Shown here in pieces: positions 1 through 64,000 of a stretch of 64,000 bases of DNA. Under the pieces are notes generated by a model. It was not told where the DNA came from. It did no database searches and saw only the letters and a list, made by a program, of their open reading frames with translations. A program made the position numbers and the translations under genes. Each line of letters begins with the position of its first letter. Position 1 is the stretch's first letter. The DNA lies in contig NZ_CP080025.1 of NCBI RefSeq assembly GCF_020463795.1, forward strand, positions 3,531,501-3,595,500, read 5' to 3'. Source of the stretch: Echinicola marina (GTDB lineage Bacteria > Bacteroidota > Bacteroidia > Cytophagales > Cyclobacteriaceae).

Positions 1-618
1 GAATATTTCTGGTTTCACCAAGAATTTCTGTTGGTAGAAATCACTTAATTTTTCGGCTGTTACCGCATTGACATGCCTTTCTTCCGCTATAAATCCATAG
101 GGGTGATCCGTACCAAAAATAGCTTTTCTGTATAATTGATTTGCTCTGGCTCCATTTTGCTCCAACTGCAAGGAAATCGTAAGGGCTTTCTGGGATTTTC
201 TTTTCTCTAATTCCTTTTCTGGGAAAATAGCTTCCGTGAGCAATGATCTGAATACAGGAAGTACATTTCCAAAATGCTTTTTAGTGGTAAGGAGGGAGAT
301 GCCTTGTTGTTCAAAAGAAGAGATGATGTCCACTTCAGAGGCATAATGATCGAAGAAGTGGTCGAGTTCGGGAGAACTCATTTCCTTGGTGCCTTCCAAA
401 AGCATATGAAGGGCAAAGAAGGGTACCAAAGAATCTTCTTCTTTCAAGAGTGATTTATCTGAGCGGGTAATTATTTCCAGCTTGATGGCATCAATTTCTG
501 GAGTGGGAATAAAATACAAAGGGACTCCATTTTTTAGAGTCCGCTTTTCAGGTTTTATCAGTTCTATATGCTCCGGTATTTTGAATTGTGGAGCTTTTGA
601 GCGGTCAAGCGTTATCAT
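1..618 (-). CDS. M16-family peptidase homologue, predicted inactive (partial, C-terminus outside window)
   Basis: The frame is open from an ATG at 618 to base 1, giving the first 206 residues of a longer protein. The layout matches the pitrilysin/M16 family N-terminal fold. The segment around residues 67-80 (FFALHMLLEGT) lines up with the HxxEH zinc site of active M16 enzymes (HFLEHMLFKGT type), but the first His is Phe and the Glu is Leu. Only the last His remains, so I predict no proteolytic activity. Many Bacteroidota encode M16 proteins as an active/inactive pair, so the missing partner may lie just outside the window. No signal peptide is visible at the N-terminus. The start overlaps the porV stop as TAATG, which suggests translational coupling to the T9SS genes upstream. 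Confidence 0.8.
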   Translation of the reverse strand, partial: MITLDRSKAPQFKIPEHIELIKPEKRTLKNGVPLYFIPTPEIDAIKLEIITRSDKSLLKEEDSLVPFFALHMLLEGTKEMSSPELDHFFDHYASEVDIISSFEQQGISLLTTKKHFGNVLPVFRSLLTEAIFPEKELEKRKSQKALTISLQLEQNGARANQLYRKAIFGTDHPYGFIAEERHVNAVTAEKLSDFYQQKFLVKPEIF

Positions 619-1832
619 TACTGTGGTATATTATAAGCTAGGGAGAAGCGTAATGTTTCTGCCAATGGGTGATTTTGTTTTTGGGGTACAAGGTAGGAGA
701 AGTCAAAGCCAAAGCGTTTGATATCAAAGCCTACACCCATGGTGAAATATTGTCTTCCACCTTTGTTCTTGTTTTCGTGGAAATATCCAGTCCTAACGGC
801 AAATTTTTCAGCGTATTCATATTCGACGCCAAAAGAAATCATCAATTCCTGCATTTCCTCACTGAAGCCATTAGGAGCATCAGTGAAGGAGCCAAACATT
901 CCGCTTAATAAGGGTCTGTTTGGGTCTTTTCCTTTTAGGATAATGGGGTTTCCTTCAGCATCTGTTTTGAGGGAACCGTCTTCATTTCTATCATAAATAG
1001 GAGGTGTCGGTATCAATAGCTTGTTGATGTCAAAGGCAAATGTCAAATCATTGTTATCGTCTAATGCTATTTCCAAGGCAGTGCCCAAGCGTAAATTGGT
1101 GGGGATATAATCTAAATCATCGGCACTATTATAAGTGATTTTAGGGCCTATATTGCCGATATTGGCGCCAAGTGACCAGTTGGCTTCCTTTCCTCCAAAC
1201 AAAACTTCCTTGGTGTAATACACGCCAACATCAACGCCCACACTAATTCCGGGTTTACTATCACTGCCACCACCGGAGCTAATATTGCCAGAAAGATTAG
1301 AATGAATAAATCTTGCAGAAATACCCAAAGAAAGTTGTTCGGATAATTTCCTCGCATAAGTACTTCCAATGGCAATGTCCCGTGGGTTAAACTGTCCAAT
1401 GTCCTGCCCAGAACCATTGGTGAGTTGGATATCGCCCATATTAAAGTACCTGAGGTCTAATCCAAAAGTGGACATTTCGTCTATTCTCATATAGCCACTT
1501 AGGTAATTTAAGGACATATCAGGTACTAATTTCCCCAACCAAGGAGAGTAGGATAGTGAAAAGCCCATTTTATCCTTTACAAAAGCTAACTTTGCTGCAT
1601 TCCAATGAGCAGAATTCGCATCTGGTGATGTCGCTACACCAGCATCACCCATTGCTGAGTGGCGACTGTCCGGTGCAAAATTCAAGAAGGGGACAGCCGC
1701 AATGAGTACTCTTCGACCATCATCTTGACCAGAAAGGATAACAGAATTGTTCTGAGCTTTAGCAGTAAAAACTGTTAAACTAAGTCCAGTTAAAAAAATA
1801 AAGCCTTTTAAATAACCACTTGATATCTTCAT
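618..1832 (-). CDS. porV: Type IX secretion system outer-membrane protein PorV (LptO)
   Basis: A 404-residue protein with a signal peptide ending near residue 26 (TAKAQ), followed by a beta-rich sequence with the pattern of the PorV/LptO FadL-like barrel. The early segment with APDSRHSAMGDAGVA is typical of the family. In the type IX system, PorV binds cargo C-terminal domains and delivers substrates from the translocon to the sortase PorU. It lies directly after porU with a 4-base ATGA overlap, the known Bacteroidota arrangement, and its own stop overlaps the M16 start. Length is normal for the family. Identification rests on family pattern plus the porU linkage. Confidence 0.93.
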   Translation of the reverse strand: MKISSGYLKGFIFLTGLSLTVFTAKAQNNSVILSGQDDGRRVLIAAVPFLNFAPDSRHSAMGDAGVATSPDANSAHWNAAKLAFVKDKMGFSLSYSPWLGKLVPDMSLNYLSGYMRIDEMSTFGLDLRYFNMGDIQLTNGSGQDIGQFNPRDIAIGSTYARKLSEQLSLGISARFIHSNLSGNISSGGGSDSKPGISVGVDVGVYYTKEVLFGGKEANWSLGANIGNIGPKITYNSADDLDYIPTNLRLGTALEIALDDNNDLTFAFDINKLLIPTPPIYDRNEDGSLKTDAEGNPIILKGKDPNRPLLSGMFGSFTDAPNGFSEEMQELMISFGVEYEYAEKFAVRTGYFHENKNKGGRQYFTMGVGFDIKRFGFDFSYLVPQKQNHPLAETLRFSLAYNIPQ

Positions 1833-4800
1833 TGAATATTTATTTTTCCAATAGCTTGATCAGATGTTCCATCCGCTTCACTGAATAGCTGCAATTTGTA
1901 AATATAAGTTCCTTTTGCGGGAATTTTGGTGATGTCACGCAAAAATATCCATTCTAAATCTTTGATTTCGGGATCAGCTTTAATTAAACGTTCGGCTGTT
2001 GAATATATTATGCTGCCCATCATATTATATATGTTGAGCTGCAAATTTATGTTCTCATCCGGACGGTTGTGCCTGATATAAAAATGGCTGATACTATTGG
2101 TAGGGTTGGGGTAGGTTTTATGATCCAGGATCTTTAAGTGATTGCTGCCTTCAACTGTAATTACCAAACTTTCCGTGCTGCTATTTCCAAGTTGATCATA
2201 AGCAGTTAGTTCCAGTATATTAATACCTTCCTGTAGGCCCTTCACCGTAGTGTCTATAAATCCTTCTTTAAAGGAGCTGTTGATGGAATGGTAATATTTA
2301 CTAATATCAATAGCTGCATTCCCATTTACCTTTAAGGATATATTTTGGCCCTCGGGGTGATTGGAAATTTGAATGCCGCTCTCATCTTTGAGCCGTGCCA
2401 ATAATCGAATTTGGGTAGATGATATGGTATGGATGTCTCTGAGGCTATCCTCTGCGAATAATCGAATAATTGGCCCACTACTATCATCAGTAGCAGCTTC
2501 AGGTTTTCCTCCTAGAAGGACTGATTTGGCACCAAAAGCTTCCAGCTTACTCTGACTGTCAATGGCGAAAATCCTGATTTTTCCCTTTTCAAAGTTTTGA
2601 TGGATTTGTGGACTGATTAATACTTCCAATTCAAATTCCCCGGCAATGATTTCGCCTGTTCCTCGGAATAAGCTATTGTTGTCTTTGGTGTATTTAATTG
2701 TTGGTCCTTCATCACCTAAGGTTTCCACTTCAATGGGTTTATCCAGAATAGTCAGGTGAAATTCACCTTTGAAATGCTGCATCCAAGCACCTGTGAGGGG
2801 ATCGATCACTTTTCCTTTTATAAGTGCTTTATTGCCAGCTTTGAGACTGTCTGCTGTAATGGTGATTTCAGCTGCTTCAATGGCTGTTTGAATCGCCAAG
2901 TCCGGCAAGGCCAACCTTAAGCTTGGATCGCCCAATAGAGAGAAGTTTCTGTTATATGGGCCATTGAGACTATTGTTTTTAGTGATTTTGAATATTTCAC
3001 CCAAACTTAAATATTGACCATTCTTTTGACTAAAAAGTGCTGCAATAAAGGCCTTGTTCAGGTCAAAGTTGATACTGCTAAAAACGGGTCTTCCGGTGGT
3101 CAATAAGGCTATAGCCCCTTTTTTTTGACCCATTAATAGTTCTTCTGCACCAGAGCGGATAAAGGGACTGTCATGTCTGCCAAATTCACAGGTGGCTGTT
3201 ATAAAAATCGGATAGTGCTTGCTTTCTGGCCAATTTTGCAGGTCACTGGTTTGGTAGATCCGCTCAGCCATCAAAGTGTTTTCGTTTCCGTGACCAATAT
3301 AATTGAGGAGTAAAACGCCTTCTTCCAGTTTTTCGGTTAAAGCAGCCTTTGCTGCAGGAGCGCTTTGGTAATCACCTTCTTGTAATTGTTTGAAATCATC
3401 CAAGTACAACTGTTCAGTCATAAATTCTGGATGCTCTTCCCTTATCCTTTCGATATGGGCTTCACTGTGTTTTAAGTGAATATTATTGTCTCCATCATCT
3501 GCCAGGAAAAGTAGCTTTGATTTCCAGTTCCCCAATTGCAGCGCTGTGTTTTCATAATGGATGATTTTATCCACTATATTTTTCGCCTCCTGCGGATTGA
3601 TCACCGGTAACCGGCCTATTCCAATACTCAACACTTCGTCACCAGTTTCATTTTCCAGCCAATCTCCTTGGCCAAATTTCAGAAATCCAAAATAATCATC
3701 TGAGCTGTAGGAGGTTAATGGGTTAAGGCTATTTCGAGAGCTGTAGGTAGGGACCAAATTGGGTCTGCCATCAATGATGTTTTTATAGTCAAAAGTTCCC
3801 TTTCCCATTAAAAGTACATTTTTTAATTGTCCGGATGTATGGTACTGATCCGCTAAAAAATTTCTGATGGCTGTAATATCTCTGGTGCCGTAATTATAAG
3901 CATCATAGATTTCCTGAGGAGTTATGATTTGGCAACTAATACCTTTTTTCATTTTATGCTCGGCCAACCGCTCGGATTGATATAACAGTGAAGGGGCAGC
4001 AATGATGATCAACTCAGCTTTGCCTTGATGGTTTCTAGCACTAAGATCGATGTTTTCAGGAAGGGGAATATTTTGAACTTGTTCTGGGTTGAAGACGGCC
4101 ATTATTCTTCCTTGAGGTAGACTAATTTTGTTTCCTTGACTTTTGATGATTGCAGGTTGGTGGAAATCAGTTACATCCCAGTAGTGTAGGTTTTCCCTTA
4201 GCTTGATCGATATGGCCGGATTTCCTAAGGCAAAGTATATTCCATCTTCCAGTTGTTGGGTGTCAAAAGGCAGGCCGAGTAGGAAATAATCCAAAAAGCC
4301 AATTCCATTATCATTTCCCTTCATTTCAAGGTTGAAGCTGGATATATTCCCCAATTCGGTATGTGCGATAAACCCATGGTCAAATCCTTCCCTGCCTTTG
4401 AGTCCATAGGTTGAATTGGGTACGGAGGGAATGTCAATTTGGGAAAATGTATTGGTGCCTGTTCGAATGCTTAATGTACTATTTGAAAGGGATTGGGCCA
4501 TTACCCGCGCTTGGTAATAAAGTGGCCCTTGATCATAAGAAGGAATGTCAATATTAAAACTGGAAATGCCACCATTGAAAAGTCTGTTGCTGTACCATTT
4601 TCTGCCAGATGATAATAGATTCTGAGTTGCTTCTTTATAGGCATAAATCTGGTATAAGAACTCCTGTTTGACTGTTGGGCTTGAATAGTCCTTATTCTCT
4701 ATTCTTTTGGGCTGCTCGTTATTAGTTTTAATTAAGTAAAAAGCGGTGTCAGAATAGAAATGGTGTTGATAATGGATTGAGTCTGCACTGATCCCAAGAG

Positions 4801-5101
4801 AATGGGGGCCCTCCAAGAACACAAAAAGTTGGTCGTTGACGATCTTCGTGGGGATTTCTTGAAGTTCAAGTTCTGAGGGAGCTAGCTTTTGAGGCAACAT
4901 TCCCTTCCTTCCATAGATGCTAATTTGATCTATCTGTGATGCCCCAAATTGTTGTAAATCGCTCTGGCTGATCTTATAAATGCCCGATTTATTGATAGGG
5001 ATTTTAAAATAGCTGGACTGGGCATGTAGGGTTATTGACTGGCAGCATAGTATGAGGCTAGTCAACAGGTATAAAAAAGCTATGTTAGGATTAAATTTCA
5101 T
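1829..5101 (-). CDS. porU: Type IX secretion system sortase PorU
   Basis: A 1090-residue protein with an N-terminal signal peptide (hydrophobic segment, cleavage near SITLHAQ). The middle part is a C25 gingipain-type cysteine peptidase. The predicted catalytic His is in YIGHGNEN (residue about 604) and the Cys in TATCEFGRHD (about 638). The final 90 residues begin with a YPNPTNS motif and resemble a T9SS C-terminal domain, which PorU is known to keep. PorU removes cargo C-terminal sorting domains and attaches the proteins to surface lipopolysaccharide. The gene overlaps pssA upstream by 11 bases and porV downstream by 4. The window also holds a likely substrate, the amylase at 33054. Confidence 0.95.
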   Translation of the reverse strand: MKFNPNIAFLYLLTSLILCCQSITLHAQSSYFKIPINKSGIYKISQSDLQQFGASQIDQISIYGRKGMLPQKLAPSELELQEIPTKIVNDQLFVFLEGPHSLGISADSIHYQHHFYSDTAFYLIKTNNEQPKRIENKDYSSPTVKQEFLYQIYAYKEATQNLLSSGRKWYSNRLFNGGISSFNIDIPSYDQGPLYYQARVMAQSLSNSTLSIRTGTNTFSQIDIPSVPNSTYGLKGREGFDHGFIAHTELGNISSFNLEMKGNDNGIGFLDYFLLGLPFDTQQLEDGIYFALGNPAISIKLRENLHYWDVTDFHQPAIIKSQGNKISLPQGRIMAVFNPEQVQNIPLPENIDLSARNHQGKAELIIIAAPSLLYQSERLAEHKMKKGISCQIITPQEIYDAYNYGTRDITAIRNFLADQYHTSGQLKNVLLMGKGTFDYKNIIDGRPNLVPTYSSRNSLNPLTSYSSDDYFGFLKFGQGDWLENETGDEVLSIGIGRLPVINPQEAKNIVDKIIHYENTALQLGNWKSKLLFLADDGDNNIHLKHSEAHIERIREEHPEFMTEQLYLDDFKQLQEGDYQSAPAAKAALTEKLEEGVLLLNYIGHGNENTLMAERIYQTSDLQNWPESKHYPIFITATCEFGRHDSPFIRSGAEELLMGQKKGAIALLTTGRPVFSSINFDLNKAFIAALFSQKNGQYLSLGEIFKITKNNSLNGPYNRNFSLLGDPSLRLALPDLAIQTAIEAAEITITADSLKAGNKALIKGKVIDPLTGAWMQHFKGEFHLTILDKPIEVETLGDEGPTIKYTKDNNSLFRGTGEIIAGEFELEVLISPQIHQNFEKGKIRIFAIDSQSKLEAFGAKSVLLGGKPEAATDDSSGPIIRLFAEDSLRDIHTISSTQIRLLARLKDESGIQISNHPEGQNISLKVNGNAAIDISKYYHSINSSFKEGFIDTTVKGLQEGINILELTAYDQLGNSSTESLVITVEGSNHLKILDHKTYPNPTNSISHFYIRHNRPDENINLQLNIYNMMGSIIYSTAERLIKADPEIKDLEWIFLRDITKIPAKGTYIYKLQLFSEADGTSDQAIGKINIQ

Positions 5102-5789
5102 GCGGTTTTATCCAACTCTCTACCAAAGAAAGCAAAATATAACCTATAATGACAAATGGAACACCAGCAATGCCTAAGGAAATAATACTAATGAATCCTA
5201 TCAAGATGGTCAAGTAACGGAAAATATTGTCCCTGAAACCAAAATTCTTGAATTTTAAAGCAATCAGTGGTAACTCTACTGTCAGCAAAAAAGCCATTAA
5301 TAAGGAAAATCCAAGTAGGATATAACCATTGGAAATGAGGTTTTCGGCCCACATAAATTTATTGGCCAGAAAAGGCAAGGTACATAAAAGAAGGGCATTG
5401 GCAGGAGTAGGGACTCCTATAAACTGGTCACTTTGCCGGGTGTCGATATTGAATTTGGCCAGTCTCATCGCTGACTGAACGCCAATAAAAAAGGCTAGAA
5501 AAGGAATGTGACTACCGGGAAATGCTTCCATTAATATTTTGAATATCACGAATGAAGGCAAAACTCCAAAGGTGACCAGGTCAGCCAAAGAATCCAATTG
5601 CTTTCCGATTTCACTGTGGACTTGGAGTAATCTGGCAACAAAACCATCCAGAAAATCGAAAATGGCGGCAGCTATGATAAAATAAGCGGCATAAAGTATC
5701 CTTCCATCTAGTACAAAGAAGATGCCTGCCATTCCACTGATCAAGTTCAAGCTGGTAATGGCATTTGGGATATGCTTTTTAATGTTCAA
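5091..5789 (-). CDS. pssA: CDP-diacylglycerol--serine O-phosphatidyltransferase
   Basis: This 232-residue integral membrane enzyme makes phosphatidylserine, the precursor of phosphatidylethanolamine, from CDP-diacylglycerol and serine. The CDP-alcohol phosphatidyltransferase signature is complete: D48-G49-x2-A52-R53-x8-G62-x3-D66-x3-D70. Several hydrophobic segments surround it. The start is a TTG at 5789. There is no ATG in frame upstream before a stop, and the TTG overlaps the TGA of the preceding gene as TTGA, so coupled translation from a non-ATG codon is the best reading. The 3' end overlaps porU by 11 bases, tying phospholipid synthesis to the T9SS genes transcriptionally. Confidence 0.92.
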   Translation of the reverse strand: MNIKKHIPNAITSLNLISGMAGIFFVLDGRILYAAYFIIAAAIFDFLDGFVARLLQVHSEIGKQLDSLADLVTFGVLPSFVIFKILMEAFPGSHIPFLAFFIGVQSAMRLAKFNIDTRQSDQFIGVPTPANALLLCTLPFLANKFMWAENLISNGYILLGFSLLMAFLLTVELPLIALKFKNFGFRDNIFRYLTILIGFISIISLGIAGVPFVIIGYILLSLVESWIKPHEI

Positions 5790-6439
5790 AATTGTGCGTT
5801 TTTACCTACGAATGGATTATGGATTTTTTCAATACCGATTTGGGTGGCAGGACCGTGCCCCGGATAAACCTTTACATCATCTGGCAAGGTGAAAAGCTTG
5901 TTTTTAATGGCCGCAAGTAAAGTTTTATGATCACCGCCAGGGAGGTCTGTTCTGCCTATACTTCCTTGAAACAGGGTGTCACCCCCGATACAGGTCTTGG
6001 ATGCTGGATGATAAAACACCACATGTCCGGGAGCATGGCCCGGTACCCAGATGATTTCCAATTCAGTATTGCCAAAATTGATTTTTTCTCCTTCTTCAAA
6101 GAAAGTATCTGGTTCGCATTCAGCATAAGCCGGGAATCCATAATTAGAGGCGTAAGTTTTTACTGATCTTAGCACCACCTCTTCTTTTGGGTGGATTTCC
6201 AAGGGTAATTTATATTGGTGATGGATAAAATCATTACCCAAAACGTGGTCAATATGGCAATGGGTGTTGAGCAACCTTACCGGTAGAAGCTCATTAGATG
6301 CTATGAAGTTTATCAGTTGATCCTTTTCACTTTTTTCATAACAGCCTGGATCTATGATGACGGCTTTTTTGGTATCATCGTATAAGATATAAGTGTTTTC
6401 TTGGAAAGGATTAAAGGTAAAAGTTTTAATGTGGAGCAT
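5786..6439 (-). CDS. MBL-fold metallo-hydrolase (glyoxalase II-like)
   Basis: A 217-residue cytoplasmic protein with the metallo-beta-lactamase metal site TH60CH62ID64H65, a downstream His in the GHAPGH motif, an Asp in GGDTLF and a terminal His in YPGHGP. This is the hydroxyacylglutathione-hydrolase-like branch that is widespread as YcbL/GloB-like proteins. The natural substrate is unknown; a thioester such as a lactoyl-thiol conjugate is the usual assumption. It is the first gene of the minus-strand run into pssA, porU and porV, and its stop overlaps the pssA start. It diverges from the FAD oxidoreductase across about 57 bases. Confidence 0.85.
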   Translation of the reverse strand: MLHIKTFTFNPFQENTYILYDDTKKAVIIDPGCYEKSEKDQLINFIASNELLPVRLLNTHCHIDHVLGNDFIHHQYKLPLEIHPKEEVVLRSVKTYASNYGFPAYAECEPDTFFEEGEKINFGNTELEIIWVPGHAPGHVVFYHPASKTCIGGDTLFQGSIGRTDLPGGDHKTLLAAIKNKLFTLPDDVKVYPGHGPATQIGIEKIHNPFVGKNAQF

Positions 6440-6496
6440 GTCCTAAACATTTTTGAATTCATGCCAAAATAACGAAGAAAGAATTTAATTTTGGGT

Positions 6497-7549
6497 ATGG
6501 AAGTGGATTTTTTACTCATTGGACAAGGGATTGCTGGGACAGTATTATCCTATAAATTGCATCAGGCGGGGAAGTCAGTATGTATCTTGGATAAGGCTTC
6601 AGATAACAATAGTAGCCGGGTGGCTGCAGGCCTGTTTAACCCCGTTACCGGGAGAAAAATGGTAAAGACCTGGAACGCAGATAATTTGTTTCCGGAAATA
6701 TTACCCTTGTATGCAGAACTAGAGCAATTGATAGGAAAGAGAGTGATTTATTCCAAGCCTATTTATAGACCTTTTAATACTATAGAGGAGCAAAATGAAT
6801 GGATGGGAAAGAGTATTGAAGCAGGCTTGCAGGCATACTTGTCGGAGGTTCGGCTCAATTCCCTTTACCCCGAAGTCAATGATCCCTATGGGGGGATCAT
6901 GCTCAAGAATTCAGGATATGTGGATATTAATACATTATTGGATGGGTATAGGGAATGGTTCGAAGAATTTGCTTGTATAAGGGATGAGGTTTATGATGAG
7001 ACCCAGTTAGGGAAAAAAGCAGGAAAATGGAAATATAAGGATATTGAAGCTGAGAAAATTGTCTATTGCAATGGGCTGGGAGCCATGAAAAGTTGTTTTT
7101 TTGATTTCCTGCCTTTTGCTCCGGTGAAGGGAGAAATCCTTGAAATGAAGGATGATTTTACGCCCAATGAAATCATTAATCGGGGTGTTTTTAGAATTAC
7201 CATGCCAGATCATACCATTAGGGTAGGGTCTACTTACAGTTGGCATGATTTGGATACCGGTCCCACGGAGAGGGCAAAAAAGGAGATTTTTGAGCGGTTG
7301 AATAAAATAGTCCCTACAGAGGAAAAGGAATTGTGTAGTCACAAAACAGGAATCAGACCGGCGACCAAAGACAGAAAGCCGTTTTTGGGAAAACATCCAG
7401 ATGGCGAAAGCGTTTATATATTTAATGGCTTTGGAGCCAAGGGTGTTTCTTTAGTACCTTATTACAGTAATATGATGTTCGACTTATTGGAAAGTCAAAT
7501 TGAACCTGAAAAAGATGTGAACATAAGTCGATTTTTTAAGTATATTTAG
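6497..7549 (+). CDS. FAD-dependent oxidoreductase (DAO family)
   Basis: A 350-residue protein that opens with a dinucleotide-binding Rossmann motif (LLIGQGIAGTVLSYKLHQAG). It continues with the glycine/D-amino-acid-oxidase fold, including a C-terminal FNGFGAKGVSLVPY segment that closes over FAD. The reaction is probably oxidation of an amine or amino acid, but the substrate cannot be read from sequence. I chose the ATG at 6497 over the TTG two codons upstream, because it places the Rossmann motif at the usual distance from the N-terminus. There is no signal peptide. The outer-membrane protein gene follows 23 bases downstream and may be cotranscribed. Confidence 0.85.
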   Translation: MEVDFLLIGQGIAGTVLSYKLHQAGKSVCILDKASDNNSSRVAAGLFNPVTGRKMVKTWNADNLFPEILPLYAELEQLIGKRVIYSKPIYRPFNTIEEQNEWMGKSIEAGLQAYLSEVRLNSLYPEVNDPYGGIMLKNSGYVDINTLLDGYREWFEEFACIRDEVYDETQLGKKAGKWKYKDIEAEKIVYCNGLGAMKSCFFDFLPFAPVKGEILEMKDDFTPNEIINRGVFRITMPDHTIRVGSTYSWHDLDTGPTERAKKEIFERLNKIVPTEEKELCSHKTGIRPATKDRKPFLGKHPDGESVYIFNGFGAKGVSLVPYYSNMMFDLLESQIEPEKDVNISRFFKYI

Positions 7550-7572
7550 AACAAAGACAACATAAAAGTTAA

Positions 7573-10500
7573 ATGAAGGTAAAATTAGTTTTTATTTATT
7601 TTACAATATTATGGCTTGGTTCTTTCAGTGTTTCAAAGGCCCAATTTGACCAGGAAAGATTTGGAAAAAATCGCATCCAGCACCAAGAATTTGATTGGTA
7701 TTTTTTCACTTCCAATAATTTTGAAGTTTATTATTATGGCGGAGGTAGGGACAATGCCCGGATGGCGATAGATTATCTGGAGAATGAATTCGAAAGGATA
7801 ACCCAATTGATTGGTTATGTAGCCTATACCAAGCCCAAGATCTATATATATAATAGCCATGAGGAATGGTTGCAGAGTAACAAGGATCTTTTTGAGAATA
7901 ATTATACGGTAAATGGCCAAACCTATTTTTCTAAGTTGTTGGCTGAAGTGGCATATACGGGGGACATGGCTTCATTCAAGGAAGAGTTATTGTACCGTAC
8001 GAGCAAGGTGATTTTAGAAGAAATGCTTTTTGGGAGTACCATAGCCGATGCTTTTCAGTCCAATTTGATTACCAGTTTTCCGGATTGGTTCATTGATGGG
8101 GCAGCGCTGTATTTGGCCAAGGGGTGGAGCATGGAAATGGATGATTATGTACGTCATTACCTAAATGATAATAATCAGCCCAAACTATTTAAGCTGGACC
8201 AAAAAGAAGCTGCTTTGGTGGGACAGTCCATTTGGAATTTTGTGGTTCAAAAATATGGCAAGAGGTATATTTCCAGTGTCTTGAACCTTAGCAGGATCAA
8301 CAGAAACGAGGAAAACAGTATAGCCAATACTTTGGGAGTCAGCTTCAAGAGCTTTGTGGAACAGTGGAAGCAGTATTATGAGAGGATCAATGAACCGGTT
8401 TTTTCGACTTTCAAGGAAGCCAATGATGAAAGTAGCATTGCGCGTACCCAAAAGAACAATGAAGGGGCGATCAATGATATTAAATTTAGTCCTGATGCAA
8501 AGCATTTAGCCTATGTCATCAATAATGATGGAAAGTATAAAGTCATCGTGAGAGAGCTGGGTACCAATAATGAGGTAACAATCTACAAAGGCGGCTATGT
8601 GGCAGATGATCAAGAACCTAATTTCACCACGCCGGTAATAGCTTGGCGAGACACTTTGAACCTTACTATCGCTACCTTTAAAAAGGGACTCACAACACTC
8701 AGAATGAGGAGTATCGATGGAAGCAATCAAGATAAGATTTTCCTCAGGAACATCACCCAAATCAAAAGCTTGGATTTCTCTCCCAATGGGAAAAATATGG
8801 TGCTGTCAGCAATGGCGGGGGGAAGAACCAATATCTATACCCTTAATTTAAGGGGGCAGGGTAGAAGGCTGACCAATGATGTGTTTGATGATATTACACC
8901 AGTATTTATCAATGATTCCACGATAATCTATTCTTCTAATAAAACTGATTTGCCGGATAGCGTGATGAGCAAGGCTCCGGACGTGAGGAAATTGCCAGAA
9001 TATTTTAATCTGTTTAAAATTGATCTGGGAGACAGTATGGTCATAACGAAGTTGACCAATATGAATTCCAAAAACTATATGCCCAGGGTGATGAACCAGA
9101 ACTTTGTATTGCACCTAAGTGACCAAAGTGGGATCAGCAATGTGATGAGGCTTGGTATTGGAAGTGATATTTCCAGTCAAGTGTCTGCGTTTAACGCCAG
9201 TGTGGAAAGTTTTGATTATTCACCCATTTCTAATAAATGGGCATACGCCATTAAGGACGGAATTGGCAGTAAGTTGGTGTTGGAGTCTTATCCCAACAGG
9301 GATCAATTTACGCCAGGAACCCCCAGGGTACAGCTTTCTCAGGCGAAGGCCCTGAATGAAAGGTTGGCAGCTAGAAGGTTAGAAAACCAAAAAGACAATA
9401 ATCAAGTCGTGGTTGAGGAGCCCGTAATTGAGAAACTGAAAGAGTTCGCGCAGGATACAGTTACGTTGCCTAGTAAATCAACAGGAGCGATCAATATTGA
9501 CAGGCTTCGTTTTGAAAGCAAAGGAGGTATTAATACCGAAAATTATGTTTTCGATACCGTACCTGTTCCTAGCGAAGAACAACCAAGTCCAAGGACTACC
9601 GGTCGGAGCAGTATTCTGGAGGCCTTTAGAAAACAGAGTCTGAAAAATACCGTGAGAGGGCCGAGTCCTTATACTTCCCAGTTTATGGCACATAGTTTAA
9701 GGACGACTTTTGTGGTAGATCCTTTAAGGGGATTTGGAATCAATATTGACGGTCAAATGGCCGACTTACTGGATAACCATATTTTCAAAGGCGGAATAAT
9801 GACGACCTTGGATTTTAGGTCAGGAAGTGATATCTTCTTTGAATACCAGTATTTAAAAAGTAGGATAGACTTTAGAGGCAGGTTTGACCGTAAGGCATTG
9901 GTAATGGCAGAGGGAGATGTTACCTATCAAAGGTATGTGTTGACCAAGACAGAATTGGGTTTTTCTTATCCATTTACGGTACATAGTAGGTTTACAGCTG
10001 CACCTTTCTTCGCCAAAACCCAGTATTATAACCTCAATCCCGATTCATTGATCAGGGGAGGTGATGGCCCTCAGAATAGGTTTGATGTGAATTATATCGG
10101 CGGTAAGGCTGAATTTGTGGTGGACAAGACCAGACAGTTGGGCTTGTATATGGAGCAAGGTTTCAAAGGAAAAGCAGGTTTTCAGCATTATCAGGGTATT
10201 GGAAAGGCAGATCGCTCGTTTAGTAATTTTTACCTTGATTTAAGAAATTATCAAAAAATCCACAAGAACATCACTTTTGCCACCAGATTATATGCAGGGT
10301 CCTTTATGGGAAACAATCCACAAAGTTATTTGGTGGGAGGGATGAAAAACTGGCTCTTTAATGAGTTTTATGAGCCACCATCCAACAGGCCCGAGTCTTC
10401 CCCTATCAGAAACAATGATGGGCGAGAAAATTCCAATATCCTTTTTGCAGAATTTGTGGACTTAAGGGGCTATGATTATGATGAAATAAGAGGGCGTAAC

Positions 10501-10860
10501 GTGATCACCTTTTCTGCTGAATTGAGGATTCCCTTGTTTTCTTACCTTTCCAGGGGGAATATAGCTTCCAATTTTATCAAGAATTTCCAGTTGGTTGGAT
10601 TCTATGATGCGGGCTCTTCGTGGGATAAAGCAGCACCTTGGGAGCGGATAAATGATCAAAATACAGAGGTGATCAATACAGATGGTTCTCCCTTTGTGAT
10701 CACCCTTAATAATTTTAACAACCCTTGGTTACAGAGTTTTGGTGGAGGCTTGAGGACAGTATTGTTGAATTACTATGTGAAGTTTGATATGGCACGTCCC
10801 ATCCGTAATTATGATGTGGAAGAGACCAAGTTTTACGTGACCCTGGGGTATAATTTCTAG
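7573..10860 (+). CDS. Large outer-membrane protein: degenerate gluzincin + TolB-like propeller + C-terminal barrel
   Basis: A 1095-residue protein with a signal peptide (cleavage near VSKAQ). Residues about 30-290 look like a peptidase-MA/gluzincin domain: the helix SFPDWFIDGAALYLAKGW near residue 170 matches the downstream half of that fold, but the expected HExxH is replaced by a sequence around EEMLFGSTIAD, so catalysis is unlikely. Residues about 295-620 carry PD40/TolB-like repeats (for example FSPDAKHLAYVI and FSPNGKNMVLSA). A linker follows, and the last 380 residues form a BamA-like beta-barrel ending in an aromatic residue (GYNF). Proteins of this architecture are common in Bacteroidota, but their role is not established. 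A part in envelope assembly or polypeptide handling is inference. Confidence 0.75.
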   Translation: MKVKLVFIYFTILWLGSFSVSKAQFDQERFGKNRIQHQEFDWYFFTSNNFEVYYYGGGRDNARMAIDYLENEFERITQLIGYVAYTKPKIYIYNSHEEWLQSNKDLFENNYTVNGQTYFSKLLAEVAYTGDMASFKEELLYRTSKVILEEMLFGSTIADAFQSNLITSFPDWFIDGAALYLAKGWSMEMDDYVRHYLNDNNQPKLFKLDQKEAALVGQSIWNFVVQKYGKRYISSVLNLSRINRNEENSIANTLGVSFKSFVEQWKQYYERINEPVFSTFKEANDESSIARTQKNNEGAINDIKFSPDAKHLAYVINNDGKYKVIVRELGTNNEVTIYKGGYVADDQEPNFTTPVIAWRDTLNLTIATFKKGLTTLRMRSIDGSNQDKIFLRNITQIKSLDFSPNGKNMVLSAMAGGRTNIYTLNLRGQGRRLTNDVFDDITPVFINDSTIIYSSNKTDLPDSVMSKAPDVRKLPEYFNLFKIDLGDSMVITKLTNMNSKNYMPRVMNQNFVLHLSDQSGISNVMRLGIGSDISSQVSAFNASVESFDYSPISNKWAYAIKDGIGSKLVLESYPNRDQFTPGTPRVQLSQAKALNERLAARRLENQKDNNQVVVEEPVIEKLKEFAQDTVTLPSKSTGAINIDRLRFESKGGINTENYVFDTVPVPSEEQPSPRTTGRSSILEAFRKQSLKNTVRGPSPYTSQFMAHSLRTTFVVDPLRGFGINIDGQMADLLDNHIFKGGIMTTLDFRSGSDIFFEYQYLKSRIDFRGRFDRKALVMAEGDVTYQRYVLTKTELGFSYPFTVHSRFTAAPFFAKTQYYNLNPDSLIRGGDGPQNRFDVNYIGGKAEFVVDKTRQLGLYMEQGFKGKAGFQHYQGIGKADRSFSNFYLDLRNYQKIHKNITFATRLYAGSFMGNNPQSYLVGGMKNWLFNEFYEPPSNRPESSPIRNNDGRENSNILFAEFVDLRGYDYDEIRGRNVITFSAELRIPLFSYLSRGNIASNFIKNFQLVGFYDAGSSWDKAAPWERINDQNTEVINTDGSPFVITLNNFNNPWLQSFGGGLRTVLLNYYVKFDMARPIRNYDVEETKFYVTLGYNF

Positions 10861-10894
10861 AATGATTCTTATTTTATTTGTTTAAGTTTGTGGC

Positions 10895-11776
10895 ATGATT
10901 AAATCCATGACAGGCTATGGTATAGCCAATTTTGAAAATGAACACTACACGATAAGTGCTGAGATCAAAACCCTTAACTCAAAGTTTTTGGACTTAAGTC
11001 TGAGAAGTCCGCGACAATTTTCCGATCGAGAAATAGAGCTTAGGGCCTTGGTCGGAGATATTTTGGGTAGAGGCAAGGTGAGTTTGACTATAGAATTTAC
11101 AGCTAAATCCAGCAGTGACCTGCCTGTAAGTATCAACCAGGACCTATTTGAAAACTATTTCAAAACCTATAAAGGAATGGCAGACAAAGTCGGTCTGGAT
11201 GGAGGAATGGATTTGTTCAGGATGGCAGCGCAAGCGCCCAATGTGGTCACTACATTAAGTGAAAAGTCCGATGACCCAGAAGAGTGGGATGCTGTGAAAA
11301 AAGTGGTGGTTGAAGCTGCCGAGAAATGCGATGAATTCCGAAAAGATGAGGGAGAAACCTTATTTGGTAAATTCAAGGAAAATCTGCAGGTAATTACTTC
11401 AGGTTTGAAGCAAATCCAAGAAGAGGAACCGAAGCGTAAAGATAGAATCAAAGCTCGAATCCGTAACAATTTTAAGGATTGGATGGAAGAAAATAGCTTT
11501 GACGAAAACCGCTTTGAGCAAGAGTTGATTTACTATTTTGAAAAATTGGATATTACCGAGGAAATTGTCAGATTAGGGACTCACCTGGAATATTTCGATA
11601 AGACCATGGCAAATGGTACCAACCAAGGAAAGAAATTAGGATTTATTGGTCAGGAGATTGGCAGGGAAATTAATACCATAGGATCCAAAGCCAATGATGC
11701 CAATATCCAAAGGCATGTGATTATCATGAAAGACGAATTGGAAAAAATAAAAGAGCAGGCGCTGAATATTATATAA
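10895..11776 (+). CDS. yicC: YicC-family endoribonuclease
   Basis: A 293-residue cytoplasmic protein with both YicC hallmarks. The N-terminus reads MIKSMTGYG, and the C-terminal DUF1732 part has a GKKLGFIGQEIGREINTIG run followed by IMKDELEKIKEQ. The E. coli family member is an endoribonuclease involved in small-RNA turnover. Length matches the family. It sits 34 bases after the outer-membrane protein gene. In many genomes gmk follows yicC, but here the next gene is thyA, 60 bases on. Confidence 0.9.
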   Translation: MIKSMTGYGIANFENEHYTISAEIKTLNSKFLDLSLRSPRQFSDREIELRALVGDILGRGKVSLTIEFTAKSSSDLPVSINQDLFENYFKTYKGMADKVGLDGGMDLFRMAAQAPNVVTTLSEKSDDPEEWDAVKKVVVEAAEKCDEFRKDEGETLFGKFKENLQVITSGLKQIQEEEPKRKDRIKARIRNNFKDWMEENSFDENRFEQELIYYFEKLDITEEIVRLGTHLEYFDKTMANGTNQGKKLGFIGQEIGREINTIGSKANDANIQRHVIIMKDELEKIKEQALNII

Positions 11777-11836
11777 TCGTTGGCATGTTGCTTTTGATAA
11801 TACTTCCGCATAGAGATTTACTGAATACCCATAAAA

Positions 11837-12631
11837 ATGAAACAATACCATCAATTATTACAGCATATTCTTGATAATGGTACCCAAAAAGGAGATCGAA
11901 CAGGCACTGGGACTTTAAGTGTTTTTGGCTATCAAATGAGGTTTGACCTGCAGGAAGGCTTTCCTTTGGTGACCACCAAAAAATGCCACCTAAAGTCAAT
12001 TATTCATGAGTTGTTGTGGTTTTTGAAGGGAGAAAGTAATATCCAATACCTTAAAGAAAACAAAGTTTCGATATGGGATGAATGGGCTGACGAAAATGGG
12101 AATTTGGGTCCCGTGTACGGTTATCAGTGGAGACATTGGCCTGATGGGAAAGGGGGAGAAATTGACCAAATAAAGCACCTCATCCATCAAATAAAAACTA
12201 ATCCTAATTCCAGAAGGTTATTGGTGAGTGCTTGGAATGTGGCTGACGTGGACAATATGGCTTTGCCTCCCTGTCATACCATGTTTCAGTTTTATGTGGC
12301 AGAGGGAAAACTTTCCTGTCAGTTATACCAAAGGAGTGCTGATGTGTTTTTGGGGGTGCCTTTTAATATTGCTTCCTATGCTTTGTTTACCATGATGATA
12401 GCACAGGTATGTGGATTGGAGCCGGGAGAGTTTATCCATACTTTTGGTGATACCCATTTATATTCTAACCATCTTGAGCAGGCCAAATTACAGCTTACTA
12501 GAGACTGTAGGCCATTGCCAAGCATGAAAATCAATCCTGATGTAAAGGATATCTTTGAGTTTAAATTCGAGGATTTTGAGCTATTGAATTATGATCCTCA
12601 CCCGCATATCAAGGCTCCGGTAGCCGTATAG
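11837..12631 (+). CDS. thyA: Thymidylate synthase
   Basis: A 264-residue enzyme that converts dUMP to dTMP using methylenetetrahydrofolate. The catalytic Cys146 is in [12 protein letters not shown], at the same position and in the same total length as the E. coli enzyme. Other conserved blocks are [11 protein letters not shown] near the start, [22 protein letters not shown] in the middle and [12 protein letters not shown] towards the end. The gene ends 8 bases from the convergent PabC-like aminotransferase with no visible terminator between them, so the transcripts probably overlap. The two enzymes share a link to folate metabolism. Confidence 0.98.
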
Positions 12632-12639
12632 CAAGGGGA

Positions 12640-13455
12640 TTAATAGAAGATATTTTCTATAAAGGAAATGGGCTTGATGTCAAAGTCTGTTTCCTTTATT
12701 TTTTTGATATAGGCAATGCCTGTGACATTACTGGTGAAAACCTGTTCTGCACTTAATAGGCTTTCCTCATTGTATTCACCGATATTTAGTTTTTTACCAG
12801 CTTTTTTTATGGTTTCAATGATCATTTTTCTCCCTACTCCAGCGATGCAATTACAATTGAGCGAAGGGGTGTGAAATTCTCCGTCTTTAACCCAAAAGAT
12901 ATTGGCAGCACCTGCTTCTGATATGTGGTTTTGATCATCCAGTAGAATCACCTCGTCCATATGTTTTTCTACACGCTCTATATTGGCCATGACATAGGGA
13001 AGGGCATTAAGGGTTTTACAATTGGCCCAAGGTGAAGATGAGATTTTTATGCTAGTACTTATATAGGCTTGGTCTTTAACTGAAAAGCCAGGGGAATGAG
13101 CTTGTATCATAATGATTTCTCCTGTAGCGGATTGTTGGGGAGTGTATTTCCCTAGGCCGGACCTAAAAACATTCCATCTGATTCTGAGCATACAGTCTTT
13201 TCCATATTCTTTGATAAGGAATCCTTCCAGCTGCTTCAGTGAGGAAAGCCCTTTAGGATAGATTTTTAATTTTTCCAGTCCAATATTTAACCTTTCCTCA
13301 TGTGCATGGGCAAATCTGATTTTCCCATTAGAAAAAATCATGGTCTCAAAAATTCCATCACCAAAAAAAGAGGCCCTGTTAGCAAGCCGCTGATCTATTT
13401 GGTGGTATTGTTTGTCTGGATTTGGAGATAAAAAGACGGTTTCAATAATGGACAT
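12640..13455 (-). CDS. Class IV aminotransferase (4-amino-4-deoxychorismate lyase-like)
   Basis: A 271-residue PLP enzyme of fold type IV. Key elements are the GDGIFETM motif near residue 33, the Schiff-base Lys147 in CKTLNALPYV, and the EAGAANIFWV motif that binds phosphate. The family includes branched-chain aminotransferase, D-amino-acid transaminase and aminodeoxychorismate lyase (PabC, making p-aminobenzoate for folate). The short length and the convergent thyA favour PabC, but substrate choice within this fold is not certain from sequence. It diverges from sdaAB across a 166-base AT-rich spacer that probably holds both promoters. Confidence 0.75.
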   Translation of the reverse strand: MSIIETVFLSPNPDKQYHQIDQRLANRASFFGDGIFETMIFSNGKIRFAHAHEERLNIGLEKLKIYPKGLSSLKQLEGFLIKEYGKDCMLRIRWNVFRSGLGKYTPQQSATGEIIMIQAHSPGFSVKDQAYISTSIKISSSPWANCKTLNALPYVMANIERVEKHMDEVILLDDQNHISEAGAANIFWVKDGEFHTPSLNCNCIAGVGRKMIIETIKKAGKKLNIGEYNEESLLSAEQVFTSNVTGIAYIKKIKETDFDIKPISFIENIFY

Positions 13456-13621
13456 ATTAGGTTAGAAATAGAGGCGCTATTTTCGTTTTTTAATCAATAG
13501 TGCTAAAATTAAGTTAAAATAAATCAAATTGTGGGGCTTAGCTTGAATTAAAGGAAAGATTGAGTGATAATTAAATCTTTAATAGTAGATTAGCATATTA
13601 ATTAGTGAACTGGGCTTAGAC

Positions 13622-14299
13622 ATGGCTAGAAAAAGTAGTGTATTTGATATGATTGGGCCAGTAATGATAGGTCCTTCCTCGTCACATACCGCAGGAGTAG
13701 TAAGAATTGCCCGTGCGGCAATAAAGGTATTGGGATCAAGTCCCGATCAGGCTTTAGTAACCTTTTATAATTCTTTTGCCAGTACCTATGAGGGGCATGG
13801 GAGTGATAAAGCAGTGATCGGCGGCCTGTTGGATTTCAAGACAGATGATGTAAGGATCAAGCAGTCTTTGGATTTGGCAGAAGAAAGGGGACTTGAATTT
13901 ACTTTTAAATCAATCGGCAACGCTTCTGTATATCATCCCAATACCATAAAACTTAATCTGGTAAAAGGAGAAAGAAAAGTGGAGGTAATTGGAGAAAGTT
14001 TAGGAGGAGGATTGATCAATATCAGTGCGGTTGATGGCTTTCATGCAGATTTTTCAGCACAAGAGCATACCCTGATTATAAAAGCGGATGATGTATCGGG
14101 AGCCATAGCCTTTATTACAAGTATTCTGGCCCAAGAGAAAGCAAATATAGCTACCATGTCCGTGTCCAGAAAAGGTAAGCGGGAAATAGCATGTCATGTG
14201 ATAGAAATGGATTCAGGATTAAACCCGATTACCGTACAATATCTAAAAAGTATTGGATGGATTCATGAATTGATTTATATTCCAAAAATAGACCTTTAG
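13622..14299 (+). CDS. sdaAB: L-serine ammonia-lyase, iron-sulfur dependent, beta subunit
   Basis: A 225-residue protein matching the beta subunit of the two-subunit (Bacillus-type) L-serine dehydratase, which converts serine to pyruvate and ammonia. The GPSSSHTAG motif at residues 18-25 is characteristic. A C-terminal ACT-like domain is seen around residues 145-220 (HTLIIKADDVSGAIAFI onward). The iron-sulfur cysteines belong to the alpha subunit, which is not adjacent: the neighbours are an aminotransferase and tolC. The alpha subunit must be elsewhere, or this is an unpaired copy. The tolC-family gene begins only 8 bases downstream. Confidence 0.9.
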   Translation: MARKSSVFDMIGPVMIGPSSSHTAGVVRIARAAIKVLGSSPDQALVTFYNSFASTYEGHGSDKAVIGGLLDFKTDDVRIKQSLDLAEERGLEFTFKSIGNASVYHPNTIKLNLVKGERKVEVIGESLGGGLINISAVDGFHADFSAQEHTLIIKADDVSGAIAFITSILAQEKANIATMSVSRKGKREIACHVIEMDSGLNPITVQYLKSIGWIHELIYIPKIDL

Positions 14300-14307
14300 T
14301 ATTTGTT

Positions 14308-15645
14308 ATGATTATGAGATTTTTTATAACCCTAACCGTAATTGTTTTTAATGTTTTAGATGCTTGGAGTCAAGGTAATGTTTCTAATTTATCCTTGGAA
14401 GAGTGTGTACAGATAGGCTTGGAAAACAATTTGGAACTCCAACGTAGTGTTTTGAACCAAGAAAATAATCAAGCCAATCTGATGGAAGCAAAAGGGCAAC
14501 GCTACCCTTCACTTTCCATGACCTCTTCTTATAACTATAGTTGGGGACGCGCACTTGATAATGTCACCAATGATTATTTACCAAGTAGTAGTTTTGGTAG
14601 TGCCGGTTTCAGTGTTAGAAGTAATGTAAGCTTATTTTCTGGCGGTAGAATTAATAATAGCATCAACCAGGCCGCGGTAGATTTGGAAACGGGAGAATTA
14701 AATGTGGAGGCCACAAAAAACAATATCACACTGAATATTGTCAATCTATTTGTCAATGTAGTATTTGCCAAGGAGCAGGTGAACGTGGCTAAATCGCAGT
14801 TGGAAGTTACCAGTAACCAGTTGGAGAGGACAAGGAAGTTGGTGGAAGTGGGAGCGCTTCCTATTTCAGACCAGTATGATTTGGAGGCCCAGAATGCGAC
14901 CAGCAATATGGAACTGACCAATGCCCAGAATAATCTCAGGTTGGCCAAGTTGAATTTGATGCAGGCCATTCAAATTCCCTATGAGGAGGAATTCGATGTA
15001 TCTGTACCTGATTTGGAAGCAGAGAACTATTTGATAGGAGAACACAGTGTAAATGAGGTTTATGCCATAGCCTTGGCGCTTATGCCTGAGGTGAAAGCCG
15101 CGCAATTGGGGATTGAAAGTGCAGAGTATGGCGTTAAAATGGCCAAAGGGGCTTACTATCCAACTTTGGGTTTTGGTGCTAATGCCAGCACAAACTTTAA
15201 TGAACTCTATAAGGATGTTGTACCATTTTGGGAACAGTTTGATGGGAATTTAAGTGAGGTGATTGGCGTCAATTTAAATATTCCTATTTTTTCCAACCTT
15301 TCGAACAAAGCTAACTTGCAACGAGCCAAGGTTCAAAAGAAATTAAGTAAGATCAATGTCAAAGAAGTCCAAAACAGGTTAAGACAGGATATTGAGACGG
15401 CGTATACCAATGCATTGTCTGCTAAGCAGTCTTATGAATCTTCACTTTTGAGAGTGTCTTCTTTGAATGAAGCTTTTAGGATGGCTCAGAAGAGATTTGA
15501 AGTAGGCATGATCAATGCTGTTGATTTTCAAGTAGCACAAAACAACTTATTTAATGCACAGGCAGATTTGCTTCAGGCAAAATACCAATATATTTTTAGT
15601 GTAAAAGTATTGGATTTTTATGTGGGCAATCCCTTAACACTTTAA
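14308..15645 (+). CDS. TolC-family outer-membrane efflux protein
   Basis: A 445-residue protein with a signal peptide (cleavage near DAWSQ). It has the duplicated TolC layout: long helical segments rich in Ala, Gln and Asn, with the repeated theme SLEECVQIGLENN at the start and VNEVYAIALALMPEVKAAQLG midway. It forms the trimeric outer-membrane exit duct of tripartite pumps. The HlyD-type adaptor follows after 12 bases. ATG 14308 is used; ATG 14314 is an alternative that changes only two residues. Confidence 0.92.
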   Translation: MIMRFFITLTVIVFNVLDAWSQGNVSNLSLEECVQIGLENNLELQRSVLNQENNQANLMEAKGQRYPSLSMTSSYNYSWGRALDNVTNDYLPSSSFGSAGFSVRSNVSLFSGGRINNSINQAAVDLETGELNVEATKNNITLNIVNLFVNVVFAKEQVNVAKSQLEVTSNQLERTRKLVEVGALPISDQYDLEAQNATSNMELTNAQNNLRLAKLNLMQAIQIPYEEEFDVSVPDLEAENYLIGEHSVNEVYAIALALMPEVKAAQLGIESAEYGVKMAKGAYYPTLGFGANASTNFNELYKDVVPFWEQFDGNLSEVIGVNLNIPIFSNLSNKANLQRAKVQKKLSKINVKEVQNRLRQDIETAYTNALSAKQSYESSLLRVSSLNEAFRMAQKRFEVGMINAVDFQVAQNNLFNAQADLLQAKYQYIFSVKVLDFYVGNPLTL

Positions 15646-15657
15646 TAAAATTATACC

Positions 15658-16950
15658 ATGGCTAAAAAGAAATCAAACAAGCTTATTTATTGGCTTTCTG
15701 GCGCACTGGTGCTGTTGGTAGTGGTGATTTTGATCGGTAAGTCTATGGGCTGGGTAGGTGGCCCTTCAGAGACGGAAGTGGAAGCCATCAAAGCATCCAA
15801 GAAGACGATAGTAGAAAAAGTCAGTGCTTCCGGAGTGATTCAGCCTGAAACAGAAATTAAGCTTAGTCCAGATGTAGCAGGGGAGATTATTGAATTGAAT
15901 ATAAATGAAGGAGATTCGGTGCAGCAAAATGATCTGCTGGTAAAAATACGTCCTGATAATTTTATTTCAGTACTAGATAGAAACAAAGCGAATCTGAGTC
16001 AGCAAAAGGCTAATTTGGCCCAGTCAGAAGCTGCCCTGAATCGATCTGAAGCCCAGTTTGAACGGGCTCAGCTTGAATACGAAAGAAATAAGGACCTATA
16101 TGAGAGCAAGGTGATTTCTGATTCGGAATTTGAGCAAGCAAAGGCCAATTATATATCTGCACAAAATGACCTGGCTGCGGCTAAGCAATCTGTTGAAGCA
16201 TCCAAGTATGTTGTGAAAAGTGCCCAAGCGAGCGTAAATGAAGCTTCAGAGAATTTGAGCTTGACCAATGTTTTTGCGCCGGTAAATGGAGTGGTTTCAA
16301 AATTGTTGGTGGAGAAAGGTGAACGGGTGGTAGGTACCCAACAGATGGCAGGTACAGAGATGCTAAGGATAGCTGACATGAGTAAGATGGAGGTAAGGGT
16401 AGATGTGAATGAAAATGATATTGTGAGGCTTTCTTTGGGGGATACAACACTTATCGATGTCGATGCATACTCGAGTACTGGAGATGAATTCAGAGGAATC
16501 GTGACATCCATTGCCAATTCGGCCAATGAAAAGGCCAGCCAAGACGCTGTGACAGAATTCGAAGTTCGGATAAGAATCATCAATGATTCTTATAAGCATT
16601 TGATCACGGAAGAAAATCGCTTTCCTTTCCGGCCGGGGATGACCGCCAGCGTGGAGATCATAACCGATAAAAAGGAGGATGTATTATCTGTGCCCCTTGC
16701 GTCGGTAACTACCCGTGAAAATATGAAGAAGGATAGCACAGATCAATCCAGTGATTTAAAAGAACTGGTGTTTAAAATCCAGGAAAATAAGGCAGTATTA
16801 GAGGAAGTAAAGACGGGAATATCAGACTTTGAAAATATTGAAATATTAGAAGGGCTGGAGGAAGGAATGGAGATTGTAGCCGGTCCTTACCATATTGTAA
16901 GTAAAAAGTTGGAAGATGGTGATTTGATAAAAAGGATTGATCAGAAATAA
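15658..16950 (+). CDS. HlyD/MacA-type periplasmic adaptor subunit
   Basis: A 430-residue membrane-fusion protein. A basic N-terminus is followed by one membrane anchor (about residues 9-27), a lipoyl half-motif near 60-100 (GEIIELNINEGDSVQQNDLLVKI), a long Gln/Ala/Glu-rich coiled-coil hairpin near 100-205, the second lipoyl half (FAPVNGVVSKLLVEKGERV) and a C-terminal beta-barrel/membrane-proximal part. It bridges an inner-membrane transporter and TolC. It is closest in style to MacA-like adaptors that pair with ABC exporters. No ABC or RND transporter gene lies next to it; a terminator follows directly. Confidence 0.9.
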   Translation: MAKKKSNKLIYWLSGALVLLVVVILIGKSMGWVGGPSETEVEAIKASKKTIVEKVSASGVIQPETEIKLSPDVAGEIIELNINEGDSVQQNDLLVKIRPDNFISVLDRNKANLSQQKANLAQSEAALNRSEAQFERAQLEYERNKDLYESKVISDSEFEQAKANYISAQNDLAAAKQSVEASKYVVKSAQASVNEASENLSLTNVFAPVNGVVSKLLVEKGERVVGTQQMAGTEMLRIADMSKMEVRVDVNENDIVRLSLGDTTLIDVDAYSSTGDEFRGIVTSIANSANEKASQDAVTEFEVRIRIINDSYKHLITEENRFPFRPGMTASVEIITDKKEDVLSVPLASVTTRENMKKDSTDQSSDLKELVFKIQENKAVLEEVKTGISDFENIEILEGLEEGMEIVAGPYHIVSKKLEDGDLIKRIDQK

Positions 16951-16978
16951 AAATGGAGATCGATTCGAAAATGGATTC

Positions 16979-17006
16979 AAAAAGCCCCAATTCTGGGGCT
17001 TTTATT
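16979..17006. terminator. Bidirectional intrinsic terminator
   Basis: The stem AAAGCCCC (16981-16988) pairs with GGGGCTTT (16995-17002) across a 6-base loop, with A-rich and T-rich flanks. It serves the adaptor gene on the plus strand and, overlapping the final codons of the minus-strand gene ending at 17005, probably also the opposite operon. Confidence 0.85.
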
Positions 17007-17874
17007 ATATCAGGTCTACCAGTTCTTTGGCTGTCAGGTTTTCTATGGTTGTTTTTTCCTTGATCAATCCCAGTTCAAATAGAATGTCCATGGTATTGTT
17101 CAAGCTTTCTGTGCTAAGCTGATTGTTGGTTGCCCAGGTGGTCTGCTCTAACCATGCACTGATATCGGGTTCCTGAATACCATAGGCCTCAGAAAGTATT
17201 TGTGATAAATTATCTTGTTTTCTGATTTCCATGGACTTTTGGTAAATCAAGTCTTGGATAAGTTTGAGTTCATTTTCATGCGAATCAACAAGTTCCTCTT
17301 GAGCTACAAGAACAAAGCAAGGCCAAGGTGTGGGGATTTCGCCGATTCTGTCGAAATAACCTTCATCCACGAAAGGTTTGGTAGTGTATTTCTCCCATAG
17401 AAATCCTTTTGGCTTTTGATCAGCAAAGGCATCCTTTGCACCGTCCATGTTCCCTACTACTTCAAATTGCAGTGATTCAGGCTGCCAACCTTTTTCTTTG
17501 GCCAGTAGATAGGTCATCAGATGGGAGCCTGATCCATATCGACTGATGAGGAAAGGTGTATGCTGTAGTTGATTTACAGTTTTAACTCCTGCTTTAGCAG
17601 GAACATGGACTCCCCATGTGAGAGGCGAGAGGACATGGTAACCAATTATTTTGCCTGGATTTCCTTCAATTTTATCTTTGATAAAGCTTTCTGTGAGAAT
17701 AATGGCTATATCCGCTTCTTTTTCTCTAATGGCCTTGTTCATGGCTCCAGAACCTTTGGATTCATCCTTCCACGCAAGTTTGATGCCTTTTTCCAGCAGA
17801 GGTTGTTCATTGACCAATTGGATCCAGGGATAATTAAAATGTTCTGGAACGCCTATAATTTGGATTGTTTTCAT
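17005..17874 (-). CDS. Cytoplasmic type 2 substrate-binding-protein fold (NMT1/THI5-like)
   Basis: A 289-residue protein with the look of a periplasmic binding protein of the NMT1/ABC type (an early IIGVPEHFNYPWI segment, then ADIAIILTESFIKD and a hinge-like TPFLISRYGSGSHLMTYLLA). It begins directly with the fold and has no signal peptide or lipobox. ATG 17874 is chosen; the TTG two codons upstream is less likely. It is last in a three-gene minus-strand run after a cytosine deaminase and an alpha/beta hydrolase. A cytoplasmic ligand-binding or enzymatic role is possible. A tie to pyrimidine or thiamine-precursor metabolism would fit the deaminase but is speculative. Confidence 0.6.
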   Translation of the reverse strand: MKTIQIIGVPEHFNYPWIQLVNEQPLLEKGIKLAWKDESKGSGAMNKAIREKEADIAIILTESFIKDKIEGNPGKIIGYHVLSPLTWGVHVPAKAGVKTVNQLQHTPFLISRYGSGSHLMTYLLAKEKGWQPESLQFEVVGNMDGAKDAFADQKPKGFLWEKYTTKPFVDEGYFDRIGEIPTPWPCFVLVAQEELVDSHENELKLIQDLIYQKSMEIRKQDNLSQILSEAYGIQEPDISAWLEQTTWATNNQLSTESLNNTMDILFELGLIKEKTTIENLTAKELVDLI

Positions 17875-17944
17875 GCCCAAAGATATATGCTTAGGGTGAT
17901 TGGTAAAACACTTCTGGCTATTTTAGCACTGAGGTTATGTGTAT

Positions 17945-18889
17945 TTACCGTGTCAATTCTTCAAGAAAGTAGAAAAGAGCATGCAAATGGTCTATATGGT
18001 CAGGGGCTGAATTGCCCGCAAAGGCCTTTATTCTTAGTTTTCCTACATGATTATCAGCTAGCTGTTGCATTCCCAATGGCCCATGATTCAAGACTGGATT
18101 TCTCTCTAATTGAAGTTTATGGATCAAGTAGTCGGCACATTCCGTGGTACTTGCATAAGTCCCTGGAAATACACTACTATGAGTGAATGTAAAGGAGATA
18201 TTTTCTTTCATGGCCTCATGCGAAAGAGAAAGGAAAACGGCTAAATCTTCCTCCTTGATTTTGGCACCAGTGGCTAAGGTTTGGTTTTTGGGGATATATC
18301 CGGCGTGCATTCCATCTAAAAGTATTACCCCATCCATTTTGGGATGGGATTCCTGTTTCAGAATGGATCTTATTGCTCCATATCCTGCACTCCATCCAGA
18401 TAGATAAATGGCTTTTATGGGGTTTTGAATAGCTTTCTCTGTTACCGTTAATAACTGTCCAAAAGCATCTGATTGGTCAAAAGGGCGGGAATAGGCAGAC
18501 GAACCACTGCCCAGATTGATAGTCAAAGCAGCCCAGTGTATTTTATTTTTTATAGCATGATCGGCTATTTCGTGGGGACCGTGAAAATGGATCAATAGGG
18601 AAACACTGTCTCGGATTTCGTCGTCAGGAAGATAAAGATGGGCGGGATATGGCAAACCTACGTCAAGATCTAAATGTTTCCCCGGAAGGTCAACCGGGGC
18701 TATCCGTTCATGGGGACGAATACTTTCTGTCATAGGTGATGGGTTTTGGGGTGCCATATGGTTTTGTTTTTGCGCATACAGCAGGTTTCCCAAGAGGGTG
18801 AAATAGCTCAAAGAGATGAGCTGTAAAGCCCTTTTCGTTGCGGGCAACTGACGTATAAAGGTCTGGAAATTATATGCCAATATCCTCAT
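17945..18889 (-). CDS. Exported alpha/beta hydrolase
   Basis: A 314-residue protein with the serine-hydrolase nucleophile elbow GWSAGYG (around residue 163). A probable acid residue lies in ILLDGMHAGY and the catalytic His in the C-terminal DHIDHLHALFYF region. The N-terminal 40 residues contain a hydrophobic stretch ending in LLYAQ, which suggests a signal peptide preceded by an unusually long basic leader. A later start would leave a more normal signal, but no better ATG is evident. The start overlaps the deaminase gene by 20 bases. The substrate is unknown; ester or peptide hydrolysis is the family norm. Confidence 0.65.
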   Translation of the reverse strand: MRILAYNFQTFIRQLPATKRALQLISLSYFTLLGNLLYAQKQNHMAPQNPSPMTESIRPHERIAPVDLPGKHLDLDVGLPYPAHLYLPDDEIRDSVSLLIHFHGPHEIADHAIKNKIHWAALTINLGSGSSAYSRPFDQSDAFGQLLTVTEKAIQNPIKAIYLSGWSAGYGAIRSILKQESHPKMDGVILLDGMHAGYIPKNQTLATGAKIKEEDLAVFLSLSHEAMKENISFTFTHSSVFPGTYASTTECADYLIHKLQLERNPVLNHGPLGMQQLADNHVGKLRIKAFAGNSAPDHIDHLHALFYFLEELTR

Positions 18890-19307
18890 TCCACAGGCTT
18901 GGATGGTTAGTGATAAAAGTCTCCATTAATTGCTTACAGGTATTATCATTGCTGACAATAACTTCCACACCTCTTGATTTTAGAAGCGTTTCTTCTCCCA
19001 TAAATGTTTGGTTTTCACCAATGACAACTTTTGGGATACGATAGAGTAATATGGTTCCGGAACACATGGGGCATGGAGAAAGGGTGGTGTACAAAACGCT
19101 ATTTTGATAAACTTTAGCAGCTTGTCTTCCAGCATTTTCTATGGCATCCATTTCTCCGTGCAATATGGCACTTCCTTTTTGAACTCTTCGATTATGTCCT
19201 CTTCCTATTATCTTGCCTTCATAGACTAGGACGGAGCCAATTGGAATGCCTCCTTCATTAAGTCCTTTTTGGGCTTCTTCTATAGCTGCTTTTAGAAATT
19301 TGTCCAT
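18870..19307 (-). CDS. Cytosine deaminase, fungal-type (FCY1-like) CDA-fold enzyme
   Basis: A 145-residue zinc deaminase that would convert cytosine to uracil and ammonia. The zinc/catalytic residues are H50 and E52 in ILHGEMDAIENAG and C79/C82 in LSPCPMC. From memory, the sequence follows yeast Fcy1 along its length: GGIPIGS, GRGHNRRVQKGSA, YTTLSPC, the VIGEN segment and a C-terminal NEDIG tail, which in the yeast enzyme closes the pyrimidine pocket. Other CDA-fold enzymes (guanine deaminase, TadA) lack that tail. E. coli CodA is unrelated in fold. It is the first gene of a three-gene operon. Assignment by recall, not by a search. Confidence 0.8.
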   Translation of the reverse strand: MDKFLKAAIEEAQKGLNEGGIPIGSVLVYEGKIIGRGHNRRVQKGSAILHGEMDAIENAGRQAAKVYQNSVLYTTLSPCPMCSGTILLYRIPKVVIGENQTFMGEETLLKSRGVEVIVSNDNTCKQLMETFITNHPSLWNEDIGI

Positions 19308-19867
19308 GTTTTGAGAGTTGAGTAAGTGCGTGAGTAGTTTGAAAATGGAACTGTGATATTCCCTGAGTTAAGTAGAATGTCCAATTAAAATACAGAATGA
19401 TTTTCATATTGTTATCTCATAAGAGCATAATTTATCTGATACTTGATGTTTTATTTGGAGGAAAGTGTAGTTGTTTTTTGTGTTTCATGTATTTTAAAAT
19501 GGTATTTACTAAGGAGTAAATAAAATATTTGGTAATTTTTACTGCTGAATATTTGGAACATTATAGGAGTGAAAAAATGAGAAAGGTAAGTAAAGTTGCG
19601 TGCTATAGTTATTAATGGAAACAATATAATGGTATATTTGTAGTTTGAATGTTTAATAATGTAATTTGTTATTGGTTTTATTTACCTGAAATTATAAATG
19701 AAAAATGCGATGGGAATTAAACTTAGTGTTGATGATCGTAATTTTAAATTAAAATGGAAATGTTAAGCTCGCTTAATCTTAATGTGAAAAATGAATTGTG
19801 AAATTCGCATATATTATGTGGGATTTATTTATTTTCGGAATGTTATTGCACACCAAGTAATTTTATA
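19308..19867. other. Intergenic region, 560 bases
   Basis: A very AT-rich spacer between divergent genes: the deaminase operon on the minus strand and the sensor kinase on the plus strand. It must hold both promoters. A TATATTTG at 19633-19640 matches the Bacteroidota -7 element on the plus strand, but I find no TTG at the matching distance upstream, so I do not call it. No open frame or RNA gene is visible. Confidence 0.6.
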
Positions 19868-21652
19868 ATGGAATTTACCCTTAGCGCATATTCGCTTACC
19901 TTGCTGATTTTTTCCGTTTTAACACTTTTTTTGTCAGTGGTGGTTTTTATTGGGCTCAACAAAAATGTGAGATGGTTTGGGGCAATGATGGTAGCTGTAA
20001 GTATTTGGGCAGCTTCAGATGGGGTGATGGTGGTTGTGGATGACTTGGGGCTCATGTTATCCATTGTGAATGCCGAATATGTGGGGATTGCATTGGTGCC
20101 AGTTTTTTGGTTGCTCTTTGTATTTCGTTTTGTAGGAAAGGAACAATGGTTAAAGCCCAGAATGGTGGCTGCACAGTTTATTTTTCCAATTTTGACCTTA
20201 TTGATGGTTTGGACAAATGATTATCATCATTTGCACTATCAGTCCGCGGCTATCAAAGAAGTAAATGGGCTTTATGGACTGGTCACTGCAAAAGGTCCTT
20301 GGTATATTATTCATACTACCTATTTCTATTGCTGGATGATTTTTGGGATGTTCCTTTTACTATACCAGTATAAAAAGTCAGAGGGGATTTACCGAAAACA
20401 AACGGTGATTATCATTTTGGGTAGTTTGGTGCCTTGGGTAGCGAATATTTTGGTGGTTTTTCAGGTTGGGCCATTTAATGGCTTTGATCCAACACCCTAT
20501 GGTTTTGTGGTCACTAGCTTTATAGTTGTCTTTGGTTTCTGGGAGTTGAGTTTGTTTGATTTAAGGCCTATAGCCCGTAACAAAGTAGTGGATTCTATGA
20601 GAGAAGGGATGGTGGTGCTGGATGTAGAAGATAGGATAGTGGATTTTAATGATCAAATGCTGCGAATTATAGGAAGGGGAAAGGGGGAAGTTACCGGACT
20701 TGGGTTTGGTAAACTAGGTTTTAAAGATGAACGGTGGAAAGAGCTGCTGGAGCAGGATACTGAACAGGTAGTTTACCTTGATTTATTGTTTGAGGGAGAA
20801 AAGCGATATTATGAAATCAACTGTAAAATCATCAGTGGAGGCAAGCGGGATTTCAGAGGTCGGCTGCTGATGTTTAGGGATATTACCCAATTCAGACTTG
20901 ATCAAAGGAGATTAGAAGAACAGGCAAGGGAATTAAGTGAGTTGAACATGACCAAGGATAGATTGCTGTCCATTATTTCTCATGATATGAGAGGGCCTCT
21001 TAATTCACTCACACAGTTTTTGGAGATGAGCGAATCGGGATTTATCAGTGATCAAGAGTTTAAGGCCATGCTCCCAAAGATTTCAGAAAACTTAAGACAA
21101 GTTTCAGGTTTTATGGAGAACCTATTGGTGTGGGCGATGAGTCAACTGATGGGAGAGAATATTGAGAAAGAAGTATTTGATATAGATAAAGAATTAAGCT
21201 CTGTAGTAAATCTGTTCAAAGCTTCAATAGAGAATAAGGGAATACAAGTTGATCATTTAAGTAAGGGAGAGGCTTTGGTGTTTGCTGATCCAAACATGAC
21301 TCGTCTTGTGCTGAGAAACTTGTTAAGCAATGCCCTTAAATTTTCTGATAAGGGGGATAAGATAAGTATCTACCTAGAGTTTGTGGGAAATCAAACAAAA
21401 GTTTTAGTAGAAGATACTGGAGTAGGTATTCCAGAGAAAAACTTGGATAGGATATTTTCAGCAGAAGCATTTACTACCTTTGGAACCCAGAAAGAACAAG
21501 GTACTGGATTAGGCTTGATGTTGAGCAAAGATTTTGTGGAGAAGAACGGTGGTGAAATTGGAGTAGAAAGTGAACTAGGAAAAGGGACGAAATTCTTTTT
21601 TACATTGCCGAGAAAAGCGAAAATTAAAAAGGAAAAAGGCCTCTTGAAATAA
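19868..21652 (+). CDS. Membrane sensor histidine kinase (7TM - PAS - HisKA - HATPase)
   Basis: A 594-residue kinase. The first about 220 residues hold seven hydrophobic segments, the layout of the histidine-kinase 7TM sensor domain. Residues about 235-345 form a PAS-like domain (EGMVVLDVEDRIVDFN). The phosphoacceptor is His372 in IISHDMRGPLNSL. The ATPase domain has the N box NLLSNALKFS, the G1 box EDTGVGIPEKN and the G2 box GTGLGLMLSKDF. No response regulator is adjacent, so it is an orphan kinase. Its nearest downstream genes are the convergent maltodextrin genes, but nothing shows that it senses sugar. Confidence 0.9.
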   Translation: MEFTLSAYSLTLLIFSVLTLFLSVVVFIGLNKNVRWFGAMMVAVSIWAASDGVMVVVDDLGLMLSIVNAEYVGIALVPVFWLLFVFRFVGKEQWLKPRMVAAQFIFPILTLLMVWTNDYHHLHYQSAAIKEVNGLYGLVTAKGPWYIIHTTYFYCWMIFGMFLLLYQYKKSEGIYRKQTVIIILGSLVPWVANILVVFQVGPFNGFDPTPYGFVVTSFIVVFGFWELSLFDLRPIARNKVVDSMREGMVVLDVEDRIVDFNDQMLRIIGRGKGEVTGLGFGKLGFKDERWKELLEQDTEQVVYLDLLFEGEKRYYEINCKIISGGKRDFRGRLLMFRDITQFRLDQRRLEEQARELSELNMTKDRLLSIISHDMRGPLNSLTQFLEMSESGFISDQEFKAMLPKISENLRQVSGFMENLLVWAMSQLMGENIEKEVFDIDKELSSVVNLFKASIENKGIQVDHLSKGEALVFADPNMTRLVLRNLLSNALKFSDKGDKISIYLEFVGNQTKVLVEDTGVGIPEKNLDRIFSAEAFTTFGTQKEQGTGLGLMLSKDFVEKNGGEIGVESELGKGTKFFFTLPRKAKIKKEKGLLK

Positions 21653-21675
21653 ATTTGAAGAAGCCTTGATTTAAC
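21636..21675 (+). terminator. Probable terminator of the sensor kinase gene
   Basis: AAGGCCTCTT (21636-21645) pairs with AAGAAGCCTT (21658-21667) with one mismatch. The stem overlaps the kinase stop codon. The T tract after it is weak, so termination strength is uncertain. Confidence 0.4.
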
Positions 21676-21712
21676 TTTTATAGGATAGATATCCGTGATT
21701 TTAGAATTGGAA

Positions 21713-23092
21713 TCACTGCACTTTTTCTGAAAGTAATTCCTCTTCCATAATTTTTACATCATCTTTATCATCAACGAATATCACACAAATAGCAGCTATG
21801 ATGAGGATAATCCCTGCAGAAAACAATGCATAAATTGCTTGTCCATCATAGAAATACTTCACGATATAACCTCCCACAAAGCCATTCAAGATTTGCGGTG
21901 CTGTGATAAAGAAATTGAAAATGCCCATATATACCCCCATTTTCTTGGGAGGGACTGAGCCTGCTAAAATGGCATAAGGCATGGCCAATATACTTGCCCA
22001 AGCAATCCCAACTCCTATCATGGAAATATTTAGTAGCCATTTCATTTCCACATTGCTCACCAAAATAATTGAAATTAGGCCTAAACCTCCAGCAGTCAGA
22101 CATACCGCATGAGTCAGTTTTCTGCCTATTTTTGCTGCTATTACCGGGAGGGTCAAAGCGAAAATGGCAGAAACAAGGTTGTACACCCCGAAAATCACTC
22201 CTACATAATTTCCTGCTTCATTGAATTCCAAAGAAGACCTGTCAGTTGCTGGTAGCTCCCAAACATGCTGGGCTAGGGCCGGCGTGGTAAATACCCACAT
22301 GGAGAATAGGGCAAACCAAGAGAAAAACTGCACAAGACCGAGTTGGCGCATAGTTTTGGGCATTGCCCAAAAGTCTGTGAAAATTCCCAAGATTCCCTTT
22401 TGTTCTTCAGTATTGTTGGAAGGATGGTCATTTTCTCCAGGAGGATATTCCGTGGTTCTGATTACTGTCCAAAGTATTGATGCCACCAATATTGTTGCGC
22501 CTATCATAAATGCCCAAATGACATTTTGGGGAACAACGCCATCTGAGCTACTGGTGGATATTCCCAACCATTCAGTAAGGATGTAAGGCAGCCAAGAACC
22601 GATTACTGCGCCCAGACCAATCAATAGGGTCTGTACTGCAAAACCTAGCGTGCGTTGGTCAGTGGGAAGTTTGTCCGCCACCAATGCCCTAAAGGGTTCC
22701 ATGGCAATATTAAAGGAGGCATCCATGATCATCAGGAAACCTGCTCCAACCCATAAGGCTGGAAGGAATGCAATGAATAGAGAGGCGTTTGGCATGAGCA
22801 TTAAACCAATGGCGGCCAATATCGCTCCTACCAAAAAGTAAGGTCTCCTTCTTCCTAATTTGGTCCAAGTTCTGTCACTGTAATGACCAATGATAGGCTG
22901 TATGATCATACCGGTAATTGGAGCAACCAACCAGAAGAGTGAAAGGTGTTCTACATCAGCACCAAAAGTCTGCAAAATCCTACTTGCATTGGCGTTTTGG
23001 AGGGCAAAGCCCATTTGAATGCCTAAAAAGCCGAAGCTCATATTCCAGATTTGCCAGAAGCTGAGCTTTTTCTTATGTATTTTGGGTTGCAT
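21713..23092 (-). CDS. MFS sugar transporter (SLC45/GPH-like, probable maltose/maltodextrin importer)
   Basis: A 459-residue protein with about 12 membrane segments and the MFS loop motif in the form YSDRTWTKLGRRRPYF after the second segment. This is the SLC45-like branch that in Bacteroidota commonly sits beside Sus-type starch loci and carries maltose or maltodextrins across the inner membrane. It follows the GH31 glucosidase on the minus strand, separated by a strong hairpin with a T tract, so it is probably expressed at a lower level than the glucosidase, or from its own promoter. Substrate is inferred from context. Confidence 0.82.
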   Translation of the reverse strand: MQPKIHKKKLSFWQIWNMSFGFLGIQMGFALQNANASRILQTFGADVEHLSLFWLVAPITGMIIQPIIGHYSDRTWTKLGRRRPYFLVGAILAAIGLMLMPNASLFIAFLPALWVGAGFLMIMDASFNIAMEPFRALVADKLPTDQRTLGFAVQTLLIGLGAVIGSWLPYILTEWLGISTSSSDGVVPQNVIWAFMIGATILVASILWTVIRTTEYPPGENDHPSNNTEEQKGILGIFTDFWAMPKTMRQLGLVQFFSWFALFSMWVFTTPALAQHVWELPATDRSSLEFNEAGNYVGVIFGVYNLVSAIFALTLPVIAAKIGRKLTHAVCLTAGGLGLISIILVSNVEMKWLLNISMIGVGIAWASILAMPYAILAGSVPPKKMGVYMGIFNFFITAPQILNGFVGGYIVKYFYDGQAIYALFSAGIILIIAAICVIFVDDKDDVKIMEEELLSEKVQ

Positions 23093-23110
23093 TTATTTTT
23101 GAAATGGGTT

Positions 23111-23157
23111 TAAAAAAGGGAAAGCATTAAATATGTGTTTTTTAGTATGCTTTCCCT
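23111..23157 (-). terminator. Intrinsic terminator between GH31 gene and MFS gene
   Basis: On the minus strand GGGAAAGCAT (23156-23147) pairs perfectly with ATGCTTTCCC (23127-23118) and is followed by six T. It lies inside an otherwise co-oriented gene pair, 25 bases before the transporter start and downstream of the glucosidase stop, so it should stop or attenuate most transcripts coming from the glucosidase gene. Confidence 0.75.
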
Positions 23158-23180
23158 AGTAATTTAATGATTGATTATGA

Positions 23181-25601
23181 TTAAAAGAAAATCTTAATTT
23201 CCTCCGAATCATTATGGATTCTCACTGCAGGTAGGGCAGGAGTTTCTAGAAAAGGCAAACAATTGTCTGGTAATGGATCAAAATCGGTGAGTCTTGTCAA
23301 AAAGGCTGTTGATTTCATTTCAGTTTCCAGTGTTTTATTGTTTACCCTAATAGTATTGGTCTCAAATCCGTGGAAGATCAATTCCAGTTGTTTAAAACTT
23401 GAATCAAATTCACCTTTTGATTTCTCAAGCAGTAATGTTTGTTGGTCACTGTCTAGGATGATTTTTCTTGAATAATAGTCTCCATTTTGATAAGCAGTAC
23501 TTAGGCCGTCATCTTCATAGTGATTGTATTCTGTAATTCCACTACCCTTATAAATATGTAGTCTCAAAATTCCATCATGGTCTTCACCTGTATGGTTAAC
23601 TGTGGATTGCATGGGGAGGATGGAACCTCCTTTTACCATAACAGGTAAATAATTGATCGGGCTGTCCAAGTAGATTTCCTGATTCCCTTGGTATTCCTTG
23701 TCATTAAAGAAATAGTACCACTGTCCTTCTGGTAAATAAACTTTACATATTTCTTTATTGCTTTCTATTGGGGCAATCAGTAGACTGTCACAGAAAAGAT
23801 ACTGGTTCTCAAATCTGCTGTCAAAGATGTTTTTGTCATGAGAATAATTAATGGCCAAGCTTTTTACTAGGGGTAAGCCATTGAGACTGCTTTGATGGAA
23901 ACTGTTGTAGATCAAAGGCAGTAATTGGTAGCGAAGTTTAAGGTAATTTCTTGAAATTTCTTCCACTTCTTCACCAAAGGACCAAGGTTCTGCTGCTTTG
24001 CTATTGATCATAGAATGTGCCCGGTATAAAGGCGAGAAAGCTGCAATGCTCATCCACCTTGCGAAAAGGGCTGGGCTCGCTTCCCCGCAAAATCCGCCAA
24101 CATCATATCCTGCAAATGCCACTCCACTCATGCCAAGACTATTTACCAATCTAATTCCGGCTAACATATGTTCTTCACTGGCTACATTATCTCCAGTCCA
24201 AGCTGCTGCATATCGCTGTATGCCTGCAAAACCAGCTCTTGTGAGAATAAAGGGCCTTTCCTGACCATTATAGGATGAACCTTGTTGGGCAGCTCGAGCC
24301 ATTTGCATTCCATAGATATTTCTGGCCTTTCTGTGGCTGACCTGTTCACCCTCATAGTCAAAATTGATCAGATTTGGGGTGTGTTGTCCCCATGAGGCAG
24401 GCTCGTTCATGTCTGTCCAAAAGCCATCTACACCGGCCTCTGTATAAAATTCCATTTTTTCGGCCCACCAGCTTCTGGTTTTTTCCATGGTGAAATCTGG
24501 AAAGGCACACCAGCCTGGCCATACTTGTCCCTCATAAATTTCACCATCGGGATATTTCAGAAATAAGTTCTCTTCTTTTCCCTCTTCATAGGGCAAGTAA
24601 TTATTTTCAACCTTTATACCTGGATCCATGATGACCACTACTCTGAATCCTCTTTCTTTAAGGGATCGGATCATGGTTTTGGCATCTGGGAATTTTTCAC
24701 CATCGAAGGTAAAGACCTTATAAGCTTCCATATGGTGGATGTCCAAGTAAATCACGTCTCCTGGCATATCCTTGTCTCGAAAGGTCTTGGCTAGGGATTT
24801 TACCTCAGACTCCGGATAATAGGAATAGCGGCATTGCTGGTAGCCCAAGGACCATTTTGGTGGTAAATTCAGCTTTCCTGTGATATTAGTATAAGCGGAA
24901 ATAATTTTCTCTACATTTTGGTCATGGAAAAAATAATAGTCCATATCGCCATCTTCAGCAGAAAAATAGGAAAACCTCCTGTTGGAAGCTCCGAAGTTAA
25001 ATACTGATTTATGGGTATTGTCAAAGAATATCCCATAGGCCAATCCATGATGGATTCCCATATAAAAGGGAATGGACATATATAATGGGTCATCATTCAC
25101 GCCATAGGCAAAGAAATCGGTATTCCAATTGGTGAAGGCCTGACCTGCTCGATCCAGCCCTCCTGTTTTTTCTCCTAGACCAATGAATCGTTCATTGGTT
25201 TGTAGTTTTTTATAATTGCTGACTTCAGTGCCTAGCCAAGATACCCCAAAAGCAGGATCATCCTGATTGATGATTTGCCCATTATGGTCAAGAAAGGTCA
25301 GTGCCCATTCATTCTTATTGAGCCGGACCTTGATTTTGGCTGTTTCGAGGTAGATATATTCTTCATCTTCAGAAATAAGGAAAATTTCTTCAGGTGGATT
25401 TGCTATAACACTATAAGGGTTGGGGCTAAAATGATCGTGTTGACTGAGCCTGACCCTGATGGTATTATTGGCGTATACGCTAATATTGAATTGTGCATTG
25501 ACTGTTTGTCCGCATAAGCCAGTGGAGGTTTTTTTCCAAGAAATGATCCTTCCAGCTGATACATTTTGAGCACGATTGCTGCTTGTTGCTACAGTAGTCA
25601 T
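23181..25601 (-). CDS. GH31 alpha-glucosidase
   Basis: An 806-residue glycoside hydrolase of family 31. It has the N-terminal beta domain (about 40-230), the barrel with the nucleophile Asp397 in WTDMNEP and the acid/base Asp471 in AAWTGDN, and C-terminal beta domains. GH31 enzymes of this type release glucose from the non-reducing end of maltose and maltodextrins. I see no signal peptide at the N-terminus (MTTVATSSNR...), so it should act in the cytoplasm on sugars brought in by the neighbouring MFS transporter. It is downstream of lacI on the same strand, 306 bases away. Confidence 0.92.
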   Translation of the reverse strand: MTTVATSSNRAQNVSAGRIISWKKTSTGLCGQTVNAQFNISVYANNTIRVRLSQHDHFSPNPYSVIANPPEEIFLISEDEEYIYLETAKIKVRLNKNEWALTFLDHNGQIINQDDPAFGVSWLGTEVSNYKKLQTNERFIGLGEKTGGLDRAGQAFTNWNTDFFAYGVNDDPLYMSIPFYMGIHHGLAYGIFFDNTHKSVFNFGASNRRFSYFSAEDGDMDYYFFHDQNVEKIISAYTNITGKLNLPPKWSLGYQQCRYSYYPESEVKSLAKTFRDKDMPGDVIYLDIHHMEAYKVFTFDGEKFPDAKTMIRSLKERGFRVVVIMDPGIKVENNYLPYEEGKEENLFLKYPDGEIYEGQVWPGWCAFPDFTMEKTRSWWAEKMEFYTEAGVDGFWTDMNEPASWGQHTPNLINFDYEGEQVSHRKARNIYGMQMARAAQQGSSYNGQERPFILTRAGFAGIQRYAAAWTGDNVASEEHMLAGIRLVNSLGMSGVAFAGYDVGGFCGEASPALFARWMSIAAFSPLYRAHSMINSKAAEPWSFGEEVEEISRNYLKLRYQLLPLIYNSFHQSSLNGLPLVKSLAINYSHDKNIFDSRFENQYLFCDSLLIAPIESNKEICKVYLPEGQWYYFFNDKEYQGNQEIYLDSPINYLPVMVKGGSILPMQSTVNHTGEDHDGILRLHIYKGSGITEYNHYEDDGLSTAYQNGDYYSRKIILDSDQQTLLLEKSKGEFDSSFKQLELIFHGFETNTIRVNNKTLETEMKSTAFLTRLTDFDPLPDNCLPFLETPALPAVRIHNDSEEIKIFF

Positions 25602-25907
25602 TTGGGTGTAATTAATGATTAATCTTTATTAATAGTTATTACAGCCCTCCTTGGGTAGGACTTGGAGTAGCTTGGAGACCTGTTAATGCGCATCGCTGGT
25701 GACGGACAGCTAGTGATAAAATACAGGTTTTCGACAGCTAAGTTAAAAAGTAAAATCAAAGTAAAAAATTGAATATCAGTCCTCAGGGGCTTTTAGCTTT
25801 AGCTTTTTTAGTAGTTATCTCCTGTAAATAGGCCTGTTCTTTTCAATTCAATCGTGTGCATAAAAGAATGCAAAACTGGGAAAAAATATTTTGCAAACTT
25901 GAAAAAC
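25602..25907. other. Intergenic region between lacI and GH31 gene, 306 bases
   Basis: AT-rich spacer within a co-oriented minus-strand pair. The length implies a separate promoter for the glucosidase gene, but no good -7/-33 pair was found. No clear terminator after lacI and no open frame of note. Confidence 0.5.
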
Positions 25908-26939
25908 TCAACTTTTCTTAGTTGAGGATTCTCTGATAATAACAGCTGTGCCCAAAACCTCTGTTTTAGGTTTAAAGACTTCTTCACTTTCATTGTCTAT
26001 CATTTTTAAAAGTAAAGTGGCTGCTTTTTCTCCCATGTCGAAGCCAGGCTGGGAAACAGTGGAGAGTGGTGGATCTATCATGGAGGAGAACTGCCAATTA
26101 CTAAAGCCTACTGCTCCGAAATCATTTGGGATTTTAAGGCCAAGTGATTTGGCTGCCTTCATGGCGCCAGCTGCTGCTATGTCATTTGATGCAAATACTG
26201 CGTCAGGACGATCATCAGCTTGAAGTAACTTTAAGCATATTTCCTCACTTTCTTCTGGGGTTCCCTTAGGACAAGGGATAATCCATTCTTCCCTAATGGG
26301 AATATTGGCTTCAGCCAGTGCTTTGGTGTAGCCTTCCTGTCTATCCTTGCTTATTTTAAGGTTTTTTGGTCCAGCCAGATGGACAATCTTTTTATAACCC
26401 TGATCTATAAGGTGTTTTGCTGCTTCGTATGCACCTGAAAAGTCATCCACAGTTACATTAATGGTATTGTTGAGATCTGGAATACGATCAAAAAATACAA
26501 TAGGATAATTATAGTCCATCAACTTCTGAAAATGCTCAAAGTTTTCAGTCTCCTTTGAGTAGCTTACCAGTAAGCCGTCTATTTGATTGGTAATCATGGT
26601 TTCAATGGCCGCTTTCTCTCTTTCGAGGCTTTCATTGGTCTGTAACAGAATAACATTATAGCCATTAGCATAGGCTACCTCTTCAATACCACTGATCACT
26701 GTGCTAAAGAAGAAGTGAACTACTTCAGGGACAATAACACCAATGGTAGAGGACTTGCTCTTTCTTAAGCTCAATGCCACGGCATTAGGTCGGTAGTTAA
26801 GTTTTTTAGCCAACTCTTTAACCTTTTCCTTGGTCTCCTTGCTGATTCCAGGATAGTCTTTAAGTGCCCTGGAAACAGTGGAAGAAGATATATTCAAAGC
26901 TTTGGCAATATCCTTAATTGTAGCTTGTCCTAGTCTCAT
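25908..26939 (-). CDS. LacI-family transcriptional regulator
   Basis: A 343-residue regulator. The LacI-type helix-turn-helix and hinge occupy residues 5-60 (TIKDIAKALNISSSTVSRAL, then YRPNAVALSLR). A periplasmic-binding-like sensor domain follows (GVIVPEVVHFFFSTVISGIE onward). It stands between the glucosidase/transporter genes and the divergent susC operon, so it is the obvious local regulator, with maltose or a maltodextrin as the likely inducer (inference). A palindromic AAACGTTT core of the kind LacI proteins bind lies in the divergent spacer. Confidence 0.93.
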   Translation of the reverse strand: MRLGQATIKDIAKALNISSSTVSRALKDYPGISKETKEKVKELAKKLNYRPNAVALSLRKSKSSTIGVIVPEVVHFFFSTVISGIEEVAYANGYNVILLQTNESLEREKAAIETMITNQIDGLLVSYSKETENFEHFQKLMDYNYPIVFFDRIPDLNNTINVTVDDFSGAYEAAKHLIDQGYKKIVHLAGPKNLKISKDRQEGYTKALAEANIPIREEWIIPCPKGTPEESEEICLKLLQADDRPDAVFASNDIAAAGAMKAAKSLGLKIPNDFGAVGFSNWQFSSMIDPPLSTVSQPGFDMGEKAATLLLKMIDNESEEVFKPKTEVLGTAVIIRESSTKKS

Positions 26940-27305
26940 GATAAAATTTAACTTTTCTAAGAACCTAAGATAAGATTTTTGTTTGTTTTAAAAATGGTGA
27001 CTGATTTAAGGTTTTGTATAAAACTGTTCAAAATCGTTAAAATTGAATTATTGTAAGTTAAAAAATTGTACCCTTATGAAAACGTTTGCGGTGACGTTTG
27101 CATTAAAAATAGTTGATTTTTTTGTTTCCGAAAGCTTGCTTATACGTTCTGTATTGCCTAATATTCATTAACCGTTCAGGGAAAATGAACTGTTTGGTGA
27201 ATAAATACGGTTTTAATTTAAATGGTAGGAATTAGATAAAATTGTATAAAACCAAGAAAATATTTATCCTGAATTAATTAACAATTCATCCAAAACATAA
27301 CCATT
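26940..27305. other. Divergent regulatory region between lacI and susC, 366 bases
   Basis: AT-rich spacer that must carry promoters for lacI (minus) and the Sus operon (plus). The only salient element is the candidate LacI operator described separately. A weak TTG (27242-27244)/TATTTATC (27261-27268) pair precedes susC, but its 16-base spacing is short, so I do not call it. Confidence 0.6.
27077..27102. promoter_or_regulatory. Candidate LacI-type operator
   Basis: The palindrome AAACGTTT (27080-27087) with its central CpG matches the core of LacI-family operators. A second ACGTTTGC copy lies 11 bases further on (27094-27101; the first is 27082-27089 with GC after it), giving a direct repeat. 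The site is about 140 bases from lacI and 205 bases from susC. A position that far upstream fits activation or looping as well as repression. Confidence 0.4.
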
Positions 27306-30272
27306 ATGCGAAAGATTTATACCGTCTTAAAGGTGACAGTAATTTGCCTGGTGCTATTGGGTAGCCAAAACCTGGTCGCACAAGCTCAAACGGTGAGCGG
27401 TACGGTGACGGATATTGATTCCGGAGAGCCTCTTCCCTTTGTGAATGTATTATTGAAAGGGTCTACAAGAGGGACGACTACAGATATTGATGGTACTTAC
27501 ACCATAAATATTAATTCCAAAGATGATGTATTGGTATTCTCATTTATTGGTTTTGAGCCAAAGGAATACAAAGTAAATAATCAGTCAATAATAGATGTTC
27601 AGCTTCAGGGTAATACCAAACAGCTGGATGAAGTGGTGGTGGTAGGTTATGGTACACAGAGAAAATCGGACTTGACGGGGTCGGTAGGATCTGTTGTACG
27701 TGACGACTTCAATGTCGGACAAGTAACCAATCCAGAGCAACTGATCACAGGTAAAGTGGCTGGGGTTCAAATAACACCCAATGGAGGTGCTCCCGGATCT
27801 GGAGGTAGGATCCGAATCCGAGGAGGAGCTTCATTGAATGCTTCCAATGACCCTTTGATTGTTATTGACGGTGTGCCTTTGGATAATTCCAAAACATCAG
27901 GTACTTCCAATCCTCTGAACTTTCTAAACCCTAATGATATTGAAACCTTCGATATCCTAAAGGATGCTTCTGCAACAGCAATCTATGGTTCTAGGGCTTC
28001 CAATGGAGTAATCTTAATTACTACCAGAAAAGGAAAAGAAGGCCAGCCAATGAAGGTAAATGTGAGTTCTTTGGTTTCTCTTTCACAGGTAACCAAAAAA
28101 GTGGATATGCTCTCAGCTGATCAGTTTAGAGATGTGGTGGCTGAACAGGCCATTCCATCCCAAGCAGCCTTGGTGGGGGATGCAAGTACCAATTGGCAGG
28201 ACGTAATATATCGAGATGCAATTAGTTTTGATAATAATGTTTCCATAACTGGATCATTGAACCAATTGCCTTATAGGGTGTCTGTTGGTTATTTGGATCA
28301 GGACGGGGTCCTAAAGACTGACAACCTAAAAAGAACATCTGCCAGTATCAGTTTGAATCCTAATCTTTTCAATGATCAACTGCACGTAAACTTCAATGTA
28401 AAGGGAGTGATTACAAAAAGTCGTTTTGCCAATAGGGATGCCATTGGTGCTGCAGCTGCATTTGACCCAACACAGTTAATTTATGATGCTGAAGGGCTTG
28501 GTGGCTATTGGGAATGGTTGAACGAAAATGGATCTCCCCAAACTTTGGCTTCAAGAAACCCGCTGGGACTGTTGATGCAAAAGGATGATAGGGGGACAGT
28601 GAAAAGAAGCATAGGAAACCTTCAGTTGATTTATGACCTTCCATTCTTAGAAGGATTAAAAGCCAATCTTAATTTGGCCTATGATATCAGTGAAAGTGAT
28701 GGGCGTACCCTGATCTTTCCAAATTCAGCAGCTGGTTATAACGAGGGAGGTAGCAATGCCCCTTATGCACAAAGCAAAAGAAACTTGTTGGCTGATTTTT
28801 ACCTGAATTATCAGAAGGAGTTTAAGGATAGCCGCTTGAATATGATGGTGGGGTATTCAGCCCAGGATTTCTTAACCAAAAACCCAACATTCGCAAGACT
28901 GAATTATGAAGGGGATACATTGGCGGCAGCGGGTGTTGAAACGAGACCTCAATACAGATTAATATCCTATTTCGCCAGGGCAAATTATAGCTTAAAAGAC
29001 AAATACCTCTTTACTGCGACAGTAAGAGCGGATGGTTCATCCAGGTTTAGCCCTGATAACAGATGGGGCGTATTCCCTTCTCTAGCAGCTGCATGGAGAA
29101 TCAGTGAAGAAGACTTTTTGAAAACCAATGAGACGCTGACTGATTTAAAGTTAAGATTAGGCTATGGGGTGACCGGGCAGCAGGATATAGGGTCTTACTT
29201 CCCTTACCTGCCTAGGTATGTCCAAAGTGATGATGCCTCGCGGTACAGTTTTGGGGATACATATTATACCACCCTTAGACCAGAAGGATATGATGAGAAT
29301 ATCAAGTGGGAAGAGACCACGACCATCAATGCTGGTCTAGATTATGAATTCCTAGATGGAAAACTCTATGGTACCTTGGATTATTATTTCAAGAGAACCG
29401 ATGATTTGTTGGCAGTGATTCCTGTGCCAGCAGGTACCAACCTAACTAACAGGTTGTTCACCAATGTAGGTAGCATTGAAAACCAGGGGGTGGAAATTGG
29501 GGTCAATTATAATGTCATAAAGACATCCAGTTTTAACTGGGATATCGGAGCCAATTATACCCATAGTAAAAGCACGATCAAGAGCCTGAGCAATGTGGAA
29601 GAAGATGCCGTGGGGATTTTGGTTGGAGATATTAACGGTGGAACGGGAAATACTATCCAGGTTCATACGGTAGGATATCAGCCTAATTCGTTTTATGTGT
29701 ACGAGCAGGTATATGATAATGACGGTGCTCCAATAGAGGGCTTATACGTAGATCAGAATGAGGATGGAATCATCAATGAAAATGACTTGGTAAGAAATGG
29801 ATACCCTGATGCTCGCCAGTTTTTCGGGTTCAATTCATCCATGCAATATAAAAACTGGAATTTTGGCTTTGTCCTTAGGGGAAGTGCGGGAAACAAGGCT
29901 TATAATAATGTGGCCTCTTCCAATGCAGCCTATCAAGGCTTGAGGTTTTCTGGTTATTTGAATAACCTTCCAACGGATGTTTTGAACACCAATTTCCAAA
30001 ATTATCAGTTAAGGTCAGATTATTATGTGCAAGATGCTTCATTCTTAAGAATGGAAAATATCAGTCTTGGATACAATTTTGGAAACCTCTTTGATTCCAA
30101 GCTCAACTTGCGGGCAAGTGCGACAGTACAAAATGTCTTTGTCATCACAGATTACGAAGGGGTGAGCCCAGAGATTGCTCCAGGAGTAGATGATGCTACT
30201 GGAGGAGGGATTGACAATAATTTCTACCCAGTGCCAAGGATCTTCTCATTTGGTCTAAACCTAGGATTTTAA
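27306..30272 (+). CDS. susC: SusC/RagA-family TonB-dependent outer-membrane transporter (starch locus)
   Basis: A 988-residue protein. After the signal peptide (cleavage near VAQAQ) comes a carboxypeptidase-regulatory-like domain at about 28-105 (SGTVTDIDSGEPLPFVNVLLKG). A TonB-box-like DEVVVVGYG follows near 108-116, then the plug with the SusC signature (IRGGASLNASNDPLIVIDGVPLD), then a 22-strand-type barrel ending in GLNLGF. It moves maltooligosaccharides across the outer membrane using TonB energy, with SusD as lid. The SusD gene starts 18 bases downstream. Starch specificity is inferred from the two GH13 genes, GH31, the SusE protein and the MFS transporter around it. Confidence 0.95.
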   Translation: MRKIYTVLKVTVICLVLLGSQNLVAQAQTVSGTVTDIDSGEPLPFVNVLLKGSTRGTTTDIDGTYTININSKDDVLVFSFIGFEPKEYKVNNQSIIDVQLQGNTKQLDEVVVVGYGTQRKSDLTGSVGSVVRDDFNVGQVTNPEQLITGKVAGVQITPNGGAPGSGGRIRIRGGASLNASNDPLIVIDGVPLDNSKTSGTSNPLNFLNPNDIETFDILKDASATAIYGSRASNGVILITTRKGKEGQPMKVNVSSLVSLSQVTKKVDMLSADQFRDVVAEQAIPSQAALVGDASTNWQDVIYRDAISFDNNVSITGSLNQLPYRVSVGYLDQDGVLKTDNLKRTSASISLNPNLFNDQLHVNFNVKGVITKSRFANRDAIGAAAAFDPTQLIYDAEGLGGYWEWLNENGSPQTLASRNPLGLLMQKDDRGTVKRSIGNLQLIYDLPFLEGLKANLNLAYDISESDGRTLIFPNSAAGYNEGGSNAPYAQSKRNLLADFYLNYQKEFKDSRLNMMVGYSAQDFLTKNPTFARLNYEGDTLAAAGVETRPQYRLISYFARANYSLKDKYLFTATVRADGSSRFSPDNRWGVFPSLAAAWRISEEDFLKTNETLTDLKLRLGYGVTGQQDIGSYFPYLPRYVQSDDASRYSFGDTYYTTLRPEGYDENIKWEETTTINAGLDYEFLDGKLYGTLDYYFKRTDDLLAVIPVPAGTNLTNRLFTNVGSIENQGVEIGVNYNVIKTSSFNWDIGANYTHSKSTIKSLSNVEEDAVGILVGDINGGTGNTIQVHTVGYQPNSFYVYEQVYDNDGAPIEGLYVDQNEDGIINENDLVRNGYPDARQFFGFNSSMQYKNWNFGFVLRGSAGNKAYNNVASSNAAYQGLRFSGYLNNLPTDVLNTNFQNYQLRSDYYVQDASFLRMENISLGYNFGNLFDSKLNLRASATVQNVFVITDYEGVSPEIAPGVDDATGGGIDNNFYPVPRIFSFGLNLGF

Positions 30273-30290
30273 TTTAAACCCTGAATAACA

Positions 30291-31877
30291 ATGAAAATTA
30301 ATTGGATATATAAAATCAGTTTGGTGTTGGGTTTGTTTACCGTGGCATCATGCACAAACCTGGATCTAGAACCTTATAATGAGGTGACATCTATACAGGT
30401 TTATGAGGATTTTGATAATTACAAAAATGTCTTGGCCAAGCTTTATGGAGGTTTGGCAGTGAGTGGTCAGCAAGGGCCTTCTGGAAAACCGGATATCAGT
30501 GGTTTGGACGAAGGAGCTTCCACCTATATCAGGGCTTATTGGAAGTTACAGGAGTTGCCAACGGATGAGGCGATTATTGCTTGGAATGATGAAGGCCTTC
30601 CTACTTTGAATACCATGGAGTGGACTTCTGATAATGGTTTTATAGCGGCAATGTACTATAGAATATTTTATCAAATTTCTTTGGCTAATGAATATATCAG
30701 GGAAACCAGTGATGAAAAGATGGCCAGTAGAGGTATCGCTGAAGCTGATCAGGAAGAAGCCAGAATATTCAGGGCTGAGGCCAGGTTTCTAAGGGCATTG
30801 AGTTATTATCATGCATTGGATATGTATGGGAATGTACCTTTTGTGACGGAGGAAAATGGAGTGGGAGCCTATTTCCCAGAGCAGGGCAACAGACAATTGT
30901 TGTTTGATTATGTAGAAAGCGAATTACTGGAAATATTACCGATGCTGGTGGATGCAAGGCAAAATGAGTATGCCAGGGCCGATAAGGCGGCTGCATGGAT
31001 GCTTTTGGCTAAACTTTATCTTAATGCGGAAGTGTATATAGACGAGGACCATTATTCTGATGCATTGACTTATTTGAATGAGGTTTTGAATAGTGGTTAT
31101 ACTTTGGAGCCAAATTATAATTACCTGTTTTTAGCAGATAATCATCTTTCCCAGGAATTGATTTTTTCTGTGGCCTTTGACGGTATGAATTCAACAACTT
31201 ATGGTGGTACAACATTTATAGTAAATGCAGCTGTAGGAGGTTCTATGGACAAGGAGGAATTTGGGGTGCCAGGTGGGTGGCAGGGCTTGAGAACTAGGCC
31301 GGAGATCGTTGCGCTATATCCAAGTACTGATGGAGTTCCAGATATTCGAGGATCATTTCATACTGATGGACATACTTTAGATATTGAAAATATTGCTTTG
31401 TTTGAGAATGGTTATGCTGTCAAAAAGTTTAAAAATGTGACTCGTGATGGACAAAGAGGTTCCAGTCCAGGAACAGAAATTGTTGATACAGATTTTCCAA
31501 TGTTCAGGTTGGGTGATGTTTATTTGATGTATGCAGAAGCTGTTTTGAGAGGTGGAAGTGGAGGAAGTCTAGGACAAGCAGTAGCTTATATTAATGAATT
31601 GAGACAGAGAGCTTATGGTGATGCTACTGGAAATATTTCATCTGGGGAATTGACCCTTGATTTTATCCTTGATGAAAGAGCCCGTGAATTAAAATGGGAA
31701 GCTCACCGCAGAACTGACTTGATCCGGTTTGGTAGGTTTACCACGGATGACTATGTATGGCAGTGGAAAGGTGGCACATTTGAAGGTAGAGCCGTTGATT
31801 CGTTTAGGGATATTTACCCTCTTCCTACTGCAGACTTGACTGCCAATCCAAACCTTGAGCAAAACATCGGATACTAA
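30291..31877 (+). CDS. susD: SusD/RagB-family glycan-binding lipoprotein (starch locus)
   Basis: A 528-residue surface lipoprotein with lipobox VASC (Cys21), a helical TPR-like SusD core (EARFLRALSYYHALDMYGNVPFV motif), and the C-terminal family signature (ELRQRAYGD ... ERARELKWEAHRRTDLIRFGRF ... YPLPTADLTANPNLEQN). It binds starch fragments at the cell surface and closes over SusC. It is the second gene of the operon, 18 bases after susC and 18 before susE. Confidence 0.95.
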   Translation: MKINWIYKISLVLGLFTVASCTNLDLEPYNEVTSIQVYEDFDNYKNVLAKLYGGLAVSGQQGPSGKPDISGLDEGASTYIRAYWKLQELPTDEAIIAWNDEGLPTLNTMEWTSDNGFIAAMYYRIFYQISLANEYIRETSDEKMASRGIAEADQEEARIFRAEARFLRALSYYHALDMYGNVPFVTEENGVGAYFPEQGNRQLLFDYVESELLEILPMLVDARQNEYARADKAAAWMLLAKLYLNAEVYIDEDHYSDALTYLNEVLNSGYTLEPNYNYLFLADNHLSQELIFSVAFDGMNSTTYGGTTFIVNAAVGGSMDKEEFGVPGGWQGLRTRPEIVALYPSTDGVPDIRGSFHTDGHTLDIENIALFENGYAVKKFKNVTRDGQRGSSPGTEIVDTDFPMFRLGDVYLMYAEAVLRGGSGGSLGQAVAYINELRQRAYGDATGNISSGELTLDFILDERARELKWEAHRRTDLIRFGRFTTDDYVWQWKGGTFEGRAVDSFRDIYPLPTADLTANPNLEQNIGY

Positions 31878-31895
31878 ACCCAAAATTCTCAAAAC

Positions 31896-32936
31896 ATGAA
31901 AAATTATTATTCTAATATATTTTGGTTGTTGACCATAGCGATGATTTGGTCGTGTAGCGAAGACTTGGATCCGGTTATCAGCAGTGATCCCCAATCTCCA
32001 GTATTGATGAGTCCAGAATCTGGCACTTCCTTGGTGCTTACAGCAGAGGAAGAAACGAAGGAAGTAATATTTGAATATCAGGAAGCTGATTATGGATTTT
32101 CAGCAGCAACCAGGTATACTGTACAAATGGATCTTGTGGGTAATGGTTTTGCTGAGCCTGTAGATGTAATTAACTCTACCAGCAATAGAGCGATATTGAC
32201 TTATGCTGATTTAAACCAAAAACTATTGAGCAGGGGTTTGATGCCTGATGAAGAAACGACAGTAGAGATGAGGATAAAGGCATTTCTCAATGACAATATA
32301 AGTGATGAGTTTTCTGAGACCATTACCATGTCACTGACTCCTTATGAAGTAGCATTGCAATATCCTAAAATGTATGTTCCTGGAGATTATCAAGGCTGGA
32401 ATCCTGCCAATGAAAACACCATCCTATATTCAGTAAAGTCGGATAATGTTTATGATGGTTTTGTACACCTAATCACTGGTAACGGGGAATTTAAAGTAAA
32501 TGAAGGTCCTAACTGGGACGTGAATTATGGGGATGATGGTGAAGACGGTGTGCTTGATGCTGGAGGTGCAAACCTAAAAGTAGATGCCAAGGGAACCTAT
32601 ATGTTGACGGTGAACCTAAACGATAAAACCTATAGTATAGGAGCTCCACTTTATTGGGGTATCATTGGTGATGCTACTGCTGGGGGTTGGGACAGTTCCA
32701 CTCCAATGGAATTCGATGCTGATGAAAATATTTTGACGCTTAATGCTGATCTAAGTGTGGGAAATATGAAGTTCAGGGCCAATGATGCCTGGGACAATAA
32801 TTACGGAGACAGTGATGGAGATGGTGTCTTGGATGCTGGTGGTTCTGATATTGCAGTGACAGAGGCAGGGAACTATACGATTACAATGGATTTCAAAGTA
32901 CCAGGAGAAGTGTCTTATACACTAGTGAAAAATTAA
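31896..32936 (+). CDS. susE: SusE/SusF-like starch-binding outer-membrane lipoprotein
   Basis: A 346-residue lipoprotein (lipobox around Cys20, MIWSC). Residues about 28-150 form the SusE N-terminal immunoglobulin-like domain. Two tandem starch-binding modules follow, one starting near YVPGDYQGWNP and the other near YWGIIGDATAGGW. Each carries a near-identical acidic loop (NWDVNYGDDGEDGVLDAGG and AWDNNYGDSDGDGVLDAGG), so the modules arose by duplication. It holds starch at the cell surface for the SusCD complex and the amylases. A hairpin follows it before the amylase gene. Confidence 0.9.
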   Translation: MKNYYSNIFWLLTIAMIWSCSEDLDPVISSDPQSPVLMSPESGTSLVLTAEEETKEVIFEYQEADYGFSAATRYTVQMDLVGNGFAEPVDVINSTSNRAILTYADLNQKLLSRGLMPDEETTVEMRIKAFLNDNISDEFSETITMSLTPYEVALQYPKMYVPGDYQGWNPANENTILYSVKSDNVYDGFVHLITGNGEFKVNEGPNWDVNYGDDGEDGVLDAGGANLKVDAKGTYMLTVNLNDKTYSIGAPLYWGIIGDATAGGWDSSTPMEFDADENILTLNADLSVGNMKFRANDAWDNNYGDSDGDGVLDAGGSDIAVTEAGNYTITMDFKVPGEVSYTLVKN

Positions 32937-32954
32937 TCCCAATTATCTGAAAAG

Positions 32955-33036
32955 TAAGGCTGTTTCAAAAGCATTAAGGATTTCATTCTTATCCCAATAT
33001 TGAAAATATAGGGGACTTAGAAACAGCCTTATTTAT
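32955..33036 (+). terminator. Long hairpin between susE and the amylase gene (attenuator or terminator)
   Basis: TAAGGCTGTTTC (32955-32966) pairs perfectly with GAAACAGCCTTA (33020-33031). Inside, CCC-A-ATATT pairs with AATAT-A-GGG (about 32993-33014) around a GAA loop. The T tract after the outer stem is short (TTTATT), so partial termination or protection of the susCDE message is as likely as full termination. It lies 23 bases before the amylase ATG. Confidence 0.6.
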
Positions 33037-33053
33037 TGACCTTAAATAACCAA

Positions 33054-35852
33054 ATGAAAGATTTTTACCTTAAAAATGCATTACTGGTTCTGGTAATGGC
33101 TTGTATTCCTGTGCTAGTTTGGGGGCAAGTCAGTACCGAGCCAAGTTTTCCGTGTGCAGATGAAAAGGTAAGAATTGTTTATGATGCCAGCTCAGGAGTT
33201 TCTGAATTAGAGGGTGAGGACGAGCTGTATATTCATATTGGTGCAATTACAGAAAGCGAGAATTCCAACTCTTGGTCCATCGTGCCTTTTGAGTGGGGAA
33301 CTGGAGATCCAAATGCTAGGATGAGCAGAGTGGATGGCCAAGATGATCTATGGTTTTTTGAATTGATTCCGAATGAGTTTTTCGAAAGGGCAAATGATGA
33401 AACGATTTTCAGGCTCGGGCTGGTGTTCAGAAATGCTGATGGGACCAAGGAGGGAAAGAGTGAAAGCAATGAGGACTTCTTTATTAACCTGGCCCAGGGA
33501 TTTGATATTTCTTTTGTTCAGCCTCCTGGTGGGGATGTATTAATAAAGAAGGGGGACGAACTGGTTGTTGAAGTTGCTACAACTGCAAAGGCCGGTATTA
33601 GCCTTGAAATTGATGGAGCGGAAGTAGTTTATGTGAATGATGCGACTTCATTGAATTATTTGTTTTCCTCGGAAGAGAGCGGAAGTTTTCAGCTGTCAGC
33701 AAAAGCAGAGCAAAATGGCTTGGTGATTTCAAAAAGCATGCTTGTGCATGTACTTGAAGAAAATAATGTTGTCCCAGTTCCTACTGGATTGAAAAAGGGG
33801 ATAAACTACCTTTCTGATACTAAGGTGGCTTTGGTACTTCAGGCTCCTGGGAAGAAAAATGTATTTCTAATTGGTGATTTTAACGATTGGAAGCTTTCGC
33901 TGGATTATCAGATGAATATCAGTCCAGATGGGGACTTGTTTTGGCTTGAAATGGAAGGCCTTGAGCCAAACAAGGAATATGCTTTTCAATACTTGGTTGA
34001 TGGAGAAATAAAAATAGCTGATCCTTACGCGGATAAAGTAGCTGATCCATTTCATGATCAAGAAATCATTGATTTGGCAAAATACCCGGGCTTAAAGCCT
34101 TATCCGGCTGGACAAGAGTTTCAGGCTTCTTATTTGCAAACAGCTCAAGAAGTTTATGATTGGAAATATGATGATTATGAAAAACCAGGTCCTGAAGAAT
34201 TAGTTGTTTACGAGCTGCTGGTTAGGGATTTTGATGAACGCAGGTCATATAATGCGGTTACTGAAAGACTGGATTATCTTCAATCTTTAGGCGTAAATGC
34301 CCTTGAGTTAATGCCTGTGATGGAATTTGAAGGGAATCTTTCCTGGGGATATAATCCTTCGTTTTTCTTTGCGCCGGATAAATATTATGGAACGAAAGAT
34401 GAGTTGAAAAGACTGGTTGATGAAGCGCATAAGCGGGAGATGGTAGTGATAATGGATATGGTCTTGAACCATGCTTTTGGCCAAAGTCCTTTTGTTAGGT
34501 TATACAATGAGGGAGACTATGGAGCTCCTACGATTGAGAATCCCTGGCTAAATACTACAGCTACACATCCTTTTAATGTGGGATATGATTTCAATCATGA
34601 AAGCAAGTACACCCAAAATCTGGTGGACTCTGTGAACCATTACTGGATGTCGGAATACCATATAGATGGGTTTCGCTTTGATTTGAGCAAGGGGTTCACC
34701 CAGCAAGATGCAGGAAATGATGTGGGTAAATGGTCTCAACTTGATGAAAGTAGAATTGAGATATGGAACAGAATATATGATCAAATCAGATCGCACCATC
34801 CAGATGCCTATGTGATATTGGAGCATCTTGCCGAAAATGCTGAGGAAAAAATCCTAGCAGATTATGGAATGATGCTGTGGGGAAATATGAATCATACCTT
34901 TCGGGAAATAGCCAAAGGTAGATCTATAAGCTTTTCTAGTGGCTACTATAAAGAGAGGGGATGGAATAAAAATCACCTGCTCAGTTATATGGAAAGCCAT
35001 GATGAGGAGCGGTTAATGTGGGAAACATTGAATTTTGGAGAGCGGTCACCCTTAGACTTGCGTGATTTGGGAAATGCAGTGGATAGAAACCAATTATTGG
35101 CTGCTTTTTATTTTGGTCTACCAGGACCTAAAATGATCTGGCAGTTTGGTGAAATGGGCTATGATGTAGAGCTGAACAATGATCGTTTAGGTGTTAAACA
35201 GCCTCATTGGGAGTATTTAGAGGATGAGGAGCGGTTGAGATTGTATTATTTGTATAAAGCCATGATAAAATTGAAGCAGGAGCATGCTGTTTTCAATTAT
35301 CCAAAAGAGGTATCTCTTGATTTAGCTGATGACGTCAAGGTGATTAGCCTTGGAGGAGAGGAATTGGACGTGGTGCTTATAGGGAATTTTGACTTACAGG
35401 AAGTGAAGCAGAAAAGTGTTAATTTTCCTTACCCTGGGGCTTGGTATGAGTATATAAGTGGAGAAGAAATAGAGGTAGTGGGAGATTCGCGGATTCTGGA
35501 TCTAGAAGCCAATGAATTCTTGGTCTTTACCAATAAGAAATTGCCAAAGCCTGAGGGAGAGATCAGGTCTTTGGATTTGATTACAGCCTTGCCCGAAGAA
35601 GGGGAAAAGCAGGATGAAATGAAGCTTTTTCCAGTACCGGCAAGCGGGACCTTAAATGTGAAATTGCCTGGGAAAATCGGGGAATTTAGATATAGAATTA
35701 TAGATATGAGTGGAAAAGTGTGGTTTGAGGGGACAAATTACCGAAATGATAAGATTTTAGCCTTTCAATTAAAGGATATTAGAGCAGGTCTTTATATCTT
35801 TGAGCTTTATGACAATCGTCAGATGCTAAGAAAGCAATTTATCAAAAAGTAA
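33054..35852 (+). CDS. Secreted GH13 alpha-amylase with T9SS C-terminal sorting domain
   Basis: A 932-residue enzyme. ATG 33054 is chosen over the TTG 18 bases upstream because it opens directly into a signal peptide (cleavage near VWGQ). Residues about 30-240 are beta-sandwich modules, followed by a CBM48-like E-set near 245-345 (VFLIGDFNDWKL). The GH13 barrel follows with region I DMVLNH, nucleophile Asp543 (DGFRFDLSKG), acid/base Glu590 (VILEHLAE) and Asp650 (ESHDEE). The last 75 residues begin with LFPVPASGTLNV and end in a basic KKQ-type tail, a type A T9SS sorting domain. PorU/PorV encoded at 618-5101 would process it, so the enzyme is predicted to be surface-attached or released and to start starch breakdown. 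Confidence 0.92.
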   Translation: MKDFYLKNALLVLVMACIPVLVWGQVSTEPSFPCADEKVRIVYDASSGVSELEGEDELYIHIGAITESENSNSWSIVPFEWGTGDPNARMSRVDGQDDLWFFELIPNEFFERANDETIFRLGLVFRNADGTKEGKSESNEDFFINLAQGFDISFVQPPGGDVLIKKGDELVVEVATTAKAGISLEIDGAEVVYVNDATSLNYLFSSEESGSFQLSAKAEQNGLVISKSMLVHVLEENNVVPVPTGLKKGINYLSDTKVALVLQAPGKKNVFLIGDFNDWKLSLDYQMNISPDGDLFWLEMEGLEPNKEYAFQYLVDGEIKIADPYADKVADPFHDQEIIDLAKYPGLKPYPAGQEFQASYLQTAQEVYDWKYDDYEKPGPEELVVYELLVRDFDERRSYNAVTERLDYLQSLGVNALELMPVMEFEGNLSWGYNPSFFFAPDKYYGTKDELKRLVDEAHKREMVVIMDMVLNHAFGQSPFVRLYNEGDYGAPTIENPWLNTTATHPFNVGYDFNHESKYTQNLVDSVNHYWMSEYHIDGFRFDLSKGFTQQDAGNDVGKWSQLDESRIEIWNRIYDQIRSHHPDAYVILEHLAENAEEKILADYGMMLWGNMNHTFREIAKGRSISFSSGYYKERGWNKNHLLSYMESHDEERLMWETLNFGERSPLDLRDLGNAVDRNQLLAAFYFGLPGPKMIWQFGEMGYDVELNNDRLGVKQPHWEYLEDEERLRLYYLYKAMIKLKQEHAVFNYPKEVSLDLADDVKVISLGGEELDVVLIGNFDLQEVKQKSVNFPYPGAWYEYISGEEIEVVGDSRILDLEANEFLVFTNKKLPKPEGEIRSLDLITALPEEGEKQDEMKLFPVPASGTLNVKLPGKIGEFRYRIIDMSGKVWFEGTNYRNDKILAFQLKDIRAGLYIFELYDNRQMLRKQFIKK

Positions 35853-35875
35853 TCAAACCATTAAACCATTCAATT

Positions 35876-36937
35876 ATGAAATTCAAACCAGGGATTAAGT
35901 TCGGTGAAGAATTGAAAGATTTGTTGGACTATGCCAAGGAGAGCGAATTTGCTTTACCAGCTGTCAATGTAATCAACACCAGTACTGCCAACGCGGTTTT
36001 GGAAACAGCTAAAAAGGTAAATTCACCTGTTATCGTTCAGTTCTCAAACGGTGGTGCACAATTCTTTGCCGGAAAAGGTCTGGCTAATGATAAGCAACAA
36101 GCTTCTATTGCAGGTGCCGTTTCAGGTGCTATGCACGTTCATAAAATGGCTGAGGCTTACGGAGTACCGGTAATCCTTCACACTGACCACGCTGCTAAGA
36201 AATTGATTCCTTGGGTAGACGGTATGTTGGCTGCAGGTAAAGAGTATTATGAAGCTTTTAAAAAGCCATTGTTCAGCTCTCACATGCTTGATCTTTCTGA
36301 AGAAAGCCTTGAGGAAAACATTGAAACATCCGTAAAATACCTAGCTGAATTCAAGAAGTATGAAATGGCTCTTGAGATCGAATTAGGTGTAACAGGAGGT
36401 GAAGAAGATGGTGTTGACAATACTGATATTGACAGCTCTAAACTTTACACTCAGCCTGAGGAAGTTGCCTATGCGTACGAAGCTCTTAAAGCTCAAAGTG
36501 ACTTGTTCACAATCGCTGCTGCCTTTGGTAATGTTCACGGTGTTTACAAGCCAGGTAATGTAAGCTTGCAGCCTAAGATCTTGAAAAACTCTCAGGATTA
36601 TATCTGTGAGAAATTCGGATTGAGCGGTAAGCCAGTAAGCTTCGTATTCCACGGTGGTTCTGGATCTTCTGTAGAGGAAATCAGAGAAGCCAACAGCTAT
36701 GGTTCTATCAAAATGAATATCGATACAGATATGCAGTGGGCATTCTGGGAAGGTATTCTTAATTATTACAAAGAGAATGAAGGTTATCTTCAGTCTCAAT
36801 TGGGTAACCCTGAAGGTCCAGATGTACCTAATAAGAAGAAATATGATCCGAGAGTATGGTTGAGAAAAGGTGAAGAGAGCTTTGTGAAGCGTCTTGAAGT
36901 TGCCTTTGACATGCTTAATGCGGTGAATAGAAACTAA
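35876..36937 (+). CDS. fbaA: Class II fructose-bisphosphate aldolase
   Basis: A 353-residue zinc enzyme that splits fructose 1,6-bisphosphate into two triose phosphates. Class II motifs are clear: the zinc His in VILHTDHAAKK, the ELGVTGGEEDGVDN metal/loop segment, FGNVHGVYKPGNV and the FHGGSGSS phosphate loop. Length matches the E. coli FbaA type. It lies 23 bases after the amylase gene, an unusual place for the main glycolytic aldolase. Its codons lean to C-ending forms (TTC, AAC, CAC, TAC) more than its neighbours, typical of a highly expressed housekeeping gene. It probably has its own promoter near its start as well. Confidence 0.97.
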   Translation: MKFKPGIKFGEELKDLLDYAKESEFALPAVNVINTSTANAVLETAKKVNSPVIVQFSNGGAQFFAGKGLANDKQQASIAGAVSGAMHVHKMAEAYGVPVILHTDHAAKKLIPWVDGMLAAGKEYYEAFKKPLFSSHMLDLSEESLEENIETSVKYLAEFKKYEMALEIELGVTGGEEDGVDNTDIDSSKLYTQPEEVAYAYEALKAQSDLFTIAAAFGNVHGVYKPGNVSLQPKILKNSQDYICEKFGLSGKPVSFVFHGGSGSSVEEIREANSYGSIKMNIDTDMQWAFWEGILNYYKENEGYLQSQLGNPEGPDVPNKKKYDPRVWLRKGEESFVKRLEVAFDMLNAVNRN

Positions 36938-36960
36938 TTATTTCTATAATACGGTATAGG

Positions 36961-37078
36961 AACCGTCTCAGGAGTTTACTTTAACATCTTTGTTCAATAG
37001 CAAGAATTTCAGGAAACTGGAATTCAACAAAATGCAGATTGATCTGAGTAGTTAGATAACTTCTGAGGCGGTTTTTTT
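36961..37078 (+). terminator. Long composite hairpin with T tract after fbaA
   Basis: AACCGTCTCAGGAGTT (36961-36976) pairs over all 16 positions (two G-U) with AACTTCTGAGGCGGTT (37058-37073), and five T follow. The 81-base interior is itself folded: GAATTTCAG (37004-37012) and CTGGAATTC (37017-37025) form a 9-pair stem capped by GAAA, with TTTGTT/AACAAA and ATCT/AGAT helices between. It ends the fbaA transcript and lies just before the second amylase gene. Confidence 0.8.
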
Positions 37079-37100
37079 GTACCCAAAAACCAAATGTATA

Positions 37101-38660
37101 ATGAGTAAACTATTAAAATTTTCCATCTGTGCTTTATCTTTATTGATGGCGTTTGGTTGTGAAAAGCAGCCAAAAAATGACAAGGAAGTGAAAAACTATT
37201 GGCCCAAGGCAGGGATAACCTACGAGATCTTTATCCAATCTTTTTATGATACCAATGAAGATGGTATCGGGGATGTGAACGGGGTTATTGAAAAACTAGG
37301 CCATGTTCAGGACCTGGGCGCCAATGCTATTTGGTTTATGCCTATCATGCCTTCTCCTTCTTACCATAAGTATGATGTGACAGATTATAAGGCCATCCAC
37401 CCGGATTACGGAACAATGGAAGATTTTAAAAAGCTTATTGAAGAGGCTCATCAAAGAGATATAAAAGTGGTCATCGATATGATTATTAACCATACCAGTG
37501 ATGAGCACCCTTGGTTTTTGGAATCAAAAAAGGGCAGGGATAACCCTTACCGGGATTATTATGTATGGGCCCAGGCAGATACAATTCAGGAATATCTGGA
37601 TAAAAAGGTGGTGACCTTGGACAGTGATAATATTCGCCAATGGCATGATCCAGGATTCGGAAAGGATTACTATTATGGTTTTTTTACGGGGGATATGCCA
37701 GATTTGAACTTTGATAATCCAAAGGTTAGGGAAGAGATTTACGATATAGGAAGGTTTTGGCTCGAGGAAGTTGGTGTAGATGGCTTTAGGTTGGATGCTG
37801 CCAAGCATATCTATCCAGATGATAGGGCAGTGGATAACCATGCTTTTTGGAATGAGTTTAGGGCTGAGATGGAAAAAATAAAGCCGGATATTTATTTGGT
37901 AGGAGAGGTTTATGATATGAAGGAGGTCGTAGCTCCTTATTTGACAGGATTGCCAGCACTGTTCAATTTTGATTTTCACTATACGCTTTTGGATGCCTTT
38001 GGAATGGAGGACGGTATGTTGTTGGCCAAAAAACAAAAAGAGATTATTGAATTTTATGAGGGAATTACCAGTGATTTTATAGATGCTACTATTTCTTCCA
38101 ATCATGATCAGCCGAGGCTGTTAAATGAATTGGGTAAAAACCCGGACAAGCAAAAGCAGGCCATCGCTATTTTGATGACCATGCCCGGAGCTCCTTATTT
38201 ATATTATGGTGAAGAGATCGGGATGTTGGGTGAAAAGCCTGATCCGAATATTCGAGAACCATTTCTTTGGGATGAAGCTTCGAAGGATATCGGGCGAACT
38301 AGCTGGATGGAGCCACTTAATACTACTGATAAAACCGTGGTACCCCTGTCTAAGCAAAAGGATGATGTAAACAGTTATTATAATCATTACAAACAGGTTA
38401 TTAAACTGCGTAATACCAATCCTGCATTGGCCATAGGGGATTTGAAACTTCCTTCTGAAGCATATCCTAAGCCTGTCATGGCATATAATAGAAAAACAGA
38501 AGCCCAAGATCTGATGGTGTTTCATAATGTAGGAAAGAAAGCTTTAGAGGTAGATTTACCAGAGGCTTATAGCAATGTTATTTATAGCTTAAAAGGCGCA
38601 AAGGTGAGTGGGGATAAAGTGATCTTGCCTTCCTTTGGATCAATAGTGTTGGAAAAATGA
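37101..38660 (+). CDS. GH13 alpha-amylase-family lipoprotein
   Basis: A 519-residue enzyme. ATG 37101 is chosen because the alternative TTG at 37077 lies in the T tract of the preceding terminator and would spoil the lipoprotein signal. The lipobox ends at Cys20 (LLMAFGC). The GH13 regions are DMIINH, nucleophile Asp232 (DGFRLDAAKH), acid/base Glu269 (YLVGEVYD) and Asp336 (SSNHDQPRL). The compact form, a barrel plus a short C-terminal beta domain, resembles SusG-like and oligosaccharide-trimming GH13 proteins. It should be anchored in the outer membrane or periplasm and cut maltooligosaccharides before MFS uptake. Confidence 0.92.
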   Translation: MSKLLKFSICALSLLMAFGCEKQPKNDKEVKNYWPKAGITYEIFIQSFYDTNEDGIGDVNGVIEKLGHVQDLGANAIWFMPIMPSPSYHKYDVTDYKAIHPDYGTMEDFKKLIEEAHQRDIKVVIDMIINHTSDEHPWFLESKKGRDNPYRDYYVWAQADTIQEYLDKKVVTLDSDNIRQWHDPGFGKDYYYGFFTGDMPDLNFDNPKVREEIYDIGRFWLEEVGVDGFRLDAAKHIYPDDRAVDNHAFWNEFRAEMEKIKPDIYLVGEVYDMKEVVAPYLTGLPALFNFDFHYTLLDAFGMEDGMLLAKKQKEIIEFYEGITSDFIDATISSNHDQPRLLNELGKNPDKQKQAIAILMTMPGAPYLYYGEEIGMLGEKPDPNIREPFLWDEASKDIGRTSWMEPLNTTDKTVVPLSKQKDDVNSYYNHYKQVIKLRNTNPALAIGDLKLPSEAYPKPVMAYNRKTEAQDLMVFHNVGKKALEVDLPEAYSNVIYSLKGAKVSGDKVILPSFGSIVLEK

Positions 38661-38664
38661 TTGG

Positions 38665-38708
38665 AAAAGCGGCTGTCTTGTTTTTCGAGGCAGCCGCTTT
38701 TTTCTTCA
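38665..38708 (+). terminator. Strong intrinsic terminator closing the starch locus
   Basis: AAAAGCGGCTGTCT (38665-38678) pairs with AGGCAGCCGCTTTT (38688-38701) over 14 positions around a 9-base loop, followed by further T residues. Confidence 0.93.
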
Positions 38709-38806
38709 AAATTGATCAATAGGGTTATACTTTTCAGCTCTATCAGTATTGGGAAACCAGATAACATTTTACTGGATTTACACTTTTGTATTTTCTGTGC
38801 TATAAA

Positions 38807-38842
38807 TTGCTTTTTAGGTTAAATAACTTAATTTTGTTTTAA
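38807..38842 (+). promoter_or_regulatory. Candidate Bacteroidota promoter
   Basis: TTG at 38807-38809 and TAATTTTG at 38829-38836 (consensus TAnnTTTG) are separated by exactly 19 bases, the spacing expected for the primary sigma factor of Bacteroidota. Transcription would begin near 38842, about 54 bases before the next start codon. Confidence 0.55.
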
Positions 38843-38895
38843 ATGAGTAAGATCTTTACTCAAACAAAAAGGTCTATGTTATATTTCCTCGGAGC

Positions 38896-39405
38896 ATGTT
38901 AGATATATTGATCACCTCAAAAACCAGGGTTAAACTTTTAATTAAGTTTTTTACTCAGGAATCCAATAAGGGATATCTACGTGGATTGGCCGAAGAGTTC
39001 AATGAATCCACCAATTCTGTGAGAGTGGAACTGAACCGCCTGTCGGATGCCGGTATTTTGGTGTCGGAGAAAGAGGGAAATACTAAATCTTATTCAGCCA
39101 ATAGGCAACACCCGCTCTTTAAAGAGATGAAAAACATGGTGGCCAAGTACCTAGGCTTTGATCGTTTGGTAGAAGTGGTCATTCGGAATTTAGGGAATGT
39201 TAGCAAGGCTGTTGTTGTAGGGGATTATGCTCAAGGAATTGATTCAGGACAAATAGACTTGATTTTGGTGGCAAAGGATATCAATCAAGAATACTTAGAT
39301 TTTTTAATAGAGAAGGCTGAAGATAAAATCAAAAGGAAAGTACATGTACAGGTTTTTGACGAAGAGCCGGATTTTTTAGATGGAATGGTCGTTTTTGACC
39401 TTTAA
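38896..39405 (+). CDS. Winged-helix DNA-binding protein with nucleotidyltransferase-like C-terminal domain
   Basis: A 169-residue protein. Residues about 5-75 form a winged helix-turn-helix like ArsR/MarR types (RGLAEEFNESTNSVRVELNRLSDAGILV). Residues about 100-169 follow the minimal nucleotidyltransferase fold (AVVVGDYAQGIDSGQIDLILVA), but the catalytic GS is GD (109-110) and only one Asp of the metal pair (D121) is present, so it is probably non-catalytic. Bacteroidota carry such proteins, often near surface-polysaccharide genes. The real function is unknown. It is a single-gene unit with its own promoter candidate. Confidence 0.75.
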   Translation: MLDILITSKTRVKLLIKFFTQESNKGYLRGLAEEFNESTNSVRVELNRLSDAGILVSEKEGNTKSYSANRQHPLFKEMKNMVAKYLGFDRLVEVVIRNLGNVSKAVVVGDYAQGIDSGQIDLILVAKDINQEYLDFLIEKAEDKIKRKVHVQVFDEEPDFLDGMVVFDL

Positions 39406-39725
39406 TAGCGCTTCTTTTCTCTCGGGTTTTATTGGAATAGTTGTATAAACATCAAAATTTTATTTTTCAATTGTAAAAATATTGATTTTTAATTTTAATC
39501 CACTGTATATATGGATTGTGTAAAATATATTAATAGAAGTTATTTTTTTAACTTATAAATTATATTTTTATTGAAAAAATGTAAAAACAAGTTTTTAATT
39601 AATCGTTAAATTTATAATTTGACGTAAAGTTGGTTCAAATAGGTATTTATTTAATCCTATTAAGGTTTTAATAATATTTTGTTCCTGCTTTTATTCGTTT
39701 GTTCCGAAAACCACACCGCTAGCCC
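39406..39725. other. Intergenic region upstream of the ECF sigma gene, 320 bases
   Basis: Extremely AT-rich with many A and T runs. It must contain the promoter of the sigma factor gene. There is a small AATCCA/TGGATT hairpin near 39497-39517 without a T tract. I could not find a -33/-7 pair with correct spacing, so the sigma gene may use another sigma factor. No open frame. Confidence 0.5.
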
Positions 39726-40310
39726 ATGAAAGAAATCGAATTAAGACTACTTAAACAAATAAGGAAAGGAAATGAGTTGGCCTTTGTTGAAGTGTACGAT
39801 AAGTATTGGAAATTACTTTTCAATAGCGGATATAAGCGGCTTCGAAAAAAGGAGATTGTTGAGGGATTGGTGCAGGAGGTTTTTGTGGAGATGTGGGTGA
39901 AGCGAGAGAGCTTAGAAATCCATACTTCCTTCAATTCTTATCTTTATACTGCCATGAAGTATAAGGTAATTAATCAGATGAAATCCCAAATGGTCAAGGA
40001 AAAATATGTAGCTTTTATAAGTTCAAAGCGTCCTTCTTTTGGGAGTGAGGTGGAAGAGAAGGTGTTTTATAAAGAATTGGATGAGGCATATAAAAAGGAA
40101 GTGGCTGAACTTCCTGAAAAAGCCAAGAAAGTTTATGTACTGAAGAATAACGAAGGTAAAAGCTATGCTGAAATAGCCCAGAAATTGGATATTTCCATTA
40201 GTACGGTTGAAAAGCATATGATTAAGGCCCTTAAGATTTTAAGAACCAATTTAAAGAATTACTCATTTTCGGCAATCTTAGTAGGTGTTGTTGGGCAAAT
40301 GAATTTCTAA
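39726..40310 (+). CDS. ECF-type RNA polymerase sigma factor
   Basis: A 194-residue sigma-70-family factor. Region 2 is around residues 15-80 (AFVEVYDKYWKLLFNSGYKR, LVQEVFVEMWVKR). Region 4 is around 125-175 (ELPEKAKKVYVLKNNEGKSYAEIAQKLDISISTVEKHMIKALKIL). This is the FecI-like group that pairs with FecR anti-sigma factors to control SusC/SusD-type loci. The FecR gene follows 159 bases downstream, then susC2 and susD2. It likely responds to substrate binding by the STN-bearing transporter. Confidence 0.93.
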   Translation: MKEIELRLLKQIRKGNELAFVEVYDKYWKLLFNSGYKRLRKKEIVEGLVQEVFVEMWVKRESLEIHTSFNSYLYTAMKYKVINQMKSQMVKEKYVAFISSKRPSFGSEVEEKVFYKELDEAYKKEVAELPEKAKKVYVLKNNEGKSYAEIAQKLDISISTVEKHMIKALKILRTNLKNYSFSAILVGVVGQMNF

Positions 40311-40337
40311 ATATCTCATTACTTTACCAAGTTAATG

Positions 40338-40374
40338 TTTGTAGAATTGTTTGATTACTGTATCTTTTTTTATT
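40338..40374 (+). promoter_or_regulatory. Candidate promoter upstream of the FecR gene
   Basis: TTTG (40338-40341), a 19-base spacer, then TATCTTTT (40361-40368, seven of eight positions of TAnnTTTG). It suggests that the anti-sigma gene can be transcribed apart from the sigma gene. Confidence 0.4.
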
Positions 40375-40469
40375 GAATTAAAATAAATACTTAAGTTTTT
40401 TTGATTTTTTTTGAATAAGGATAGAGGGAGGATTTGGTAAAGTTGACATATATATAGAAAGCAGTTAAA

Positions 40470-41435
40470 ATGAACCTAGAGGAGATTAATAGTTTGTTAG
40501 ATAAATTTTTGTCCGGAAAGATCAGTAAGGAGGAAAAGGATTTGCTTGATAATTGGTATCAGGATTTCGATTCCCATGATGATATTACTGATAGGATGAG
40601 GAAGGATGAGCAGCTAGATATACGCAACAAAATGTTAAAGGCAATAAAAGAACAGGCCTTTGATAGTAAGTGGTCCAAAGGTGCTTCTCAAAAATCATTG
40701 GGGCAAATATTTATAAGAGTGGTGTCGGTAGCTGCCTCATTGGTTTTGATTGCAGCGTTTGCATATTCGGTATATTATCCAAGTTTAAAACCTGTAATAT
40801 ACCAAACTGATCTGGGAGAGATGTTGATTTTGAAGTTGCCAGATAGTACACAGGTTACTCTTAATGGAAACTCCCGATTGAGCTATAAGCCAAATTGGTT
40901 GGGTAAGTTTGACAGGAAAGTAAATTTGGAAGGTGAAGCATTTTTTGAAGTGTTTCACACGGTTGATCATAAAAGGTTTACGATAAACGAGAAGACAGGC
41001 ATGGGAATAGAAGTTTATGGAACCGAATTCAACTATCAAGTTAGAGAAGGGGTGAACGCAGTGGCTTTGAAATCCGGAAGTGTAAAGATCATGTTACCTG
41101 ATGATAGCAGGGAAGTCAAGAAGGAGCATTTTCTGAAGCCTGGAGAGATGGCGGAATTTGATGTACGAGAGCGGAGTGTGGAAATTGCATCTCCTGGTAA
41201 TTTGGAGAGTTACTATGCTTGGAAAGATGGAAAGTTAATCATGGACTATTCCACTTTACCAGAGATCATAGAGCGTTTGAGGGGAACTTATGGAATAAGC
41301 CTAAGTTTGGATACTTCCAATTGGCGTGAAAGGAAAGTTTCAGGAACCCTGCCACTTACAAGAGATCCTGAATCCTTGATCCTGAATCTCGAAAAGCTTT
41401 TCGATATAGATATTGAAATTACAGAGCAGAAATAA
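40470..41435 (+). CDS. FecR-family anti-sigma factor
   Basis: A 321-residue inner-membrane protein. The cytoplasmic N-terminus (about 1-75, with DKFLSGKISKEEKDLLDNWY) binds the sigma factor. A single membrane segment lies near 78-98 (VVSVAASLVLIAAFAYSVYY). The periplasmic part holds the FecR domain (about 115-215, TDLGEMLILKLPDSTQVTLNGNS) and a C-terminal DUF4974-type/secretin-like domain (about 250-320, LIMDYSTLPEIIERLRGTYGI) that contacts the STN domain of the transporter. The order sigma-FecR-SusC-SusD is the standard trans-envelope signalling unit. Confidence 0.94.
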   Translation: MNLEEINSLLDKFLSGKISKEEKDLLDNWYQDFDSHDDITDRMRKDEQLDIRNKMLKAIKEQAFDSKWSKGASQKSLGQIFIRVVSVAASLVLIAAFAYSVYYPSLKPVIYQTDLGEMLILKLPDSTQVTLNGNSRLSYKPNWLGKFDRKVNLEGEAFFEVFHTVDHKRFTINEKTGMGIEVYGTEFNYQVREGVNAVALKSGSVKIMLPDDSREVKKEHFLKPGEMAEFDVRERSVEIASPGNLESYYAWKDGKLIMDYSTLPEIIERLRGTYGISLSLDTSNWRERKVSGTLPLTRDPESLILNLEKLFDIDIEITEQK

Positions 41436-41687
41436 AAAATTCTTAAATCAGGTCAACGAAAAGATCTGAAGAAGGGGGCACCCTTCAACCTTAATTATTC
41501 ATTCTTATCATCGGTGCTGATGGCATATTTGCACATTCAGGAAAGTTATGTCTTGGCTTTCCCTGGAAGGATATTGCCAAAAAATACTGATAATCATTCG
41601 AGGAGATGGGGAGGCTTGTTTAGCAAAAGGTCAATGACAACCAAAGCCCAAAATACGCGAGTATTTTAACCACTTAACCAAATACCT

Positions 41688-44600
41688 ATGCTAAACACAT
41701 TTACCAAACGCGTGTTAGTGTTGATGGCGGCCTTTGTTTTCTCGGAAGAGGCCAAAGCCCAGCTACTCGCAGAATTTGCCCAGGTTCCAGATCGTTTTAC
41801 GGTCTCCAGAGAACCTTCGCTACCGGATGTATTTCGTAAGTTGGAGGCGATTTATAATGTCTCTATAGCGTATCCGTCGGATCTAGCTGACGAAAAATGG
41901 TCTAAAGAATTCACCCCAGACCGTAACCTTAGTGTCGAAGAAAACTTGAATAATTTGCTAAAGGACTCTCAGCTGATTTATAGGCAGGGTGTTGGCGAAT
42001 TTTATGTCGTGATGAAAAAAGATGCAGAAGAGACTGTCAAAGAGGCCCTTTCCGCAACTGTTGTTAAGACCAAAAAGGTGGTTTTTGAAGAAATTAAAGG
42101 AGTGGTGTTGGATGAAGAGGGAATGCCTATTCCAGGAGCCAGTGTTTTAGTGAAGGGAACCATGAAAGGCAGTGTTACTGATTTTGATGGGAATTTCACT
42201 TTGGATATTGAGGATGGGGTGCCTGATCAGGTTTTAGTGGTTTCATTTATTGGATTTGAGACCAAGGAAGTTACTGTAGGTTCGCAATCTGAATTCACCA
42301 TTGTCCTCAGCTCCAGTACCATGGCTTTGAATGAGGTAGTTGTAACGGCCTTTGGTCTTGAAAGAGACAAAAAGGCATTGGGTTATACCGTTCAGAGCGT
42401 CAAAGGCGATGAACTCACGGAAGCACAAACTCCCAATGTGGTAAACAGCCTTTCTGGTAGAGTAGCAGGTGTACAGATCAATGGTAATTCGATGCCCGGA
42501 AGCGGGGCTCACGTTGTGATAAGGGGTTCGTCCTCAGTAGCTGGAGGAAACCAGCCTTTGGTGGTAGTAGATGGTGTTCCTTTGGAGCAAACTTCATCTA
42601 GAACATATGGTAATGGCCTTTCAGAAATCAACCCAGATAATATTAAAGAGATTAACGTTTTAAAAGGAGCCACTGCAGCAGCTTTATATGGTTCAAGAGC
42701 AGCCAATGGTGTCATCATGGTTACCACTAAAGATGGATCAGGGGCAAAAGGAATTGGTGTTGCCATCAATTCGAATATGACCTTTGACAATCCCTTGGTG
42801 AAACCCAACTTTCAAAATATCTATGGCGGTGGCTCTGGTTATAGGACCTATTATGTAGATGGCCGGAACGGTTTCGATGAAAATGGAATAAGAGGAACAG
42901 CCGGTGTCGATGAAAGTTGGGGCGCTCCTATGGATGGTAGAATGGTACCCTTATGGTATTCTGCTCCTGGGGAGGTGGCCCTGACCCCTCAGCCTGATAA
43001 CTGGGAGGACTTCTGGGAAACTGGTAAAACCGTCAGCAATAATATCGCTGTTTCTGGAGGAAACGACAAAGGGAATTTCAGGCTTTCCGTTGGTCGTCTT
43101 GACCAGAAAAGTATCATGTATAATAATGATTATTACAGGAATAACTTCAAGCTGAATACTGGATATAATTTCACGGACAAGCTTAAAGTTACTATAAGTG
43201 CAGAGTATGTAAAATCCGGATCTGACAACAGAAGATATTCTGGTAGTTCGGATTTCATCTGGTCACATAGACATACCGATTTTACCAAGTTGAAAAATTG
43301 GAGGGATTATTATGACATCCAAAAAGAGACCTTCCGAGATGGAGATGAATATCCATATGCTAACTGGCAACATGAATATTTTGCTAATCCCTATTTCCTT
43401 CAAGAATACTATACCAATGGAAATACCAAAGATAGGATGCTCGGCAATATCGCTGTAAACTATGAATTTACTGATGAGCTGAGCTTAATGGTGAGATCAG
43501 GAACGGATTTTTGGACAGATACCCGAATCAATGTTACAGGGGTGGAGCGGACCAAGAATTTTGTAACTACAAAAGGTTCTTATGAGGAAGAGGTATTGAG
43601 GAGCCAGGAAACCAACAGTGATTTTATCTTTACTTTTGATAAGGATTTTTCGAATGCCTTTTCCTTAAAAGCCCAAGCAGGGGGGATCAACAGAACCAAT
43701 TATTATAAAAGAAATTATGTGAATGTAAGTGAGCTGACCATTGATGGACTCTATAATTTGGGAAATTATGCCAGCCCTGTGACACCTGAAAGTACCATTA
43801 GAAAGCAGGAAGTGAACAGTTTGTTTGCTTCTGCACAATTTGGTTTGAACAACTATGTGTTCTTGGATGTGACGGGCCGAAATGATTGGTCAAGTACATT
43901 GCCTATTAAAAACAATTCGTTTTTCTACCCTTCATTGGCATTGAGTGCTGTATTGACCGATATGTTTAATATACAGAGTAATGTACTCTCCTTTGCAAAA
44001 TTTAGGGCGAGTTGGGCACAGGTAGGAAGTGATGCGAATCCCTATATGCTTAATCAGGTATATAATTCCCAAGGACTTTGGGCGGGCACTACGCCTACTT
44101 ACGCTGAGTCAGATGAAATCGCAAACATTAACTTAAAACCTGAAATTACTACAGGTCAGGAAATTGGCTTGGATTTAAGGTTTTTGGAAGGAAGACTTGG
44201 TTTGGATTTTACTTATTACGCACAGTCAACCACCAACCAAATCCTTGCTGTATCTATTTCCAGGTCTTCGGGTTACGCCAGCCAGATACTCAATGCTGGA
44301 GAGATTACCAATAAAGGGGTAGAATTAATGATTTATGGTACACCCATTAAGTCAGATTTGGGTTTTGTTTGGGACATGTCCTTCAATTTTTCCAGAAACA
44401 GGAACCTTGTTGTTGAATTAGCAGAAGGTTTGGAAAACTACACCTTGGCCAGTCAGAACAGTTTGACTTCTGAAGCAAGGGTAGGAGAGCCATACGGAAC
44501 ACTTTACGGAAGAAGGTATATGCGCTCTCCAGAAGGAGAGATTGTCTATAAGGATGGATTGCCTCAGTTGGAGGAAGGTACTTTTGCCTTAGGAAATATT

Positions 44601-45143
44601 CAGCCGGATTGGATGGGAGGGTTCTCCAATAATTTTAGCTATAAGAACTGGTCATTGAGTTCATTGATCGATATCAGAATGGGGGGAGACTTGTTTGATG
44701 TAGGAACCGGGCTTGCCCGTAAAACAGGTCAGTATGCTGAAACAGCCATTGGCCGTGAAGAAGGGGTTATCGGAGCCGGTGTGATGAATGTGGGCACGGA
44801 AGAGTCACCAGTTTATGTAGAGAATGATGTAATCGTAAATGCATCCACATTCTGGAATGCCCAAAATCCAAGGAACTATCATGAAGCTGGTATTTTCGAT
44901 GGGAGTTTTGTAAAACTGCGACAACTTAGCCTAGGTTATACTTTCCCTAAAAACTTCCTTGGCAACAACTTTATACAATCTATGAAGCTGTCAGCGGTTG
45001 GTAGAAACTTGGCATTGCTTTACAAAAATCATCCACACATGGATCCTCAAGTTGATATGAAGGGGGGGAATGGCCAAGGCTTTTCTTACGGACAGCAACC
45101 TGCCACGAGAAGTATAGGTTTTAACCTAAGCGTTACTTTTTGA
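41688..45143 (+). CDS. SusC/RagA-family TonB-dependent transporter with STN signalling domain
   Basis: A 1151-residue outer-membrane transporter with a signal peptide (cleavage near EEAKAQ). An STN domain at about 40-112 relays substrate status to FecR, and a carboxypeptidase-regulatory-like domain at about 137-215 (KGVVLDEEGMPIPGASVLVKGT) follows. Then come the plug (GRVAGVQINGNSMPGSGAHVVIRG) and the barrel, ending in GFNLSVTF. The STN domain and the upstream sigma/FecR pair distinguish it from the SusC at 27306. The substrate is unknown. There are no glycoside hydrolases nearby, and the downstream aminotransferase and permease point to an amino compound rather than a glycan (inference). Confidence 0.93.
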   Translation: MLNTFTKRVLVLMAAFVFSEEAKAQLLAEFAQVPDRFTVSREPSLPDVFRKLEAIYNVSIAYPSDLADEKWSKEFTPDRNLSVEENLNNLLKDSQLIYRQGVGEFYVVMKKDAEETVKEALSATVVKTKKVVFEEIKGVVLDEEGMPIPGASVLVKGTMKGSVTDFDGNFTLDIEDGVPDQVLVVSFIGFETKEVTVGSQSEFTIVLSSSTMALNEVVVTAFGLERDKKALGYTVQSVKGDELTEAQTPNVVNSLSGRVAGVQINGNSMPGSGAHVVIRGSSSVAGGNQPLVVVDGVPLEQTSSRTYGNGLSEINPDNIKEINVLKGATAAALYGSRAANGVIMVTTKDGSGAKGIGVAINSNMTFDNPLVKPNFQNIYGGGSGYRTYYVDGRNGFDENGIRGTAGVDESWGAPMDGRMVPLWYSAPGEVALTPQPDNWEDFWETGKTVSNNIAVSGGNDKGNFRLSVGRLDQKSIMYNNDYYRNNFKLNTGYNFTDKLKVTISAEYVKSGSDNRRYSGSSDFIWSHRHTDFTKLKNWRDYYDIQKETFRDGDEYPYANWQHEYFANPYFLQEYYTNGNTKDRMLGNIAVNYEFTDELSLMVRSGTDFWTDTRINVTGVERTKNFVTTKGSYEEEVLRSQETNSDFIFTFDKDFSNAFSLKAQAGGINRTNYYKRNYVNVSELTIDGLYNLGNYASPVTPESTIRKQEVNSLFASAQFGLNNYVFLDVTGRNDWSSTLPIKNNSFFYPSLALSAVLTDMFNIQSNVLSFAKFRASWAQVGSDANPYMLNQVYNSQGLWAGTTPTYAESDEIANINLKPEITTGQEIGLDLRFLEGRLGLDFTYYAQSTTNQILAVSISRSSGYASQILNAGEITNKGVELMIYGTPIKSDLGFVWDMSFNFSRNRNLVVELAEGLENYTLASQNSLTSEARVGEPYGTLYGRRYMRSPEGEIVYKDGLPQLEEGTFALGNIQPDWMGGFSNNFSYKNWSLSSLIDIRMGGDLFDVGTGLARKTGQYAETAIGREEGVIGAGVMNVGTEESPVYVENDVIVNASTFWNAQNPRNYHEAGIFDGSFVKLRQLSLGYTFPKNFLGNNFIQSMKLSAVGRNLALLYKNHPHMDPQVDMKGGNGQGFSYGQQPATRSIGFNLSVTF

Positions 45144-45174
45144 TCTTGATTGAGGAGCCTAAAAACAACGAGTT

Positions 45175-46641
45175 ATGAAAAGAATAAAAAAACTATATCA
45201 CGTTCTTATGATTTCAGCGGCAGGCCTCGTAGTGGGCGCTTGTACAGGGGATTTTGAAGAGATGAACACTGATCCTAACAACCCGGTGACCATTTCACCG
45301 GCCTTGTTACTGCCCAATGCCATCCAAGTTTCAGTAGACAGGTATTGGGGACATGATACCCGGTTTGAAAGGTTGAATATTGATGCAGCCATGTGTTGGA
45401 TGCAACATTTATCTAGAAATATATATATCAACGTAGAAGGGGATAGTTATGAAATTCCTTTGACGGTTTCATCTGGAACTTGGAACGCGCTCTATAACGA
45501 TGCTTTGGTGAATTTTGAAAGTGTGTTGAGGCTTTCAGGACCTGAAGGAGACTTCTCCAATAGCAATTATTATGGCGTGGCCCTTGTGATGAAATCCTTT
45601 ACTTTTTCCTATATGACAGATGTGTTTGGACCGATTCCCTATTCAGAGGCACTAAAGGGGACAGCAGAGGAGTCCATTAATAGTCCAAAATATGATTCTA
45701 TGGAGGAAATATATGCAGGATTAATGGCAGATCTTAAATTGGCCAACGAGAATTTAAACGTGGATGGTCCTGCTATAAGTGGTGATATTCTTTTTGATGG
45801 TGATATCTTGAAGTGGAAGATGTTTGCCAATTCCCTTAGGTTGAAACTGGCCAACCATCAGGCAGCCAAAAAACCGGCAGAATCTAAGGCTGTAATGGCT
45901 GAGATTTTATCCAATCCATCTACTTACCCGGTGTTTACCAACAATGACAATTTTGCACAATTGCATCATGTTAATGTTATAGGTAGCAGGAATAAAATGT
46001 TCGATGTATTCTCTACCCGTTCTGACTGGAATATTAGTAGTACATTGATTGATAAATTGCTGGAACTGGATGATGAGAGGATTACAGTTTATGCCCAGCC
46101 ATTGGCAGATGGGTCATATGCGGGCTTACCTAATGGACTGACTGATGCAGCCGCGGGGACTTTCACGGCATCCACAATAGGTACCAAGTTTTTGCAGCCA
46201 ACTGCACCGAGTATTTTGATGAGCTATGCAGAGTTATTGTTTATCAAGGCAGAGGCGGCATTTGACGGAGATATTTCTGGTGATCCTGAAGTCTTATTGG
46301 AGGAGGCCATTGCTGCTTCCTTTGACCAGCATGGTTTGGAAATGCCCGGTGATTATATGTCCAGGCTTGGGGCGGTGGATAAGGAGATCATTATGACGCA
46401 GAAATGGTTGGCGCTTTTTGGGCAAGGTATAGAAGCTTGGACCGAGTATAGAAGAACAGGTTATCCAGTATTTCCTCCGGCTCATCCAAGTGCTGTATTT
46501 TATAATGAAGGTGTATTGCCCACTAGAATCGAGTATCCTACTTCAGAGTATTCACTGAACAAAGTAGCCTTAGATGAAGGTGTAAGGATGCTAGGTGGAG
46601 AAGATAATATGCGCGTGCCATTATGGTGGGTAGAGGATTGA
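45175..46641 (+). CDS. SusD/RagB-family nutrient-binding lipoprotein
   Basis: A 488-residue lipoprotein with lipobox VGAC (Cys23). It belongs to the SusD-like subfamily with the EEMNTDPNNPVTISPALLLP opening and AWTEYRRTGYPVF near the end, not to the classic starch SusD type. It forms the lid of the transporter encoded 31 bases upstream. Members of this subfamily often occur in loci without glycoside hydrolases. Confidence 0.93.
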   Translation: MKRIKKLYHVLMISAAGLVVGACTGDFEEMNTDPNNPVTISPALLLPNAIQVSVDRYWGHDTRFERLNIDAAMCWMQHLSRNIYINVEGDSYEIPLTVSSGTWNALYNDALVNFESVLRLSGPEGDFSNSNYYGVALVMKSFTFSYMTDVFGPIPYSEALKGTAEESINSPKYDSMEEIYAGLMADLKLANENLNVDGPAISGDILFDGDILKWKMFANSLRLKLANHQAAKKPAESKAVMAEILSNPSTYPVFTNNDNFAQLHHVNVIGSRNKMFDVFSTRSDWNISSTLIDKLLELDDERITVYAQPLADGSYAGLPNGLTDAAAGTFTASTIGTKFLQPTAPSILMSYAELLFIKAEAAFDGDISGDPEVLLEEAIAASFDQHGLEMPGDYMSRLGAVDKEIIMTQKWLALFGQGIEAWTEYRRTGYPVFPPAHPSAVFYNEGVLPTRIEYPTSEYSLNKVALDEGVRMLGGEDNMRVPLWWVED

Positions 46642-46686
46642 TACAGGGCATTCAAAATTTGCAGTTTTCAATTAAAGAACAAAAAC

Positions 46687-47130
46687 ATGAAAAATATACA
46701 ATATAAAACCTTTGGAGCTTTGTTAATGATGGTTTGTTTCTTGAGTTTCTCTTGCACAGATGCAGAAGACTTAGCTACACCCAATGTGGCCTCTCCAGTA
46801 TTGGTAATGGTGGAAGGTAGCTCTTTTCCAGCTGATGGAGAAATTGATGTAATGGCCAAGTTTTTGGAATTGGATAAGTCAGGTATACTAGACCATAATG
46901 TAGGGATAGATTCTATCCCTGTTATGGATCTACCTATAACTGTATATGTCAATCAAACCCAAGAAGTTTCTTCTTTAGTGACCGATCAGGAAGGAGCAAT
47001 CATGTTAGCACTGACATGGGAGGAGCTTGGGCTGACAGCAGCAAATACCGGTGATCAGGTAAGGTTGGAATTTACAGGCTCATATAAAAATGTGGCATTC
47101 AGAAAATATCATACTGTGAGGGTGGATTAA
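46687..47130 (+). CDS. Small lipoprotein of unknown function in the SusCD locus
   Basis: A 147-residue protein with a lipobox ending in Cys23 (CFLSFSC). The mature part is beta-rich with short alternating hydrophobic strands, suggesting one immunoglobulin-like sandwich (SPVLVMVEGSSFPADG ... VRLEFTGSYKNVAFRKYHTVRV). I do not recognise the family. It is 45 bases after the SusD-like gene and before a terminator, so it is the last gene of the transcript and may be an accessory surface binding protein of the uptake complex. Confidence 0.75.
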   Translation: MKNIQYKTFGALLMMVCFLSFSCTDAEDLATPNVASPVLVMVEGSSFPADGEIDVMAKFLELDKSGILDHNVGIDSIPVMDLPITVYVNQTQEVSSLVTDQEGAIMLALTWEELGLTAANTGDQVRLEFTGSYKNVAFRKYHTVRVD

Positions 47131-47642
47131 TTTGTCTTTATCCTACAGAAGAATTTATAATGGGTAATTCTATAGGTCAAAAACCTGGATGGCATAGCTG
47201 TTCAGGTTTTTTTCATTGTAGTGGCAGATCAATAATAACGAAATAGAAAGAAAGTGTTTAAATGATCGCTCATATATAAAGCTTTGAAAAATGTTTCAAT
47301 AGTATAGCATCTAAATGTAGGTAGAAGGTCTATTAAAGTATTAGGTATATGGGTGTTGAAAAACTGTGTTTTAGGATGTTGTTTTGTTTTTTGTAGGGTT
47401 TTTAGCTTTTTATTTTACCCTTGATGTGTTTGTTTTTCAGTTTTTTTTAGATGTCAGGGGTAAAAAATGCTTTTCCTATGGAGGTTGATGGTGCCTAGCT
47501 TGACTTATATATAGAAGCCCGAAATAAATGATGATTATTTAGGTCCGGATAATTTGAGCCGGCAAAGCCATACAATAAGCCCATTATTAGTAAGCAATTA
47601 GATCATTTATATATCAATTTTCAAGTTTTAACCATTTCAACC
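47131..47642. other. Intergenic region, 512 bases
   Basis: Contains the terminator at 47179-47214. The rest is AT-rich with several T runs (47380-47450) and no open frame. It separates the SusCD operon from the aminotransferase/permease pair, so the latter has its own promoter, which I could not place with confidence. Confidence 0.5.
47179..47214 (+). terminator. Intrinsic terminator closing the second SusCD operon
   Basis: AAAAACCTG (47179-47187) pairs with CAGGTTTTT (47203-47211) across a 15-base loop, followed by more T. Confidence 0.85.
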
Positions 47643-48824
47643 ATGACAACAAAAATCAACAGAAGAGCTTGGCTCAAGTCCAGTTTGTTAGCAGCTGGAG
47701 GTATAGGATTGGCTCCATCCTTAGCAGGAGCAACAGTTTCCAGGGTTTCATCACATGTCGCACCGATTAATCCACAGAGCTTGCTTTGGGAGCATGACCC
47801 TATGTTTAAGGAAAAGGTACCGGCACTAAAAGCTCGGCTTTTGGCCAATGAAAACCCTTATGGTCCAGCAAAAAAAGTGATTTCGTCTATTTCAGAAGCA
47901 GTTTCTTTAGGAAATAGGTATGCACATAGTGATGCGGCAACATTAATTGAAATGATTGCTGAAAAAGAAGGAGTAACCAAAGACCATATAATGTTAGGTC
48001 CTGGCTCTACTGATTTATTGGAGAAAACAGCTATTGTGAGTTTTCTGAAAGGTGGGAATATCGTATCAGCAGATCCTTCCTATATGTCGTTGATCAATAC
48101 TTCAAGAGGTATAGGTGCGGAATGGAAGCCGATTCCTTTAAAAGCTGATTTTTCACATGACTTGGATGCCATGGCCAGCGCCGTGGACAGTGAAACAAAG
48201 ATGGTTTATGTGTGTAATCCAAACAATCCGACAGGATCTATTACCAATGCAGAGAAGCTGAAAAGTTTCTGTAAAAACGTATCTAAAAAGACGCCAATTT
48301 TCGTCGATGAGGCCTATTTGGAGTTTATGGATGATTCCGAGAAAAATACCATGTCCGGATTGGTGGCTGAGGGATATGACGTCATCATTGCCAGAACTTT
48401 CAGTAAAATCCATGGTATGGCTGGATTAAGGATCGGCTATATCGTAGCTCAGCCGGAGCGAATAGAAAGCATCACCAGTATGGTGAGAAGCACCATGGGC
48501 TTGTCGGTAACATCTCTAAGAGGGGCGATTACCAGTATGAAAGAAGAGCAGTTCATTGCCGACTGTAAAAGCATGAATAAGGAGTGCAGGGACTTTACCT
48601 ACAGTGCATTGACAGGGATGGGATACGATGTGATTCCTTCAAATACCAGTTTTATGATCTTTCCAATAGAAATGGAAGGGGACAAATTTATCAAAGCCAT
48701 GTTTGCAGAGGGAGTAGGGGTGAGAGCTTATAATTTTCTTGATAAGCCTTGGTGTAGGGTAAGTATGGGTACCATGCCAGAGATGAAGATTTTCCTAGAA
48801 GCATTTAAGAAAGTTACCGCCTAA
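47643..48824 (+). CDS. Tat-exported PLP-dependent aminotransferase (histidinol-phosphate aminotransferase-like)
   Basis: A 393-residue fold-type I aminotransferase. The N-terminus has a twin-arginine signal (N-R-R-A-W-L-K then a hydrophobic stretch to about residue 32), so the folded holoenzyme is predicted to act in the periplasm. The core resembles HisC: NENPYGP, GPGSTDLLEKTA, VCNPNNPTGS, DEAYLEF, the PLP lysine K255 in RTFSKIHGMAGLRIGY, and an Arg in KPWCRVSMGT. A true HisC works in the cytoplasm, so this is a paralogue with another substrate. The AEC-family permease gene follows 16 bases downstream. Confidence 0.88.
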   Translation: MTTKINRRAWLKSSLLAAGGIGLAPSLAGATVSRVSSHVAPINPQSLLWEHDPMFKEKVPALKARLLANENPYGPAKKVISSISEAVSLGNRYAHSDAATLIEMIAEKEGVTKDHIMLGPGSTDLLEKTAIVSFLKGGNIVSADPSYMSLINTSRGIGAEWKPIPLKADFSHDLDAMASAVDSETKMVYVCNPNNPTGSITNAEKLKSFCKNVSKKTPIFVDEAYLEFMDDSEKNTMSGLVAEGYDVIIARTFSKIHGMAGLRIGYIVAQPERIESITSMVRSTMGLSVTSLRGAITSMKEEQFIADCKSMNKECRDFTYSALTGMGYDVIPSNTSFMIFPIEMEGDKFIKAMFAEGVGVRAYNFLDKPWCRVSMGTMPEMKIFLEAFKKVTA

Positions 48825-48840
48825 TAAAAATTAGTCTATC

Positions 48841-49962
48841 ATGAGCATAGCTATACAAAAAACCCTATCTCTACTATTACTCATAGGTATAGGTTTTTTT
48901 CTAAAGAGTAAACTGAATAAAGAAGAGCACAAAAAAGGACTGAAGATCATCATTCTTAATATAGCCTTGCCTGCAATCATTTTTGTGGCCTTGCTGAAGA
49001 TAGAGATACAGCCGGATCTTTTGTTCTTGCCTGTCTTGGCTTTGATATTTAACCTGGTTATGTTGGGGGTGAGTAAGTATGTACTGCCATTATATGGGAT
49101 TGATAATGATAGCCCAACTATGCGTACCTTGATGATGCTTTTACCTTCTTTGGCCCCTGGACTTTCCTGTTTCCCCTTTTTGGTGGAATACTTGGGAGAT
49201 GAGGCTCTGGCGATGGGGGCATTGGCAGATATTGGGAATAAGGTTTTTGTGTTGATTTTGACCTATTTGCTCGCCATGAGTTGGTACTATAAAGCCAATA
49301 AGTCGGTCAGTCATAGTGGGAACCAAAAGATCAAGGGACTCTTGCTATCCATGCTCAATGAGCCCATTAACATGGTCATGATTGTGGCGATTATATTGTT
49401 GGGCTTTGGTTTTACTTTAGAGAGTCTGCCCTTGTTCCTCAGTGAAGCGATCATTCAAATGAAAAACCTGATGACTCCGCTTATCCTGATATTCATTGGA
49501 GTGGCTGCGGTTCTGAAGTGGGACCAACTGAAAATGATTGTGGCTTTGCTATCGTTTAGGGCTGGGATCACCTTTATCATCAGTGGTTTACTGGTTATGC
49601 TCGTGCCTATGCCCAATGAAGCGGCCATATTGCTGGCAGTAGTTTTTCCACAAAGTGCCTGTAGTTTCTGGCCTTATGCGCATATGTCAGCTGTTTCAGG
49701 AATGGAAAAACTGGATAATAAGGCAGTTCATGAGGAGACTTTTGATATGGGGCTTGGCTTGAATATACTTGCCGTATCCTTGCCTTTCAGTACCCTGGTA
49801 ATCCTGGGGGTGTTTAGCTCGGGCAGTTATTTTGTAAACCCCTATCATATTTTATTAGGAGGAGCGACATTGATGGGCTTGGCAGCAATTCCTGTGGTGG
49901 TTCAGCTGGTCAAAAAGTCGAATGTCGGAAGTTATAAGCTTTCCGAAGAGGAAAGTGAATAA
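48841..49962 (+). CDS. AEC-family (auxin efflux carrier-like) permease
   Basis: A 373-residue inner-membrane protein with about ten hydrophobic segments in two five-helix halves, the AEC/BASS-type layout (LLLLIGIGFFLKSKL at the start, ALPAIIFVALLKIEI next, CSFWPYAHMSAVSG in the second half). Family members move organic acids such as malonate or malate, or amino acids. It is paired with the Tat-exported aminotransferase gene by a 16-base gap, so its substrate may be the keto acid or amino acid made in the periplasm (inference). A strong terminator follows. Confidence 0.85.
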   Translation: MSIAIQKTLSLLLLIGIGFFLKSKLNKEEHKKGLKIIILNIALPAIIFVALLKIEIQPDLLFLPVLALIFNLVMLGVSKYVLPLYGIDNDSPTMRTLMMLLPSLAPGLSCFPFLVEYLGDEALAMGALADIGNKVFVLILTYLLAMSWYYKANKSVSHSGNQKIKGLLLSMLNEPINMVMIVAIILLGFGFTLESLPLFLSEAIIQMKNLMTPLILIFIGVAAVLKWDQLKMIVALLSFRAGITFIISGLLVMLVPMPNEAAILLAVVFPQSACSFWPYAHMSAVSGMEKLDNKAVHEETFDMGLGLNILAVSLPFSTLVILGVFSSGSYFVNPYHILLGGATLMGLAAIPVVVQLVKKSNVGSYKLSEEESE

Positions 49963-50472
49963 ACAAGTGCTTATTTCAGAATAAGTTATATAGTTGAATG
50001 TTGTTATTTTGTGGGTTGGCAAAAGCCTCGCGTGTGCGGGGCTTTTACTTTTTTAGGGGGCTTGGTTTTTTGTATAGAGTTTTTGGTTTTCTAGCGTGGT
50101 TTTGGGGGAGTTGAAAGGCATAGTTTGGGGCATTTTTTTTAAAAGAAGAGATCTTGTGAGTTAAAGTAAAACTGTCTCAAAACTAAATTTCAAAATCTAA
50201 AAGGCCAATTGAAGCTCTGGAAACCGATTTTCGGGAATAGGTTTCTGTTTTTCTTGATCTATGTCAGCTGAATGTTGCATTAACCAGTAAATGGATCATG
50301 CGATGAAAGAATCTTTTTTGTTTTTTTCTTGGTGTGCCTTTTATGGTTGCTTTATTACAGAAGAGAATATCCTATAATTTATGCGTTGCAGATTGCATAC
50401 AGGTACTTGTATACATGGGCTTCAATGAATATCTTAGCTATGCGTGTGATGCTGGTTTTATAATAGATCAAT
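49963..50472. other. Intergenic region, 510 bases
   Basis: After the terminator at 50021-50056 the sequence is AT-rich and non-coding. An ACTGTCTCAAAACT stretch at about 50169-50182 resembles the outer arms of hairpins elsewhere in the window (32955, 36961, 38665), but no complementary arm is nearby. It may be a relic of a repeat. Confidence 0.45.
50021..50056 (+). terminator. Intrinsic terminator after the AEC permease gene
   Basis: AAAAGCCTCGC (50021-50031) pairs with GCGGGGCTTTT (50036-50046) over 11 positions around a GTGT loop, then a T tract. Confidence 0.93.
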
Positions 50473-51870
50473 ATGGATTATAAAAAACTGTTTTATGATG
50501 CTCCAATCCCATTAATTATTTCCAATGAAGAGGGGGAAATTGAGATAATGAATGAAAGTGCCCGGAAGTTTTTAAATATAAACGATGGCCATGTATTAAC
50601 AGGAGTAAGTATACTGGAGTTATTGGCTCCTTTACAGGTTTCTTTTGCTCAATCATTTATCAACTTCTATAAAGGTCTCAATACACGTAGCGATTATATG
50701 ATCAAGTTGAGAGATGGTTCGGAGGTTTATACAAGAATTTCCTCTTCTAGTATCAAGTCTAAAGGAAAAAATAGGTTCGTTTTTTCATTTCAGATTTTGA
50801 TAAGTGATGATAGGCTTGTGAATGAACTCAAAGATCAGGTAAAAGAGCGGGTAAAGGAACAGTTGGCCATATTGAATGTAATAGATGCCCTGTTTAAGTT
50901 TTCTGAAATCAATGAAGCCATAGCCAATTGTTTGCCGGCCATATGTAAGGGGTGGAGATTCCCTGATGCGACCATAGCGAGAATAGAATTAACCAGTGGG
51001 GAGGTTTTTGCCAGTAAAAATTTCAAGGAAACGGAGTGGATGATGCGGGCAGATATAAAGGTCAAAGAAGGGAAAATTGGGTTTATTGAAGTAGGTTATC
51101 TGCATGAAGTGCCTCTTTTTGGTGGTTCTGTGTTCCTTTTTGAAGAAACAAGGCTGATCAATATACTTTCCAGTATTATTGGGCTGTTTATAGAGCAGTG
51201 GAGGGATAGCCAGAAAGTACGGGAAAATGAACAGGTACTTAGAAAAATCACAAACCAGGCTCCATGCAACACCTATATGTTTGAAATTGATGAGACTGAA
51301 CATGTCAATATTCTTTTTGCCAACCAGGGAGCTGACGATCATAGTTATTCCTTTGATATGGGAGATTTAATCAAGAGCTCAAGGAAGTTTAGAGAGGCTT
51401 TACATGAAGAAGATAGGGTCCCTTTCATAGAAGCGATGAAGTCGGCATACCATTCAAATACATTACTAAGTATCCAATATAGGATAGAGGTGAACCATGA
51501 AATTCGATGGAGATGGTTAAAAGCACTTCCTGAGAAAAGTAAGAATGGAAAAATAATCTGGTATGGGACAAGTCATGATATTACTCCTATCGCAAATTAT
51601 ATCAATACAACAGAGCAAATATTGTTTGATATCTCCCATGTCATCCGAAAACCTATTGCATCCATTTTGGGCTTGGCCAATATGATTAGTAGTAGTGATT
51701 TATCCGAAAGGGAATTAGTAGATCTTTCTGCTAAATTACAGGAAGTTACCAATGAATTAGATTCATTTTTAAGTGAAATAAATCATGCTTATAGTGATCA
51801 AAGGGAAGCCAATGCATTACTTCATTTTGATTTCAATCCCTTGATTGATCAGCGAAAGGATTTATTTTAG
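50473..51870 (+). CDS. PAS-domain protein ending in a lone HisKA-like helix
   Basis: A 465-residue soluble protein. Residues about 5-110 are a PAS domain (LIISNEEGEIEIMNESARKFL). A coiled linker (KDQVKERVKEQLAILNVIDALFKFSE) leads to a GAF-like segment (about 125-250), then a second PAS-like domain with a PAC end (RIEVNHEIRWRWLKALPEKS ... WYGTSHDITP, near 345-375). The last 75 residues resemble a dimerisation/phosphoacceptor helix with His389 in ISHVIRKPIASILGLANM, but the protein stops at 465 with no ATPase domain. The 400 bases downstream show no trace of one, so this is the natural end or an old truncation. Family members of this form occur in Cyclobacteriaceae. Confidence 0.75.
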   Translation: MDYKKLFYDAPIPLIISNEEGEIEIMNESARKFLNINDGHVLTGVSILELLAPLQVSFAQSFINFYKGLNTRSDYMIKLRDGSEVYTRISSSSIKSKGKNRFVFSFQILISDDRLVNELKDQVKERVKEQLAILNVIDALFKFSEINEAIANCLPAICKGWRFPDATIARIELTSGEVFASKNFKETEWMMRADIKVKEGKIGFIEVGYLHEVPLFGGSVFLFEETRLINILSSIIGLFIEQWRDSQKVRENEQVLRKITNQAPCNTYMFEIDETEHVNILFANQGADDHSYSFDMGDLIKSSRKFREALHEEDRVPFIEAMKSAYHSNTLLSIQYRIEVNHEIRWRWLKALPEKSKNGKIIWYGTSHDITPIANYINTTEQILFDISHVIRKPIASILGLANMISSSDLSERELVDLSAKLQEVTNELDSFLSEINHAYSDQREANALLHFDFNPLIDQRKDLF

Positions 51871-52373
51871 GGAGTGATATTGGATAATTTTTCTTTGACC
51901 ATTCCAGAAATTGGTAAGTAACTGGGCTATAGGTTTAGTAGGACTAAGTTTATTTGGGTTTTTATTTTAGATCAGTGAAAAGCCTATTTGTTAATTATTT
52001 TCTAAATGTTGAGCTAATTCATTGCAAATTCTCGGACTTTCCGCCTGTATTTTTTAGTTTTGCCAAGGCTTTGTATTATTCATCTTCCTATATGATGTTT
52101 TAGCCTCTTTATACAGGGGAAATAGGCATGAAAAATAAGACTGATATCTGATGTCAATAAGAGTATGGGCAGGGTATTTCCGTTAAGTAGGGAATGGATA
52201 GGAAGTGTATCTTATCTGATATTACTAAATGGATGATTAATTCGGAGTTTGAAGGCTTAACAGGTACTAGCGTTTTAAGATTAAATTAAAAAAAGCCTAT
52301 TTTTGGGCTTCTTTAGAATAAAGGACAATCGGGTGTTCAATGAAATGTATTGGCATCCAAAAACACAAATGAG
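51871..52373. other. Intergenic region, 503 bases, with a hairpin near the end
   Basis: No open frame of note and no remnant of a kinase ATPase domain. A -7-like TAGTTTTG lies at 52055-52062 without a correctly spaced TTG. A 7-pair hairpin (AAGCCTA 52293-52299, TGGGCTT 52304-52310) lies 64 bases before rpiB. A short non-coding transcript is conceivable but weakly supported. Confidence 0.45.
52291..52315 (+). terminator. Weak terminator-like hairpin upstream of rpiB
   Basis: AAGCCTA (52293-52299) pairs with TGGGCTT (52304-52310) around TTTT, in an A-rich to T-rich setting. It is about 420 bases from the nearest upstream gene on that strand, so it may instead act as a leader attenuator. Confidence 0.45.
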
Positions 52374-52856
52374 ATGAAATTAGGAATAGCTGCTGATCAT
52401 GGTGGATTTGACCAAAAACAACAAATCTTACGATTTCTGAAAGATAGTGGGCTTGAGGTGATTGATTTTGGTGCTCACGAATTTGATGAAACAGATGATT
52501 ATCCGGATGTGGTAAAACCATTGGCCTTGGCCATTGCAAAAGGAGAAGTGAAGAAAGGCATAGCTATTTGTGGGAGTGGGGTTGGTGTTTCCGTGGCGGC
52601 CAATAAGGTGCCAGGGGTGAGAGCAGCTTTGATTACCGAACCATATTCTGCCCATCAAGGGGTGGAGCATGATAATATGAATTTAATGTGTCTTGGTGGC
52701 AGAGTGATTGGCCCGGCTTTGATCAAGGAATTAGTGGCGGTGTTTATTCAGTCGGAGTATGTGGAGAAGGAAAGATTTCAAAGACGTCTCAATAAAGTGG
52801 ATGAATTGGAAAAGGCTTTTGGCCAATTGACTAAAAAAGAAGAACCTAAAAAATAA
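52374..52856 (+). CDS. rpiB: Ribose-5-phosphate isomerase B
   Basis: A 160-residue RpiB/LacAB-family enzyme that interconverts ribulose 5-phosphate and ribose 5-phosphate. Family motifs are IAADHGGFDQK at the start, the anion hole CGSGVGVSVAANKVPGVRAAL, and HDNMNLMCLGGRVIG. ATG 52374 is chosen over the TTG at 52350 because family members start close to the IAADHGG motif. It opens the pentose-phosphate operon; gnd begins 18 bases downstream. Confidence 0.95.
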   Translation: MKLGIAADHGGFDQKQQILRFLKDSGLEVIDFGAHEFDETDDYPDVVKPLALAIAKGEVKKGIAICGSGVGVSVAANKVPGVRAALITEPYSAHQGVEHDNMNLMCLGGRVIGPALIKELVAVFIQSEYVEKERFQRRLNKVDELEKAFGQLTKKEEPKK

Positions 52857-52874
52857 TAGTAAAGATTAAAAGAA

Positions 52875-54272
52875 ATGGGACAATATGACTTTGGTATAGT
52901 AGGCTTAGGTGTGATGGGCAGGAATTTACTGCTTAATATGGCAGATCATGGTTTTGCAGTGGCTGGACTTGATCTGGATGAAGAAAAAGCACTTTCGCTC
53001 GAAAAAGAAGCCGCCAAGGGCCATCAGGTAAAGGGATTTACTGCTGCCGAGGATTTTATCAAATCGCTTAAAAACCCAAAAGCCATCATGCTTTTGGTGC
53101 CGGCAGGAAAGCCCGTGGATGCTGCCATTGCTTCATTGTTGCCATTTATGGATCAAGGGGATATCGTGGTGGATGGAGGAAATTCTTATTTCCCAGACAC
53201 GGACAGAAGGTTTAAAGAATTGGCCGAAAAAGGTATCCATTTCTTTGGGATGGGGATTTCTGGCGGTGAGAAAGGAGCCAGGTTTGGTCCTAGTATGATG
53301 CCGGGTGGCGATGCTGAAGCGTATGAAAGACTAAGGCCTGTTTTTGAAGCCATTGCAGCTAAAGTGGATGGAGAACCGTGTGTGACCTATTTGGGCAGGG
53401 GATCTGCAGGAAACTATGTGAAGATGGTGCATAATGGTATCGAATATGGCATCATGCAGCTGATTGCAGAGACCTATGATCTCATGAAGAGAGGTTTGGG
53501 GCTGGATGATGCAAAGATCCAAGAAGCCTTTGAAGCCTGGAACCAAAGTGAATTGCAGTCTTTCTTGGTTGAAATAACCGCTAAATTGCTTAAGAAGGTG
53601 GATGAAACCACTGGGAAGCACTTGGTAAGCTTGATATCTGACCGTGCCCGATCAAAAGGTACAGGTAAATGGACATCTCAGAATGCCATGGATTTGCAGG
53701 CGCCTGTTCCGGTTATCGATGTGGCGGTCTTAATGAGAGATATCTCTAAATATAAAGAAGAAAGGGAAAGTGCCAGCAAAACTTTATTGTGGAATCCGGC
53801 AGTTGAAAAGGATGCTTCTTTGGATATGTTGAAAAATGCTTTTTACTTTGCCATGATTACTACCTATGCGCAAGGGATGGCTCAGCTAAGCATCGCCTCC
53901 AAGGAGTACGATTATGGATTGAACTTGGAGGAAGTAGCCAAGATCTGGCGTGGAGGATGTATCATTAGAGCTGTATGTTTGGAAGACTTCAGACAGGCTT
54001 ACAGTAGAAATGCTGACTTGCCTAATTTGTTGTTGGACAAAAACATCGGCCAGAGTTTAATGGATAAGCAAAAAGATATAAGAGAACTAGTGAAAATGGC
54101 TGTGGACCAGGGTGTTCCTGCTCCTGCTTATATGGCTTCATTAGGATATTTTGATTCTTACCGAAGTGAGATTTTACCGACAAATGTAATCCAAGCTCAG
54201 AGAGATTTCTTTGGCGCCCATCAGTTTGAGCGCATTGACAAAGAAGGGGTATTCCACGCGCAGTGGGAATAA
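52875..54272 (+). CDS. gnd: 6-phosphogluconate dehydrogenase (decarboxylating)
   Basis: A 465-residue enzyme that oxidises 6-phosphogluconate to ribulose 5-phosphate and CO2 with NADP. It has the N-terminal Rossmann motif (GIVGLGVMGRNLLLNMADHG), the MLLVPAGKPVDAAI segment, the substrate motif GMGISGGEKGARFGPSMMPGG and the catalytic-lysine motif YVKMVHNGIEYGIMQ. Length matches the long form of the family. It lies between rpiB and zwf in the same direction. Confidence 0.98.
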   Translation: MGQYDFGIVGLGVMGRNLLLNMADHGFAVAGLDLDEEKALSLEKEAAKGHQVKGFTAAEDFIKSLKNPKAIMLLVPAGKPVDAAIASLLPFMDQGDIVVDGGNSYFPDTDRRFKELAEKGIHFFGMGISGGEKGARFGPSMMPGGDAEAYERLRPVFEAIAAKVDGEPCVTYLGRGSAGNYVKMVHNGIEYGIMQLIAETYDLMKRGLGLDDAKIQEAFEAWNQSELQSFLVEITAKLLKKVDETTGKHLVSLISDRARSKGTGKWTSQNAMDLQAPVPVIDVAVLMRDISKYKEERESASKTLLWNPAVEKDASLDMLKNAFYFAMITTYAQGMAQLSIASKEYDYGLNLEEVAKIWRGGCIIRAVCLEDFRQAYSRNADLPNLLLDKNIGQSLMDKQKDIRELVKMAVDQGVPAPAYMASLGYFDSYRSEILPTNVIQAQRDFFGAHQFERIDKEGVFHAQWE

Positions 54273-54310
54273 GGAAGTCGAGCTGAGGGATTAATCTAAA
54301 GAATTAAAAA

Positions 54311-55816
54311 ATGAAAACAACGAAAAAGGCAGACCCGACCATTATTGTAATTTTCGGAGGTACAGGTGATCTGGCCAAGCGAAAGCTGGTACCAGCTTTT
54401 TACAATCTGTTCCTTGATGGGTGGATGCCGAGCAAATTTGCTATTATCGGTTTGGGAAGAACCGAGTTGGATGATGAAGCCTACAAAAAGAGACTTTTTG
54501 ATGGATTGGTGGAGTTTTCCAGAAATGGAAAGCCAGAAAAGGAGAGTTGGGAAAAATTCAATCCTGCCATAAGTTATTTCCAGTCCAATATAAATGATCA
54601 GGGTTCATATGAGGATTTGGCCAAGAAAATGGACCAAATTGATCAGGAATGGGGTGTAAGGGCAAATAGGCTGTTTTATCTTTCAGTTGCTCCTAGGTTC
54701 ATCGAAAGTGTAACCACCAATTTGAGTGTTTCTGGTTTGGCCTGTGATGATCTGAAGGACAGAATCATTATTGAAAAACCATTTGGGACCAATAAGGAAA
54801 CGGCCATTGAGCTGAACGACATGCTGCGTAGGACCTTCAAGGAGGAACAGATATACCGAATAGACCATTATTTGGGTAAGGAGACTGTGCAGAATATTCT
54901 TGCCTTTAGGTTTGCCAATGCCTTGTTTGAGCCGCTTTGGAACAGGAATTATATCGATTATGTACAAATAACCGTAGCCGAACAAGTAGGTGTAGAAGAT
55001 CGGGGAGGTTATTATGAAGGCTCTGGTGCCCTTCGGGACATGATTCAAAACCACCTTTTGCAGATTCTCTGTATGGTGGCCATGGAAGCACCGATCTCTT
55101 TTGAGGCAGAAGAAATCCGGAATAGAAAAGCGGATGTGCTTCGTGCTGTAAGAAGGATCAATCCTGAGGAAGTGCATAAATTTGCCGTTAGAGGACAATA
55201 TGGCCCTGGTTGGGTGGAGGGGAAAAAAGTACCTGGATATAGAGAAGAAAATGGTGTTGATCCAAAGTCAGGAACAGAAACCTATGCTGCGATCAAGTTT
55301 TACTTGGACAACTGGAGATGGCAGGGGGTTCCTTTCTACTTAAGGACTGGAAAGAGAATGCCCGTAAAGACTTCCTCCGTGACCATACAGTTTAGACCAG
55401 TACCACATTCTACCTTCTCCAAGGAGCAAGGAGACAGTGTGATGCCCAATAGGTTGACCATTAACCTACAGCCCCAGATGGATATCCGACTAAGGTTTAC
55501 GGTCAAGCAGCACGGTTTGGAGATGAATCTTAACCAGGCAGACATGATCTATGATTATGATGCTTGTAGCACGCAAACACCAGAAGCCTATGAAACCTTA
55601 TTGTTGGATGCAATGAGAGGGGATCCTACCTTGTTTATGCGTTCTGACCAAGTAGAAGAGGCTTGGGATGTGATCAGCTCCATATTGGAAGTTTGGGAGA
55701 AAAGACCTTCATTGGACTTTCCTAATTATGCCGCCGGAGCTTGGGGACCTGAAAATGCAGAAGCTCTGATTGCCAAGGACGGACATGTTTGGGCAACCAG
55801 CCTTCAGAAAGATTAA
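54311..55816 (+). CDS. zwf: Glucose-6-phosphate 1-dehydrogenase
   Basis: A 501-residue enzyme catalysing the first oxidative step of the pentose phosphate pathway. It shows the NADP-binding motif [20 protein letters not shown], the EKPFGTN segment, and the active-site signature [14 protein letters not shown] with the catalytic His. The gene is 38 bases after gnd and 5 before pgl. With pgl and gnd it converts glucose 6-phosphate, which the starch locus would feed, into NADPH and ribulose 5-phosphate. Confidence 0.98.
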
Positions 55817-55821
55817 AAACA

Positions 55822-56556
55822 ATGCTTAAAATGATCAATATTCATAAAGATCCGGCAGCGCTTGGAGAAGTAGCAGCCAAATTATTTGTTAATTCGGCAA
55901 AGGTGGCTATTGAAGAAAAAGGTAAGTTTACGGTAGCACTTACAGGAGGGAGTTCTCCAGTTCAATTGTACAAATTGCTTGCTGAGGAACAATACAAAAG
56001 CCAGGTAGACTGGGATAAGGTATTTGTTTTTTGGGGGGATGAAAGATGGGTGCCTTTGGAAGATGAGCAGAGCAATGCCGGAATGGCCTTTAATACCTTG
56101 TTGGACCACGTTCCTGTTCCTAAGGAAAATATCTATCCAATGTGGGCAGCAGGTATCACGCCTGAAGCAAGGGCAGCTGAATATGAAGGGTATTTGAAGA
56201 AGGTGTTAGGAGAAGAAGGTGTTTTTGATTTGATACTGTTGGGTATGGGAGATGATGGACATACAGCATCCTTATTTCCTGGTACCAAGGTTTTGGAAGA
56301 AAATCAGAAATGGGTAGAAGGATATTTTTTGCAAGCAAAGGATATCTATAGAATTACCCTGACAGCCCCTTTGATCAATAAAGCCAAAAAGATTGTGTTT
56401 TTTGTTTTTGGGGATAATAAATCTAATGCATTATACCAAGTGCTGGAAGGGGAACCAAATTACCAACTATATCCATCACAGCTGATCAAACCGGTGAATG
56501 GTGAATTATTATGGTTAGCAGATGAGGCTGCGGCTTCCAAACTGAAGGGTAGGTAA
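55822..56556 (+). CDS. pgl: 6-phosphogluconolactonase
   Basis: A 244-residue enzyme of the glucosamine-isomerase-like SOL/DevB family, hydrolysing 6-phosphogluconolactone. Motifs are ALTGGSSPVQLYKLL, FWGDERWVPLEDEQSN and LGMGDDGHTASLFPGT. I use ATG 55822, five bases after the zwf stop. A TTG at 55789 would overlap zwf by 28 bases and adds residues absent from the family. It is the last gene of rpiB-gnd-zwf-pgl and is followed at once by a terminator. Confidence 0.96.
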   Translation: MLKMINIHKDPAALGEVAAKLFVNSAKVAIEEKGKFTVALTGGSSPVQLYKLLAEEQYKSQVDWDKVFVFWGDERWVPLEDEQSNAGMAFNTLLDHVPVPKENIYPMWAAGITPEARAAEYEGYLKKVLGEEGVFDLILLGMGDDGHTASLFPGTKVLEENQKWVEGYFLQAKDIYRITLTAPLINKAKKIVFFVFGDNKSNALYQVLEGEPNYQLYPSQLIKPVNGELLWLADEAAASKLKGR

Positions 56557-56923
56557 ACAGAGATTTCTAAAATAATTGTTAAAAAGGAGACGGTGGTCTC
56601 CTTTTTTGCATTTATAACCATTTGTATATTTTACTTTCTATTGGTATAAGTTTTTTGCAATTATTACCGAAGAATCATTAGTTTTAAAATTAGTTAACAA
56701 CCAAGCTTCGGTTTTCTTTTTATATGTTAGGATATGAGCATGAAGACAGTTTTGATATTTGGCTATTCCTTTATTTGTAAAATTAATAAGAGGTACTGGT
56801 TGAAGGACTGAGCTATTGGCTTGATTTAAACTAAGCTATTAAACCAGAATTTTATAACAATAAACCACTAAATAAATCTCAGGTCTTTTTAAAAGGAAAG
56901 GGATTGATCTTAAACCAAAAATC
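56557..56923. other. Intergenic region, 367 bases
   Basis: Holds the operon terminator, then AT-rich sequence that should contain the promoter of the oxidoreductase gene. A TATATTTT at about 56627 is close to the -7 consensus, but a clear -33 element is lacking. No open frame. Confidence 0.5.
56581..56608 (+). terminator. Intrinsic terminator of the pentose-phosphate operon
   Basis: AAAAAGGAGAC (56581-56591) and GTCTCCTTTTT (56596-56606) form an 11-pair stem with a GGTG loop that runs into a T tract. Confidence 0.95.
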
Positions 56924-58405
56924 ATGAAGAAAGATTTTAGTAAACCAAGTTCCAAAGAGAAAAACGTAAGAAGGAAATTTTTAAAAGCAGGGGCTTTGGC
57001 CTTTGGAGCAGTAAGTATTGTTCCTAGTCATGTGCTTTTTGCTAAACCCGAAATAAGAAGCAAAACAGGGGAGTTGATCAAAAGGGGCTCCGTAGTGCCC
57101 AGTGATAAGGTGAACCTGGCATGCATAGGAATAGGGAATCGTGGAGCGCAGGTAATGGATGCGATCCATAATACTGGAATGGCCAATGTGGTGGCCCTGT
57201 GTGATGTAGATATGGGAGCAAAGCACACTTTGGACCAAATGAATAAGCATCCTAAGGCGCATAGGTTTCAGGATTTTAGAGAGATGTTTGATAAAGTAGG
57301 AGGGGAATTCGATGCTGTGACCGTGGGAACGCCAGATTTTTCACATTTCCCGATCACCATGCATGCGATGGCAGAAGGAAAGGGTGTTTATGTGGAAAAA
57401 CCACTGGCACGAACCTTCAATGAAATTGAATTATTGATGAAAGCGGCTGAGAAGTATGGTGTGGTTACCCAAATGGGCAATCAAGGACATTCAGGGGCCA
57501 ATTATTTCCAGTTTAAATCATGGGTGGATGCAGGAATCATAAAGGATGTGAAAAAAATCACCTGTCATATGAACAGTGCAAGAAGATGGCATGGTTGGGA
57601 TACCAATATGAGCAGTTTTCCTGCCGCTGAACCCATTCCTTCGACTTTAGATTGGGATATATGGTTAACTACTGCCCAGCATCATGATTATAATAAAGAC
57701 TTTATCAATGGCCAATGGAGATGTTGGTATGATTTCGGAATGGGAGCTTTAGGGGATTGGGGAGCACATATCATGGATGCCTTCCACCAATTCTTGGACT
57801 TGGGATTACCTTATGAAGTGGATCCCGTGAAAATCCAAGGCTACAATAAGCTGTTTTATCCCCAATCCACTACTTTAGCTTTTAAATTCCCTAAGCGTGG
57901 CAAGCATCCTAAGCTTACTGTCACCTGGTATGATGGGGTGGACAATGTCCCAGAAGTTCCTGAAGGATATGGCAGTTCTGAATTGGATGCCAATATTCCT
58001 GCTGCAAGTAATGGGAAAATTCAGCCATCTAAATTAAACCCTGGTAAAATTATTTACGGTAAGGATTTGACCTTCAAAGGAGGATCGCATTCCAGCACAC
58101 TTTCTATCATCCCTGAAGAAGCCGCCAAAGACATGGCCGGCAAACTTCCAGAGGTGCCAGAAAGCCCTTCTAATCACTTCGAAAATTTCTTATTTGCCTG
58201 CAAGGGAGAAGAAAAAACAAGGTCTCCATTTGAGGTGACGGGTCCATTGAGTCAGGTGTTTACACTTGGAACCTTGGCGCAGCGATTGGATACCAAATTG
58301 AAGTTTGATAGAAAGAAAAAAGTGATCACCAATAATGCCCTGGCCAATGATCTTTTGGTAGGAGAGCCCCCAAGAAAAGGTTGGGAAGATTATTATAAGG
58401 TGTAA
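56924..58405 (+). CDS. Tat-exported Gfo/Idh/MocA-family oxidoreductase
   Basis: A 493-residue protein. The N-terminus carries a twin-arginine signal (V-R-R-K-F-L-K then a hydrophobic run to about residue 40), so it is folded with its nucleotide in the cytoplasm and exported. The Rossmann domain starts near residue 65 (NLACIGIGNRGAQVMDAI). The family motif VYVEKPLART is near 160. The second domain contains the YDFGMGALGDWGAHIMDAFH segment typical of the Tat-bearing branch in Bacteroidota and Planctomycetes. Family members act on sugars or cyclitols; the exported branch includes enzymes proposed to bind NAD tightly. The gene is monocistronic and its substrate is unknown. Confidence 0.9.
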   Translation: MKKDFSKPSSKEKNVRRKFLKAGALAFGAVSIVPSHVLFAKPEIRSKTGELIKRGSVVPSDKVNLACIGIGNRGAQVMDAIHNTGMANVVALCDVDMGAKHTLDQMNKHPKAHRFQDFREMFDKVGGEFDAVTVGTPDFSHFPITMHAMAEGKGVYVEKPLARTFNEIELLMKAAEKYGVVTQMGNQGHSGANYFQFKSWVDAGIIKDVKKITCHMNSARRWHGWDTNMSSFPAAEPIPSTLDWDIWLTTAQHHDYNKDFINGQWRCWYDFGMGALGDWGAHIMDAFHQFLDLGLPYEVDPVKIQGYNKLFYPQSTTLAFKFPKRGKHPKLTVTWYDGVDNVPEVPEGYGSSELDANIPAASNGKIQPSKLNPGKIIYGKDLTFKGGSHSSTLSIIPEEAAKDMAGKLPEVPESPSNHFENFLFACKGEEKTRSPFEVTGPLSQVFTLGTLAQRLDTKLKFDRKKKVITNNALANDLLVGEPPRKGWEDYYKV

Positions 58406-58860
58406 TTATTATAAATGAATAGTTAGGAGAACGTTTCATGCTAGTATCTTACCAAAATCCCTCCAAAAAGTGTTTTTCCTCTAAGGAATAGGTAATTGTA
58501 AACAGGGATTAGGTGATTTGCGATTGGATTCATTTAGTCAACAAGTAAAGAACAAATTTGGATTGACCCTGGTTTGCAATGTTTAAATAGGGATATAAAC
58601 CTGTCAGGTTTAAAAAGAACGGACACAAGGAAATGATTGAATCTTGGTGCGTATTAAACCTGGCAGGTTTTATTCTTTTATAGATAACCGAATTCCTTTG
58701 ACCATTTTTTAAGGTGCATTTTGCTTTTGTGATTGATAATTGCAAGTGGTATTTCTTTAACTTTTTTGAACGTCATTTCTTCGTCAAGATCTCTACTTCC
58801 ATCAGTAATTAGGGGTGTTTTCTTATAGTACTCATCGTCCGATGGTTTTTGTTATATAGC
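58406..58860. other. Intergenic region, 455 bases, with two palindromes
   Basis: Non-coding sequence between the oxidoreductase gene and the convergent small membrane-protein gene. The only structure is the palindrome pair at 58596 and 58655. A 71-residue frame on the minus strand at 58530-58745 runs through both palindromes and does not look like a protein. Confidence 0.6.
58596..58672. repeat. Pair of near-identical palindromes (REP-like)
   Basis: TAAACCTGTCAGGTTTA (58596-58612) is a perfect palindrome around one base. AAACCTGGCAGGTTT (58656-58670) is the same palindrome with a different centre, again with a TA-type flank. They are about 43 bases apart. Each could fold as a hairpin, and each could pair with the other. 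The second is followed by T-rich sequence and may end transcripts. Paired short palindromes in a gene-end spacer resemble REP/BIME elements. Confidence 0.65.
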
Positions 58861-59055
58861 TTATTTGATGGCCCTAAATGGCAGCATGAATATATTCCTG
58901 ATTAGCGAGAGGCTTAAGTCTATTCCCCAACCCAATAATCTAAAAGGAAACAGGATCAACCAAACTACGGGATAAAGAAGGATTAATAACAAAGCCAAAG
59001 GCCAGCAAAGCACGAAAAGTAGGGTCCAAAGAACCAGATTAAGAAATAGATTCAT
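58861..59055 (-). CDS. Small hydrophobic membrane protein
   Basis: A 64-residue frame starting at ATG 59055. It is almost wholly hydrophobic, with two membrane-spanning stretches (about 5-38, rich in Leu, Trp, Val and Pro, and about 40-58) and a basic end (FRAIK). Nothing else in the sequence suggests a function. Small proteins of this composition occur in Bacteroidota as unannotated membrane peptides. The codon pattern is plausible for a real gene, but support is limited to composition and a clean start. Confidence 0.5.
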   Translation of the reverse strand: MNLFLNLVLWTLLFVLCWPLALLLILLYPVVWLILFPFRLLGWGIDLSLSLIRNIFMLPFRAIK

Positions 59056-59327
59056 GTTTTATATTAGATATGTTGCCAATGGACTTCCTAAAATGATGCC
59101 AAGCGCTTTTAACTGTATTGAAGGAAGAAAACTTAATTTTTATGTTTTAAAACCGAACATGATTTGATCATTTATGGACAGTAGGGATATTTGGTTAAAG
59201 TGTTGTTTTTATTGAATTGGGTGAATATTTAGAAGAAAGTACATATATAATTTGTTTGATTAGTGAAATGATAAATAAAAAAATAGTTTAACTTATGTTT
59301 AATAAATAAAATATATATAATAAGTGT

Positions 59328-59363
59328 GTGTCTGTAGGATAAAATTACTTATATTTATAGGGA
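59328..59363 (+). promoter_or_regulatory. Candidate promoter of the structured RNA
   Basis: GTG (59328-59330, one base off TTG), a 19-base spacer, and TATATTTA (59350-59357, seven of eight positions of TAnnTTTG). The predicted start near 59364 lies two bases before the outer stem of the candidate RNA. Confidence 0.35.
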
Positions 59364-59535
59364 AAGTGAGTTGAATGTGGGACCATAGGATTGGCGTCTT
59401 ATCCTAGATCAAACTGGAAGGTTATTAGTTGAAGTCCTTAACCATTTTGTTTATAGGAATGTGGTCCCAACTTACAAATGGGTTTATTGTTTAATTGACT
59501 AAAGCTATGAGACTTTGTCTCGTAGCTTTTTTATT
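59364..59535 (+). ncRNA. Candidate free-standing structured RNA with terminator
   Basis: There is no open frame here, yet a strong intrinsic terminator ends the interval: AAAGCTATGAGAC (59501-59513) pairs over 13 positions with GTCTCGTAGCTTT (59517-59529), then T residues. Upstream, TGGGACCA (59378-59385) pairs with TGGTCCCA (59462-59469), enclosing two hairpins: TAGGAT/ATCCTA (59386-59391, 59401-59406) and GGTTA/TAACC (59420-59424, 59439-59443). An outer GTGAG/CTTAC helix (59366-59370, 59471-59475) closes the domain. The next gene downstream starts 600 bases away, so a cis riboswitch is unlikely. I do not recognise it as 6S RNA, SRP RNA, tmRNA or RNase P RNA. Confidence 0.6.
59501..59535 (+). 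terminator. Strong intrinsic terminator with no gene upstream
   Basis: Thirteen-pair stem (59501-59513 with 59517-59529, one G-U) with a TTT loop and a T tract. No plus-strand coding gene precedes it for more than 1 kb, which is the main argument for a non-coding transcript. Confidence 0.9.
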
Positions 59536-60136
59536 TTCTCTCATGACCTGAAGAATCTAGCTAAGCTTATTTTGGTATATAAGTTCTGCAATGGCCTGGG
59601 CAGTTTTTTGGTTAATGTCTAATGAGGAATTTAAAAGATTATCCGTTTTGACAATTTAAACCACCAACTCTGATAGGTCCTGTGCTTATTGTGGGAGGGT
59701 TTAGAATGGAAACCTGTACTGGTGCTATTCCGGATACTCAGTTTTAATAAAATAAATTTTGGTAAAGTAAGCGTAAATAGAATTGTAATTACCTTTTGTT
59801 GGTTTTTACTTGCTGACTTTAAAGTATGGTCCTGAATGTGGTCATTTTTTGGTTAGATTTTTGTTGTTTTTTAGTCTTAGGTGTTTCCATTTCAATTTGA
59901 TTACAAATAATGACGCTGTACCTACTTAGGATTACGATTTTAGGTATATTCATTGTTCTATAGTGCAGTCAGGTAAATTTGTTGGGCATTTGTTTGATAA
60001 AATTGATACGTAACAGCAGCATAATGTATGTTGGACGCCTATTTTGATTGAGGCATACAAATGTCCTTTTAAGGTATTTTTTGTCGCCATTCTTTTGATT
60101 AATATTTGTTTAACAAAGCGTATTAATGATTTGGAT

Positions 60137-61186
60137 ATGAGTACATTGTTTCAAAGATTGAGTGATTTTATTATTAAAAAGATAAAAGCTGACAAAGTGG
60201 AGGAATTCCCTTTTTCTATGCCTGAAGATCTTCAGCAGGACGGAGATATATATCTTTTGATCTTCAGGTCCAATATGATCAGGGCAAAAATAAAAAGGAT
60301 TTTGGGTAGTATTCCTCGTGGCTACTGTCATTTGGACTTTTATGGAGACATCAAATATCAAGGAGCAGTGCTCGAAGAATTGGTAAATGTGAAATTTGGG
60401 GAGTCGCATGTGCTATATACCAAAAATGGAGCTGGTGAATCCCAATTTATTTTAAAAGAAGAATTTTCAGTTCATCTGGAAAGAGTTTTGGATGAGTTGG
60501 ATGATCTGTTGAAAGCTGCTGAATTGTCAATTTTCTTACTTAAACAAAGTGATTTTGCATATTATACCAATAAATGGGGACAGTTGTCCAGAGAGTTGAA
60601 GTTGTCAATGCATGCTAAGGGATTTCTTCCCAATCAGATGAAAGATGTTACATATTTATGGATCGAGATGTCCTATAAATTAAACAGTTTTGATTATGAT
60701 GTATTTAAAGGGATCGAAGCCTTAGAAAATTTACAAGCTTTAGAAATTAATGGAAGGATAGATTGCGAAGCTGACTTTAATAAATTTTCCAGACTGCCCA
60801 AATTAAAGCAACTAAGGCTTAAGGAGGGACCAAAGATAAAATGGCCGAATGAACACTTGAATATTGAAAAGGGGATTACTTTGGAGGAGATAACGGTTTT
60901 GAATGCCCAGAAGCCTGAAGCCTATCAATTTATTTTTAGCCTTGAGCAGGTTAAAAAGATAAGCTTGGTAAATTTCAATAAGCAGAATATTTACCATATT
61001 CTTGATTTATTGATTCATAAAGACCTCGAGGAAATAAATATTCATTTTAGTGCTAAGATAGAAGAGAACAAGGATGGCTTTTTAGAAGATATGATTAGAC
61101 CTTATTGTGGAAATGTAAGGGTTAATTTTTATCAACCACTAGAAAAAGCGAGGGAAGAAGTTATGGATGAAAAAGTTTATTGGTAA
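60137..61186 (+). CDS. Protein of unknown function with leucine-rich-repeat-like C-terminal half
   Basis: A 349-residue frame from ATG 60137. The upstream TTG at 60044 would add a hydrophobic stretch with several Cys and is less convincing, though it could be read as a signal anchor. Residues about 1-150 are mixed, with Lys/Glu-rich helices. From about residue 180 the spacing of Leu/Ile becomes repeat-like (IEALENLQALEINGRID, FSRLPKLKQLRLKEGP, LEQVKKISLVNFN), suggesting four to five degenerate leucine-rich repeats. No known family is recognised. It stands alone between the candidate RNA and the acyltransferase locus. Confidence 0.7.
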   Translation: MSTLFQRLSDFIIKKIKADKVEEFPFSMPEDLQQDGDIYLLIFRSNMIRAKIKRILGSIPRGYCHLDFYGDIKYQGAVLEELVNVKFGESHVLYTKNGAGESQFILKEEFSVHLERVLDELDDLLKAAELSIFLLKQSDFAYYTNKWGQLSRELKLSMHAKGFLPNQMKDVTYLWIEMSYKLNSFDYDVFKGIEALENLQALEINGRIDCEADFNKFSRLPKLKQLRLKEGPKIKWPNEHLNIEKGITLEEITVLNAQKPEAYQFIFSLEQVKKISLVNFNKQNIYHILDLLIHKDLEEINIHFSAKIEENKDGFLEDMIRPYCGNVRVNFYQPLEKAREEVMDEKVYW

Positions 61187-61330
61187 GCCAACAGTTTCCT
61201 GAACTGTACAAATGATGAATTACTTTTAGCGCTTAGGCCTTTTCAGTCGGAGGAATTGTATTGGCGTATTTTTAAGATTGGTCGATAAGATGATTGTACC
61301 ACTTTTTAAAATAATCCCATTTGATTATTT

Positions 61331-61345
61331 TAAATTTGTTTTTAA
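61331..61345 (+). promoter_or_regulatory. Candidate -7 element of the acyltransferase operon
   Basis: TAAATTTG at 61331-61338 matches TAnnTTTG and would give a leader of about 28 bases before ATG 61373. No TTG stands at the standard distance upstream, so support is partial. Confidence 0.3.
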
Positions 61346-61372
61346 TGTTTCACCAATAAGTCAGTCCCTCAT

Positions 61373-62857
61373 ATGCTTTTTAATTCAATTGAGTTTTTAG
61401 TGTTTTTCCCCATTGTATTTTTACTTTATTGGTTCGTTTTCCAGAAGAACCTCAGAGCCCAAAATGCTTTTTTGCTTTTGGCCAGTTATCTTTTTTATGG
61501 CTGGTGGGATTGGCGGTTTTTGGGTTTGATAGCAGCCAGTTCACTGGTGGATTATATTTGTGGATTAAAATTGGCCGGGTTTAAGGATTCTGAAACTGGC
61601 AGTGAAGCTCCTAAAGCTGTTTTTTCATGGTTTTTAGGTAGAAAAAAATACTTGAGCATTAGCCTAGTCTTTAATTTGGGCGTATTGGGTTTTTTTAAAT
61701 ATTTCAATTTTTTCGTTGGATCTGCCAGTGACTTGATCAGTAGTTTGGGCTTTCAAGCCAATGATTATTCCCTTCAATTGATCCTGCCCATTGGGATTAG
61801 TTTTTATACTTTTCAGACCATGAGTTATACATTGGATATCTACAGGGGCAAGATGAAGCCCACGCAAGATATCATTGCTTTTTTTGCTTATGTGAGCTTT
61901 TTTCCTCAACTGGTGGCTGGTCCCATTGAGCGAGCAAAACATTTATTGCCCCAATTTATGCAGAAAAGATCCTTTGCTTATAGCAAGGCGATGGATGGGA
62001 TGCGACAGATTCTTTGGGGTTTGTTCAAGAAAATGGTCATTGCGGATAATTGTGCTGTTTTTGTTGATCAAGTATATGCCCATCCTGGAGATCAGCCGGC
62101 CAGCAATTTAGCACTGGCGGCAGTATTTTTTAGCTTTCAGATTTATGGGGATTTTTCGGGGTATTCAGATATCGCAATAGGACTAGGTCGGCTTTTGGGG
62201 TTTGATTTGATGAAGAATTTCGCCTATCCCTACTTTTCTAGGGATATTGCCGAGTTTTGGAGAAGGTGGCATATATCCCTTTCCAGCTGGTTTAGGGACT
62301 ATGTCTATATCCCTTTGGGGGGAAGCTATGGAGGCAAGTTGGGGACCATGCGCAATGTCTTTATTGTATTTTTGGTTTCTGGACTGTGGCATGGTGCCAA
62401 TTGGACTTTTATACTTTGGGGCGGATTAAATGCCCTGTTTTTTTTGCCTTTGATGTTAAATAATAAGCACAAGCATCATATGGAAATCGCCGCAAAGGGT
62501 AGGCTATGGCCAAAATGGAAAGATTTGAGTTTAATGTTGACCAATTTTATTTTGGTCACATTGACTTGGGTGGTTTTTCGCTCTAAGTCTGTATCTGAAG
62601 CTTGGATTTATTTAAATGGCTTATGGTCTTCCTCACTTTTTACTTGGCCACAAATGGATATAAGGATTTATTTGTTCTCCATTTTGATTGTGTGCTTTAT
62701 TTTGCTGGAATGGATAGGAAGGGAGAATGATTTTGCCATACAAAAGGTAGGTTTTAGCTGGCCATCTATTTTACGTTATGGTTTTTACTATAGTATTGTG
62801 ATGATGATTTTCCTATTTGCTACCAAGGAGCAAGAATTCATTTATTTCCAATTTTGA
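61373..62857 (+). CDS. MBOAT-family O-acyltransferase (AlgI/DltB-like)
   Basis: A 494-residue polytopic membrane protein with the AlgI-type signatures: an opening LFNSIEFLVFFPIVFLLYW, LPIGISFYTFQTMSYTLD, FPQLVAGPIERA, FWRRWHISLSSWFRDYVYIPLGG and the catalytic His340 in GLWHGANWTFILWGG. AlgI-like proteins pass acyl groups, usually acetyl, across the inner membrane to partner proteins that esterify surface or extracellular polysaccharides. The SGNH-like partner gene starts one base after its stop, so the two form one translational unit. The polysaccharide acted on cannot be told from the window. Confidence 0.94.
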   Translation: MLFNSIEFLVFFPIVFLLYWFVFQKNLRAQNAFLLLASYLFYGWWDWRFLGLIAASSLVDYICGLKLAGFKDSETGSEAPKAVFSWFLGRKKYLSISLVFNLGVLGFFKYFNFFVGSASDLISSLGFQANDYSLQLILPIGISFYTFQTMSYTLDIYRGKMKPTQDIIAFFAYVSFFPQLVAGPIERAKHLLPQFMQKRSFAYSKAMDGMRQILWGLFKKMVIADNCAVFVDQVYAHPGDQPASNLALAAVFFSFQIYGDFSGYSDIAIGLGRLLGFDLMKNFAYPYFSRDIAEFWRRWHISLSSWFRDYVYIPLGGSYGGKLGTMRNVFIVFLVSGLWHGANWTFILWGGLNALFFLPLMLNNKHKHHMEIAAKGRLWPKWKDLSLMLTNFILVTLTWVVFRSKSVSEAWIYLNGLWSSSLFTWPQMDIRIYLFSILIVCFILLEWIGRENDFAIQKVGFSWPSILRYGFYYSIVMMIFLFATKEQEFIYFQF

Positions 62858-62858
62858 G

Positions 62859-63782
62859 ATGCGTAGTTTTTTACTGAAAACAGCTATGTTTTCCCTGGCA
62901 ATTACCTTAAGCTTTTGGGCGATATGGGCAGTAGAGGATGGCCATGCTGATCCATTTGGAATGCGCTTCACCACCGGAAAGAAAAGTGCATTGATTGTTG
63001 GTAACTCCAGGGCAGCGCAGGGATTGATACCGGACTTGATCACCCAGGAAATCCTTGGGGCAGATGCATTGGATTTATACAATTATAGCTTTGGGATAGG
63101 CTATTCTGCTTATGGACCGGTCTATCTAAACAGTATTATGGATAAATTGGAGCAAGATGAAAAAAATGGACTTTTTATTGTCACGACAGATCCCTGGGCA
63201 TTGGTAGAAGGAGGAAGACATCCTAATGATCCCGGTTTTTTCCCGGAACAGGATTCGCCTTTAGCAGCGCTTGACAATCAAAGTTTTAAACCTCATTTGG
63301 CTTATATGCTCCATTGGTTTGGACCGTCTTATTATGAAATCATTCATCGGCATTTCAGACCGGCCAATGAGCGCTTACACAGAGAAAGTGGATGGTTGGA
63401 ATTGGTGCTGCCCATGGACACTGCCACGGTAAATTATCGGATACAGGAAAAACTGAAGGATTTTAGAAATGGTTATAAAAACCTTCAGTTGTCACAGACC
63501 AGGCTAGACTATCTGGAGAAGACTATAAGGGTGCTTAAAGAGCACGGAAAAGTGGTATTGGTATATATGCCTGCTCATCCTAAGATCATGAAATATGATC
63601 GTTTGGTACTTCCTGAGTTTCCCATATTGATGAAGGAAATAAGTGAAAAATATCAAATTCCCTATAGGGATTATAGTGGCCAAGCAGAGAAATTTACTTA
63701 TACAGATGGGATTCATCTTTATCAGGATTCTGGAAGAAAAATTTCAAAAGACCTAGGCCAGTGGATTAATAGCCAATTGTAG
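62859..63782 (+). CDS. SGNH/GDSL-like membrane-anchored partner of the MBOAT acyltransferase
   Basis: A 307-residue protein from ATG 62859, one base after the MBOAT stop; the TTG at 62817 would overlap the MBOAT gene. An N-terminal membrane anchor (about 4-25) is followed by a periplasmic domain. The nucleophile motif is VGNSRAAQGL (Ser50), and a C-terminal DGIHLY supplies Asp283 and His286, giving a complete SGNH-type triad. By analogy with AlgX/AlgJ and PatB, it would transfer the acyl group delivered by the MBOAT protein to the polysaccharide. The next gene begins one base later. Confidence 0.8.
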   Translation: MRSFLLKTAMFSLAITLSFWAIWAVEDGHADPFGMRFTTGKKSALIVGNSRAAQGLIPDLITQEILGADALDLYNYSFGIGYSAYGPVYLNSIMDKLEQDEKNGLFIVTTDPWALVEGGRHPNDPGFFPEQDSPLAALDNQSFKPHLAYMLHWFGPSYYEIIHRHFRPANERLHRESGWLELVLPMDTATVNYRIQEKLKDFRNGYKNLQLSQTRLDYLEKTIRVLKEHGKVVLVYMPAHPKIMKYDRLVLPEFPILMKEISEKYQIPYRDYSGQAEKFTYTDGIHLYQDSGRKISKDLGQWINSQL

Positions 63783-63783
63783 C

Positions 63784-64000
63784 ATGAAAGTATTTTTTAA
63801 GAAAATTGGTCTTCTTATGATTCCAGCCCTGTTGTTGGGAATAGTGGATGTGTTTGTATTGCCCCATACATTTTGGACCTATAGGTTTTGGGAAGGCATT
63901 TCTTATCATAAGGACTTGTTGACCTATGGTAAGTTTTATCAAAGTCAATCTCTGGTAATGTGTGAGAGAGGAGATTTAAGTGACGGGGTAGATTCGATAA
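63784..64000 (+). CDS. Membrane-anchored protein of the acylation locus (partial, runs off the window)
   Basis: The frame is open from ATG 63784, one base after the SGNH stop, to the end of the window (72 codons). It begins with a basic residue run and a membrane segment (about 8-27, IGLLMIPALLLGIVDVFVL). Too little is present to assign a family. Its position and anchor suggest another periplasmic component of the same acylation system, possibly a second SGNH-type protein. Confidence 0.75.
   Translation, partial: MKVFFKKIGLLMIPALLLGIVDVFVLPHTFWTYRFWEGISYHKDLLTYGKFYQSQSLVMCERGDLSDGVDSI

Follow-up and report, generated by a model that had tools for sequence, protein, structure and literature searches.

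A candidate structured RNA gene of Echinicola marina carrying a 3′ module shared with tRNA-like RNAs of Cyclobacteriaceae

The question raised by this locus is whether a stretch of Echinicola marina DNA free of any sizeable open frame encodes an RNA of its own and, in that case, what kind of RNA it would be. The analysis started from the window, that is, the whole stretch of 64,000 nucleotides under study (G000:C1:3531501-3595500), which lies within a 5.69-Mb genome. Judged from its sequence, the locus at about 59360-59538 on the plus strand looks like a free-standing structured RNA gene, referred to here as class B, whose product would be about 175 nt long according to the positions of a promoter box and a terminator (Table 1). 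The first-pass annotation had described the region as lacking an open frame, and no ORF of at least 40 aa was found to overlap 59328-59535 on either strand. The 13-pair intrinsic terminator that it had reported is likewise present, as a stem-loop followed by TTTATTTTCT. Sequences resembling terminators are frequent here (two were found versus 1.9 expected in shuffles), so the terminator alone proves little. Between the oxidoreductase gene located upstream and the class B locus, a 64-aa very hydrophobic open frame with no Pfam match was observed (58861-59055, minus strand), and the palindrome AAACCTGYCAGGTTT occurs twice downstream of the oxidoreductase gene, at 58597-58611 and 58656-58670, about 45 bases apart.

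In Bacteroidota, the promoter consensus is TAnnTTTG. A TAnnTTT[A/G] box was found 9-14 nt upstream of the TTGRATG motif in all ten class B genes known from Echinicola, ending in TTTG in six of them and in TTTA in the other four, including the gene studied here. When the strict TAnnTTTG form was counted over a wider interval, it was present in 6/10 class B genes versus 2.6 expected, which is not striking for class B alone, in 65/88 of the class A siblings described below versus 8.6 expected from shuffles, and in 46/51 of the other tRNA-like siblings versus 7.6. A promoter had been proposed in the first reading of the sequence, and a Bacteroidota-type box, TATATTTA, is indeed placed alike in the ten copies, whereas it was not among the sites listed by a simple sigma-70 scan with a spacing of 16-18.

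The trimmed sequence of the locus folds as a branched head composed of P1, P2, P3 and P4. With six pairs in P1 and ten in P2, this arrangement is close to the outer 5-pair helix and the 8-pair stem around two hairpins that had been described earlier. P1 and P4 were predicted in ten of the ten relatives, in registers that differ, and the folding z of the P4 arm ranged from -1.2 to -5.1 across class B relatives. All ten copies carry GATTGGC, TAGTTGAAGT and TTG[A/G]ATG, and the constant loop motifs of the head are UUGGC and UAGUUGAAGU. Regarding stability, the head alone (59360-59500) gave a z of -1.26, with 22/200 shuffles equally or more stable, and the whole stretch (59360-59540) a z of -3.83, with 0/200 shuffles as stable. 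In the minimum-energy folds of both intervals, P1 is displaced by other pairings, and in that of the longer one the 5′ end is paired to the U-rich 3′ end. Single-sequence folding energy was dropped as evidence for class B, given that the z of the head is not significant; since the head is not unusually stable and P1 is replaced in the minimum-energy folds, the case for class B rests on comparison. A kissing or pseudoknot interaction that would join the UAGUUGAA motifs to UUGACUA in the 3′ module was also considered, but this pairing was judged by eye only, is mismatched in G007 and was not supported.

BLAST and a motif search, together with retrieved neighbourhoods, yielded ten class B copies, one per genome, nine of them in Echinicola genomes other than that of the locus. 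The covariance model R2 recovered one strong class B copy in each of 10/11 Echinicola genomes; G002 gave none, and G008 had a weak match in addition (E 0.046). On 148 family genomes, R2 returned four Echinicola copies and one weak match, in G128 (E 0.005), which is devoid of the motifs. A motif match at L128 was dropped as a further class B copy, as it has neither the exact motif nor the module. Phage and plasmid collections held no match to class B or to one class A copy. At the class B locus, no Rfam 15 family reached the gathering score, and the search at E<=10 gave three chance-level matches, so the earlier statement that no known RNA class could be recognised stood up to the Rfam check.

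The covariation count covered P2 and P3 on trimmed segments whose ends were chosen by hand for the alignment, because in the MAFFT alignment A2 the 3′ strand of P2 is wrongly placed from clade to clade; this choice leans towards structure, a bias that the slid controls offset in part. Across the 13 pairs of P2 and P3 in ten sequences, 90.0% of the 130 cells are paired, a value reached by 0/500 shuffles, and both sides have changed in 7/13 pairs, which 2/500 shuffles reach. The covariation score was 0.460 versus 0.273 +/- 0.028 in shuffles (0/500 reaching it), and the slid controls stayed at or below 0.121. One P2 pair was seen as G-C, C-G and A-U. Pairing within P2 is incomplete at pair 1 (four failures among the ten sequences), pairs 7 and 8 (two each) and pair 9 (five). 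Compensatory changes are present in P2 of the relatives, covariation being a check proposed in the first-pass annotation, and the terminator hairpin is kept in 10/10 copies, with the U run broken to TTTTGC in G007 and G008. As for gene context, the ten genomes fall into three groups: E. marina with G001 and G009, for which the sole common frame compared is the upstream oxidoreductase gene; G003, G004, G005, G006 and G010; and G007 with G008. These differing neighbours are in line with the free-standing nature initially attributed to the gene.

Table 1. Features of the class B locus (positions within the window)
Feature	Position	Strand	Basis or remark
Promoter box, -7 type, TATATTTA	59350-59357	+	Matches Bacteroidota-type consensus TAnnTTTG, as its TTTA variant
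Putative transcript	59360-59538	+	Start about 59360, end in U tract; from promoter box and terminator
P1, 5′ strand	59366-59371	+	6 pairs with 59470-59475; predicted fold
P2, 5′ strand, GGGACCATA	59379-59387 (10-pair fold: 59378-59387)	+	Covariation
P3 hairpin, GGAU-UGGC-GUCU	59388-59399	+	GATTGGC in 10/10; one-sided changes only
P4, long arm	~59402-59458	+	Predicted fold; stem sequence varies by clade
P4, apical motif, TAGTTGAAGT	59426-59435	+	Found in 10/10 class B copies
P2, 3′ strand, TGTGGTCCC	59460-59468 (10-pair fold: 59460-59469)	+	Covariation
P1, 3′ strand	59470-59475	+	Predicted fold
Module part before hairpin, TGGGTTTATTGTTTAATTGACTAA	59479-59502	+	With hairpin, 7 copies in own genome (R1)
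Intrinsic terminator stem-loop, 13 pairs	59501-59529	+	Part of shared module; compensatory changes in class A relatives
U-rich terminator tract	59530-59538	+	Read from sequence

The initial reading as a structured RNA was right but incomplete, because the terminator, together with the preceding 22 nt, forms a module shared with a multi-copy tRNA-like RNA family of Cyclobacteriaceae. This module (59479-59529) belongs to the last ~55 bases of the class B RNA. The interval 59479-59537 (query bases 152-210) matches six more places in the same genome with 81-91% identity, and the module model R1 found the same module and terminator at seven loci there, the other six each lying 3′ of a tRNA-like RNA; the element is thus multi-copy in its own genome. 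With R1, at least one copy was detected in 31/118 family genomes, and matches were obtained in 9/194 order-sample and 7/296 phylum-sample genomes, these samples overlapping one another and the large searches using stricter filters. All R1 matches fall within Cyclobacteriaceae except those in G025, G587 and G620, of which the last two were discarded as unrelated terminators. In G025, which belongs to another family, a trailer-like stretch with a terminator and no head was observed (L221, ~1490-1550, E 4e-5), which may be due to chance. A pattern scan of named genomes yielded at least 120 module stretches; Cyclobacteriaceae account for nearly all of the matches listed, besides which there are three MAGs that carry the label Spirosoma and three stretches from one MAG labelled only Cytophagales. 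On an IMG/VR contig, the same trailer follows a phage gene, with another terminator stem and no tRNA-like head (L212, 4469-4489, minus strand).

Within class B, mean pairwise identity is 0.906 for the pre-hairpin part, 0.864 for the hairpin and 0.577 for the head core, the last value being somewhat low because it derives from A2, in which one P2 strand is misplaced. By these sequence identities, conservation within class B is highest in the module. The 22 nt before the hairpin are also nearly identical across head types, which partly reflects their selection by the search pattern. Two siblings, L224 and L236, carry a diverged module, which indicates that it is not strictly fixed.

In order to describe these siblings, 153 distinct module copies were classified, with four loci left out: 88 belong to class A and 10 to class B, 52 are of other forms, and the remaining 3 are truncated at contig ends. 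When 34 of the 88 class A copies were aligned, their consensus took the shape of a cloverleaf: the acceptor has 8 pairs, the D arm is weak (2 pairs), the anticodon-like arm has 6 pairs and the T arm 5, and a long variable arm bears GAGCUC in its loop. In the class A whole-RNA fold, 18/55 predicted pairs show a kept double change, and those predicted within the trailer are invariant and hence uninformative. The T arm was found in 88/88 class A and 48/52 other copies, that is, in 136/140 complete non-class-B copies. A full 8-of-8 acceptor match was present in 78/88 class A and 24/48 other copies (102/136 in total) versus 3/88 and 1/48, respectively, when the 3′ strand was shuffled. The motif GGTTATTT, with one mismatch allowed, lies just upstream of the module in 88/88 class A and 52/52 other copies; it precedes the module in 0/10 class B copies, and a canonical T arm is equally absent from class B (0/10). 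The siblings therefore have the acceptor stem and T arm of a tRNA-like mimic, and class B does not. The UAGUUGAAGU and UUGGC motifs of class B resemble T- and D-loops by eye only, and class B was not filed as a tRNA mimic because the module alone is common with the siblings.

These tRNA-like features went unrecognised by standard tools, since ARAGORN called no tRNA in the window or at 18 sibling loci, and Rfam gave no tRNA at the gathering score in the window and nine sibling loci. At E<=10, two sibling stretches of the same genome returned no tRNA and chance-level matches only. The siblings L082-L085 of E. marina itself include class A copies with an 8-pair acceptor and a GAGCTC palindrome loop, and shorter ones without the anticodon-like arm. 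As for sibling neighbourhoods, a pseudouridine synthase gene (PF00849, S4) is the commonest neighbour, located upstream of 52/154 elements, L052 included; it was set aside as a constant partner of the module family, this recurrence being read as one old conserved site. A large protein gene lies 3′ on the same strand in 43/154 elements (in L118, of 1082 aa with no Pfam match).

Considering these observations, the explanation that we favour, and hold to be somewhat probable, is that class B is a free-standing, trans-acting ncRNA of Echinicola, with its own promoter and terminator, in which a class-specific head is set on a shared 3′ effector module. Comparison of the sequences can be taken to establish the P2/P3 fold, the shared module, the promoter box at a fixed place and the changing neighbours; transcription, the exact ends and all function of class B are what we infer from them. 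A primary-sigma promoter belonging to the gene would drive its transcription, which would stop at the gene's own terminator. The branched P1-P4 head might act as a class-specific scaffold protecting, timing or directing the module, and the module as a common effector or loading site that pairs with RNAs or binds an RNA-binding protein. Termination depends on a stem and a U run and does not call for 22 fixed bases upstream; for this reason, and since it is the most conserved part, the module was taken as the common working part. Nevertheless, the absence of GGTTATTT from class B, the absence of class B from G002, the lack of Hfq, RRM_1 and TROVE matches in the genus, the P2 pair failures and the module divergence in L224 and L236 were counted against this explanation.

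As for possible protein partners, matches to Hfq, RRM_1 and TROVE were found in none of the Echinicola genomes (0/11 for each), RbpB being an RRM protein. Among known systems of the same phylum, the available text on the FopS sRNAs of Bacteroides thetaiotaomicron describes multi-copy paralogues with canonical primary-sigma promoters, whose consensus consists of a single-stranded, seed-containing 5′ stretch and a terminator (PMC11697453). Like them, the module family is multi-copy, has primary-sigma promoters and ends in an intrinsic terminator, and it too has a conserved stretch that is unpaired. However, as far as that text goes, the FopS RNAs have no tRNA-like or branched head, unlike the module family, and they work with RbpB (PMC11697453), whereas RRM_1 has no match in Echinicola.

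The module could also be a captured strong terminator without a further role. In the most serious alternative, which we nonetheless find unlikely, the head would be the functional RNA of class B and the module only a cassette for efficient termination that recombination has spread. Such a cassette would fit the strong difference in conservation between head and module, the occurrence of at least three head types (A, other and B) on one module, and the presence of the module after a phage gene, with another terminator stem, in L212. Terminators tolerate many stems, however, whereas the 22-nt segment preceding this one is conserved within class B at the level given above and differs little from one head type to another.

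RNase P and tRNase Z recognise mainly the acceptor and T arm. It is conceivable, if distinctly improbable, that tRNA-processing enzymes cut off the heads and free the module as one small RNA, class B being derived and cut otherwise or not at all. The reduction of many siblings to little beyond acceptor and T arm would thereby be explained: the T arm is kept in nearly all siblings and the full acceptor match far above shuffled controls, the D and anticodon regions are variable or missing in the 52 other copies (by eye), and GGTTATTT, with one mismatch allowed, stands directly before the module in 140/140 siblings. On the other hand, both the canonical T arm and this motif are missing from class B, and class A retains D and anticodon-like arms too. 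A precedent is provided by the TMERs of murine gammaherpesvirus 68, in which, according to the available text, a tRNA-like element and a hairpin RNA are separated by the tRNA 3′ processing enzyme (PMC12239594). The likeness lies in a tRNA-like element that precedes a separate RNA with a hairpin, and it applies to the siblings, where cutting is hypothetical; TMERs differ, as that source describes them, in belonging to a mammalian virus and in their RNA polymerase III transcription and miRNA hairpins (PMC12239594), and class B has no T arm. As a tentative and rather unlikely proposal, Cyclobacteriaceae may hold a bacterial counterpart of TMERs, in which tRNA-like heads, many only acceptor plus T arm, release a common 3′ small RNA, and Echinicola would have put a newly evolved head on the same effector.

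A further alternative is a bacterial Y RNA of the YrlA type, acting with a Ro60 homologue. As far as the available text shows, ncRNAs with a tRNA-like domain are known to accompany a Ro60 homologue (PMC7790460), and the siblings share such a domain. This is very improbable, however, considering that TROVE has no match in the genus and that no Y RNA appeared among the Rfam matches even at E 10; the free-standing multi-copy genes and the common 3′ module also set this family apart. The acceptor and T arm without normal tRNA decoding recall tmRNA in the siblings, but the same genome holds an ordinary, separate tmRNA gene elsewhere (125.6 bits). No literature on the class B RNA or its siblings was recognisable by title or abstract start, most subscription papers lying outside the search; in their design, FopS sRNAs, TMERs and YrlA come closest.

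A fold followed by an intrinsic terminator is attenuator-like, and could suggest a 3′ UTR, or else a leader or attenuator that acts in cis on a gene further downstream; this is highly unlikely, given that the nearest sizeable same-strand frame downstream starts at 60044, about 500 bases away, and that the neighbours differ among the three genome groups. A non-functional dispersed repeat, which the several module copies per genome might evoke, is hardly credible in view of the compensatory changes in class A and class B, the sibling promoter boxes above shuffles and the single strong class B copy per genome.

Class B adds a covariation-supported RNA gene unmatched in Rfam 15. The larger find is a set of multi-copy tRNA-like RNAs, marked by the module in 31/118 family genomes and missed by ARAGORN and Rfam in the tested copies. 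It becomes a testable question whether the tail is a common small RNA and what would load it in genomes with no Hfq, RRM_1 or TROVE match. The constant tail under changing heads represents a natural experiment on modular RNA evolution.
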